NCBI GenBank assembly: GCA_021776235.1
Contig: JAJFGG010000130.1
Coordinates: forward strand, 1-41,340
From: Alphaproteobacteria bacterium
GTDB lineage: Bacteria; Pseudomonadota; Alphaproteobacteria; GCA-2731375
Length of the DNA: 41,340 bases
Direction of reading: 5' to 3'
Part shown: positions 1 to 41,340 of the stretch, one piece after another
Position numbering within the stretch: position 1 is the first letter of the stretch
How the letters are laid out: each line of letters opens with the position of its first letter
Translations under genes and position numbers: made by a program
Notes under the pieces: generated by a model
What the model was told of the DNA's origin: nothing
The model's database searches: none
What the model saw: only the letters and a program-made list of their open reading frames with translations

Positions 1-962
1 AAGGTCACGGTGGTGCCGGCCAGTTCAGCGTCTTTGATCCGGCGGGCGACCCGGTCCGCCTGACGCCAGAGGATCTTCTTCAACTCCTCGCCATCGGCAA
101 TATCGTGGTGGAATGTAGTCTCCGAGGAAATGCTCTTGGTCGGCCGGTTGGGACTGATCCGGCGCGGATCTTCGCCTCGCACGAACTGCGCCATGCGCAA
201 ACCCATGGCGCCATAACTGGCAATCAGCCGGCTCTCCTCGATGGCCTGCAGTTGCGCTACCGTGGTGATGCCATCCTTGGCCAGACGTTTTTGCAATGCC
301 TTCCCGGCACCCCAAATGACCGCTACAGATTGCCCGGCCAGAAATTCCACCGCCTCGGCCCGGCCGATCACGGCGAACCCCCGGGGCTTGTCCAGATCGG
401 ACGCGACCTTGGCCAGGGATTTGTTATAGGACAGGCCAATAGAGGCGGTAACGCCTACTTCGGCTTCAATTCTCTTGACGATCGCGGCGGTGGTCGCAGC
501 TGCGGACTGGCCGTGCAACCGTTCGGTTCCAGTCAGGTCCAAAAATGCCTCGTCCAGGGACAACGGCTCCACCAACGGCGTGTAATCCTTCATGATTGCC
601 CTGATTTGGCGCCCCACCGCTGAATACTTCTTCATATCGGGGGGGATCACAACAGCCTGAGGACAAGCTTTGCGGGCCTTGAACATCGGCATGGCGGAGC
701 GGACACCGAAGGTACGCGCGCGATAACAGGCCGCGCTGACAACGCCCCGATGGCCACCACCGACAATGACCGGCTTGTCCGCGAGAGATGCATCGTCACG
801 CTTTTCGACACTGGCATAGAAGGCGTCGCAATCCAGATGGGCAATACCCAGCAGCAAAAGTTCTGGGTGCCGGACCAAACGCGGCGAACCACACTCGCGG
901 CAACGCCCGGGCATCTCTGCGTCCGGGGCGGCAACAAGACAGTCGCGGCACATCGCCGTCAT
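1..962 (-). CDS. dinB: DNA polymerase IV (Y-family), C-terminus beyond window edge
   Basis: Error-prone translesion DNA polymerase that extends past damaged template bases. Translating the minus strand from 962 gives about 320 residues with no stop before the edge. The fold signatures are HLDCDAFYASVE (first metal-binding Asp near residue 44) and SLDEAF (Asp137, Glu138), followed by the helix-hairpin-helix region and the start of the little finger. The N-terminus carries an extra CxxC...CxxC segment (Cys5, 8, 21, 24) that looks like a small zinc ribbon, which I recall in other alphaproteobacterial DinB proteins but not in the E. coli enzyme. The ATG overlaps the stop of the upstream ROK gene as ATGA, so the two are probably translationally coupled. 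I saw no LexA-type box directly upstream. Confidence 0.93.
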   Translation of the reverse strand, partial: MTAMCRDCLVAAPDAEMPGRCRECGSPRLVRHPELLLLGIAHLDCDAFYASVEKRDDASLADKPVIVGGGHRGVVSAACYRARTFGVRSAMPMFKARKACPQAVVIPPDMKKYSAVGRQIRAIMKDYTPLVEPLSLDEAFLDLTGTERLHGQSAAATTAAIVKRIEAEVGVTASIGLSYNKSLAKVASDLDKPRGFAVIGRAEAVEFLAGQSVAVIWGAGKALQKRLAKDGITTVAQLQAIEESRLIASYGAMGLRMAQFVRGEDPRRISPNRPTKSISSETTFHHDIADGEELKKILWRQADRVARRIKDAELAGTTVT

Positions 963-1876
963 GGCGATCTGTCACCGCTTGAAGGCCAAAGCCATGCCGC
1001 ACCGCGCACACCGGAGGAATCGCCATGCCTGGCCGGCAGCAACCTGGTTGATAGCCGGTCCGAGAAGGCGAATTCCTCCCACAATGCCGGCACGCGGTCA
1101 TACAACCGTGCGATGTTCGACAGACCTCCGCCCAGTACGATCGCTGCCGGGTCCAGGATCGAGATCACCATGCCCAGGGATTTTGCCATACGCCGTTCGT
1201 ACCGCGCCATACATGCCTCCGCCGCGGCATTGCCTTGCGCCGCCAGGCCGGCAATTTCCTGGGGCTTCAGCGACCCGCCCGCCGTCATCTCGTAGCTCAG
1301 GCTCAGCCCCGGGCCCGACAGAAAGGTTTCGATACAACCGCGCCTGCCGCAATAGCAGGGCGGACCCGGCAGTTCATCGTCTTCAGGCCAGGGCAGCGGC
1401 ACATGGCCCCATTCTCCGGCGATCAGATTGGCGCCCTCTTGCAAATGCCCGTTCAGAACGATCCCGGCACCGGTCCCGGTGCCAACAATGACGCCAAACA
1501 CGCTGTCAGCCCCCTGGCCGGCGCCGTCAGTGGCTTCCGAGAGGGCAAAACAATTGGCATCGTTTGCCAGGCGTACCGGACATCCCAGGGCGGCGGCCAG
1601 ATCCACATGGAATGGCTTGCCGATCAGGCAAGTGGAATTGGCATTCTTGATCAGGCCAGTCGCCGGAGATACCGCTCCCGGGATAGCGATCCCTACCGGC
1701 GTCCCGGCGGTCGCCAATCCCTGACCGACCGTCGCCACCAAATCCCGGATTGCCACGACGATGGCCCCATAGTCATCTTTTGGCGTGGGCACGCGAAGCC
1801 GGCGCATTTCAGCGCCATCATCGGCCAGGGCCAATGCCTCGATCTTGGTTCCGCCCAAATCAACGCCGATCCGCAT
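959..1876 (-). CDS. ROK-family sugar kinase (fructokinase/N-acetylhexosamine kinase type)
   Basis: Cytoplasmic ATP-dependent sugar kinase of 305 residues, the normal length for single-domain ROK kinases. The phosphate-binding motif DLGGTK is at residues 6-11. NDAN, with catalytic Asp106, and GTGTGAG follow. The ROK zinc site is complete: His158 in EWGH, then Cys174, Cys176 and Cys181 in CYCGRRGC. There is no N-terminal DNA-binding domain, so this is an enzyme and not a NagC/XylR-type repressor. The closest family pattern is Mak-like fructokinase, but the substrate cannot be fixed from sequence. It lies 31 bases after the HAD phosphatase and overlaps dinB by 4 bases. Confidence 0.9.
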   Translation of the reverse strand: MRIGVDLGGTKIEALALADDGAEMRRLRVPTPKDDYGAIVVAIRDLVATVGQGLATAGTPVGIAIPGAVSPATGLIKNANSTCLIGKPFHVDLAAALGCPVRLANDANCFALSEATDGAGQGADSVFGVIVGTGTGAGIVLNGHLQEGANLIAGEWGHVPLPWPEDDELPGPPCYCGRRGCIETFLSGPGLSLSYEMTAGGSLKPQEIAGLAAQGNAAAEACMARYERRMAKSLGMVISILDPAAIVLGGGLSNIARLYDRVPALWEEFAFSDRLSTRLLPARHGDSSGVRGAAWLWPSSGDRSP

Positions 1877-1907
1877 CGGCTGGTGACTCCCATCATTATC
1901 AGGGGTG

Positions 1908-2594
1908 CTAATAGCCCTGTTCGCTCAACCGCGTTTCGATGAAACGGCGGACGCCAGGCCAATCATCTATCCGCGCATCCGCATCCTCGGCCGCGCCCAG
2001 TAAATCGCGCAGCCGGTGATCAGCGATGAAATGCAACCGCGTAACCGCCGCTGCCACCCGCGCGACCGAGGCAATATTGTGAGGGATATCGTCAAGAAAA
2101 AAGACCGGTGCCTTTTGTCGGGCCATCAAATAGGCCATGGCGCCACCTTTCCTGCCGATATTTGCCACCAAGGGATAATCCATGCCGTGTTTCACCAGGG
2201 CCCGGCGCCGGGCCGTCCGCCGATCCAGAGGCACATTGGACAATACAAGAATTTGAGCCCGTTTGGACAAAACAGCCAGAGCATCGGCCGCGCCGTCAAC
2301 GGGCTCGATCTGTTCCGTACGTTGGTCAAAAAACGCGCCGATCAACGCCTTCACCAGTTCCGCGGAAACTGGTTCGCCGGATGTGCTATCGCGGATGTTG
2401 CCACTCAAGGCGAATGACTGCAGATCAAGAAAATGCCCGTTATCGAGCAGGAATCCCTCCAGACTGCGCACAAAAGCAAAGATCACCTCATCGGCATCGC
2501 TGACAATCAGGGGACGCTCGGGCGCCAGAGGCAACGCCTCCAACTGGGCCAGAACATCGTCGTGTAGACTATCGTCTTCCAATTTCAACTCCAT
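1908..2594 (-). CDS. HAD-superfamily hydrolase
   Basis: Predicted cytoplasmic phosphohydrolase of 228 residues. HAD motif I is SDADEV (Asp33 nucleophile, Asp35), motif II is LSN (Ser119), a likely motif III Lys is near 149, and motif IV is FFLDDIPHN (Asp168, Asp169). The stretch between motifs I and II is long enough to hold a small helical cap. Its start overlaps the end of the DUF3572 gene by 10 bases, and the ROK kinase follows after 31 bases. Together they suggest a sugar or nucleotide phosphate role, but that is inference from context only. Confidence 0.82.
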   Translation of the reverse strand: MELKLEDDSLHDDVLAQLEALPLAPERPLIVSDADEVIFAFVRSLEGFLLDNGHFLDLQSFALSGNIRDSTSGEPVSAELVKALIGAFFDQRTEQIEPVDGAADALAVLSKRAQILVLSNVPLDRRTARRRALVKHGMDYPLVANIGRKGGAMAYLMARQKAPVFFLDDIPHNIASVARVAAAVTRLHFIADHRLRDLLGAAEDADARIDDWPGVRRFIETRLSEQGY

Positions 2595-2863
2595 TCGTCG
2601 CCGTTACCGCCGGGCAGACCGCGCCGCGCCCGCCCAGGCGCATCACCTGCCATGTCCATGGCTTGGCACATTTCCAGGAGTTGCGCCTCGTTGCCAAGGA
2701 AGAAATCCAAAACGCCGGCCAGCATGGCCGGGTCATCGGCGCGCAGGCGCAGATCTGTGCCGTCAACCCCGCTGAGATCAAAGAACCGTTGCAAAGCAGA
2801 TGGATTCCCCGCCAGATAGGTTAGGGCTTGCAAAGCGACAATTTTTGCCTGCTCTTCATTCAT
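2585..2863 (-). CDS. DUF3572 family protein
   Basis: Small acidic, helical cytoplasmic protein of 92 residues. The family is common in alphaproteobacteria and typically sits between dinB and divK-pleD, as here. Family-type features are the N-terminal ALQALTYLAG helix and the central DDPAMLAGVLDFFLGNE segment. No function is known. It is first in the minus-strand run DUF3572-HAD-ROK-dinB and is transcribed away from divK across a 145-base shared promoter region. Confidence 0.8.
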   Translation of the reverse strand: MNEEQAKIVALQALTYLAGNPSALQRFFDLSGVDGTDLRLRADDPAMLAGVLDFFLGNEAQLLEMCQAMDMAGDAPGRARRGLPGGNGDEWS

Positions 2864-2901
2864 GATACGCTTTCGCTATGGTCATCGACCGGACACGGGC
2901 A

Positions 2902-2927
2902 TTAAGGTTCTGTTAAAGATGATTTAA
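2902..2927 (+). promoter_or_regulatory. Double overlapping CtrA-type box
   Basis: TTAA half-sites start at 2902, 2913 and 2924, each separated by exactly 7 bases (GGTTCTG and AGATGAT). This gives two overlapping copies of the CtrA consensus TTAA-N7-TTAA. They lie 82-107 bases upstream of the divK start, in the region shared with DUF3572. CtrA control of divK is known in Caulobacter. Its action here is inferred. Confidence 0.7.
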
Positions 2928-3008
2928 GATCGCTATACCAGATATTAACAATAGCCCTGGATAATTCCGCACAACGCGCCCTTATGGCGCCCTAGGGATT
3001 TGGTTACA

Positions 3009-3374
3009 ATGTCGAAAACAGTACTGATTGTCGAAGATAACGAGCTTAACATGAAGCTCTTTCATGACCTTTTGGATGCCCATGGTTACGACACCCTGCA
3101 GACGAAAGATGGCATGGAAGCGTTAGCCATCGCGCGCGAAGAGCGCCCGGATCTGATCCTTATGGACATCCAGTTGCCGGAGGTTTCCGGCCTCGAGGTG
3201 ACCAAATGGATCAAGGAAGACGATGATTTGAAATCAATTCCCGTAATTGCCGTCACCGCCTTTGCCATGAAGGGCGATGAGGAAAAGATCCGCGTCGGCG
3301 GCTGCGAGGCCTATATCGCCAAGCCGATATCGGTGCAGTTGTTTCTAGACACCGTTAAAAAATTCCTCGAGTAA
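3009..3374 (+). CDS. divK: Cell-cycle response regulator DivK
   Basis: Single-domain receiver protein of 121 residues that in Caulobacter relays the phosphorylation state of DivJ/PleC and controls CtrA activity. The receiver is complete: acidic pocket VEDN at 9-12, phospho-acceptor Asp53 in LMDIQLP, the switch threonine in AVTAFAM, and the Lys of YIAKP. There is no output domain. I chose ATG 3009 over an in-frame TTG at 3000 because DivK proteins begin (M)[17 protein letters not shown] and AGGGAT lies at the right distance upstream. pleD follows after 9 bases, the classical divK-pleD operon. Confidence 0.95.
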
Positions 3375-3383
3375 GGTTGAGAA

Positions 3384-4787
3384 ATGACAGCACGTATCCT
3401 AGTCGTTGATGATGTCCTGCCAAACGTCAAGCTACTGGAAGCAAAGCTTTCCAGGGAATATTACGACGTTCTGACCGCCATGAACGGCCCTGACGCCCTG
3501 GAAGTTATCGAGCGTGAAGTACCCGATATCGTCCTGCTGGACGTGATGATGCCTGGCATGGACGGTTTCGAGGTATGCGCACAGATCAAGGCCAACCCCA
3601 ATCTCATGCACATCCCCGTGGTCATGGTAACGGCGCTTTCCGACACCTCCGATCGGGTGCGGGGCTTGGAAGCCGGCGCCGACGACTTCCTGACCAAACC
3701 GGTGAATGACATTGCCTTGTTCGCGCGGGTCCGTTCATTGATCCGCCTGAAGATAATGATGGATGAATTGCGCCTGCGGGAGGCCACGTCGAACAATTTT
3801 GGCGTGGCGGACACCGAACCCGTGGAAATTGATATTAGTGGCAGCCAGGTGTTGGTGATCGAGGATCGGGAAATCTACGCGCGCAACATTAATCAGGCCT
3901 TGGACGGCGAGCATACAGTAACCATGGCCACAGGGTCCGATGACGGCATCGCGGCGGCGCAAACCGGTAACGTGGACCTGATCATTGTCTCATTGTCCCT
4001 GCAGGATTCCGATGGCCTGCGGCTGTGTTCGCATCTTCGTTCCATGGAGGAAAGCCGACAGACTCCTATTCTTATTCTGGTCGACGACACTCCCGATCAG
4101 ATGGAGCGGTTGGTCAAGGGCCTGGACCTGGGAGTCAATGACTACTTGATCCGCCCAGTTGATCAGAACGAATTGATGGCCCGTTGTCAGACTCAGTTGC
4201 GGCGCAAAAAATATGAAGATCATTTGCGGGACAATTATCACACCAGCATGACCCTGGCCGTCACCGATCCGCTGACCGGCCTGTATAATCGCCGCTATCT
4301 GGAATCCCATCTCGAGAGCCAATTTCTGCTGGCGGCAAAGAACAACAAACCAGTTGGCGTACTGGCCCTGGATATCGATCATTTCAAGTCGGTTAACGAT
4401 ACACACGGTCATGCTGCCGGTGACGAGGTTTTGAAGGAATTTGTGGTGCGGATAAAACGCAGCATCCGGGTCATCGATCTGGCGGCCCGCATAGGCGGCG
4501 AAGAGTTCGTCGTGATCATGACCGATACCACGCGCGAGACCTCGATGATGGTGGCGGAACGCCTTCGCGGTGCCGTCGCAGCGACCGCCTTTCCGGTGCC
4601 TGGCCTTGATCTGGAAATTCCAATCACGGTCAGCATCGGCGTGAGCTTATCCCAGGGCGCCTCGGACAGCCAGGCCGCCGCCCTGCAGCGCGCCGATGAA
4701 GCGCTTTATGTCGCCAAGAACTCCGGCCGCGATATGGTCATTTGCGACGAACAGGATGGACCGCAAGCAACGGCGCAAGGCGCCTAA
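3384..4787 (+). CDS. pleD: Diguanylate cyclase response regulator PleD
   Basis: Makes cyclic di-GMP from two GTP and in Caulobacter drives the motile-to-sessile transition. The protein has 467 residues in the order REC1 (about 1-125, phospho-acceptor Asp53), REC2 (about 152-275) and GGDEF (about 300-455). REC2 is degenerate: where the Asp is expected it reads IIVSLSLQD, consistent with the dimerisation-adaptor role known for PleD. The catalytic motif is GGEEF (371-375). The product-inhibition I-site RxxD is present as RVID (362-365), five residues before it, so feedback control should be intact. It is co-transcribed with divK and converges on rpmG. Confidence 0.95.
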   Translation: MTARILVVDDVLPNVKLLEAKLSREYYDVLTAMNGPDALEVIEREVPDIVLLDVMMPGMDGFEVCAQIKANPNLMHIPVVMVTALSDTSDRVRGLEAGADDFLTKPVNDIALFARVRSLIRLKIMMDELRLREATSNNFGVADTEPVEIDISGSQVLVIEDREIYARNINQALDGEHTVTMATGSDDGIAAAQTGNVDLIIVSLSLQDSDGLRLCSHLRSMEESRQTPILILVDDTPDQMERLVKGLDLGVNDYLIRPVDQNELMARCQTQLRRKKYEDHLRDNYHTSMTLAVTDPLTGLYNRRYLESHLESQFLLAAKNNKPVGVLALDIDHFKSVNDTHGHAAGDEVLKEFVVRIKRSIRVIDLAARIGGEEFVVIMTDTTRETSMMVAERLRGAVAATAFPVPGLDLEIPITVSIGVSLSQGASDSQAAALQRADEALYVAKNSGRDMVICDEQDGPQATAQGA

Positions 4788-4898
4788 TTCGAAGCCTGCT
4801 CAAGAGTTGGCGCACATACGTGCGGCCAGCGCGAGCGTTGGTCTCAAAACAGACAAGATTGAATTTTCTCTAGCCCCCGGCGGCTTCCCGGGAGGGTA

Positions 4899-4924
4899 TA
4901 AAATCAAATATCTATTTGATTTTA
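4899..4924. terminator. AT-rich inverted repeat between convergent pleD and rpmG
   Basis: An 11-base perfect inverted repeat (left arm TAAAATCAAAT, loop ATCT) at the end of rpmG, with the rpmG stop codon in its loop and right arm. It ends in AAAA or TTTT on either strand, so it could act as a weak bidirectional terminator between the convergent genes. It lacks a GC-rich stem, so this is tentative. Confidence 0.35.
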
Positions 4925-5079
4925 CCTTCCTTGAATTCCACATGCTTGCGGACCACGGGATCGTATTTCTTGACCACCATCTTTTCCGTCTGCGTACGCG
5001 GATTTTTCTTGGTTACATAATAGTAACCAGTGTCGGCGCTGCTCACCAACTTGATCTTAATGGTTGACGGTTTAGCCAT
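4912..5079 (-). CDS. rpmG: 50S ribosomal protein L33
   Basis: A 55-residue basic protein of the large ribosomal subunit near the E site. The family signatures [12 protein letters not shown] and [18 protein letters not shown] are clear. It is the cysteine-free form of L33, without the zinc-binding CxxC pairs. The true start is ATG 5079 ([11 protein letters not shown]); the frame stays open further upstream to 5157 but that extension is not L33. Its promoter is described separately at 5130-5157. Confidence 0.96.
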
Positions 5080-5127
5080 CACCAGAACTCCAATTTCCAA
5101 GGCGCGGCGGCGCCAGTTCCTGATAGC

Positions 5128-5157
5128 GGAACATAATGTTCCCGGCGGTTCTGTCAA
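5128..5157 (-). promoter_or_regulatory. rpmG promoter with palindrome over the -10
   Basis: On the minus strand TTGACA (5157-5152) is followed after 16 bases by TATGTT (5135-5130), a good sigma-70 promoter about 50 bases before rpmG. A perfect 15-base palindrome, GGAACATAATGTTCC (5128-5142), covers the -10 element and could be an operator. Confidence 0.5.
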
Positions 5158-5175
5158 GTCCAGAGCGCGTTTCGA

Positions 5176-5838
5176 TCAGGCTTCGTAGCGGACCACGGCC
5201 CGACCGTTGCGATAGCTGAACAATGGCACCCCGGGCGGTCGCCAGCCACTCCGACGGCGCTGAACTTCCTGCAACACGAACTCGGTCACATCGACCAGGG
5301 GCATGGCCAGGGCATCGGCCAGGGAAAACCATTGCAACGCCTGCAATTCGTCGCTGTCGCGGACCCGGCCGCTGGTGTGTTCGGCATCAATGGCAAAAAA
5401 CCGGGCGTGAAATCGCATGGGATTGTCGGGTGGCGTAATCGCGCGCGCCACATAATCCAGGCCGGCAAGATTTGGCGTTACCCCGTTGCGCCATCGCTCG
5501 CCAATCACCAGGCCGGTTTCTTCAAAAGTTTCCCGCACCGCCGCCACGGCCAGGGCCCGCGACATCTCGGGCGACCATTTGTTGTGCAATTTACGCGCCA
5601 CCGGCTTTGACAGTTCTGCCGCCACTGATACCCCGCGATCCGCCGCATCGACCCGGCCGCCAGGAAAAACAAACACGTTCGGCATGAAGCGATGGCGCGA
5701 CGCGCGCCGGCCCAAAAGAACCTCCGTTACGTCCTTGCGCCGCCGCAGGATCACCAGGCTGGCTGCGTCCCGGGGCCGCACCGGACTTTCCGGACGGACA
5801 TAGGGTTGACGCTCCCTGGCCCGTTGGCGGCCGCTCAT
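5176..5838 (-). CDS. NUDIX hydrolase (NUDT19-like)
   Basis: Pyrophosphohydrolase of 220 residues that probably cleaves a nucleoside-diphosphate-linked substrate such as a CoA derivative. The NUDIX box is split: GGRVDAADRG at its front and AVRETFEETGL at its back are separated by an insertion of about 30 residues. This extended box is typical of the NUDT19/RP2 branch. The metal-binding Glu residues of RETFEETG are intact. It overlaps the upstream NUDIX gene by ATGA, so the two paralogues are translationally coupled. Confidence 0.86.
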   Translation of the reverse strand: MSGRQRARERQPYVRPESPVRPRDAASLVILRRRKDVTEVLLGRRASRHRFMPNVFVFPGGRVDAADRGVSVAAELSKPVARKLHNKWSPEMSRALAVAAVRETFEETGLVIGERWRNGVTPNLAGLDYVARAITPPDNPMRFHARFFAIDAEHTSGRVRDSDELQALQWFSLADALAMPLVDVTEFVLQEVQRRRSGWRPPGVPLFSYRNGRAVVRYEA

Positions 5839-6527
5839 TCGTATTCCAATCGGCGCTGGCCATGGCGCATGATACGTACGGGCACCCTGCGCAGCCGCCG
5901 GACCCGGCCCTCCTCATCCAGCAAACTGGGCAACGCCTCAAGCACGATTTGCTGGATCGGTGCGGTTGGCAGCTCGATCGCCTTGGGGATCGGGATCCAG
6001 GCCAGGTTCAACAGTTCGCCGTCACCTTGAAGTTTGCCATGCAAATTCGTCCCATCGGCCAGGAAAAAACGCGCGTTGAAGCGGATCGGCCGGAACGGCG
6101 GCGTCACCGCGCGATAGACATATTCCAGGGTATCCAGGACCGGGGCAAAACCGGCCTGATAAAAGGGCGCCCATGCCGGCGCCGCCCTCTCCGGTGGATT
6201 TTCCAGGGGCCGGCCCAATATCAAGCCCGTCTCCTCAAAAGTCTCGCGCACCGCCGCCATGGCCAGAGCCCGGGCGCGATGCGCCGATGCGGTATTGGCC
6301 AGGCGCCGGTTGACGTGGGGGCGCAGTTCGGACGCCGCCATGGCGTAGCCATCGGCGCGGTCGACCCGGCCGCCGGGAAAAACCCATTGATCTGGCATGA
6401 ATTTATGTTTTCCGTGACGCAGCCCCATAAGGACGGTGGTTTTGCCCCGGACTTGGCGCAACAGCACCAGCGTAGCGGCATCGCGCGGCCGAACAGCGCG
6501 TTCGGTGGTTGTTTCGTTTTTGGACAT
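5835..6527 (-). CDS. NUDIX hydrolase, tandem paralogue
   Basis: A 230-residue paralogue of the next gene, sharing the starting block RPRDAA(S/T)LV, the split NUDIX box (GGRVDRADGY ... AVRETFEETGL) and the C-terminal RxRR-V layout. The start was set at ATG 6527 (MSKNETTTERAVRPRDAA). The frame stays open to 6614 but that extension is not family-like. The substrate is unknown, possibly a CoA-type diphosphate. The 147 bases before it, up to the rhodanese stop, contain no gene. Confidence 0.86.
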   Translation of the reverse strand: MSKNETTTERAVRPRDAATLVLLRQVRGKTTVLMGLRHGKHKFMPDQWVFPGGRVDRADGYAMAASELRPHVNRRLANTASAHRARALAMAAVRETFEETGLILGRPLENPPERAAPAWAPFYQAGFAPVLDTLEYVYRAVTPPFRPIRFNARFFLADGTNLHGKLQGDGELLNLAWIPIPKAIELPTAPIQQIVLEALPSLLDEEGRVRRLRRVPVRIMRHGQRRLEYE

Positions 6528-6674
6528 ATCACTCAAAAGGCAGGACGACAAAGCAGATAATTGGAACGGGCAAAATTGCATGGCGACGCCCCTACTGTCC
6601 AGCCCGGAGCGCAATTGGCCGCGCGCGCCCGCCGAATTGTCCCAATGGTGCCTGAAATGAATCTCAGCCTGCGG

Positions 6675-7016
6675 CTAATAGCGGGCCATCTCGGGTTCGA
6701 CCACTTGGGCCCAGGCATCGATACCGCCAGCCAGATTGAAGACATTTGCAAAGCCGTTACCACGGAGGAAATCGGCGACCATGCCGCTGCGGGTGCCATG
6801 ATGACATAAAACAACCAACGGATGCTCCCGCGGCAGATCCGTAACATGCCGTGGGATCTGCTGCATGGGAATGAACAGACTATCGGCAATGGCGCAAACC
6901 GCTACCTCGTTTGGTTCCCGCACATCAAGTAAAGTGTGCACCACCCCATCGGCGCGAAGGCCGGCCAAGGCCTGAACGTCAATATCCGGTCCCCAATCCC
7001 GCGTGTCGCTTTTCAT
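6675..7016 (-). CDS. Single-domain rhodanese
   Basis: A 113-residue sulfurtransferase-type domain. The active-site loop is CHHGTRS with Cys71, and DVREPNE and the terminal NLAGGIDAW helix match the GlpE/YgaP-type family. No signal peptide is seen, so it is cytoplasmic. ATG 7016 was chosen because a run of six G lies just upstream; an in-frame TTG at 7028 is the alternative. It is divergent from the Cys-rich MarR regulator 58 bases away and may be its target. Confidence 0.88.
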   Translation of the reverse strand: MKSDTRDWGPDIDVQALAGLRADGVVHTLLDVREPNEVAVCAIADSLFIPMQQIPRHVTDLPREHPLVVLCHHGTRSGMVADFLRGNGFANVFNLAGGIDAWAQVVEPEMARY

Positions 7017-7047
7017 CGCACCCCCCAATCCCCTAAGCTTGTATAAT

Positions 7048-7066
7048 TAGTAGCGGAACGCTATTA
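7048..7066. promoter_or_regulatory. Candidate MarR operator between rhodanese and marR
   Basis: Imperfect inverted repeat TAGTAGCG-GAA-CGCTATTA (7 of 8 positions pair), with AT-rich flanks, in the 58-base divergent gap. It is the only clear dyad there and suits autoregulation plus control of the rhodanese gene. Binding is inferred. Confidence 0.4.
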
Positions 7067-7074
7067 TATGTACC

Positions 7075-7701
7075 ATGGTTTCCCAAGCGCAAAATAGCCC
7101 CGAAATGCTGGTTGAAATGTTGCTTCATCTCGGTCGGCTGGCGCATGGCGACGGCAAGGCCGCAGAATCGTCGACATTGCTTTCGACGGCACAATGGACA
7201 GCGTTGCGTTATCTGGGCAACGCCAACCGGTTTTCCCGGACCCCGTCCGCTTTTGCTGAATTCCACGGCACCACCCGTGGTACGGCGTCGCAAACCATAC
7301 GCGGCCTGATCAGGCAGGGATTTCTGACCCAATCCCGCGCCGCTGGCGATGGCCGCGGCAGGCAACTTGATCTGACCAAGAAAGCAAAGGCCATGCGCCT
7401 GTGTGATCCATTCGAGGCAGTGGTCCGGGCGGCGGCCGATTTACCGCTGGCCGTCCGGCGCCAGATCGGCCAATCCTTGGCGCAAATGCTGATCTGCGTG
7501 GCGCGGGAAAAAGGCACAAGAACCTTTGGCACCTGCACTTCGTGCGCCCACCTGGAATGCAACGACTGCGACCCCGGGGCCCAAAATACCTACGCCTGCG
7601 GCTTCACGCAGAATATTCTGTTTGACGAGGACCTGGAACAGCTCTGCATAAACTTCAAACAGGCCGACTCGCCGGCCTCGGGCAGTGTCCCGACCGCATG
7701 A
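7075..7701 (+). CDS. MarR-family regulator with C-terminal cysteine cluster
   Basis: DNA-binding regulator of 208 residues. Residues 38-105 form a MarR winged helix (TAQWTALRYLG, TTRGTASQTIRGLIRQGFL, and the wing GDGRGRQLDLT). The C-terminal 60 residues are unusual: Cys154 and 157 (CTSC), Cys162 and 165 (CNDC), Cys175 and Cys191, followed by DEDLEQLC. This looks like a metal or Fe-S site and I recall similar tails in a few alphaproteobacterial MarR proteins. With a rhodanese next door and an Fe-S scaffold gene 39 bases downstream, it may sense Fe-S, sulfur or redox status. The ligand is unknown. Confidence 0.83.
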   Translation: MVSQAQNSPEMLVEMLLHLGRLAHGDGKAAESSTLLSTAQWTALRYLGNANRFSRTPSAFAEFHGTTRGTASQTIRGLIRQGFLTQSRAAGDGRGRQLDLTKKAKAMRLCDPFEAVVRAAADLPLAVRRQIGQSLAQMLICVAREKGTRTFGTCTSCAHLECNDCDPGAQNTYACGFTQNILFDEDLEQLCINFKQADSPASGSVPTA

Positions 7702-7740
7702 AATTCTGTATAATAGGCACAAAGACAAAGGACCATTTAG

Positions 7741-8583
7741 ATGTTTATACAAACTGAACCGACGCCGAACCCGGCGCAGATGAAGTTTTTGCCGGGCCAG
7801 ACTGTACTACCCTCGGGTACGGCGCATTTCCCGGATGCCATCGCCTCCGAGCGTTCACCGTTGGCGCAACGGCTATTCGCGGTTGAAGGGGTCACCGGCG
7901 TTTTCCTGGATCAGGATTCGATCATTGTGTCAAAATCCGACGACTCGGATTGGTATATTTTGAAGACCTTCACCTTGGCCGCCATCATGAACCATTTTAC
8001 CGCTGGCGAAGCCGTCATCCTTGATGAGCCAGACGCCGCGCTGTCGGAAGAGGATTTGACCGATCCGGACGCCGATCCGGAAACCATCGCCAATATCAAG
8101 GATTTGCTGGACAGCCATGTGGCGCCAGCCCTGGCCGACAGTGATGGTGAGGCGATTTACCGCGGCTTTAAGAATGGCATGGCAATATTGGAACTGCTGG
8201 GTTCCGCCGGCAATTTGCGGCTGAATATCGAACAGATGCTGCGCCATTACCTGCCCGAAATCGAAGGCGTCGTGGATTTTGCCGACATGACCCCCAAGCC
8301 CGGCCTGGAAACCGAGGAAGGTCGGGCGATCCGCCGGCTTCTGGACGAGCACATCAATCCCCAGGTGGCAGGTCATGGCGGCCACATCGCGCTGGTCGAC
8401 GTCGCCGGCGATACGGTTTATGTGCGTCTGGAAGGCGGCTGCCAGGGCTGTGGCATGGCGGATGTCACCCTAAAGCAGGGCGTCGCCAATGAAATCCGGG
8501 ACTTGGTTCCCAGCATCGCACATGTCTTGGACGTTACCGATCATGCGGGCGGCACCAATCCCTACTACCAGCAAGGGAAATGA
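7741..8583 (+). CDS. NifU-like Fe-S carrier with an extra degenerate Nfu domain
   Basis: Fe-S cluster scaffold or carrier of 280 residues; the usual alphaproteobacterial form has about 185. Residues 1-90 are the Nfu N-terminal domain (MFIQTEPTPNPAQMKFLPG). Residues 193-268 are the active NifU domain with the cluster ligands Cys234 and Cys237 in GGCQGCG. In between, residues 116-180 read like a second NifU domain (IKDLLDSHVAPAL ... ILELLGSAGNLRLNIEQML ... LPEIEGVVDF), with the CxxC loop replaced by GSAGN, so it cannot bind a cluster. It follows the Cys-rich MarR gene by 39 bases, likely one transcription unit. Confidence 0.87.
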   Translation: MFIQTEPTPNPAQMKFLPGQTVLPSGTAHFPDAIASERSPLAQRLFAVEGVTGVFLDQDSIIVSKSDDSDWYILKTFTLAAIMNHFTAGEAVILDEPDAALSEEDLTDPDADPETIANIKDLLDSHVAPALADSDGEAIYRGFKNGMAILELLGSAGNLRLNIEQMLRHYLPEIEGVVDFADMTPKPGLETEEGRAIRRLLDEHINPQVAGHGGHIALVDVAGDTVYVRLEGGCQGCGMADVTLKQGVANEIRDLVPSIAHVLDVTDHAGGTNPYYQQGK

Positions 8584-8602
8584 GGCTAAAGGGAAGTATT
8601 TA

Positions 8603-9850
8603 TTGACGAACGCCGCCGCCAGTGGCCGTCTGTTGCTGTTGGTCCCCACCACCTCTTACCGCATCGGTGATTTCCTCAAGGCGGCGGAACGGCTTAACGT
8701 CGAGGTCGCGGTCGGCTCTGATCAGCCAGGCGTGTTAGAGCAGTTTTCCCGTGGGCGCACGGTCACCGTGGATTTCAAGAGCCTGGACCGTGGCGTCGCG
8801 CAAATCACCAGCTACAATGGTCGCTATCCCTTGGCGGCGATTATCGGCGTTGACCAGGAAACCACCCTGCTGGCGGCCGAGGCGTCCGCCGCGCTGGGAC
8901 TTCGCCACAATGCCCCTGTCGCGGTGGAAGCGGCCGGGAACAAACACCGCTTTCGCCTCCGCATGGCCAATTCGGGTCTGCCGGCACCCTGGTTCACCTT
9001 GCTATCCCTCGCCGACGATCCAACTGCCCACGCCGGTGTCATGACATATCCTGTGGTGATGAAACCCTTGGCACTGTCAGCCAGCCGGGGTGTCATTCGC
9101 GCGGACGATCCGGCGCAATTCGCCGCCGCCGTCACGCGCATTCGGGCCATTTTGGCGCAGACGGACAGCCAGGGGGACGCGGCCAGCCATATTCTTGTTG
9201 AAGACTACATTCCGGGACGGGAAGTGGCGCTTGAAGGATTGCTCAATGACGGCCAGTTACGGGTTCTCGCCCTTTTTGACAAACCTGACCCGTTGGAAGG
9301 CCCCTATTTTGAAGAAAGCATTTATGTTACGCCCTCGCGCCTGGCGCCGCCGTTGCAGGCGAAAATCGCTACAACGGTGAGCCAGGCCGTGGCAACGCTC
9401 GGCCTACTCGAAGGGCCCATCCATGCCGAATTGCGGATCAACGACGACGGCGTCTGGCTGATCGAGGTCGCGGCCCGCTCGATCGGAGGCCTGTGTTCCC
9501 GCGCCCTGGAATTCAGCGCTGGCGGCCGCCTGGAAGATCTGATCATACGCCATGCTCTGGGCTTGCCGCCAGGCACCGATAGCACGGGGCAAGCCGCTTC
9601 CGGTGTGATGATGATCCCGATCCCGGCGGCCGGTGTTCTACGTCTGATCAATGGCCTGGATGCCGCCCGCGCCGTACCTGGCATAAAGGATGTGACCATC
9701 AGCATTCCCCTTGGTGATGTCCTGGTGCCGGTGCCCGAGGGCAACCGCTACCTGGGCTTCATCTTCGCGGGCGGCGCGACGCCGAAGATGGTGGAGGCAG
9801 CCCTGCGGACGGCTCATGGCAAACTGGAATTCCAGATCGATGCTGATTAG
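8603..9850 (+). CDS. ATP-grasp ligase
   Basis: A 415-residue ATP-grasp enzyme that should join a carboxylate to an amine or thiol using ATP. The N-terminal Rossmann-like part is RLLLLVPTTSYRIGDFLKAAERL. The ATP-grasp core has YPVVMKP (nucleotide-binding Lys), ILVEDYIPGREVALEG and AELRINDDGVWLIEVAARSIGG (metal ligands). The best start is TTG 8603, with GGGAAG six bases upstream and 19 bases after the nifU-like stop; no ATG lies near. The overall layout resembles amino-acid ligases of the BacD or carnosine-synthase type. The substrate is unknown, and so is any link to the Fe-S gene. Confidence 0.78.
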   Translation: MTNAAASGRLLLLVPTTSYRIGDFLKAAERLNVEVAVGSDQPGVLEQFSRGRTVTVDFKSLDRGVAQITSYNGRYPLAAIIGVDQETTLLAAEASAALGLRHNAPVAVEAAGNKHRFRLRMANSGLPAPWFTLLSLADDPTAHAGVMTYPVVMKPLALSASRGVIRADDPAQFAAAVTRIRAILAQTDSQGDAASHILVEDYIPGREVALEGLLNDGQLRVLALFDKPDPLEGPYFEESIYVTPSRLAPPLQAKIATTVSQAVATLGLLEGPIHAELRINDDGVWLIEVAARSIGGLCSRALEFSAGGRLEDLIIRHALGLPPGTDSTGQAASGVMMIPIPAAGVLRLINGLDAARAVPGIKDVTISIPLGDVLVPVPEGNRYLGFIFAGGATPKMVEAALRTAHGKLEFQIDAD

Positions 9851-10293
9851 AGCATGTCGGCAGACAGTTTACCCCAGCTTGTAACCCGGGTTATCTGAAT
9901 AGCAATGACCGGCAAGCCAGCCAGCGTCATGGCCGCCAATTGTGGATATCGCGCCTGTAACAGGCGCTGCGCCAGGGCATATTCCCTGGCATGGGACTCG
10001 CCATTCAGAACCGCCGCGAGGCCCCGGATCATGACCCAGCCCAGGTGCGACCAATCCGTATCGTGATAATAATCCGCCACCAGCGCGACGTTGGGGTTTT
10101 CCGCGATGTTCGCCAGCCGCTTCAAAAGCTTACCCGGCGCCTGCTTCGGTTTCTCGTCAATCGCGATGAATATTCTGTCGTCGTCCGCGATGAAGCAAAC
10201 GGGAACCACATGTGGAATGCCGGCGCCATCGGCGGTGGCCAGGTGAGCCACCCTGCGGCGATCCAAAAACTGTCGTTGCGTTGGCGTCAACAT
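9847..10293 (-). CDS. Split-barrel flavin/F420-type protein (PPOX family)
   Basis: A 148-residue pyridoxamine-phosphate-oxidase-like split barrel. The N-terminus (LDRRRVAHLATADGAGIPHVVPVCF) and the LVADYYHDTDWSHLGWVMIRGLA segment match the TIGR03668-type group that I recall as probable F420-dependent proteins. The cofactor (FMN, F420 or heme) is not determined. Its TAA stop overlaps the stop of the convergent ATP-grasp gene: the four bases TTAG at 9847-9850 serve both. Confidence 0.78.
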   Translation of the reverse strand: MLTPTQRQFLDRRRVAHLATADGAGIPHVVPVCFIADDDRIFIAIDEKPKQAPGKLLKRLANIAENPNVALVADYYHDTDWSHLGWVMIRGLAAVLNGESHAREYALAQRLLQARYPQLAAMTLAGLPVIAIQITRVTSWGKLSADML

Positions 10294-10347
10294 GGCTGCA
10301 GTTTCGAAGTTCCCAATGTAGGACGGGCCGACCGGTCAATCAGCTTC

Positions 10348-10752
10348 TCAGCCGAAGCCATGCATGCGGTGGGCCCATTGAATGCCGATCAGGGCGCCCT
10401 TGATCCGCGGCAGCAGGAGCAAGCTTAAGATCACGGTCAAGGGAAGCCACAGGGAAAGATGCAGCCAAAGCGGCGGCATCGCTGCGCGCTCCAGCATCAA
10501 GGCCAGGGGCACCAGAATATGGCCCAGGATCAACATGGTGAAATAGGGTGGCGCGTCGTCGGCCCGGTGGTGATGCAATTCCAGACCGCAGCCTGCGCAG
10601 TCTTCCCGCACTTTCAAAAACCGGCCATATAAAGCGCCTTGCCCGCACGCGGGGCAGCGCATCCGAATGCCGCGCCGCAAGGCCCGGCGCCAGGGCCTTA
10701 TTTCAATGGTCAATGCTATTGGCCGACCCTCCGCTGATGCCGTCATACTCAT
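10348..10752 (-). CDS. DUF983 zinc-ribbon membrane protein
   Basis: A 134-residue protein with an N-terminal double zinc knuckle (RCPACGQGALYGRFLKV ... DCAGCGLE), then two hydrophobic helices (PYFTMLILGHILVPLALML and LWLHLSLWLPLTVILSLLLLP). The family is common in alphaproteobacteria, usually near rnr, and has no known function. I placed the start at ATG 10752 because GGAG lies six bases upstream; the frame stays open to 10818 without a better start signal. It is divergent from the Hpt gene. Confidence 0.82.
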   Translation of the reverse strand: MSMTASAEGRPIALTIEIRPWRRALRRGIRMRCPACGQGALYGRFLKVREDCAGCGLELHHHRADDAPPYFTMLILGHILVPLALMLERAAMPPLWLHLSLWLPLTVILSLLLLPRIKGALIGIQWAHRMHGFG

Positions 10753-10838
10753 GGCAATCTCCATTATGGTCGGTTTCGACCGGCGCCGGAAATGCGGCGT
10801 AAACAGAAAATTCACCATTACTTTATACCGTCACTGGT

Positions 10839-11285
10839 ATGGGAAAGGCCAGCATTCGTCATAGAACATCGGCGCCGGACAAGGCATCGAGTCCCGATTT
10901 CGAGGTGATCCTCGAGCGCCTGAAGGGCGAATTTGTGGAATACGCCAAGGACACCATCGTTGAGCTGGAAAACCTGATCAAGGCCGGTCAAGGCCAGGAT
11001 GGCGCGCACGAAAATATTATCAAAACCGTGCGCCGCAGCGTCCATGACCTCAAGGGCACGGGGGACTCGTTTGGCTTTCCCCTGATTACCCTGCTGGCCC
11101 ACCGCATGGAGTCGATTTTCGCCGCAAGACCGGACCCCGATGATGAATTTTTGACGGACGCACAGTGCTTCGTAGATCACATGCGCTGGGCCTTGGAAGG
11201 CCGGTTCGACGGCATCAGCGAAGCGGATATTATTGGGTCTCTGCCAAACAGATCCAAGCCCGCGGGCGCCGAAGCGGTCGAATAG
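10839..11285 (+). CDS. Histidine phosphotransfer (Hpt) domain protein
   Basis: A 148-residue, all-helical cytoplasmic protein with the Hpt signature HDLKGTGDSFGF; His69 is the probable phospho-acceptor. A stand-alone Hpt protein passes phosphate between hybrid kinases and receivers. None is adjacent here, and divK-pleD about 7 kb away is only a loose association. The spacing from His to Lys-Gly (HxxKG) is canonical. It converges on rnr across a 102-base gap. Confidence 0.72.
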   Translation: MGKASIRHRTSAPDKASSPDFEVILERLKGEFVEYAKDTIVELENLIKAGQGQDGAHENIIKTVRRSVHDLKGTGDSFGFPLITLLAHRMESIFAARPDPDDEFLTDAQCFVDHMRWALEGRFDGISEADIIGSLPNRSKPAGAEAVE

Positions 11286-11387
11286 GCCGTACAAGCGAAC
11301 GCCTGCGGTTTGCCTGGGGTTGGGCATATCTCAACGCAGGGCCAAGGAAGAGCGTGGCCGGATGACCACGGCCCAATTGGCATTACC

Positions 11388-13679
11388 CTATGCGCGCCGG
11401 CGGCCCCGCCGTTTGCTGTGCTTGCCGGATTTGCCGCGCCGCACACCCTCTTTGCGCGGTTTTCCAAGGCGCGGACCGCCCCGGGCGCCCTCCGATGTCT
11501 CGGCGCTGGCCACAGCAAGTTCGAAAATCAAGCCACCCGTCAGGGTATTGGTCTCCACCAGCCGTACGGCAATGCTGTCACCAAGGCGATAGCGGCTCCC
11601 GTAACGCTCGCCAATCAGGGCATTTTGCGCTTCGTCAACCTGATAGTAGTCATCATGCAGATAGCGCATGGGTAGCAGGCCGTCTGCGCCCGTATCAGTG
11701 AGGGTGAGAAATAGCCCGGCACGGTGCACGCCATTGATTTGCGCGCTGAATTCCGCACCCGTCTGTTCGGCCATGAAAGCAGCCATATAGCGGTCGTTGG
11801 CATCTCGTTCGGCCGTCATGGCACGCCGCTCGGTGATGGAAATATGCTCCGCTGTCGCGGTCAGGTTTTCTGTTTCCCTATCGTTCAGACCGTCAGCGCC
11901 AAAACCACCCCCCCGGATCAGGGCGCGGTGCACCAGCAAATCGGCATAGCGCCGGATCGGCGACGTGAAGTGTGCATAGCGGGGGCGGGACAGGCCAAAA
12001 TGCCCGATATTATCGGGGTCGTAACGGGCCTGGGATTGCGACCGCAGGATCGACTGATTGACCGCTTCCCAATGATCGGTGCCTTTGGCCTTGGCCAGAA
12101 TGCGGTTGAATAATTCAGGCCTCGGCCGTTCGCCAAGACTATAGGAAAGCCCCAGGCTGCCTAAAAACTCTCGTAATCCCAGCAGTTTTTCGCGGTCGGG
12201 CTGGTCGTGTACCCGATAGACGCACGGCATCTTTTGCATCTCCAGGGTTTCCGCCGCGGCGACATTGGCCTCGATCATGAATTCCTCGATGACCTGATGG
12301 GCATCCAGGCGCGCACGCGGGCGAATATCGGCGATGTGGCCGTCTTCGCCCAGAGTAACTTTCATCTCGGGCAAATCCAGGTCCAGGGGCTGGCGGCCTT
12401 TCCTGGCCCGCATCAACGCAGCCCAAGCGCCATACAAAGGCTCTATCACGCCGTCCAGAAGTGGTCCGGTCTGGGCATTGGGCGCACCGTCGTGGGCCGC
12501 TTGCAGATCTTCATAGACAACCCGCGCGGCGGAGCGGATCATGGCGCGATGGAATTTGTGCTCCAGGCGCTGGCCATTGGCATCCAGGCGCATGGTCACC
12601 GCCAACACCGGGCGGTCCTCGTCCGGACGCAGGGAACAGAGGTTGTTCGACAACGCTTCAGGCAGCATGGGGACCACCCGATCCGGGAAATAGACTGAAT
12701 TACCGCGCCGCCGTGCCTCCAGGTCCAAAGCACCGCCAAAAGTTACGTAATGGGCGACATCGGCGATCGCGACAATAATCTGCCAACCGCCCTTGTTGCC
12801 GGAATCGTCATCAGGGGCGGCCCAGATAGCATCGTCGAAGTCACGGGCATCGGCGCCATCGACGGTGATCAACGGCAAATGGCGCAAATCCTCCCGGACG
12901 GCGTCAGGGCTCATTACGACAGGGCGCGCAGCCTCAGCTTCGGCCAGGGCCTCGGCGGGGAAGACATCCGGAATATCATTGCTGTGAATGGCGATCAGGG
13001 AGATCGCCCGGCGATCCGCCATATCGCCCAGCACTTCCACCACCTTGGCTTCCGTCAGGCCCCGACGACGCCCAATCAGAATATCAGCCACCACCAGATC
13101 GCCCTTGCTGGCACCGCCATTCTGGCCTGGCTCGACAAAATAATCCGATTTCTGGCGCCGATCGGTAGGCCGAATTCGCGCGCCCTGGCCGGGTATTTCC
13201 GTGTAAACCCCGATCACCCTTTCAGGCCCCTTGGGCAGAACCCTGATTACACTGGCTTCATAATCCGTGCCCTTTGCCTGCAATCGGGCCAGAATTCGGT
13301 CGCCAACGCCCAGATCGGCGGCGCCGCGCGTCTCGGTCCGCACGATGATGCGCGGCGGCGGGGCAGCATCGTCGCCAACATCGTTTTTTGCATCACCGCC
13401 GCGCATGGGCATGGCATAAAGCACTGCGTCGTCATCAACCCTCGCAATGCGCAGCACTGCCACCGGGGGCAATGCGCCTGCCCTGTCATAACGCTTGCCC
13501 CGGCCGCGGCCGATGACACCTTCGTCCGCCAATTCTTTTAGGATTGCCCGCAGCTCTACCCGGGCCGCGCCTTTGATGCCAAAAGCGCGGGCGATTTCCC
13601 GCCGGCCCACGGATCCGGTCGCCTCAGTTATGAATTTCTTGATAGCCGCCTTGTCAGGCAGACCGCGCGGGGCGCTCAA
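11388..13679 (-). CDS. rnr: Ribonuclease R
   Basis: A 763-residue processive 3'-5' exoribonuclease that degrades structured RNA. In order: an N-terminal winged helix (GRREIARAFGIKGAARVELRA), cold-shock OB domains, the RNB catalytic core with the acidic cluster DARDFDDAIWA, an S1 domain (EFSAQINGVHRAGLFLTL), and a very basic tail rich in Lys and Arg. The start is TTG 13679, overlapping the topA stop as TTGA; no ATG fits. It is the last gene of dprA-topA-rnr. The opposite-strand frames inside it are shadows. Confidence 0.95.
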   Translation of the reverse strand: MSAPRGLPDKAAIKKFITEATGSVGRREIARAFGIKGAARVELRAILKELADEGVIGRGRGKRYDRAGALPPVAVLRIARVDDDAVLYAMPMRGGDAKNDVGDDAAPPPRIIVRTETRGAADLGVGDRILARLQAKGTDYEASVIRVLPKGPERVIGVYTEIPGQGARIRPTDRRQKSDYFVEPGQNGGASKGDLVVADILIGRRRGLTEAKVVEVLGDMADRRAISLIAIHSNDIPDVFPAEALAEAEAARPVVMSPDAVREDLRHLPLITVDGADARDFDDAIWAAPDDDSGNKGGWQIIVAIADVAHYVTFGGALDLEARRRGNSVYFPDRVVPMLPEALSNNLCSLRPDEDRPVLAVTMRLDANGQRLEHKFHRAMIRSAARVVYEDLQAAHDGAPNAQTGPLLDGVIEPLYGAWAALMRARKGRQPLDLDLPEMKVTLGEDGHIADIRPRARLDAHQVIEEFMIEANVAAAETLEMQKMPCVYRVHDQPDREKLLGLREFLGSLGLSYSLGERPRPELFNRILAKAKGTDHWEAVNQSILRSQSQARYDPDNIGHFGLSRPRYAHFTSPIRRYADLLVHRALIRGGGFGADGLNDRETENLTATAEHISITERRAMTAERDANDRYMAAFMAEQTGAEFSAQINGVHRAGLFLTLTDTGADGLLPMRYLHDDYYQVDEAQNALIGERYGSRYRLGDSIAVRLVETNTLTGGLIFELAVASAETSEGARGGPRLGKPRKEGVRRGKSGKHSKRRGRRRA

Positions 13680-16351
13680 TCGGAGGATCCGGACACAGCT
13701 TCCGATGCCGCGGCTGCCGCCTTCCCGGTTCCCGCTTTCGCCTTGGCCTTTGGTTTCCCCTTGGCTTTGGGTTTCGCCTTGGCCTTAGGTTTTGCCTTGG
13801 CCTTTGTTTTCGCCCTGGCTTTGGTCGGTTTCTGCCCGTCCTTCTCCGCCTTGGCGCGTAACAGCGCCAAGCCATCTTCCAACGACATTTGCATGGGGTC
13901 GGCGGTCTTGGGCAAGGTCGCGTTCAACTTCTTATATTTGACGTAGGGGCCAAAGCGGCCGTCCAGAACCTTGACGTCGCCGCCATCAGGGTGATCGCCC
14001 AGGGTGCGGATAGTATTGGCCCCGCGACGGCCGCCGCCCTTGCTCATGCCGTCAGCAATGACCGCCACCGCATGGTTCAGTCCGATGGTCAGGGCGTCCG
14101 CCGTAGTCTCCAGCTTGAAATAGCGGCTTTCACTTTGCACGTAGGGGCCAAAGCGGCCAATGCCGGCAAAAATTGTTTTACCAGTTTCCGGGTGTTCGCC
14201 GACCAGACGGGGCAGATTAATAATCTTCTGGGCTAAATCCAGGTCCAGCTGTTCGACGGAGACGTCCGCCGGCAAGCCGGCCCGCTTTGGCTTTTTCTTT
14301 TTCTTGTCTCCTTCAACGGCCTCGCCCAGTTGGATATAAAGCCCGTATGGGCCCTTGCGCAGGGTCAAGGGCATACCGCTTTCAATATCGTCACCCAGGG
14401 CAATTGGTCCGGCGGCAAATTTTTCGTCGGCGTCGCCTTCCTCGGCCTGTTTCATGGCGCGGGTGTAGTGGCATTCGGGATAGGCGTTGCAGCCGATGAA
14501 AAAGCCATTGCGGCCGCCGCGCAGGTTCAGGACGCCCTTTTTGCAGACCGGACAGGCGCGATCCTGGCCGCCGTCAGGGTATAAGTGTGGCGCCAAGAGA
14601 TCATTGACCTTGTCAAAAACTTCCCGGACCCGCAATTCCGAGGTTCCTTCGACGGCGTTGGAAAAATCCCGCCAAAAATCGCGCAGCACTATTTTCCAAT
14701 CCACCTCACCGGCGGAAACCGCGTCCAACTGATCTTCCAGATCGGCGGTGAAGCCGTATTCTACATAGCGGTGGAAATAACTTTCCAGAAAGGCCGTCAC
14801 CAGACGACCCTTGTCCTCGGGCATGAAGCGTTTGCGGTCCAGAACCACATAGTTGCGATCCTGCAGGACTGTCAGGATAGATGCATAGGTGGAGGGGCGG
14901 CCAATGCCCAGTTCCTCCAGCTTCTTTACCAGGGTGGCTTCGGAATAGCGTGGCGGCGGTTCCGTGAAATGCTGCTCGGGGCGGACCTTTTCGTTCCTCA
15001 AGCCTTCGCCTTCACTGACCTTGGGCAGGCGGCGATCCTCGTCGCCGTCCTGCTTTTCGTCCCGGCCTTCCTCGTAAAGTTTCAAAAAGCCCGGAAAATC
15101 CACCACCGTACCCGTGGTACGTAATTTTGCAGTGCCATCCTTGGCGGCGGTTTCGATGGTAGTACGAGATAAACGGGCCGATTCCATCTGCGAGGCCGTG
15201 GCCCGTTTCCAGATCAGGTCGTACAGACGCCGTTGTTCATCGTTCAGATAAGATGCCATGGAGGCCGGCAGACGGGCAAAATCCGTCGGCCGGATGGCTT
15301 CATGGGCTTCCTGGGCATTTTTCGCTTTACTGCGGTAGACCCGGGCTTCTCCCGGCACATAATCTGCACCGAACTCCCGCCCAATTATATCCCGGCTGGC
15401 GGCGATCGCTTCGTTCGCCATCTGCACACCGTCGGTCCGCATATAGGTGATCAGGCCAACGGTTTCACCGTCAATATCAAAACCCTCATACAGCCGCTGG
15501 GCGATCTGCATTGTACGTTTGGCGCCAAATCCCAGTTTGCGCGAAGCTTCCTGTTGCAGGGTAGAGGTCGTGAAAGGCGGTGCGGGGTTACGCCGGGTCG
15601 GCTTGGTTTCAACCGCAGCGACAATGAAATCGCCACCCTCCAATGTGCGTTTCGCGGCTTCCGCGGACGCCTGGTCAGCAAGGGAAAAGCGGTCCAGCTT
15701 AACGCCGTTCAAATGTGTCAGACGGCCGACCAGCGCGGCATTGCCGGCGGTCTTGAAGTCAACTTCGACGGTCCAATATTCTTTTGGCCTGAAGGCCTCG
15801 ATCTCGATCTCGCGTTGACAAATCAAACGTAACGCGACGGATTGCACGCGCCCAGCTGACTTGGCCCCCGGTAGTTTCCGCCACAGCACTGGCGACAGGG
15901 TAAAGCCGACCAGATAATCCAGCGCCCGGCGGGCCTGCTGCGCGTTGATCAAATCCATGTCCAGGTCGCGTGGATTATTGATTCCCTCCAACACCGCCCG
16001 TTTTGTGATCTCATTGAAAACCACGCGCTTGGCAGCTATATCGCGAAAACCGTAGTCGTCCTCCAATGCCTTCATGACGTGCCACGAGATAGCCTCGCCT
16101 TCGCGATCAGGGTCAGTGGCCAGATACAGCCTGTCGCCGCCCTTCATGGCATCGGCGATGGCCTTTACATGCTTGGTGGATTTGTCATCCGTGATGTAGG
16201 TCATGGCGAAATCGTCATTGGGAATGACCGAGCCATCCTTGGACGGCAGGTCGCGCACATGGCCATAGCTGGCCAGCACAACATAATTGTCGCCCAGGTA
16301 CTTATTGATAGTTTTCGCCTTGGCCGGGGATTCGACCACCACAACATCCAT
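13676..16351 (-). CDS. topA: DNA topoisomerase I
   Basis: An 891-residue type IA topoisomerase that relaxes negative supercoils. The Toprim domain opens the protein (VVVESPAKAKTINKYLG, Glu7, then ATDPDREGE with Asp80 and Asp82). The active-site tyrosine is Tyr303 in GLITYMRTDG. One C4 zinc ribbon (CPVCKKG ... CNAYPEC) is followed by several C-terminal repeats of the GRFGPYV type. The last 50 residues are a Lys/Ala/Pro-rich tail encoded by a low-complexity stretch at about 13733-13830. Such basic tails are usual in alphaproteobacterial TopA. It lies 75 bases after dprA. Confidence 0.96.
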   Translation of the reverse strand: MDVVVVESPAKAKTINKYLGDNYVVLASYGHVRDLPSKDGSVIPNDDFAMTYITDDKSTKHVKAIADAMKGGDRLYLATDPDREGEAISWHVMKALEDDYGFRDIAAKRVVFNEITKRAVLEGINNPRDLDMDLINAQQARRALDYLVGFTLSPVLWRKLPGAKSAGRVQSVALRLICQREIEIEAFRPKEYWTVEVDFKTAGNAALVGRLTHLNGVKLDRFSLADQASAEAAKRTLEGGDFIVAAVETKPTRRNPAPPFTTSTLQQEASRKLGFGAKRTMQIAQRLYEGFDIDGETVGLITYMRTDGVQMANEAIAASRDIIGREFGADYVPGEARVYRSKAKNAQEAHEAIRPTDFARLPASMASYLNDEQRRLYDLIWKRATASQMESARLSRTTIETAAKDGTAKLRTTGTVVDFPGFLKLYEEGRDEKQDGDEDRRLPKVSEGEGLRNEKVRPEQHFTEPPPRYSEATLVKKLEELGIGRPSTYASILTVLQDRNYVVLDRKRFMPEDKGRLVTAFLESYFHRYVEYGFTADLEDQLDAVSAGEVDWKIVLRDFWRDFSNAVEGTSELRVREVFDKVNDLLAPHLYPDGGQDRACPVCKKGVLNLRGGRNGFFIGCNAYPECHYTRAMKQAEEGDADEKFAAGPIALGDDIESGMPLTLRKGPYGLYIQLGEAVEGDKKKKKPKRAGLPADVSVEQLDLDLAQKIINLPRLVGEHPETGKTIFAGIGRFGPYVQSESRYFKLETTADALTIGLNHAVAVIADGMSKGGGRRGANTIRTLGDHPDGGDVKVLDGRFGPYVKYKKLNATLPKTADPMQMSLEDGLALLRAKAEKDGQKPTKARAKTKAKAKPKAKAKPKAKGKPKAKAKAGTGKAAAAASEAVSGSSD
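13733..13830. repeat. Low-complexity coding repeat in topA tail
   Basis: A tandem, imperfect array built on GCCTTGGC/GGTTT words on the plus strand. It encodes alternating Lys-Ala and Lys-Pro in the TopA C-terminus. The unit is near 12 bases (about four codons). Such tracts tend to vary in length between strains. Confidence 0.7.
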
Positions 16352-16426
16352 AGTTTGGAGACTCGCCTTTAATGTTGCACAAATTTGAAACGAAACGATG
16401 TTCGCCCAATAACAGACCGATGATCG

Positions 16427-17575
16427 TTAAGATATTGATACTCGATTACCGGGATGACGGTCTAAACGACCAGCTAGCTCAAGTTCAAGCAAAATGGTGA
16501 TGACAACGGCCGGTGTCAACTCGGACAGACGGATTAACTCGTCCACGCCCACCGCAGTCGGTCCCAGCAAGCTGGTCAACCGGCGCCGATCTTGGTCGGA
16601 ATCCAATGCCTGAGACATCGTCCCGGCATCGCCCTGCAGCGCACTGACCGCAGCTTCACCCATGGCGGGTTGCCGGACCATGGGCTCAATAATTTCAACC
16701 ACTTCGTCCGCATTCTGGATAAGCATGGCGCCTTGACGGATCAGCCGGTTAGAACCGCGGCAACGGGGATCCATGGGCGAACCGGGCACGGCAAAAACTT
16801 CGCGGCCCTGTTCCAAGGCAAATCGGGCGGTGATCAACGAGCCCGAACGCTCCGCCGCTTCGATCACGACCACGCCCAGGGCGAGGCCGGAAATCAGGCG
16901 GTTGCGGCGGGGGAAATGGCGGGCCTGGGGCTTGATTCCCGGCGGCATCTCGGAAATAACCGCACCCTGGGCGCAAATGGCATCATACAGCGCGCTATTT
17001 TCCGCCGGATAGACCACATCTACCCCGCCCGCCAATACGGCTACGGTGCCCGCGCCAGCGTCCAGCGCGCCGGTGTGGGCAGCCGTGTCGATACCCCGGG
17101 CCAGACCTGACGCCACGAGCAGGCCTTTCCGGCCCAGATCCCCGGCCAACCGCCGGGTATAGCGGATTGCCGAGGCAGAGGCATTGCGCGCGCCCACAAT
17201 GGCCACGGCCGGACTGGCCAGACGCGCGGCATCACCCAAGACATAAATCAATGGCGGCGGATCGGGCAAGGCCGCCAGGTGCGGCGGATAGGCCGCCTCG
17301 CAACTGGCCAATGGCTGCGCGCCAACCGCCGCCGCCGCCGCCAATTCAGCCTCTGCCGCTGCGACCGGACATAGTTTTATAGCCCGGCCACCGCCGCGCC
17401 GGGCCAATTCCGGTAACGCCTCCAGAGCAGCCGCGGCAGTGCCATAGCGTGCAAGCAATTGGTGAAAGATAATCGGGCCCACATTCTCGCTCCGGATCAA
17501 TCGCAGCCAGTCCCGTCGCGCCGTGGCGGCCAGGTTTGTCTTTTTCACCATGCCTTTCGTAGTGCGCTCAATCAT
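16427..17575 (-). CDS. dprA: DNA-processing protein DprA
   Basis: A 382-residue protein that loads RecA onto incoming single-stranded DNA during transformation. An N-terminal helical region precedes a Rossmann-like core with VGARNAS, SGLARGIDTAAH, AGGVDVVYP, FPRRNRLISGL and ERSGSLITARFALEQGR. A C-terminal winged helix (GVDELIRLSELTPAVVITILLELELAGRL) closes it. ATG 17575 is the longest ATG start; ATG 17551 (MVKKTNLAAT) is a reasonable alternative. It heads dprA-topA-rnr and is divergent from glnK. Confidence 0.92.
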   Translation of the reverse strand: MIERTTKGMVKKTNLAATARRDWLRLIRSENVGPIIFHQLLARYGTAAAALEALPELARRGGGRAIKLCPVAAAEAELAAAAAVGAQPLASCEAAYPPHLAALPDPPPLIYVLGDAARLASPAVAIVGARNASASAIRYTRRLAGDLGRKGLLVASGLARGIDTAAHTGALDAGAGTVAVLAGGVDVVYPAENSALYDAICAQGAVISEMPPGIKPQARHFPRRNRLISGLALGVVVIEAAERSGSLITARFALEQGREVFAVPGSPMDPRCRGSNRLIRQGAMLIQNADEVVEIIEPMVRQPAMGEAAVSALQGDAGTMSQALDSDQDRRRLTSLLGPTAVGVDELIRLSELTPAVVITILLELELAGRLDRHPGNRVSIS

Positions 17576-17817
17576 CCGTTTAGCCTGCGCCCTGCAACTA
17601 CAGCGGTCAAGGCATTTGCCGACAGCAACTTATTTACCCAGGCGCGCCCTGGGCTGGCCATCGCCTCACAGCCGTCGAGATCGGATGCATACAATTTAGG
17701 CATTCTCTCAATTCTGCCTACAAATTGCACATTCTGTAAATTGGCCTGGACGGGCAAACCATGCTCAAAAACTTTCTTTGCAATTGATTTCAATGGCTTG
17801 GCTGGAGCACCCGCAAA

Positions 17818-17834
17818 CCGGCACGTTTCTTGGA
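17818..17834 (+). promoter_or_regulatory. Candidate sigma-54 promoter for glnK-amtB
   Basis: CCGGCACGTTTCTTGGA matches the -24/-12 consensus (TGGCACG-N4-TTGC) with exact GG-N10-G spacing. The first T is C, and the -12 reads TTGG instead of TTGC. It would start transcription near 17845, about 57 bases before glnK. The weak -12 keeps confidence low. The rest of the 326-base gap (17576-17901) holds no gene I trust. Confidence 0.4.
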
Positions 17835-17901
17835 TAACAGAAATCAGCCGGGTCCCCCGGCGCCTCGAGGGGCCGGCGTTTATTGACGGGAGTCGAATTG
17901 A

Positions 17902-18240
<339 letters not shown>

Positions 18241-18265
18241 CGTCAATTCAATCAGGAGAAATTCG

Positions 18266-19558
18266 ATGTCAAAATTTTTGTGGCGCCTGAGCGCCACCGC
18301 GGCCACTGTCGCAGCCGTCCTTGGCCTGGCCGAACCGGCCCTGGCCGCGGACGAATTGAACTCAGGCGACACCGCCTGGATGCTGACCTCGTCGCTGTTG
18401 GTCCTGCTGATGACTGTACCCGGCGTTGCGCTGTTCTATGGCGGCATGGTGCGCAAGAAGAATGTATTGGCCACCATCATGCAGAGTTTTGCCGTCTGTT
18501 GCATGGCCACTATAATTTGGATGGTGATCGGTTATAGCTTGGCCTTTTCCGGCGAAGGCCCATTGGTAGGCGACCTGGGGCAGCTGTTTCTGGCCGGGAT
18601 GGGCGTTGATTCCATGAGCGGCACCATCCCTGAATCCGTATTCATGATGTTTCAGATGACTTTCGCCATTATCACCCCGGCCCTGATCACCGGTGCGGTT
18701 GCAGAACGTATCAAATTTTCCTCGCTGATGGTGTTCCTGGCCTTATGGCTGGTTCTCGTCTACTCACCAATCTGTCATTGGGTCTGGGGCGGCGGTGGAT
18801 TCTTGGGCGGCGCCGGTGTCCTGGATTTCGCTGGCGGTACTGTTGTCCACATCAACAGTGGCGTCGCGGCCCTGGTGCTGTGTCTGGTGCTGGGCAAGCG
18901 AGTCGGCTTTGGCCGCGAGAATTTATCGCCTCACAATCTGACATTGACGATGATCGGCGCTTCGTTGCTATGGGTGGGCTGGTTTGGTTTCAATGCAGGA
19001 TCGGAACTGGCCGCCGATGCTAAAGCCGGCATGGCCATGGCCGTGACCCAAATTGCCACTGCCGCCGCCGCTCTGGCCTGGATGTTCGCCGAATGGATGA
19101 CCCGCGGCAAGCCCAGTGTACTGGGCATCGCCTCGGGCGCCGTGTCGGGGCTGGTCGCCGTCACCCCGGCCGCGGGTTTTGTGCTGCCGGGTGGCGCGCT
19201 GGCCCTGGGCTTGATCGCCGGCCTGGGCTGTTTCTTTGCCGTAACCTGGCTGAAGCATAAGCTGGGCTATGACGATGCGCTGGACGTCTTTGGCGTGCAT
19301 GGCATCGGCGGCATCATTGGAGCGGTCCTGACCGGCGTCTTCGCCGTCGAGGCGGTGGGCGGCACGCCGGGCCTGTTGGAAGGCAATGGCGCCCAAATTG
19401 GCCTGCAACTTTACGGCGTCGGCGTCACTATCGCCTATAGCGCCGTCGCGACCTTCATCCTGGCTAAAGGGGTTGGCGCTGTTATGGGCCTGCGCGTCGA
19501 GGAAGACGAGGAGCGCGAGGGTCTCGATATCAGCCTGCACGGCGAAAGCGTCGCCTGA
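18266..19558 (+). CDS. amtB: Ammonium transporter
   Basis: A 430-residue inner-membrane ammonium channel. It starts with a cleavable signal (MSKFLWRLSATAATVAAVLG, then a cut near AEPALA-ADE) followed by 11 hydrophobic helices. The paired pore histidines are His195 (FAGGTVVHINSG) and His345 (DVFGVHGIGG). The signature AIITPALITGAVAERIKF is present. ATG 18266 has AGGAG eight bases upstream; the longer open frame overlaps glnK and was discarded. A strong terminator follows. Confidence 0.95.
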   Translation: MSKFLWRLSATAATVAAVLGLAEPALAADELNSGDTAWMLTSSLLVLLMTVPGVALFYGGMVRKKNVLATIMQSFAVCCMATIIWMVIGYSLAFSGEGPLVGDLGQLFLAGMGVDSMSGTIPESVFMMFQMTFAIITPALITGAVAERIKFSSLMVFLALWLVLVYSPICHWVWGGGGFLGGAGVLDFAGGTVVHINSGVAALVLCLVLGKRVGFGRENLSPHNLTLTMIGASLLWVGWFGFNAGSELAADAKAGMAMAVTQIATAAAALAWMFAEWMTRGKPSVLGIASGAVSGLVAVTPAAGFVLPGGALALGLIAGLGCFFAVTWLKHKLGYDDALDVFGVHGIGGIIGAVLTGVFAVEAVGGTPGLLEGNGAQIGLQLYGVGVTIAYSAVATFILAKGVGAVMGLRVEEDEEREGLDISLHGESVA

Positions 19559-19606
19559 CCCAGGGCACCGCGAGATACGGCTATTAAAATAGTCTGTGGG
19601 AAGACA

Positions 19607-19640
19607 GGGCCCGGAGCGCGTTCTCCGGGCCCAATTCTTG
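19607..19640 (+). terminator. Rho-independent terminator after amtB
   Basis: A perfect 10-base GC-rich stem (GGGCCCGGAG / CTCCGGGCCC) with a six-base loop, followed by AATTCTTG, 48 bases past the amtB stop. The U-tract is weak but the stem is strong. Confidence 0.75.
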
Positions 19641-19792
19641 TCGCCATGACCGGCGCCAACCAGAACAAAAGGTGAAGAGCGATTCGCCGCCTGCATCTTT
19701 GTTGCCATCCAGGGAGAAGTTACCGACGCAAGTCCTTGTATATACATCGAAAGCTGGCTACATTATCTATTGTTCGTTTGTATTATGTTCTC

Positions 19793-19816
19793 GATTCGCG
19801 AATCACTATGCGAATC
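19793..19816. promoter_or_regulatory. Cluster of three GANTC sites incl. a 12-base palindrome
   Basis: GATTC at 19793, GAATC at 19800 and GAATC at 19812; the first two form the palindrome GATTCGCGAATC. A fourth GATTC is at 19681. GANTC is the CcrM methylation site of alphaproteobacteria. The cluster lies just before the aminotransferase-ftsK-lolA operon. The remainder of the 303-base gap (19559-19861) holds only the amtB terminator. Confidence 0.5.
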
Positions 19817-19861
19817 ATCAATAACAACTATGACAAATAACCGAAGGCGGGCCTATCGATC

Positions 19862-21085
19862 TTGACTTCCAATACCCAATTCGTGAACCCGCGCATGGCC
19901 GAACTACCCGATTATCCATTCGAGCGGTTGCGAGGCCTGCTCGACCCCCTGGCGCCGCCGGCTTCGCTGGATCCCATCGCCTTGAGCCTGGGGGAGCCGC
20001 AACATCCCTATCCCGATTTCGTCGGGGAGATTCTGCATGCCAACCGCCATCTCTACGGTAAATATCCCCCCGTGGCCGGCACGCCGGAGTTTCGCCAGGC
20101 TGCCGCGGACTGGTTGATACGCCGCTATGATCTGCCCCAAGGCATGATCGAGGCCGATCGCCATATCGCCCCCTGCGCCGGCACGCGGGAGGCTCTGTTT
20201 CGCACCGCGTTCATTGCCGTGCCGCCGGAAAAAGCCAGGCAACGGCCGGCGGTGCTGATGCCCAATCCATTCTATCAATGCTACGCCGGCGCCGCGATCG
20301 CGGCCGGCGCCGAGCCGATCTTCGTTTCCGCCCTGGCGGAAAATGGTTTCCTGCCCGACTTCGCCAACCTGGATGAATCAATCCTGGCCCGCACGGCTTT
20401 GGTCTATTTCTGCACGCCGGCCAATCCACAAGGGGCCGTCGCGGACCTGGACTATCTCAACCGACTTATCGCCCTGTCGCGGCAATATCGTTTCACTCTG
20501 GTCGTCGATGAATGCTATGCGGAAATCTACAATGGTGCGCCGCCGCCCGGCGCCTTGCAGGCCTGCGCCGCCAGTGGCGATCAGGACCTATCGGGTATTC
20601 TGGTCTTCCATTCCCTGTCAAAGCGTTCCAATGTAGCCGGCCTGCGCTCCGGCTTCGTGGCCGGTGACCCGGAGATGTTGACGCTGTATCGCCGGCTCAG
20701 CGAATATGGCGGCAATCCATCGCCCCTGCCCGTCTATGCCGCCGCCTCCGCCCTTTGGCGCGACGAAGAGCACGTTGTCGCGAACCGGGCGCTGTATGCC
20801 GAAAAATTCGACCTGGCGGAACGGGTGCTGTCAAATCGTTTTGGCTTTTACAAACCCGAGGGCGGCTTTTTCCTGTGGCTGGATGTGGGCGATGGCGAGG
20901 CTGCGACAGTGGAACTGTGGGCCCGCGCCGCAATCAAGGTGTTACCGGGCGCCTATCTGACTACGGCGGATAATACCGGGAACGGCAATGAAGAAAGCCC
21001 TGGCGATCGCTATATCCGGGTTGCCATGGTGCACGAAAAAGCGGTCATGGAAGACGCCCTGGCCCGCATTGCACAGACGTTATGA
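19862..21085 (+). CDS. PLP-dependent aminotransferase (DapC-like)
   Basis: A class I/II fold-type I aminotransferase of 407 residues. It has YGKYPPVAGTPEFR (substrate region), VYFCTPANPQG, VVDECYAEIY (Asp216 binds the PLP ring nitrogen) and HSLSKRSNVAGLRSGF (Lys254 forms the Schiff base). The pattern NPRMAELPDYPF is typical of succinyldiaminopimelate transaminase (DapC) of lysine synthesis, which often precedes ftsK in this group. Start choice is open: TTG 19862 is used here, GTG 19883 (VNPRMAELPDY) fits the family better but lacks an upstream ribosome site, and ATG 19895 is possible. Confidence 0.88.
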   Translation: MTSNTQFVNPRMAELPDYPFERLRGLLDPLAPPASLDPIALSLGEPQHPYPDFVGEILHANRHLYGKYPPVAGTPEFRQAAADWLIRRYDLPQGMIEADRHIAPCAGTREALFRTAFIAVPPEKARQRPAVLMPNPFYQCYAGAAIAAGAEPIFVSALAENGFLPDFANLDESILARTALVYFCTPANPQGAVADLDYLNRLIALSRQYRFTLVVDECYAEIYNGAPPPGALQACAASGDQDLSGILVFHSLSKRSNVAGLRSGFVAGDPEMLTLYRRLSEYGGNPSPLPVYAAASALWRDEEHVVANRALYAEKFDLAERVLSNRFGFYKPEGGFFLWLDVGDGEAATVELWARAAIKVLPGAYLTTADNTGNGNEESPGDRYIRVAMVHEKAVMEDALARIAQTL

Positions 21086-21108
21086 TCAGGCTCTAAGGAA
21101 ACACAGCC

Positions 21109-23484
21109 ATGTCCCAGCATAGTGGATCGCCCCGCAAAATGGCCTTGCTGCCGCCAGCGGCACTTAGCTTCATGCACCGGCGAACAGTGGAAAGTGCCGG
21201 TCTGGTGTTGTTTGCACTGGCCACCGCTCTGGCCTTGGCATTAGCCAGCTATGATGCCGACGACGCTGCATTGAATGTCGCCAACGCCGCTGCGCCCGGC
21301 AATTGGCTGGGCGTACCCGGCGCCTATACGGCGGACTTTTTGCTGCAGACCGTCGGCTTGGCGAGCGTTGCCGTGGTCGCCATCATGGCCTGCTGGGCCT
21401 GGCGGATTGCCTCGCATCGCGGCCTGCCCTGGTATGGCCTGCGCCTAGCCCTGGTGCTGCCCTGTTTGTTTCTGTTGGCCGCCGTTGCGGCATCGCTGAC
21501 GGCGCCGTCACAATGGCCGCAGGTGGCCGGTCTGGGCGGCTATGCCGGCGACTGGATGCTGCAGGTCAGCGCCCGGCCCTTGGCCCTGCTTGAACTGGCC
21601 CCACAATCGACCGTCTTCATAGGTCCGTTGGCCCTGACGGCCTTGCTTTTGCTTTTGTATCTGTTCGGCATTCATTTGGCGGAATGGCTGGCCTTGGCCA
21701 GGGCCGGTCTGACCGGTTTGATCAGCACCATGGGCGCGGCCCGTTTTGCCGCGGCAACCGCCGAACGCCTTGGCCGGCGGGCGGTGGCCCATCCCCTGTT
21801 TCGCCGCGAGCCGAGGTTAATGGCGGACAATCCGGAAATGCCGGCCGCGCCTGTTTCTCTGCAGGCCGGTGAACCCATCGCACCGGGCCGCGTGCGGCGG
21901 CCCGCTGGCAAGGCAAAAACCAGCCGCCGGGCGCGCAAAGAGGAACAGCCCGCCCTGGCCCTGACGGATGGCGAAGACTATCAACTACCAGCCTTGCACC
22001 TCCTGGCCCCGCCAAAACGCGGCCAGCGGAGCCAGGCCGTCAACGAAAGCGCCTTGGAACAAAACGCCCGTATGCTGGAAACGGTTTTGGACGATTATGG
22101 TGTGCATGGCCGTATTGTTCAGGTTCGCCCCGGCCCGGTTGTCACCCTGTATGAATTGGAGCCGGCGCCGGGCACCAAGACCTCGCGCGTCGTTGGCCTG
22201 TCCGACGACATCGCCCGATCCATGTCCGCCCGCAGCGTCCGTATTGCCGTGGTGCCGGGTCGCAATGCCATTGGCATTGAACTGCCGAACCAGGACCGCG
22301 AGACGGTATATCTGCGGGAATTGCTTTCGACCGTGGAATACGAAAAATCAAACCTGATCCTGCCGCTCGCCCTGGGCAAGGACATCAGCGGCGCGCCGGT
22401 GCTGGTCGATCTGGCCAAGATGCCTCATCTGCTTATCGCCGGTACCACCGGTTCGGGCAAATCCGTGGCCATCAACACGATGATTTTGTCGCTGCTTTAT
22501 TGCCTGCCCCCAGAACGCTGCCGCATGATAATGATCGACCCGAAGATGCTGGAATTGAGCGTCTACGACGATATACCCCATCTGTTGACACCCGTGGTGA
22601 CTGATCCCGGCAAGGCCATTATGGCCCTGAAATGGGCCGTCCGCGAGATGGAGAACCGTTACCGCGCCATGGCCAATCTTGGCGTGCGCAACATCGATGG
22701 CTATAACCAACGCCTTGCCGAAGCCGCCAAACGCGGCGAGACCTTGAAACGTACGGTGCAGACCGGCTATGACGCGGAGACCGGGCAGCCGGTGTTTGAA
22801 GATCAGGTCCTTGACACGGACGCCATGCCGTATCTGGTTGTTATTGTCGACGAAATGGCCGATCTGATGATGGTCGCCGGCAAGGAAATCGATGCCGCCG
22901 TACAACGCCTGGCGCAAATGGCCAGAGCCGCGGGCATTCACGTGATGATGGCCACCCAACGGCCGTCGGTGGATGTCATCACCGGTACCATCAAGGCGAA
23001 TTTCCCGACCCGGGTCAGTTTCCAGGTTACGGCCAAGGTCGATAGCCGGACCATCCTTGGGGAACAGGGCGCCGAACAATTGTTGGGCATGGGCGATATG
23101 TTGTACATGGCCGGGGGCGGCCGGATCAGCCGCGTCCACGGTCCCTTCGTCGGTGATGAAGAGGTCGAGGCGGTGGTCAGCCATTTGAAGAAACAGGGCC
23201 GCCCGGAATATCTGGATGCGGTGACCGAGGAAGCCGAACCAGGCGCGGAATTAAGCCTGGAACCGATTGATAGCGGTTCCGGCAATGCCTTGTACGATCA
23301 AGCCGTCGATGTCGTCGCCCGACACCGCAAGGCCTCGACTTCATTTCTGCAGCGGCAGTTGAAAATTGGCTACAACCGGGCCGCCGACCTGATCGACCGC
23401 ATGGAAATGGAAGGCGTCATCGGCCGCGCCAACCACGTCGGCAAGCGCGAAGTATTGGTCCGCGATCCTGACGAGGACAGTTGA
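21109..23484 (+). CDS. ftsK: DNA translocase FtsK
   Basis: A 791-residue septal DNA pump that moves chromosomes during division. Four membrane helices occupy roughly residues 28-190. A basic linker (about 200-290) is followed by the motor with Walker A GTTGSGKS (445-452) and Walker B VVIVDEMADL near 580, then MATQRPSVDVITGTIKANFPTR. The C-terminal gamma winged helix (ASTSFLQRQLKIGYNRAADLIDRME) should read polar KOPS sequences. The linker is short relative to E. coli FtsK, as in most bacteria. It follows the aminotransferase by 23 bases and leads into lolA. Confidence 0.96.
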   Translation: MSQHSGSPRKMALLPPAALSFMHRRTVESAGLVLFALATALALALASYDADDAALNVANAAAPGNWLGVPGAYTADFLLQTVGLASVAVVAIMACWAWRIASHRGLPWYGLRLALVLPCLFLLAAVAASLTAPSQWPQVAGLGGYAGDWMLQVSARPLALLELAPQSTVFIGPLALTALLLLLYLFGIHLAEWLALARAGLTGLISTMGAARFAAATAERLGRRAVAHPLFRREPRLMADNPEMPAAPVSLQAGEPIAPGRVRRPAGKAKTSRRARKEEQPALALTDGEDYQLPALHLLAPPKRGQRSQAVNESALEQNARMLETVLDDYGVHGRIVQVRPGPVVTLYELEPAPGTKTSRVVGLSDDIARSMSARSVRIAVVPGRNAIGIELPNQDRETVYLRELLSTVEYEKSNLILPLALGKDISGAPVLVDLAKMPHLLIAGTTGSGKSVAINTMILSLLYCLPPERCRMIMIDPKMLELSVYDDIPHLLTPVVTDPGKAIMALKWAVREMENRYRAMANLGVRNIDGYNQRLAEAAKRGETLKRTVQTGYDAETGQPVFEDQVLDTDAMPYLVVIVDEMADLMMVAGKEIDAAVQRLAQMARAAGIHVMMATQRPSVDVITGTIKANFPTRVSFQVTAKVDSRTILGEQGAEQLLGMGDMLYMAGGGRISRVHGPFVGDEEVEAVVSHLKKQGRPEYLDAVTEEAEPGAELSLEPIDSGSGNALYDQAVDVVARHRKASTSFLQRQLKIGYNRAADLIDRMEMEGVIGRANHVGKREVLVRDPDEDS

Positions 23485-23485
23485 C

Positions 23486-24181
23486 TTGGCTGGCAGGCCC
23501 CCGCATCAATCTCCTTTGCCAACGCTTCCTTGTTCATTGCGCCGCCGTCGCATATTGACTGGCGCGTTGTCCCTGGCTGCCATGCCCAGCGCCCTGTTCT
23601 TGACCCCGGCGCCTGCCCGGAGCGCCAATGGCGAGGCCGACGGCAAATCTCCCGCCGCCGCTATCGATCGGGTTGAAACCTACCTGAACAGCGTGAAAAC
23701 CCTTTCGGCCCGGTTTCTACAGGTTGATGCCGCCGGCAACGTGAGCCACGGCCAACTTTATCTGCGCCGGCCGGGGCGGTTGCGTTTTGAGTATGACGCA
23801 CCCTCGCCCTTGTTGCTGGTGGCCGATGGGGTCTGGTTGATCATGCATGACAAGGAGTTGGATCAGGTCAACCGTTTTCCCCTGTATCAAACACCCCTGG
23901 GCGTTCTGGTCGACGATCCGGTCAATCTGCGGGAAAATATCGAGGTGGTGGAGGTGAAGGAAAGTCCCGGCATCCTGCGCCTGAAGATGATCGATCCGGA
24001 TCTGCCGGACGAAGGCTGGATCGGCATCACCTTTACCGAACCGCCGATGCTGCTGCGGCAATGGCAGATCAAGGATGCCCAGGGCGGAGTCACCGCACTG
24101 TCACTGACCGACATCCGCGTGAACCGTAAACTGGACCCCGAACTGTTCGTCTTCAACGATCCGGCGCCGTTTCACGAATAG
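23486..24181 (+). CDS. lolA: Outer-membrane lipoprotein carrier protein LolA
   Basis: Periplasmic chaperone that ferries lipoproteins from LolCDE to the outer membrane. The mature part has VETYLNSVKTLSARFLQVDAAG, GQLYLRRPGRLRFEYD and the half-barrel C-terminus ending in FVFNDPAPFHE. The signal peptide contains RRRRILTGALSLAAMPSALF, so export through Tat is possible. No ATG exists before it: TTG 23486 (one base after the ftsK stop) gives 231 residues, and TTG 23516 or 23537 are alternatives nearer the signal peptide. It is tightly linked to ftsK. Confidence 0.88.
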   Translation: MAGRPPHQSPLPTLPCSLRRRRILTGALSLAAMPSALFLTPAPARSANGEADGKSPAAAIDRVETYLNSVKTLSARFLQVDAAGNVSHGQLYLRRPGRLRFEYDAPSPLLLVADGVWLIMHDKELDQVNRFPLYQTPLGVLVDDPVNLRENIEVVEVKESPGILRLKMIDPDLPDEGWIGITFTEPPMLLRQWQIKDAQGGVTALSLTDIRVNRKLDPELFVFNDPAPFHE

Positions 24182-24204
24182 TACCAATAAGCATTGGCCT
24201 TAAG

Positions 24205-24231
24205 CCGGCCCTCGCCGGTGGCGGGCCATTG
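24205..24231 (+). terminator. Possible terminator after lolA
   Basis: GGCC-CT-CGCC / GGCG-G-GGCC folds into a GC-rich stem with a small internal loop, just past lolA. There is no U-run, so it is uncertain. Confidence 0.3.
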
Positions 24232-24269
24232 CGGTCGCCTCCAGCCCTGCCACCCGACCACCATTTTTG

Positions 24270-24302
24270 TTGCATTTGCATCGGATTTCAGTTGCAGTTG
24301 CA
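24270..24302. repeat. Two paired TTGCA direct repeats upstream of the P450 gene
   Basis: TTGCA occurs at 24270, 24276, 24292 and 24298, that is, two identical pairs with a 6-base step set 22 bases (about two helical turns) apart. They end 34 bases before the P450 start. This may be an activator site. It is seen directly and the function is not known. Confidence 0.35.
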
Positions 24303-24335
24303 AGATATTGGCCAAGCGGGTGAAAGATAGCTTTG

Positions 24336-25583
24336 ATGACACAGACACAAACATTGTCCGAAAACGAAATCAGCCGGCTGCCGCTGGAAAAGCTCGACGT
24401 CAGCGATCCCGCGTTATACCAGAATGATAATTGGCGCGCCTACTTTCAGCGCCTGCGCCAGGAGGATCCGGTACATTACTGTGCCGATAGTCCCTATGGC
24501 CCCTATTGGTCGGTCACCAAATATGACGACATTATGAAGGTGGAGCTGGATCACGCGGCCTATTCCTCCGCCGCCCATCTTGGCGGCATTACGATCCGGG
24601 ATAATCCCAATGGCAAGGAAATGGCCAGCTTCATCGGCATGGATCAACCCACTCATACAGGCCATAGGAAGGCCGTTGCACCGATCGTCGCGCCAAATAA
24701 TCTACGCAATATGGAAGCGACGATCCGCGGACGCACCCAAGAGGTTCTGGATTGCCTGCCCCGCAACGAAACATTCGACTGGGTGGACAAAGTTTCCATT
24801 GAGCTGACCACCATGATGTTGGCGACCTTGTTCGATTTCCCGTGGGAAGACCGGCGTTTGCTGACCTATTGGTCAGATGTCTCCGTGGCCGATATCAATG
24901 CCCCGGATGCCTTGGTCCGCTCGGATGAAGAGCGCCTGGAGGTACAGCGGGAAATGGGGAAATACTTCGCCGACCTGTGGCGGGAACGGGCCAAGAGCGC
25001 GCCCGGCTTTGATCTAATCTCTATGATGGCGCATGATGAAGCGACAAAAAACATGAGCCCGGGTGATCTGATCGCCACTTTTGTATTGCTCATTGTTGGC
25101 GGTAACGACACCACGCGCAATGCCATGACGGGCGGGCTTTTGGCGCTGTGCAACAACCCGGAGCAATTCGCCGCCCTGCGGGCGGACCATGGCCTGGTCA
25201 AATCTCTGGTGCCGGAAATTATCCGTTATCAATCATCAATCATCCACATGCGCCGCACCGCGCTGAAAGACACCGAACTTGGCGGCAAGACCATTGCCAA
25301 GGGCGCGCGGGTGGTGATGTGGTATGTCTCGGGCAATTGGGATGAAGACGCCATCGACGCACCGGACGAATTCAATATCCAGCGCGCGAAGCCGCGCCGC
25401 CATCTGGCCTTTGGCGCGGGCATTCACCGTTGCGTCGGCGACCGCCTGGCGGAACAGCAGTTGCAAATCCTTTGGGAAGAGATTTTGCGGCGCGATCTAC
25501 GGTTCGAAATCATGGGCCCGCCGGAGCGGGTTTTTTCCAACTTCATACGCGGCATCAAAAGCTTGCCCGTACGCATCCTTTAG
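24336..25583 (+). CDS. Cytochrome P450 (CYP153-like)
   Basis: A soluble 415-residue bacterial P450. The I-helix oxygen-activation motif is GGNDTTRN, and the heme-binding loop is FGAGIHRCVGDR with Cys366 as the iron ligand. The ExxR pair is in VPEIIRYQ. The tail (LAEQQLQILWEEIL ... RVFSNFIRGIKSLPVRI) and FVLLIVGGNDTTRNAMTGG resemble CYP153 alkane/fatty-acid terminal hydroxylases, but this is from memory. No ferredoxin or reductase gene lies nearby. ATG 24336 directly follows an in-frame TTG. It is flanked by CCAAT-N4-ATTGG dyads. Confidence 0.92.
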   Translation: MTQTQTLSENEISRLPLEKLDVSDPALYQNDNWRAYFQRLRQEDPVHYCADSPYGPYWSVTKYDDIMKVELDHAAYSSAAHLGGITIRDNPNGKEMASFIGMDQPTHTGHRKAVAPIVAPNNLRNMEATIRGRTQEVLDCLPRNETFDWVDKVSIELTTMMLATLFDFPWEDRRLLTYWSDVSVADINAPDALVRSDEERLEVQREMGKYFADLWRERAKSAPGFDLISMMAHDEATKNMSPGDLIATFVLLIVGGNDTTRNAMTGGLLALCNNPEQFAALRADHGLVKSLVPEIIRYQSSIIHMRRTALKDTELGGKTIAKGARVVMWYVSGNWDEDAIDAPDEFNIQRAKPRRHLAFGAGIHRCVGDRLAEQQLQILWEEILRRDLRFEIMGPPERVFSNFIRGIKSLPVRIL

Positions 25584-25610
25584 GGTCGTGGCGTCGGACG
25601 GTGCGCCAGC

Positions 25611-25634
25611 TTATACCAATGATCATTGGTATAA
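25611..25634. promoter_or_regulatory. Perfect 24-base palindrome after the P450 gene
   Basis: Arms TTATACCAAT and ATTGGTATAA around GATC form an uninterrupted 24-base perfect palindrome 27 bases after the P450 stop and 40 bases before tetR. A degenerate relative (TACCAAT-AAGC-ATTGG, 24182-24197) lies on the other side of the P450 gene. It may be an operator or a small dispersed palindromic repeat. Confidence 0.5.
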
Positions 25635-25657
25635 TTGATGCGTGTGGCGGCGCATTG

Positions 25658-25676
25658 ATGTAATAACCATTTACAT
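25658..25676. promoter_or_regulatory. TetR operator candidate over its own start codon
   Basis: ATGTAATAACCATTTACAT, a 19-base dyad whose right arm ends inside the tetR ATG (25675-25677). An almost identical 19-base site occurs at 26405-26423 before the DUF2852 gene. Two copies at the two flanking promoters point to a shared operator. Confidence 0.55.
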
Positions 25677-26328
25677 GAAAAAATCCAAACGCGATGGAGA
25701 CCGACGCAAAAGCGGGCGTAGCTACCACCACGGCAATTTGAGCGAAGCCCTGGTGCAGGCCGCGCTGGATCTCATCGCCGAATACGGCCCGGCCGGTTTC
25801 TCGTTCGCCGAAGTGACCCGCGCGGTGGGCGTCTCTCCGGCCGCCCCGTACCGGCATTTTCAGGACCGTGACGCCTTGATGGCGGACATTGCCCGGCGCG
25901 GTTTCGACCGCTTCGCCGTGGCCTTGTCCGAAGCTTGGCGGAATGGCCAACCGGCACCATTGGCGGCACTCAAGGCCGTGGGACAGGCCTATTTGGCGTT
26001 CGCCAGGGACGAGCCCGCCTATTTCGCAGCTATGTTCGAGGCCCGGTTACCCCCCGGTTCAAGCCGCGAACTGGCCCAGGCAACCGAACGGGCCTTCAAC
26101 GTCCTGCGGCAAGCCTGCGAGGCACTAACCGCCGGGTTGCCCGACGGCAAACGCCCGCCCGCGTTGATGATGAGCCTGCATGTTTGGGCCATGGCACATG
26201 GCATCGCCTCGCTTTTCGGACGGGGCGATGGCGCCCGGCGCAATGTTCCCATGACCCCCGAGGATCTTCTGGAAGCCAATATGCTGATTTATCTCGATGG
26301 CCTCGGCCTTGGAGAGGCCGATACCTGA
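25675..26328 (+). CDS. TetR/AcrR-family repressor
   Basis: A 217-residue repressor. The N-terminal TetR helix-turn-helix (GFSFAEVTRAVGVSPAAPYRHF, preceded by SYHHGNLSEALVQAALDLIAEYG) is clear. The C-terminal domain has LHVWAMAHGIASL, the WHG-type TetR_C signature. The basic N-terminus (MKKSKRDGDRRKSGR) may add minor-groove contacts. ATG 25675 was chosen over an upstream GTG at 25642. Its start codon lies within the presumed operator, so the mRNA may be leaderless or very short-leadered. The likely target is DUF2852 downstream plus itself. Confidence 0.9.
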   Translation: MKKSKRDGDRRKSGRSYHHGNLSEALVQAALDLIAEYGPAGFSFAEVTRAVGVSPAAPYRHFQDRDALMADIARRGFDRFAVALSEAWRNGQPAPLAALKAVGQAYLAFARDEPAYFAAMFEARLPPGSSRELAQATERAFNVLRQACEALTAGLPDGKRPPALMMSLHVWAMAHGIASLFGRGDGARRNVPMTPEDLLEANMLIYLDGLGLGEADT

Positions 26329-26371
26329 CCGGGCGCAACTGACGCCCACAGGGTTTTTCTCTCTGTGGCCC

Positions 26372-26395
26372 TTGACAGGGTAGGCATACCTACCC
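26372..26395 (+). promoter_or_regulatory. Promoter with inverted repeat in the spacer (MerR-like layout)
   Basis: A consensus -35 TTGACA (26372-26377) is followed at once by the 7-4-7 inverted repeat GGGTAGG-CATA-CCTACCC (26378-26395) and then AT-rich TTTTGTTAAT. The dyad fills the spacer, the arrangement MerR-family activators use. The -10 is not clear. Confidence 0.4.
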
Positions 26396-26404
26396 ATTTT
26401 GTTA

Positions 26405-26423
26405 ATGTAAATAACATTTACAT
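26405..26423. promoter_or_regulatory. Second TetR operator candidate, before DUF2852
   Basis: ATGTAAATAACATTTACAT, with perfect 8-base arms around AAC, lies 9 bases before the DUF2852 start. It shares its arms with the dyad at the tetR start. Confidence 0.55.
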
Positions 26424-26432
26424 GAGGATCCG

Positions 26433-26861
26433 ATGGAACTGACAAGAAAATTGGACGAACACGGCAAAGGGGCCTGGATCGCTGTCATGGTCCTTAGCTT
26501 CGTCATCTTTTGGCCGGCCGGACTGGCAATCCTGGCCTATCTAATATGGAGTGGACGCATGAGTTGTTGGAAACACGGTGGACCCGGCCTTTGGCACAAT
26601 CGCCGGCGCCGCGGCGCACGGCATCACGATAATGGTGCCAAACAATATGACAGCGCCTCTAGCGGCAATGCTGCCTTTGACGAGTACCGCGAGGAAACCC
26701 TGAAACGGCTGGAGGACGAACAGAACGAATTCCAGGCATTCCTGGAACGTCTGCGCCACGCCAAGGACAAGGCGGAATTCGATCAGTTCATGGACGACCG
26801 CAAAAGCCCGCCGAAAAAACCATCATCATCCAGCGGTGGAGACGCGCAACCTACCGTCTGA
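26433..26861 (+). CDS. DUF2852 membrane protein
   Basis: A 142-residue protein with one or two closely spaced hydrophobic helices near the N-terminus (GAWIAVMVLSFVIFWPAGLA, then ILAYLIWSG). A His/Arg-rich stretch follows, then the conserved DUF2852 helix (AFDEYREETLKRLEDEQNEF, RLRHAKDKAEFDQFMDDR). It is found throughout alphaproteobacteria and its function is unknown; the acidic helix is probably coiled and cytoplasmic. GAGGAT provides the ribosome site. It is probably repressed by the adjacent TetR protein through the 26405 dyad. Confidence 0.82.
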   Translation: MELTRKLDEHGKGAWIAVMVLSFVIFWPAGLAILAYLIWSGRMSCWKHGGPGLWHNRRRRGARHHDNGAKQYDSASSGNAAFDEYREETLKRLEDEQNEFQAFLERLRHAKDKAEFDQFMDDRKSPPKKPSSSSGGDAQPTV

Positions 26862-26958
26862 CGCCACGGCACGGTATCCAATTCCGGGGACATGCAGACT
26901 TGTGTGTCCTCGATTTTTTTTGCTCCCCCAATAAACCAAACGACGTTTCAGAAGCTAA

Positions 26959-27006
26959 GGGGCCGCAACTGAAAGCAGCTGCAGAAAGCGTTCAGTGCCA
27001 GGCCCC
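26959..27006 (+). repeat. Long two-part hairpin, possible structured RNA
   Basis: Outer arms GGGGCC and GGCCCC enclose inner arms ACTGAA and TTCAGT, with internal loops of three and four bases and a 17-base apical loop. A second dyad (GCCGGC, 27018-27023 with 27035-27040) follows directly. Confidence 0.4.
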
Positions 27007-27339
27007 TCCCCATCTTCGCCGGCCGCCGGTCAAAGCCGGCTGCCTTCGGGGCCGCGCATCGGTGCCGTATTTGACCGAAGGTGATTTCTTTCAAAATTGG
27101 TCGGCAGCCACCCTATTTGACATTACACGTACTTACCGGCAAACCATGTGCAGACTGTCAATAATCCGGGCGCCGTCCGCTAATCGAGCTGGAGTTACAA
27201 GACAACTCGACCTGACCAAAGGTTCGGGGCATGGCTGGTTCCCCATCAATCAACAGGTCGGCCTGACTGAAATCAGCATCTTGAGGAGAATTGCCCCACG
27301 ACGCCAGGTGCTGCAATTGGCCCGAATTTTTGCCAGCAG

Positions 27340-27370
27340 GGCGATTTTGGGCGGTCCCCTAATGCTTTTT
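27340..27370 (+). terminator. Candidate terminator before the STAS cluster
   Basis: AGCA-GGG ... CCC-TAA-TGCT, a bulged stem followed at once by TTTTTT. It could end a transcript from the 26862-27340 stretch. Confidence 0.35.
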
Positions 27371-27510
27371 TAATACCCGGTGACGCATGTTACGAAGTGT
27401 CAAGGCCCGGTGAAAACATGAAGATCCGATACCGGCTCTGGCCAAATGATCACCGTCGGGACCTGCAATAATTTTGAAACGGGTCTCAAACGTAATTGGA
27501 GCCCGGAGCC

Positions 27511-27816
27511 ATGCAGTACCGCGCCAAAGAAGAGGGACACAGCAAGGAACTTTTCCTTAGCGGATCCTTCAATTTCTCTGACAACAGCGTCTTTCGTGAG
27601 ATCATCAAAGACATGGAAGACTATGGCGGGCAAGATTATGTGCTTGATCTTGACGGCCTCGAGTATATCGACTCGGCCGGCCTCGGCATGTTGTTGATCG
27701 CCCGCGAGACGGCGGAAAAGAAGTCCTTGCAGCTCTGTCTCCGGCGGCCCCAGGGGCAGGTGCAACAGATGCTGCAAGTCACCAGATTCATCGACCTGAT
27801 CCCCTGTGAGGCCTGA
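27511..27816 (+). CDS. STAS-domain anti-anti-sigma factor, copy 1
   Basis: A 101-residue anti-sigma-factor antagonist of the SpoIIAA/RsbV type. The conserved phospho-acceptor is Ser55 in YIDSAGLGMLLIARE. When dephosphorylated such proteins sequester an RsbW-type kinase and free its partner. The start is ATG 27511, with GGAG upstream. It is 84 percent identical (85 of 101 residues, counted by eye) to the copy at 28259, and the DNA just upstream of both genes is also related, so this is a recent tandem duplication. Confidence 0.93.
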   Translation: MQYRAKEEGHSKELFLSGSFNFSDNSVFREIIKDMEDYGGQDYVLDLDGLEYIDSAGLGMLLIARETAEKKSLQLCLRRPQGQVQQMLQVTRFIDLIPCEA

Positions 27817-27825
27817 CCTCTTTTC

Positions 27826-27871
27826 AAATTTGCCAACGCCGCTTGCTAAAATTTGCCAACGCCGCTTGCTA
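27826..27871 (+). repeat. 23-base perfect tandem repeat
   Basis: Two exact 23-base copies, back to back (27826-27848 and 27849-27871), each starting AAATTTGCCAACGCC, just after STAS copy 1. They are probably slippage products. The rest of the gap 27817-28258 holds promoter-like AT-rich sequence (28050-28110) and a GC-alternating tract (28020-28035), and no gene. Confidence 0.85.
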
Positions 27872-28059
27872 AAGCGTGTCGGGGCTTTTCTGCTGAAGTG
27901 CGGGCGGGCCTACAGTTTCTCGTCACCTGAACAAACCTGAATTCGGAGGCCGGGCGCGCTGGGTGCTGTTCGGTTTCGCCCCTATCCCGGACCCAGCCTT
28001 GGGACCGCACGATTGGCACGGCGCGCGCGGCGCGCAAATGAATCTCGTGTCACGTTATT

Positions 28060-28098
28060 ATTACCAAACATTTAGGACAAATTTAATAATGCAACGAT
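28060..28098 (+). promoter_or_regulatory. Shared promoter words before STAS copy 2
   Basis: ATTACCAAAC (28060-28069) and TAATGCAACGAT (28087-28098) recur, in the opposite order, at 29445-29469 before the SpoIIE phosphatase gene. The surrounding sequence is AT-rich against a GC-rich genome. They are likely common regulatory elements of the module. Confidence 0.4.
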
Positions 28099-28258
28099 AA
28101 GTTATACACGCATTACGACACTTAGTGGTCCTCGGATGATGCATGATTTTTGGGGCCAAACCTAGGAGAAAGAAGCCGATACTGGTGCCGCGTGCACCGC
28201 CTGAGACAGGTACAGCAATATATATCGGTCCACCTGAAAAATTTTGGAGAGCATGTTC

Positions 28259-28564
28259 ATGCAGTACCGTGCCAAAGACGATGGAAACGGCAAGGAAGTT
28301 TTCCTTAGCGGATCCTTCAAATTCACCGACAACGATGTCTTTCGCGAGATCATCAAGGACATGGAAGACTTTGCCGGGCACGATTACATCCTCGATCTGG
28401 ATGGCCTCGAGTACATCGACTCGGCCGGCCTTGGCATGTTGTTGATCGCCCGCGAGATGGCGGAGAAAAACTCCCTGCAGCTCCGTCTGCGGCGGCCTCA
28501 GGGACAGGTGCAACAGATGTTACAGGTCACCAAATTCATCGACCTGATCCCCTGCGAGGCCTGA
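28259..28564 (+). CDS. STAS-domain anti-anti-sigma factor, copy 2
   Basis: A 101-residue paralogue of the 27511 gene with the same phospho-site (Ser55, YIDSAGLGM) and identical C-terminal third except two residues. Differences cluster in the first 45 residues. GGAGA precedes ATG 28259 by eight bases. The RsbW-like ATPase starts nine bases after its stop, so copy 2 is the one co-transcribed with its probable kinase. Confidence 0.93.
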   Translation: MQYRAKDDGNGKEVFLSGSFKFTDNDVFREIIKDMEDFAGHDYILDLDGLEYIDSAGLGMLLIAREMAEKNSLQLRLRRPQGQVQQMLQVTKFIDLIPCEA

Positions 28565-28573
28565 GCAGAGACA

Positions 28574-29368
28574 ATGGGGTTCTCGCAACCAATTGTCCTT
28601 CAGGCCATCGGGGTGAACAGCCACGATATCCGTGAAATGGCCCATCGGCTGGGTCTGGAAGCGGCGTCCACCGATGGCGCTGCGGCCGGCATGGGAACAA
28701 TGTCGGCAACACCACTGCCCTCAGAGGCGGCCGGGGCCGGACCAAGAATTTTGATGCTTCTCTCCGATCCGAGCGAAACCGAGATCGAAAAAGCAGTAAA
28801 ACCGCCGATCAGCGCCGGTCTCGAGGTCATAGACATCGCCGCGGCCGGTGAGGAAGCGGATACAAGCCTCGGCCAGGAATTCATGCCCTTGCTGGATCAG
28901 TACCAAATGCAGCTCTCTTTGAGCGCGGCCACGGCGTACGATAGCAACGTCGCGCGGATTTTCTGTCAGGCCTTGGCAGAGCGGGCCGCCCCGCCCAAAT
29001 GCGATTGGCCTATGTTGCAAATTGCCGTACATGAGGCATTGGCCAATGCGGTCATTCACGGAAGTCTTGAGGTTGGAAGCTTTTCCCGCACTTCCCTGCA
29101 AGAGTTCGAGACCTATAACAAAGAAATCAGCACGCGGCTCAAAGACAAATCCTTCACACAACGGCGCGTAACCCTGTCTGCCCGCTGGGACGAGGACGAG
29201 ATCGAAATCCGAGTGCAAGACCAGGGCCCCGGGTTCATATTGGATCGCCAGGCTGGAGCAGCAAACGATTTTGCCAGCGAACGTGGTCTGGGAATTATTC
29301 ATGAAGCAGCAGATCTGGTACAGATCCAGGATGGCGGCCGCCGTGTGATCTTCACCTTTGCCTGCTGA
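28574..29368 (+). CDS. RsbW-like ATP-binding regulator with extra N-terminal domain
   Basis: A 264-residue GHKL ATPase of the anti-sigma-factor kinase type. The C-terminal half has the N-box HEALANAVIHGSLEVG near residue 155, the G1 box QDQGPGF and the G2 box ERGLGII, all intact. RsbW/SpoIIAB proteins are usually about 150 residues. Here about 110 extra N-terminal residues are present, with an alpha/beta-like segment PRILMLLSDPSETEIEKAV that might be a degenerate receiver; I cannot assign it. It should phosphorylate the STAS serine or be held by the STAS proteins. No sigma factor gene is adjacent, so the output partner is unknown. Confidence 0.83.
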   Translation: MGFSQPIVLQAIGVNSHDIREMAHRLGLEAASTDGAAAGMGTMSATPLPSEAAGAGPRILMLLSDPSETEIEKAVKPPISAGLEVIDIAAAGEEADTSLGQEFMPLLDQYQMQLSLSAATAYDSNVARIFCQALAERAAPPKCDWPMLQIAVHEALANAVIHGSLEVGSFSRTSLQEFETYNKEISTRLKDKSFTQRRVTLSARWDEDEIEIRVQDQGPGFILDRQAGAANDFASERGLGIIHEAADLVQIQDGGRRVIFTFAC

Positions 29369-29444
29369 GTTCGAACCTCGGATACGCGATGCACGACCGC
29401 TGCGTCCGTCTCCCGCGGCCAGTCATTTCATGTTTAACAAAAAT

Positions 29445-29469
29445 TAATGCAACGATGATATTACCAAAC
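29445..29469 (+). promoter_or_regulatory. Shared promoter words before the SpoIIE gene
   Basis: TAATGCAACGAT (29445-29456) and ATTACCAAAC (29460-29469), both also found at 28060-28098. They sit in a 393-base gap (29369-29761) that has no credible gene; an open frame at 29389-29772 looks non-coding. Confidence 0.4.
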
Positions 29470-29761
29470 TGTGGGGCGTCACTAACTGAGTTCACCGGGA
29501 TAGACTTAATGGTATCAGCGCCTCGCAGAATGTCTGGTCATTTGCCACGTCACCTTGGGGGAAAGCGCATGGGCAAGAAGAGCCTCGGATGTCCGGACGG
29601 CGAACATGGGCGCTTTCGGAGAACCGGGCGTAAAAATCACCAAACCGATGCCATTTACTATCTTGCGATGATAGGGAGCCCGGCACACGCGGCCCAAACC
29701 TGGCGCGACCCCGGCCGCTCGAGTTTTCGGCGCCTGGCCTTCAGCCGATCTGTTCCAATTG

Positions 29762-31867
29762 ATGCAGATTGAGATGGAAGGAAGTCCGATAGTGGTCCAG
29801 GTTGCACAGCGCGAGGCCTTCGGCGGTCCGATCTCATCGTCGGCATTGGTCGGTTTTGAAGCCATACTTGATACCATGAATCAGGGATTGGTCGTCTTTG
29901 ACGATCAGTTGATAATCCTGGCCTGCAATGAGCGCGCCGCCGGTCTGTTGGATGTCCCAAGGGAACTTCTTATGACGGGCGCCGGTTTCGACGCCATCAT
30001 ATGGCACGCGGCACAGCGTGGCGACTATGGCCCTGGGGATCTCGAGCAATTGGTGGAAAAGTATATTGCGATCGCATCATCGCGCGAAGCTTATTGCTTC
30101 GAGCGGCAGCGACCCGATGGCACAGTCCTTGAGATTACCGGCAATCCCCTTCCGGGCGGCGGCTTTGTTACGACCTACACCGACATCACCGAGCACAAGC
30201 AGACCGAGGTGGCATTGTCGGAAAGCGAACGCCGCGTGGCACAACAGATGGAATTGCTCGACACCACTCTGAAATCCATGGATGAGGGTGTCATGGTATG
30301 CGACAACGAGCTGCGCATCCTTTTCTGCAATGACAAGGTGCGGGAACTGTTCGAGCTTCCCCAGGACGTCGCAACCGTGGGTTCCCCATTTTCGAGCTAC
30401 CTGCACTTCTGCGCCGAGAACGGGATGCTCGGCAGAGGTGATACCGCGGAACTGGTGCGCGACAAGGAAGTCTCGATCGCACAAACCCAACGCATTCGTC
30501 TGACCCGCACCATGCCCGCGGGCAAGGTCTTGGAGATCCGGCGTAACCCAATGTCGGATGGAGGTTTCGTCATGACCTTTTCCGACATTACCAAGCATAG
30601 GAGAATCCAGGCCGACCTGGCGGAAAGCCAACGTCGATATCAGGATTTTGCCCAGGCGTCCGGCGACTGGGTATGGGAGATGGATGCGGAGCTTCGGTTC
30701 AGATATTTCTCGCCGAATGTGCAGAAGGTGACAGGCCTGGCACCCGAATGGCACTACGGCAAGACCAGAGAGGATTTGCTTGGTGACGGTTATGACCAGC
30801 AAATTTGGGCTGACCATCTTCAGACCCTGCAGGATTGCGAACCGTTTCGGGATTTCGTTTATCGTAGGGTCGGCCCGGGAGCCGAGCCGCAGTGGCTAAG
30901 TTCCAGCGGCAGCCCGGTGTTCGCCGCAGATGGTAGGTTCCTGGGCTATCGGGGCGTCGGCTCGGACGTCACGGCGCAAAAGGAAGCCGAGATCGCCCTG
31001 CGCGAAGCCAAAGAAAATGCAGAGACGGCCGCAAATCTGGCCCGGGCGGCAACCAGCCATAGAGCGGCATTATTGGAAGAATTGAGCGCAACCCATGCCG
31101 AGTTGGAGACGGCGCACAGCCATTTGGAGCAGGAACTGAATCAAGCGCGCGACATGCAAGAGGCGCTGCTGCCAGGGCCGAAATACGTACAGAACGTTGA
31201 AAATGCCTTCGATCTGAGAATTGCTTCGCACTTCGCCCCATCATCGTTACTGGGCGGTGACTATTGGGGCATGATCCCGATCGATGATGACCGGCTGGGT
31301 CTGACCATAGCGGACTTCTCCGGGCATGGCGTAAACGCCGCGATGAATACCTTCCGTCTGCATACACTTTTACGCCAGTTTGGCCCTGATCCTGATGACG
31401 CCGCCCTTTACCTGCAACGGCTGAACGCCGCTTTGGGACCGCTGTTGCCGACCGGCCAGTTCGCCACCATGTTGTGCGGTATAATCAATACGGCATCGGA
31501 CATCTTTGAATACGCGCCTGCTGCCGCGCCCACGCCGCTGGTATACCTGCCGGGCGAAAAGAAATTGATCGCCGGCGAGAACGCCGGCATCCCGCTTGGC
31601 GTGGTAAGTGAGCCGAACTACCAGACACTTGAGATTCCGTTTCCGCCGGGCGCCGTTCTGTTTCTTTACAGTGATGCTTTGATAGAATCGCCCGATCGTG
31701 ACGGTGTCATGTTGGGAGAAGAGGGCCTGGCGAAACAAGTCACCGCGCATCTGCAAAGCGAGTCACCGGAGACACTTACACAATCGATCGTCGATACCTT
31801 TAACGAGTCGACCGACGGCCCGCCCCCGGATGACCTCACGGTGCTTTCCTTCTGGCGCCAAGAGTAG
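29762..31867 (+). CDS. Triple-PAS SpoIIE-type PP2C serine phosphatase
   Basis: A cytoplasmic 701-residue sensor phosphatase. PAS domains lie at about 30-150 (ILDTMNQGLVVFDDQL), 165-285 (LDTTLKSMDEGVMVCDNEL) and 295-415 (RYQDFAQASGDWVWEMD); the first two are PAS_7-like. A coiled coil (415-475) leads to the PP2C/SpoIIE domain, with metal-binding Asp residues in GGDYWG, IADFSGHGVNAA, YSDALIE and the terminal DDLTVLSFW. It should dephosphorylate the upstream STAS proteins in response to a PAS-sensed signal. No membrane segment is seen. ATG 29762 was used; TTG 29759 and ATG 29774 are alternatives and none has a strong ribosome site. Confidence 0.9.
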   Translation: MQIEMEGSPIVVQVAQREAFGGPISSSALVGFEAILDTMNQGLVVFDDQLIILACNERAAGLLDVPRELLMTGAGFDAIIWHAAQRGDYGPGDLEQLVEKYIAIASSREAYCFERQRPDGTVLEITGNPLPGGGFVTTYTDITEHKQTEVALSESERRVAQQMELLDTTLKSMDEGVMVCDNELRILFCNDKVRELFELPQDVATVGSPFSSYLHFCAENGMLGRGDTAELVRDKEVSIAQTQRIRLTRTMPAGKVLEIRRNPMSDGGFVMTFSDITKHRRIQADLAESQRRYQDFAQASGDWVWEMDAELRFRYFSPNVQKVTGLAPEWHYGKTREDLLGDGYDQQIWADHLQTLQDCEPFRDFVYRRVGPGAEPQWLSSSGSPVFAADGRFLGYRGVGSDVTAQKEAEIALREAKENAETAANLARAATSHRAALLEELSATHAELETAHSHLEQELNQARDMQEALLPGPKYVQNVENAFDLRIASHFAPSSLLGGDYWGMIPIDDDRLGLTIADFSGHGVNAAMNTFRLHTLLRQFGPDPDDAALYLQRLNAALGPLLPTGQFATMLCGIINTASDIFEYAPAAAPTPLVYLPGEKKLIAGENAGIPLGVVSEPNYQTLEIPFPPGAVLFLYSDALIESPDRDGVMLGEEGLAKQVTAHLQSESPETLTQSIVDTFNESTDGPPPDDLTVLSFWRQE

Positions 31868-31933
31868 CGCGCCGGCCATTCACATAGAGCGTGTCGCGAG
31901 CGTGGTGCCTGCTTCTACTTGGAAAACATAAAC

Positions 31934-33385
31934 TTATAGGCCCTCGACAGGAGGGACCGTTCCGGCGCGCGGGTCTATGGGCAGTTGGTCAGCCAGGCCG
32001 CTCTCTGCTTCGTACAAGGCGCCGGCAGCCAACAAGGCGGCCTCGCCACGGGGCCGGCCCACCAGTTGCAGACCGACCGGGCGGCCATATTGGTCGAAAC
32101 CGCAGGCCAGGGAAAGGGCGGGCGAGGCGGACAGGGTCACCGCCGCCGTCAAAAGTGAGGCGGCCATGTAATGCTCCAACTTGATGCCATCAATGGCCAC
32201 GGGATGGCGCAGATCCACATCAAAGGCCGGCGTATTGGCCCCCGGCGTGACGATAAGGTCGTATTGCCTGAACAATTCTGCGAAGCGCGAATAAAGCGCG
32301 GCGCGATTGCGTTCGGCCTTGGCCAGAGCCGAGACCGATTGCGCCAGGCCCAGTTCCGTATTCCAGATGATATCCGGCTTAATCAGGTCGCGCTGGGTCT
32401 GCAATTGCTGTTCCCGGTCGATGACGAATTGTTGCGAACGCAAGGCCAGAAAAGTCCCTTCCAGATCCTCTATATCAATACTGATCTCCTCCACCTCGGC
32501 GCCCATTTTCTCAAAATGCGTCATGGCGCGGCGACAAATATCCCGGGTTTCGCCATCAACGGGCGAACCGCCAATGGTCGCCGCATAGGCAACCCGGCGC
32601 GGCGGCGCGGCGGCGGCCACCGCTGCGCCAAAAGAAACCTCGGGCGCATCAAAGGTCATGGGATCCAGGGGACAAAATCCTGCCATGGCGTCCAGGAACA
32701 GCGCGACATCCGGCACATTGCGCGCCATGGGACCTTGAACCGACAATGGTGAGAACAACGTATTGACCGTACCCCTGGTCACCCGTCCCGGCGATGGACG
32801 CAAGCCAGCCACGGAACAATAGGTGGCTGGCCGTCTAAGACTGCCGCCGTGATCGCTGCCATGCGCCAGCCACACTTCCCCCGATGCGACGGCTGCCGCC
32901 CCGCCGCCCGTGGAGCCCGCGGGCGTCAGGGAGGTATTCCAGGGATTGCGGGTTTTCCCAAACACCTCGTTGAATGTTGAACCACCGGCGCCGAATTCCG
33001 GCGTGTTCGACTTGGCCACCACGATACCACCCATTCGCTCGATCCGTTCGACCAGGGGGTGCGATGTGCTGGGCACATGTTCGGCAAAAATAGGCGAGCC
33101 ATAAGTCGTTCGCACGCCGGCGACATCCGCCAGATCCTTGATCGCCACGGGCAACCCGGCCAGCCAGCCAGCCTCGTTCTTTGCCTCGCAGCTCTCCCCC
33201 GCCAGCAAACGCCTGGCATGCGCCCTGGCGCGGTCCAGGCAGAGGGTCGGCAAGGCATTGGTGTGCGGTTCGACCTCGCCGATCCGCGCCTCTGCTGCAT
33301 CGATCAGTTCCAGCGGCGAAATATCCCCGCGCTGCAGACCCTTGACCGCCTCACAGGCCGTCAACCGAATGAGTTCGTCCACCAT
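31934..33385 (-). CDS. Amidase-signature hydrolase
   Basis: A 483-residue amidase of the GatA/amidase signature family. The Ser-cisSer-Lys triad is recognisable: Lys83 (VAIKDLADV), Ser158 in GSTGGGAAAVASG (usually GSSGG, here Thr replaces the second Ser) and nucleophile Ser182 in GSDHGGSLRRPA. It lacks the features of GatA needed for the tRNA amidotransferase and no gatB or gatC is near, so it is a stand-alone amide hydrolase of unknown substrate. It is convergent with the SpoIIE gene and divergent from the LLM oxidoreductase. Confidence 0.9.
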   Translation of the reverse strand: MVDELIRLTACEAVKGLQRGDISPLELIDAAEARIGEVEPHTNALPTLCLDRARAHARRLLAGESCEAKNEAGWLAGLPVAIKDLADVAGVRTTYGSPIFAEHVPSTSHPLVERIERMGGIVVAKSNTPEFGAGGSTFNEVFGKTRNPWNTSLTPAGSTGGGAAAVASGEVWLAHGSDHGGSLRRPATYCSVAGLRPSPGRVTRGTVNTLFSPLSVQGPMARNVPDVALFLDAMAGFCPLDPMTFDAPEVSFGAAVAAAAPPRRVAYAATIGGSPVDGETRDICRRAMTHFEKMGAEVEEISIDIEDLEGTFLALRSQQFVIDREQQLQTQRDLIKPDIIWNTELGLAQSVSALAKAERNRAALYSRFAELFRQYDLIVTPGANTPAFDVDLRHPVAIDGIKLEHYMAASLLTAAVTLSASPALSLACGFDQYGRPVGLQLVGRPRGEAALLAAGALYEAESGLADQLPIDPRAGTVPPVEGL

Positions 33386-33499
33386 GCCACTGCCTCTCCT
33401 TCGATCAGATCTTATTCAGCTTATAGCAAAGCCAGCCGCGGCGCCTGACGATCTGTGTTATGGCTTGGGTGACTAACTGCATGACCCGGAGGACACGTT

Positions 33500-34540
33500 A
33501 TGGAATTCGATCTGATGGCCAGGGCGTCAACCTGGGCCGATGCCGCCGGTCTGGCCCGGCGCCTTGAGGACGCGGGCTTTTCCGGCATGCTGGTGACTGA
33601 GGCCAGCCAGGTGCCGTGGATGATGCTCGCGGCGGCGGCCATGGCCGCACCCACACTCGAATTCAGCACCGGTATCGCAGTGGCCTTTCCGCGCAGTCCG
33701 ATGATGTCGGCCCAGATCGCCTGGGAGTTGGCGCGAAATACCCAGGGGCGCTTCCGCCTCGGCCTTGGCAGTCAGGTCAAGGCGCATGTCACCCGGCGCT
33801 ATGCCTCGAACTTCGACAAGCCGGCGCCGCAGATGAAAGACTATCTGGCCGCCGTCAGGGCCTGCCTCCGCGCCTTCCGCCAAGACGGCCCGTTGCAACA
33901 CGACGGCCCCTATTATCAATTGAGCCTGCTGCCCGAACAATGGACGCCGGACCGGCACGATTATGAAGATATCAAACTCGATATCTCGGCCGTCGGCCCC
34001 TACATGACCAGGGTGGCCGGCGAACTGGCCGACGGCGTTCATGTGCACCCCATGCATTCCATGCCTTATATCGAAAAACGCCTGTTGCCGGATCTGGCAA
34101 TGGGCGCGGCAAGGGCGGGGCGCGACCCCGCTTCGATCGATCTGATCATTCCCGTCTTCGCTATTCCCGGCGACAGCGCCGAAGAGCGGGCGGCCGGCGT
34201 CCTGCGGGCCAAGACCCAGATCGGCTTTTACGGCGCAACGCCGAATTATGCCTTTCAGTTCGACGATCTGGGCTACGAGGGCATGCGCGACAAATTGCGG
34301 GTGCATCTGAAAAGCGGCGATACGGAGGCCCTGGTCGCCATGATCAGCGACGAGATGCTGGACCACTTTGGCCTGGTCGTCCGCTGGGATGACCTTGCGG
34401 ACAAACTGATCGCCCGCTATCAGGGTACCGCGGCCCGGGTGGTAATGTACTGGGCCGAGGAATCTATCCGCCAGAACCCCGGCAACCTTGGCAAATGGAG
34501 TGAAATCGCCCGCGCCGTCCGCGCCGCCGCCCCGGGGTAG
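33500..34540 (+). CDS. LLM-class (luciferase-like) oxidoreductase
   Basis: A 346-residue TIM-barrel flavin- or F420-dependent oxidoreductase. The family markers are LEDAGFSGMLVTEAS, AAAMAAPTLEFSTGIAVAFPR, RFRLGLGSQVKAHVTRRY and AVGPYMTRVAGELADGVHVHP. The overall pattern resembles the TIGR03617 group thought to use F420. The cofactor is not proven; the split-barrel protein at 9847 is another possible F420 user, but no F420 biosynthesis gene is in view. The GGAGGAC ribosome site is good. Confidence 0.88.
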   Translation: MEFDLMARASTWADAAGLARRLEDAGFSGMLVTEASQVPWMMLAAAAMAAPTLEFSTGIAVAFPRSPMMSAQIAWELARNTQGRFRLGLGSQVKAHVTRRYASNFDKPAPQMKDYLAAVRACLRAFRQDGPLQHDGPYYQLSLLPEQWTPDRHDYEDIKLDISAVGPYMTRVAGELADGVHVHPMHSMPYIEKRLLPDLAMGAARAGRDPASIDLIIPVFAIPGDSAEERAAGVLRAKTQIGFYGATPNYAFQFDDLGYEGMRDKLRVHLKSGDTEALVAMISDEMLDHFGLVVRWDDLADKLIARYQGTAARVVMYWAEESIRQNPGNLGKWSEIARAVRAAAPG

Positions 34541-34585
34541 ACTCTAAGGCCGCCGAAGATATGGTGAACTTAGTGCATTGCCGGT

Positions 34586-35347
34586 TCAGCCGTCCCAGAC
34601 TTCCTTGGGCAGGGGCAGACCGGCCAGTTCACGCTGGCCGATGGGGCCGTCGGGGGCAATATTCAGACCTTCCAGGACAAGCAGAATCTGCCGCACGTGC
34701 TGGGCCGTGTGCCAGGCAGTCCGCTCCAGGATATCGTGCAGTGATTGTGCGCCATAATAGGTGGCGACGGGGGCATCGAAATCCATGCTTTGCCCGTCCC
34801 CCTCCCACCAGGCCAGCAGGTCACGCCGCGCAATCTCGCCGTCATCGGCGATATCGGCAAAGCTGACCAGATCCTCCCCTGCTTCCAGTCCCAGAAACTC
34901 ATGGCTCAATTCGCCGCCCCGGGCGACCACCAGAAAGCCTCGGGTGATCTGAAATATATGGTAGGTCAACGTGCGATAGCTGCGCGGCCGGCCCGGCAGT
35001 TCCGACAACATCTGGCTATCGGGCAACTGGCGCAAATAGCGTTGCGCGGCGGCAAGGACCCAGTCCAGCCGTTGCACCAGTTCACCGGGGGCCAGGATGT
35101 CCGCGCCCTGGTCATCCAGGCCGAGAAAGGCGCCCACTTCGCGCAGGGATTGCCCTATGACATAGCGCTCACCCTTGGCCACCACGGGCACGGTGCGCAC
35201 GCCTAGCTGATGCAATTGCGCCAACCCATCCGGGTCGGCGACCACATTGATCGATTTGAAGTCAACCGCACGGGCCGACAAATGCTCCTTCAGGCGGAGA
35301 CAGCTGCTTCACCCGGGTTGCCAGAAAACCCTGATTGCTTCGTTCAT
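34586..35347 (-). CDS. Glutaredoxin-DinB fusion with in-frame TGA at the redox site: candidate selenoprotein
   Basis: A reading frame of 254 codons with one internal TGA (35311-35309, codon 13). The first 12 codons give MNEAIRVFWQPG; the TGA then stands where glutaredoxins have the first Cys (Q-P-G-U-S-S-C, Cys16 intact). The rest of the glutaredoxin domain follows (cis-Pro near residue 54 in RTVPVV) up to about residue 77. A DinB-type four-helix bundle occupies about 85-230 (TYHIFQITRGF and AWHTAQHVRQI, likely metal-binding His). AGAGGTGA precedes ATG 35347, two bases after the oxidoreductase stop. If TGA is selenocysteine the protein has a UxxC redox centre. Alternatives are a nonsense mutation, or a truncated product from TTG 35281. 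No selA, selB, selC or selD is in the window. Confidence 0.72.
35261..35279 (-). promoter_or_regulatory. Candidate bacterial SECIS stem-loop
   Basis: On the mRNA, GUCGGCCCGUGCGGUUGAC folds into a 7-pair stem (two G-U pairs) with the loop CGUGC, which contains the GU typical of bacterial SECIS loops. The loop begins about 36 bases after the UGA. A three-base bulge and four more pairs (AUUU/AAAU) may extend it. It was found by eye, without energy calculation. Confidence 0.45.
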
Positions 35348-35349
35348 GC

Positions 35350-36525
35350 TCACCTCTTGTGTCCCATGCGTTTGAATGTACGTTCGCGCTTTTCCAGCCA
35401 CCAGCCATATTGTGCCGGCCACATCTCAAAATTTGGATCGATGCCCAGATCCTGCGCCGCCTGCACGGCCCAGAACGGATTATACATGATTTCACGGCCC
35501 ACCGCGATGAGATCCGCATCTCCCGCCTGCAGGATGGCTTCAGCCTGCACACCATCCAGAATCAGTCCCACGGCCATGCTCATGATCGCCGCCTCGGCCT
35601 TGACGGCGGCGGCATAAGGCACCTGGAAACCCAACCCCCGGGGGATCAGGTTTACCGTCGCCGAAGCCGCATTGCCGCCAGACGAACAGTCGATGCAATC
35701 CACGTCCAGCGTTTTTAGTTCCTTTGCCAGGGCGATCGAATCGGCTAACTGCCAACCGTCTTCCGAACCATCGACAGAGGAGATGCGAAAGAACAGCGGT
35801 TTGTCCTCGGGCCACTGACGGCGCACTTCGCGGGTTACTTCCAGGGCCAGGCGCATGCGTCCCGCCAGATCATCGCCATAACCATCACGACGCTTGTTCG
35901 ACAGCGGCGAGAGAAACGACTGGATCAAATATCCATGGGCGCCATGAATTTCCAGAGCCTCGAAGCCGGCCGCATGGGCCCTGGCCGCACCCTGGCCGAA
36001 GGCCGTGACGATGTCAGCAATCTCGTCCTCGGCCAGTTGTCGTGGTACCAGCCAGCCTTCATCCGCCGGAATAGGAGACGGCCCAACCACTTCCCACGGC
36101 ACCTCTCCCCGGGCAATATCTTCATCGTTCAAGGCGCCCAGACCATCCCAGGGGCGTTGGGTCGCGGCCTTGCGGCCGGCATGGGCGATCTGAAGGCCCG
36201 GAACGGCGCCATGCCGCTTCATGATATTGACCAGGGGCTTCATGGCCTCGCCCTGTTCATCGCGCCAGATGCCCAGGCAGCCGTGGGTGATACGGCCACG
36301 CTCTTCCACCCCGGAGGCCTCGACAAAGATGATCCCCGCACCGCCACGGGCATAGCTGCCGCAATGCACCAGATGCCAATCGTTAGCGACACCGTCCTGG
36401 GCCGAATACTGGCAGAGCGGCGGCACCACGATGCGGTTGCGCGCCGTCATTGATTTAATGCTAACGGGTTGAAACAGCAGCGGCAGGTCCGTCTGCCGCC
36501 CTGCCTCCCCGGCGCTGTCGCTCAT
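35350..36525 (-). CDS. NADH:flavin oxidoreductase (Old Yellow Enzyme family, YqjM-like)
   Basis: A 391-residue FMN-dependent ene-reductase. The N-terminal LFQPVSIKSMTARNRIVVPPLCQYSAQDG has the YqjM-type Cys. The substrate-binding His is in EIHGAHGYLIQSFLSP, and LQIAHAGRKA, RISSVDGSEDGW and AVGREIMYNPFW complete the barrel. ATG 36525 has AGGAG seven bases upstream. The following glutaredoxin-like gene starts two bases after its stop, so the pair is an operon and may share a redox function. Confidence 0.93.
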   Translation of the reverse strand: MSDSAGEAGRQTDLPLLFQPVSIKSMTARNRIVVPPLCQYSAQDGVANDWHLVHCGSYARGGAGIIFVEASGVEERGRITHGCLGIWRDEQGEAMKPLVNIMKRHGAVPGLQIAHAGRKAATQRPWDGLGALNDEDIARGEVPWEVVGPSPIPADEGWLVPRQLAEDEIADIVTAFGQGAARAHAAGFEALEIHGAHGYLIQSFLSPLSNKRRDGYGDDLAGRMRLALEVTREVRRQWPEDKPLFFRISSVDGSEDGWQLADSIALAKELKTLDVDCIDCSSGGNAASATVNLIPRGLGFQVPYAAAVKAEAAIMSMAVGLILDGVQAEAILQAGDADLIAVGREIMYNPFWAVQAAQDLGIDPNFEMWPAQYGWWLEKRERTFKRMGHKR

Positions 36526-36535
36526 GGTTTCGCTC

Positions 36536-36680
36536 CTACCAAAGATTTTCCACGATCCATTGTCGCAGCAAGACGGCGATCTGGTCGCTGTTAGTATCCA
36601 ACATGGGTGCATGGGTATTGCCATGTATGTCCCGTTCTGGCAATTCCAAGCAGGCCGCATCGACGCCGGACCGCGCCATT
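36536..36680 (-). pseudogene. C-terminal remnant of an alpha/beta hydrolase
   Basis: The minus frame ending at 36536 reads RSGVDAACLELPERDIHGNTHAPMLDTNSD..., close to the last 45-50 residues of alpha/beta hydrolases (the pattern GIHGNGHMMMLEKN with the catalytic His). Upstream in the same frame the similarity stops and no start or nucleophile Ser motif is found. The left boundary is approximate. It appears to be the relic of a gene that once preceded the flavin oxidoreductase; its TAG lies in that gene's ribosome site. Confidence 0.5.
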
Positions 36681-36821
36681 TTGCATGCCAACCAACCTAT
36701 AGGGCAAAGACCGGGGATGCATTGCCCAGAACCCCGTCTATGGTCATACTGTAGCCTAGATGCGATGTGAATAATCGGGCCGGGCAGCAACAGATAGGCT
36801 ACAGGAAAAGGGGGGCAGGGC

Positions 36822-37202
36822 ATGCCGTTGGAATATATTGATCACTATAACGTAGTTACCACCAATGCGGCCGAGTCGGCGAAATTTTATGTCGACGTGC
36901 TGGGCCTACGGATCGGCGACAGGCCGCCCTTCAAGTTTCCCGGTGCCTGGGTTTATTGTGATGACAAGCCGGTGCTGCATTTGATCGAGCGGGCGGAAAT
37001 TCCCGACGGCACGGGCCGGGTGGATCACGTGGCCTTCCGTTGCACGGGTTATGGCGATATGAAACAGCGCCTGGAAAACGCTGGTGTCGCTTATGATGAA
37101 CGGATCGTGCCGAAATTCAATTTGACCCAGCTGTTCCTGCAAAGTCCCGATGGCCTGAAGCTTGAATTGACCTTCTCTGAAGAATCCGTCGCCGCCGGAT
37201 AA
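36822..37202 (+). CDS. VOC/glyoxalase-family protein
   Basis: A 126-residue vicinal-oxygen-chelate protein. Two beta-alpha-beta-beta-beta modules are visible: DHYNVVTTNAAESAKFYVDVLGLRIG and DHVAFRCTGYGDMKQRLENAGV. Likely metal ligands are His8, the His in PVLHLIE, the His of DHVAF and Glu in KLELTF. The family includes isomerases, dioxygenases and resistance proteins, so no activity can be assigned. The ribosome site is GCAGGG. It is divergent from the flavin oxidoreductase. Confidence 0.85.
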   Translation: MPLEYIDHYNVVTTNAAESAKFYVDVLGLRIGDRPPFKFPGAWVYCDDKPVLHLIERAEIPDGTGRVDHVAFRCTGYGDMKQRLENAGVAYDERIVPKFNLTQLFLQSPDGLKLELTFSEESVAAG

Positions 37203-37293
37203 ACCTGCCGCAACGCTGCCCAGGCCCTCGCTTCGACAAAAGGCGGCCCAAGGGGGCGGCGTTTGCGGGATGCCTTGACAGGGCGTGACCGTC

Positions 37294-37311
37294 CCGGAAG
37301 CCGGCTTTTTT
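37294..37311 (+). terminator. Weak terminator after VOC gene
   Basis: CCGG-AAG-CCGG followed by C and six T. The stem has only four pairs. The 258-base gap up to the methyltransferase also has TTGACA at 37275 and the dyad CCGGG-AAAATTTT-CCGG at 37315-37331, either of which may belong to the next promoter. Confidence 0.35.
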
Positions 37312-37460
37312 GCACCGGGAAAATTTTCCGGTTTCCAGATGGACGGCCGGGGCGCGAATGTCTTCAAGATAGACCAGGGGGCGTCGCTGAACGGTCAACC
37401 AGCTCGCCCATCATATCTATCGAGCGCCCATCAATTTGTCCTCCAAAGAAGGAACCTCGT

Positions 37461-38501
37461 ATGAGTAGAGTCCCGAACGACCCCACCGCCGGCAAGAACT
37501 CCGAACGGCTGAATGAACTGGCCTTTTCTTTCAAGAAAAGCCAGGCCCTGGCGGCGGCATTGGAGTGCGGCCTGTTCACCGCATTGTCCAAGGGCGCGTC
37601 CACACCGCAGGAAATCGGCGTCCATTGCAGCATCGACCCGGAAACCGCCGACCGCCTGCTGATTATCTGCAAGGCCATGGATCTGGTGCGCGAAGTGGAC
37701 GGACGCAATATCAATCTGGACGATGTAGAGCGCTTCCTGGTGCGAGAGGCACCAACCTATTTCGGCGACTACCTTCGCTTCACGATCCCTACGGAATATC
37801 AGGAATGGCAGGGCTTCGCCAACAATTTGGCCGACGTCAGCTCCCGACGGCCGCCCTCGAAACTGTACGAAGGCGATCTGGACGACCCGGCACGCGCCCG
37901 CGAGTTCACCACTGCAGGCTACAACTCCTCCATCGCCCTGGCCCATCGTCTGGCCAAGCGGTTTGATTTTTCCCGCTTTAAGCATTGGCTGGATTTCGCG
38001 GGCGGCTCGGGCTGCTACGCCATCGCCGCCTGTGAACGCCATTCCGGGCTGGTGGTAACCGTCAAGGACCACCCGAATGTCATTCCGGTGACCCGGGAAT
38101 TTATCGCCAAACATGGTCTGGAACAGCGCATCACCGCCCTGCCCGGCGATTTTCTGAAGGTTGAGGACTACCCGGGCGACTGTGATCTGATTTCCTATAT
38201 CACGCCACTGCACTGGTATCTGCGCGACGACGTGTTGCAAACCTTGCGCCGGGCCTATGCTGCTCTGCCGCCGGGCGGTGGCATATTGATTGTCGGATAT
38301 ATGCTGAACGACGAGCGTTCGGGACCCGTCGACCCGGCCTTCTACCATTTGCAGGCGATCCGCGAAGGGCATTATACCGGTCATGTTCCAAGCGGCCCGG
38401 AATACGTTTCCTATTTACAGGATACCGGCTTTGTCGAGGCCAGGTACGAGTGGCTGCTTGCCAATCGCCTCGGCCAAATCGAAGCCCGCAAGCCCGAATG
38501 A
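37461..38501 (+). CDS. Class I O-methyltransferase (ASMT/hydroxyneurosporene type)
   Basis: A 346-residue SAM-dependent methyltransferase. The N-terminal winged-helix dimerisation domain (FSFKKSQALAAALECGLFTALSKGA, CSIDPETADRLLIICKAMDLV) is followed by the Rossmann domain with motif I WLDFAGGSGCYAIA. The YITPLHWYLRDDVLQTLRRAYAALPPGGGILI segment carries His in the position of the catalytic base of plant-type O-methyltransferases. ATG 37461 was chosen (GAAGGAA upstream); the frame is open to 37263 but without family likeness. It heads a three-gene operon with the LeuA-like and GNAT genes. Confidence 0.9.
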   Translation: MSRVPNDPTAGKNSERLNELAFSFKKSQALAAALECGLFTALSKGASTPQEIGVHCSIDPETADRLLIICKAMDLVREVDGRNINLDDVERFLVREAPTYFGDYLRFTIPTEYQEWQGFANNLADVSSRRPPSKLYEGDLDDPARAREFTTAGYNSSIALAHRLAKRFDFSRFKHWLDFAGGSGCYAIAACERHSGLVVTVKDHPNVIPVTREFIAKHGLEQRITALPGDFLKVEDYPGDCDLISYITPLHWYLRDDVLQTLRRAYAALPPGGGILIVGYMLNDERSGPVDPAFYHLQAIREGHYTGHVPSGPEYVSYLQDTGFVEARYEWLLANRLGQIEARKPE

Positions 38502-38528
38502 GTCCCCAAATGATTTAGGGATGACGCC

Positions 38529-39425
38529 ATGAAGAACGAGACAATTCGCATCTACGACACATCCCTGCGGGACGGCCTGCGCAACTCGGGCATAGCGATC
38601 GATCTGGACGATAAGGTCCGGTTCATCCGGCAACTTGAACGCCTGGGCGTCAGTGATATTGAAGTCGGCTTCGGCGGACCCAGTCAGGTCGAAGCCATGA
38701 CCCGCCTGGCCGGGGCCGTGACGGCACCAGTGCTATACGGCCTCAGCCGCGTGAACCGGCGGGATGTCGACCGTGTCCTCGACAGTCTTGCAGGGGCCTG
38801 CCATCCGGGCATAAATATTTTCAGCCCAACGTCTGAGGCATTTCTCGGTCACGCCGACCAGACGCCGGCGCAAGCGCTAAAGGCATCGGTCAAGGCGGTC
38901 AGCCACGCCAAATGCCGGGTGGAACATGTCGTGTTTTCGGCCCAGGACGCGCCCGGGGCGGAACGGAACTTTTTGCACGAACTGCTGGATGCGGTAATCG
39001 CGGCCGGCGCGACGGCAATTTCGGTGGCTGATACAACAGGCCAGGCCCTGCCCCGCGAGTTCGGCCGGTTGTGCCGTGAATTGCGTGACGCGGCGCAAGA
39101 TTGGCCGGATCTGATCCTTAGCGTCCATTGCCATAACGGCCTGGGTCTTGCGGTAGCCAATAGCGCCGCCGCTATCGAGAACGGCGCCCGACAGGTGGAA
39201 TGTACGGTCAACGGCATGGGTGAAAATGGCAACAACACCAGCCTGCAGGCGGTCGCCCGGTTGTTGCGGCGGCGCGCGGACGCCTTTCCCAACCTACGCT
39301 GCGGGCTGGACCCGGCGGCGTTTGCGGCAACAGAGCAGCTATTGGCGGAAATCGTCCGTCCAACCGATGATGCCAACTCCGACGTCGTCGACCTTCTCCG
39401 CCGGCGGGGCGGCGGAAACGCATGA
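38529..39425 (+). CDS. LeuA/HMGL-like pyruvate-type aldolase or synthase
   Basis: A 298-residue TIM barrel of the DRE-TIM family, which cleaves or forms carbon-carbon bonds next to a 2-oxo or acyl-CoA group. It has YDTSLRDG (metal Asp10, Arg14, Asp15), HCHNGLGLAVAN (His200, His202) and NGMGENGNNTSLQAV. It is much shorter than isopropylmalate synthase and lacks the regulatory domain. The usual LeuA sequence RDGEQ is RDGLR here, and the usual FSxEDA is FSAQDA (Gln139). The product therefore cannot be called LeuA. SD AGGGATGA is placed well; the GNAT gene overlaps its stop by ATGA. Confidence 0.85.
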   Translation: MKNETIRIYDTSLRDGLRNSGIAIDLDDKVRFIRQLERLGVSDIEVGFGGPSQVEAMTRLAGAVTAPVLYGLSRVNRRDVDRVLDSLAGACHPGINIFSPTSEAFLGHADQTPAQALKASVKAVSHAKCRVEHVVFSAQDAPGAERNFLHELLDAVIAAGATAISVADTTGQALPREFGRLCRELRDAAQDWPDLILSVHCHNGLGLAVANSAAAIENGARQVECTVNGMGENGNNTSLQAVARLLRRRADAFPNLRCGLDPAAFAATEQLLAEIVRPTDDANSDVVDLLRRRGGGNA

Positions 39426-40177
39426 GCATGCCAACCAATCCGACGAGATCGAAACTACCGGTCGGGGATGCCATGGCGGTCTTGCCGGATGGGCGTCGGC
39501 CGGGGCGCGAAACCCTTACCGGCACATCCGTCGTGATCGCGCCGATCGACCTGGCCCGCCATGGCCGCGATTTGTATACCGCCGCCTGTGGCCCTGCGGG
39601 CGACCAGACAGGCGCAATGTGGACTTACATGAGCTTCGGCCCGTTTGACGGTTTCGAGGCATTTCGTGGCTGGCTTGCGCCACAGGCGGAAAGCGAGGAC
39701 CCTTTGGTCTTCGCAATTGTAGACAAGGCCAGCGGCACCGCGTGCGGCATGGCCAGTTATCTTCGGATCGTACCCCATTGGGCCAGTTGCGAGGTCGGCT
39801 CGATCTGGTACGCACCGTCATTGGCGCGCAGCCGCGCGGCAACCGAAGCGATGTATTTGATGGCGCGCCATGTCTTCGACGATCTGGGCTACCGCCGCTA
39901 TGAATGGAAATGCGATACACTCAACGCCGCCTCGCGCCGCGCGGCGCTACGCCTCGGGTTCCAATACGAGGGCGAATTTCGCCAGCATATGATTTATAAG
40001 GGCCGCAACCGCGATACCGCATGGTTCGCCATGACTGATCAGGACTGGGGGACGGCAAAAGCAGCTTTCGAGGCTTGGTTGGCGGATGGGAACTTCGATG
40101 CGGACGGGCGCCAGCGCCGCAGCCTCGTGGATTTTCGAGCCGGCTATGAAGATAGTCTTTTGCAAAATGGCCAATAA
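39422..40177 (+). CDS. GNAT N-acetyltransferase (RimJ/RimL type)
   Basis: A 251-residue acetyl-CoA-dependent transferase of the Acetyltransf_3/RimL group. The core is VFAIVDKASGTACGMASYLRI, CEVGSIWYAPSLARSRAATEAMYLMA, YRRYEWKCDTLNAASRRAALRLGFQYEGEFRQHMIYKG. The R-S-R-A-A-T-E stretch corresponds to the CoA pyrophosphate loop. The acceptor is not known. It is translationally coupled (ATGA) to the LeuA-like gene, which makes an unknown three-enzyme pathway with the methyltransferase plausible. Confidence 0.88.
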   Translation: MSMPTNPTRSKLPVGDAMAVLPDGRRPGRETLTGTSVVIAPIDLARHGRDLYTAACGPAGDQTGAMWTYMSFGPFDGFEAFRGWLAPQAESEDPLVFAIVDKASGTACGMASYLRIVPHWASCEVGSIWYAPSLARSRAATEAMYLMARHVFDDLGYRRYEWKCDTLNAASRRAALRLGFQYEGEFRQHMIYKGRNRDTAWFAMTDQDWGTAKAAFEAWLADGNFDADGRQRRSLVDFRAGYEDSLLQNGQ

Positions 40178-40385
40178 CCCAACGCGAACAGACTTCTGAA
40201 GCCGCAAAATTCATCGGTTTTGACGATCGAGCAACCGCGCTGGTGCGGCAGTCCACCATGCCGGTAGCGAGCGGATAATTTGCACCACAAATTGGACGCT
40301 AGCCTTTAAGTGTTTAATTATTAAAGATGTATATGGTAAACGTAGAGTGATTCGTTCGCATACTTTTCTTTCGGGAGAGGCGAAA

Positions 40386-41204
40386 ATGAAACTCTATATT
40401 CGCAAATTCTTGGTACTTGTCGCAGTCGCTGCCTTAACCTTACAGCCGGTTCTGGCGCAAGCCCAAGTCGCAGTTGGGAACGCCAATAAAATCGTCTCCG
40501 GCGTGCGCGGCGTATTGCAGTCCAATACCCGAACCTTGGTCCTTAAGGACGAGGTATACAGCAACGAGAATGTGAACACAGACGCCGATAGCGCCGGGCG
40601 TTTTGTTTTCCTTGACGATACGCTGCTGTCCATAGGCGCCAGTTCGTCCGTGACGCTGGACAAGTTCATCTTCGACGCTGACGCCAGTAAGTCCCAGGTT
40701 GCCATTTCCATGAGCAAGGGCGTGATGCGGTTCGTGTCGGGCAAATTACCAAAGAATCTATATTCCATTCGCACGCCGACGGCCCTAATCGGCATCAGGG
40801 GGACGATCCTGGTGATCACGGTTGCGCTTAATGGCTTAACCACCGTCTCGGTAATCGAAGGTGTGGCGACGGTCAGCGCGGCAGGCGCGACAACAACCGT
40901 GAACGCGGGATTCTCAACCTCCGTGTCAACGGGTGCGCCGCCTGCGCCACCGTCCGGCACACCGCCCGCTCCGCCACAAGTTCAAGCCATGCAAACTGCC
41001 CTGGGACCGGACCCGGGCATCGCCACAACCGGACAAGCCAGCACCGGCCTGGGCGGCTTATCGACCGGGGCAGTGCTGGGCGGGGTGGCCTTGGCGGCGG
41101 CCATAGGGGCGGCTATCGCGGCTGCTTCGGACGACAACAACAACGCCAGCGTTAGCACCAACGAATCGACAACCAGCACCTCAACCTCTACTGCCACCAA
41201 CTAG
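40386..41204 (+). CDS. FecR-domain exported protein
   Basis: A 272-residue protein with a Sec signal (MKLYIRKFLVLVAVAALTLQ, cut near LAQA-QVAVG). The FecR domain spans about 35-165: RGVLQSNTRTLVLKDEVYSNENV, LLSIGASSSVTLDKF, RTPTALIGIRGTI. The C-terminal half is Ala/Pro/Gly-rich, with a hydrophobic patch (GGVALAAAIGAAIAAAS) and a Ser/Thr repeat end. Such proteins occur in alphaproteobacteria near stress or surface genes; they are not FecI-linked anti-sigma factors. ATG 40386 follows GGAGAGG. The 208 bases before it hold AT-rich promoter-like DNA. Its stop is 18 bases from the end of an IS630 transposase frame. Confidence 0.86.
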   Translation: MKLYIRKFLVLVAVAALTLQPVLAQAQVAVGNANKIVSGVRGVLQSNTRTLVLKDEVYSNENVNTDADSAGRFVFLDDTLLSIGASSSVTLDKFIFDADASKSQVAISMSKGVMRFVSGKLPKNLYSIRTPTALIGIRGTILVITVALNGLTTVSVIEGVATVSAAGATTTVNAGFSTSVSTGAPPAPPSGTPPAPPQVQAMQTALGPDPGIATTGQASTGLGGLSTGAVLGGVALAAAIGAAIAAASDDNNNASVSTNESTTSTSTSTATN

Positions 41205-41340
41205 ACCATTTTCGAGATTGAATTACGCATACCCGTCATGCCGAATGAAGTTTTGGCATTCTTTTTGCGAGGTTCCGTCGATGACAGTGCCGATGCGGTT
41301 CCACAAGCCATCCACTGTTCTTTCCTCGGCGGCCTTGAGA
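41204..41340 (-). mobile_element. IS630-family insertion sequence, one end
   Basis: Defined by the transposase end. IS630 elements insert at TA. The FecR stop codon TAG at 41202-41204 contains a TA at the expected boundary, so the element may start directly behind it. The other end is outside the window. Confidence 0.5.
41223..41339 (-). CDS. IS630-family transposase, C-terminal end (cut by window)
   Basis: The minus strand from the window edge reads LKAAEERTVDGLWNRIGTV, then ends QKECQNFIRHDGYA before TAA at 41225-41223. This is the standard C-terminus of IS630 DDE transposases (pattern ERTVEGLW-RIG ... ECxNYFxHxGYA). Only 38 residues are inside the window. The terminal inverted repeat should lie within about 41204-41222. 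Confidence 0.8.
   Translation of the reverse strand, partial: LKAAEERTVDGLWNRIGTVIDGTSQKECQNFIRHDGYA

Follow-up and report, generated by a model that had tools for sequence, protein, structure and literature searches.

A gene within the window, the 41,340-nucleotide stretch of alphaproteobacterial DNA analysed here, carries an in-frame TGA at its thirteenth codon, and the question it raises is whether this codon is read as selenocysteine (Sec) or is a fault in a decaying gene and, if it is read, what kind of protein results. The open reading frame begins MNEAIRVFWQPG-TGA-SSC…, that is, 12 codons from the ATG to WQPG, the in-frame TGA, and then SSC at the start of 240 sense codons that run to the gene's own stop, which is also TGA, giving 253 residues in all. 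A purine-rich AGAGGTG lies directly 5′ of the ATG. In one relative, L019, a short stretch at the start codon is duplicated in tandem (gene start 1483), which produces MNEAIRNEAIR. A first-pass annotation, made from sequence alone, had proposed a Sec-type gene with the in-frame TGA on the Cys of a UxxC motif, and this observation held; the strand had not been given and is the minus strand. The strong ribosome site it had reported matches the AGAGGTG, its total of 253 residues is correct and the Cys homologue it had named, WQPGCSSC, is present, for example in L135 and L138. Its count of SSC and 231 codons after the TGA was a small error, the correct figure being 240.

Table 1 Features of the locus, with coordinates on the window.
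Feature	Position	Strand	Remarks
Candidate Sec gene, 253-residue glutaredoxin(UxxC)-DinB fusion	34586..35347	(-)	ATG at 35347, terminal TGA 34588-34586
In-frame TGA, codon 13, very likely read as selenocysteine	35309..35311	(-)	Relatives read have a TGA or Cys codon only
bSECIS-like hairpin GTCGGCC-CGTGC-GGTTGAC	35261..35279	(-)	UGA-to-stem 29 nt, UGA-to-loop 36 nt
Glutaredoxin (Trx-fold) domain	35120..35335	(-)	About residues 5-76
DinB/S-transferase-like helical bundle	34634..35092	(-)	About residues 86-238; invariant H130, H213, H217
NADH:flavin oxidoreductase-type gene, upstream	35350..36660	(-)	2 nt away; clusters with the L107 neighbour (PF00724)

Our main reading is that the gene very likely encodes a selenoprotein in which the UGA at codon 13 specifies Sec (probability roughly 0.93), because the exchange of TGA for Cys is conserved among relatives, a hairpin is specific to the TGA genes, and the genome holds the Sec machinery with the exception of an identified tRNA-Sec. 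There is no protein-level or bench evidence, and the Sec-containing product is inferred.

The codon was read in two collections of relatives, which are not independent as they share genomes (L107 is L019, and L108 is L020). The class sample comprised 385 genomes including that of the window, 48 of which had a match, and contained 33 full-length places: in 19 the only internal stop is a single TGA, and the other 14 are free of stops. In the 30 places that were fetched the same codon is TGA in 19 and Cys in 11; three stop-free places (a second copy in G306, and those of G367 and G336) lie outside the 30, and their codon was not read. A search of GTDB species genomes returned at least 517 stretches coding for a relative, of which the best 80 were taken. 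L112 is truncated before the codon, which leaves 79 named relatives with a readable codon, and these divide into 52 with TGA, 18 with TGC and nine with TGT (27 Cys), with no other codon represented. The 80 loci are free of further in-frame stops, and the least similar of the aligned relatives is 42% identical to the window protein. Given 52 TGA, 27 Cys and no other codon among 79 relatives, the TGA at codon 13 is not there by chance. Family members are labelled Alphaproteobacteria and some Beta- and Gammaproteobacteria, and the TGA form is found in at least 52 named genome records, including Reyranella aquatilis KCTC 52223 (L164). A phylum-wide sample (n=398) gave matches at E 1e-20 in the window's own genome and G066 only, so the family is thin outside the class in that draw. 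One genome, G306, has both a TGA copy (L029, G306:C24:4426-5184) and a stop-free copy (G306:C25:5256-6005).

Beyond the TGA, the RNA can form a hairpin of 6-8 base pairs closing a GUG or CGUGN loop. Across 18 distinct sequences, 92% of cells are paired and three pairs vary on both sides; the covariation score was reached by none of 500 shuffles, sliding the partner by 1-3 columns lowers the pairing to 15-60%, and the RNAalifold consensus selects the same helix unprompted. Two results count against it: the outermost pair is broken in five and the innermost in six of the 18 sequences of the covariation count, and one of the five measures, further pair types, was matched by 138 of 500 shuffles. 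Some single folds also show an earlier hairpin, at +15..31; it is absent from the consensus structure and was rejected.

The hairpin follows the TGA. In the named set, at least six of the seven pairs are kept in 41 of 50 distinct TGA sequences, whereas the 27 distinct Cys sequences all keep four or fewer. In the remaining nine TGA sequences the hairpin is instead one of 8-9 bp with a GUU loop, 23 nt past the TGA. Relatives with this +23 hairpin are L121, L122, L145, L155, L157, L159, L166, L170 and L171. With both collections combined, a rule-passing hairpin is found in 59 of 62 distinct TGA sequences versus 6 of 37 distinct Cys sequences, the rule being a loop of 3-14 nt with a G in its first two positions, 16-37 nt from the codon and at -5 kcal/mol or lower. 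This rule follows the bSECIS literature, and the counts do not come from bSECISearch. TGA sequences with a sub-threshold hairpin are L044 and L176, both at -4.9, and L137 at -3.2. The strongest test of the hairpin is the constraint on silent sites, which is specific to the TGA genes. In TGA genes of the first type, agreement in codon choice for the same residue is 0.85 within the hairpin versus 0.49 elsewhere, and the top 7-codon window out of 252 begins at residue 24, within the hairpin; in the second (+23) type, the top window out of 55 falls on that type's own hairpin, a result based on nine sequences with few usable columns. Cys genes show no such constraint, with values of 0.42 over the same codons and 0.42 elsewhere.

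On a tree of 80 rows the distribution of TGA and Cys needs at least four changes, and omitting residues 13-31 does not alter this. With the hairpin-coded columns included, the +23-hairpin sequences make up a single branch among the TGA rows (98/83), and they need two changes without residues 13-31 (quick method); their status as a single clade is thus left unsettled by the choice of columns, with one or two origins. The simplest reading is that the hairpin moved inside a family that already contained Sec, and separate gains of Sec are not excluded.

The window's own genome has selA and selB adjacent on contig C166, and its selD has an in-frame TGA in the motif HGGG-U-GSK (L052:1501-2427; G000:C46:22266-23192), so that this Sec-type selD is very probably a second selenoprotein gene of the genome. 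Another SelD-like frame over the cut-off lies at G000:C25:131418-132335. Among the class-sample genomes, SelB exceeds the cut-off in 18 of 19 genomes with a TGA gene versus 3 of 13 with stop-free copies only (Fisher p 4e-5); the lone SelB-negative TGA genome, G011, is 77% complete, and the 13 stop-free genomes include G367 and G336, whose codon is unread. tRNA-Sec, taken at 66 bits or more, is found in 16 of the 19 versus 3 of the 13 (Fisher p 9e-4), 66 bits being our own threshold; hits at or below 53.5 bits were taken for tRNA-Ser by analogy and were not individually checked. We regard both associations as supportive and not decisive because the genomes are related and provide only one to three independent pairs, too few for a test.

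No tRNA-Sec turned up in the 174-contig draft to which the window belongs, either in family searches, one of them at E 1e-8, in which 150 of 914 and 94 of 912 candidates received scores, or with 492 bases around a genus mate's tRNA-Sec as the query, a search that had no positive control. Two RF01852 matches, at 49.3 and 47.3 bits, exceed the gathering score but were rejected, as ARAGORN identifies them as tRNA-Ser, and the sole match in this genome to an exact pattern fitting the genus mates' tRNA-Sec was judged by its letters not to be one. ARAGORN on 40 kb and an Rfam scan on 20 kb of the selAB contig were also empty; there is therefore no tRNA-Sec nested in selB there, an arrangement that has been described (PMC8124441). 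All three genus mates have a tRNA-Sec of 96 nt with anticodon TCA. An alpha/beta hydrolase gene adjoining it is 74-87% alike among the mates, and matches to it in the window's own genome are 54% or less. The simplest reading is that the stretch with the tRNA-Sec is missing from the draft, which fits the hydrolase result and is not proven. In G053, selB and tRNA-Sec lie on the same contig as the fusion gene, ~7 kb from it.

The first-pass annotation had also named two outcomes that would refute its reading of the TGA as Sec insertion and not mutation. The first, relatives showing assorted stops and frameshifts in this gene, was not seen: each of the 79 readable relatives has TGA or Cys at the codon, and other in-frame stops occur in none of the 80 loci. 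On the second, a genome without selB and tRNA-Sec, the genome does hold selA, selB and selD, and tRNA-Sec was not found in its assembly. The reading itself is supported by the TGA/Cys exchange, by the hairpin with its silent-site constraint and covariation, and by the three sel genes.

Turning to the protein, both halves meet Pfam gathering cut-offs: residues 6-62 match glutaredoxin (PF00462; 4.6e-9, 36.8 bits, cut-off 22.9) and residues 94-221 match DinB_2 (PF12867; 6.1e-6, 27.1 bits, cut-off 24.8). Invariant across the 80 aligned proteins are the U/C-x-x-C motif, W9, P11, P54, H130, H213 and H217, and we infer from the sequence, without metal-binding data, that the three-His metal site of DinB proteins is kept. 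An AlphaFold2 model (pLDDT 93.8, pTM 0.90) has a Trx-fold domain followed by a helical bundle. The first domain resembles Trx/Grx-like structures (3zit, Z 13.6; 7c10, Z 12.0). The bundle matches the DinB/YfiT structure 6iz2 (Z 15.2, 2.5 Å over 144 residues), mycothiol-dependent maleylpyruvate isomerase 2nsg (Z 13.6), 1rxq (Z 13.2) and the M. tuberculosis mycothiol S-transferase 8f5v (Z 12.3); unrelated helical bundles can reach Z 13-14, and the Pfam match agrees with DinB kinship. Canonical glutathione S-transferases (GSTs) have the same layout, a thioredoxin-fold N-domain and an all-helical C-domain, but the helical half of the fusion instead matches DinB. Homology to canonical GSTs was rejected, with full-length matches being poor (rmsd about 11-16 Å, TM about 0.2-0.4).

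Each half has known counterparts. Bacterial selenoprotein glutaredoxin has the same UxxC in a Grx fold and is listed as experimentally verified (PMC13188914 Table 1); among sequences with a solved structure the nearest are 7c10 and 7c12, the dithiol and monothiol forms of cGrx1, which we take to be the Clostridium oremlandii Sec-glutaredoxin. Bacterial selenoprotein glutaredoxin is not known to have a second domain, whereas the one described here is fused to DinB. The UXX-star families (NF041212, NF041211, NF047338, NF041114 and NF045501) likewise have a glutaredoxin-like domain with Sec. The best NCBIfam match of the window protein is to one of them, NF041212 Uxx-star (1.3e-9, 38.1 versus 66 bits), and is below its cut-off, as are the scores against all five UXX-star models; against the HUGP/GUXX-star fusion model the score is 18.7 versus 325 bits, and no cut-off in NCBIfam release 20.0 was reached. 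All 80 relatives match the same glutaredoxin-type models, the scores relative to cut-offs being known for the window protein only. Members of the DinB/STL superfamily (BstA-H, mycothiol S-transferase, maleylpyruvate isomerase) have the same helical bundle with three conserved His and an HxxxH motif, H130, H213 and H217 of the fusion corresponding to H67, H160 and H164 of BstA (PMC5815605). In eight bacillithiol transferases the three His are the only fully conserved residues and activity is metal-dependent (PMC5815605); the superfamily is also described in PMC10950700, which cites a paper titled as finding glutathione S-transferases within it. Unlike the fusion, the matched DinB/STL chains have no N-terminal glutaredoxin domain in the aligned ranges.

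The combination of the two, which had been recognised before any search was made, held, and no description of it was found in the literature and family models searched. A glutaredoxin-DinB selenoprotein fusion is not described in the open-licence PMC literature searched, and the open-access literature searched yielded no selenocysteine-containing DinB/STL member. The fusion is absent from the 119 families and subfamilies in Table 1 of a 2026 review (PMC13188914), and the main text of the deep-Sep paper (PMC12013277) has no DinB, glutaredoxin or Grx. Table 2 of the GOS paper (PMC2398784) lists 42 'Grx-like' and 2 'Grx' UxxC selenoproteins; these counts could possibly include reads from the N-terminal domain of the fusion, and the paper was not found to hold selenocysteine and DinB together.

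The surroundings of the gene say little about its function. The fusion gene and the NADH:flavin oxidoreductase-type gene upstream are likely to share a transcript, and the same-strand adjacency recurs only in L107, L108 and L110. With neighbours taken as mechanically called ORFs, the commonest is found in 8 of 80 loci; the neighbourhood is thus not conserved, and therefore the enzymatic role stays an inference. Pfam was run on 24 of 30 close same-strand neighbours, six short or overlapping ones being excluded, and returned three Oxidored_FMN, three NAD_binding_2, two SelA and two glyoxalase, the rest mostly single; no consistent pathway appears among the neighbours scanned. A SelA-type gene lies within 100 nt of the fusion gene in 3 of 80 loci (L132, L148 and L176); the two of the 24 identified as SelA by Pfam belong, judging from their length and cluster, to L132 and L148, and that of L176 was joined to them by sequence cluster. 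Elsewhere in the window, two very similar 106-aa ORFs (27496-27816 and 28244-28564), which by eye we take to be STAS-type anti-sigma antagonists, precede an ATPase-like ORF (28574-29368) and a phosphatase-like ORF (29759-31867).

On the selenoprotein reading, the UGA at codon 13 is decoded as selenocysteine by SelB and Sec-tRNA, the hairpin starting 29 nt past it guiding Sec insertion. The 253 residues so made comprise a UxxC glutaredoxin/NrdH-like domain and, after it, a DinB (S-transferase-like) bundle that retains the three-His metal site. For the chemistry we propose a mechanism that is much less certain. The DinB half would bind a divalent metal that activates a low-molecular-weight thiol or its conjugate. 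Glutathione is the expected low-molecular-weight thiol in Proteobacteria. The selenol of the Grx half would form and resolve a mixed selenenyl-sulfide, and one chain may in this way be a self-contained GST-like redox or detoxification enzyme. The coupling of metal-dependent thiol chemistry to a Sec redox step is suggested because of the three-His bundle and the biochemistry of the DinB superfamily (PMC5815605, PMC10950700). Catalysis and metal binding are without data, and we consider this metal-thiol and selenol mechanism, taken as a whole, to be distinctly more likely wrong than right.

The rival that survives best accepts the selenoprotein and gives its halves different roles: the DinB half would have a job other than thiol transfer, for example as a hydrolase, an isomerase or a metal-handling protein, and the Grx half would be an NrdH-like carrier reduced by thioredoxin reductase and not by glutathione. 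In its favour, TIGR02194 NrdH and TIGR02196 YruB each hit every protein of the 80-row alignment with E no higher than 0.001, with the window protein below both cut-offs (33.9 bits against TIGR02194, curated cut-off 85.75), and the DinB-fold matches include the mycothiol-dependent maleylpyruvate isomerase and the self-resistance protein ClbS. Against it, BstA-H and mycothiol S-transferase are metal-dependent thiol transferases (PMC5815605, PMC10950700), and 5 of 80 loci have a gamma-glutamyltranspeptidase-type gene, its Pfam family taken from one member, no more than four ORFs away. We find this alternative as easy to believe as to doubt, and it is compatible with the selenoprotein core.

A second rival holds that the UGA mostly terminates, that a DinB-only product arises from an internal TTG at 35281, and that selenium supply switches between the forms. 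A 231-codon ORF does extend from this TTG, but residues 5′ of the TGA are conserved (W9 and P11 are invariant in 80), and a start there would cost the Grx fold its first strand and first helix, making this reading very improbable. The third, that the gene is decaying and its TGA comes from a nonsense mutation or a sequencing error, can point to a draft assembly in which no tRNA-Sec was found; it is virtually ruled out by the retention of TGA in 52 of 79 relatives, with aligned proteins as little as 42% identical to the window protein and no further in-frame stop, and by the silent-site constraint specific to TGA genes. Reassignment or suppressor reading of the TGA as another amino acid found no supporting evidence and can be set aside almost entirely, as 27 of 27 non-TGA relatives have Cys, the gene itself stops at TGA, and selA, selB and selD are present.

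The selenoprotein reading therefore stands as the preferred one. A bolder version of it would see a widespread undescribed family in which a Sec redox domain is fused to a metal-dependent DinB thiol-transferase, the whole being GST-like and coupling selenium to metal-thiol chemistry, and in which the Sec codon kept its place but the SECIS element moved, its loop now being at +36/37 or +23. We offer this only tentatively and think it clearly less likely than not.

At the least, the locus adds a strongly supported candidate selenoprotein family whose genes ordinary annotation is expected to truncate at the TGA. If the reading is true, it links selenium to the DinB/S-transferase-like superfamily. 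The occurrence of natural Sec and Cys forms in one family would allow a direct test of what selenium contributes, and the two placements of the SECIS-like hairpin within it would make SECIS relocation testable.
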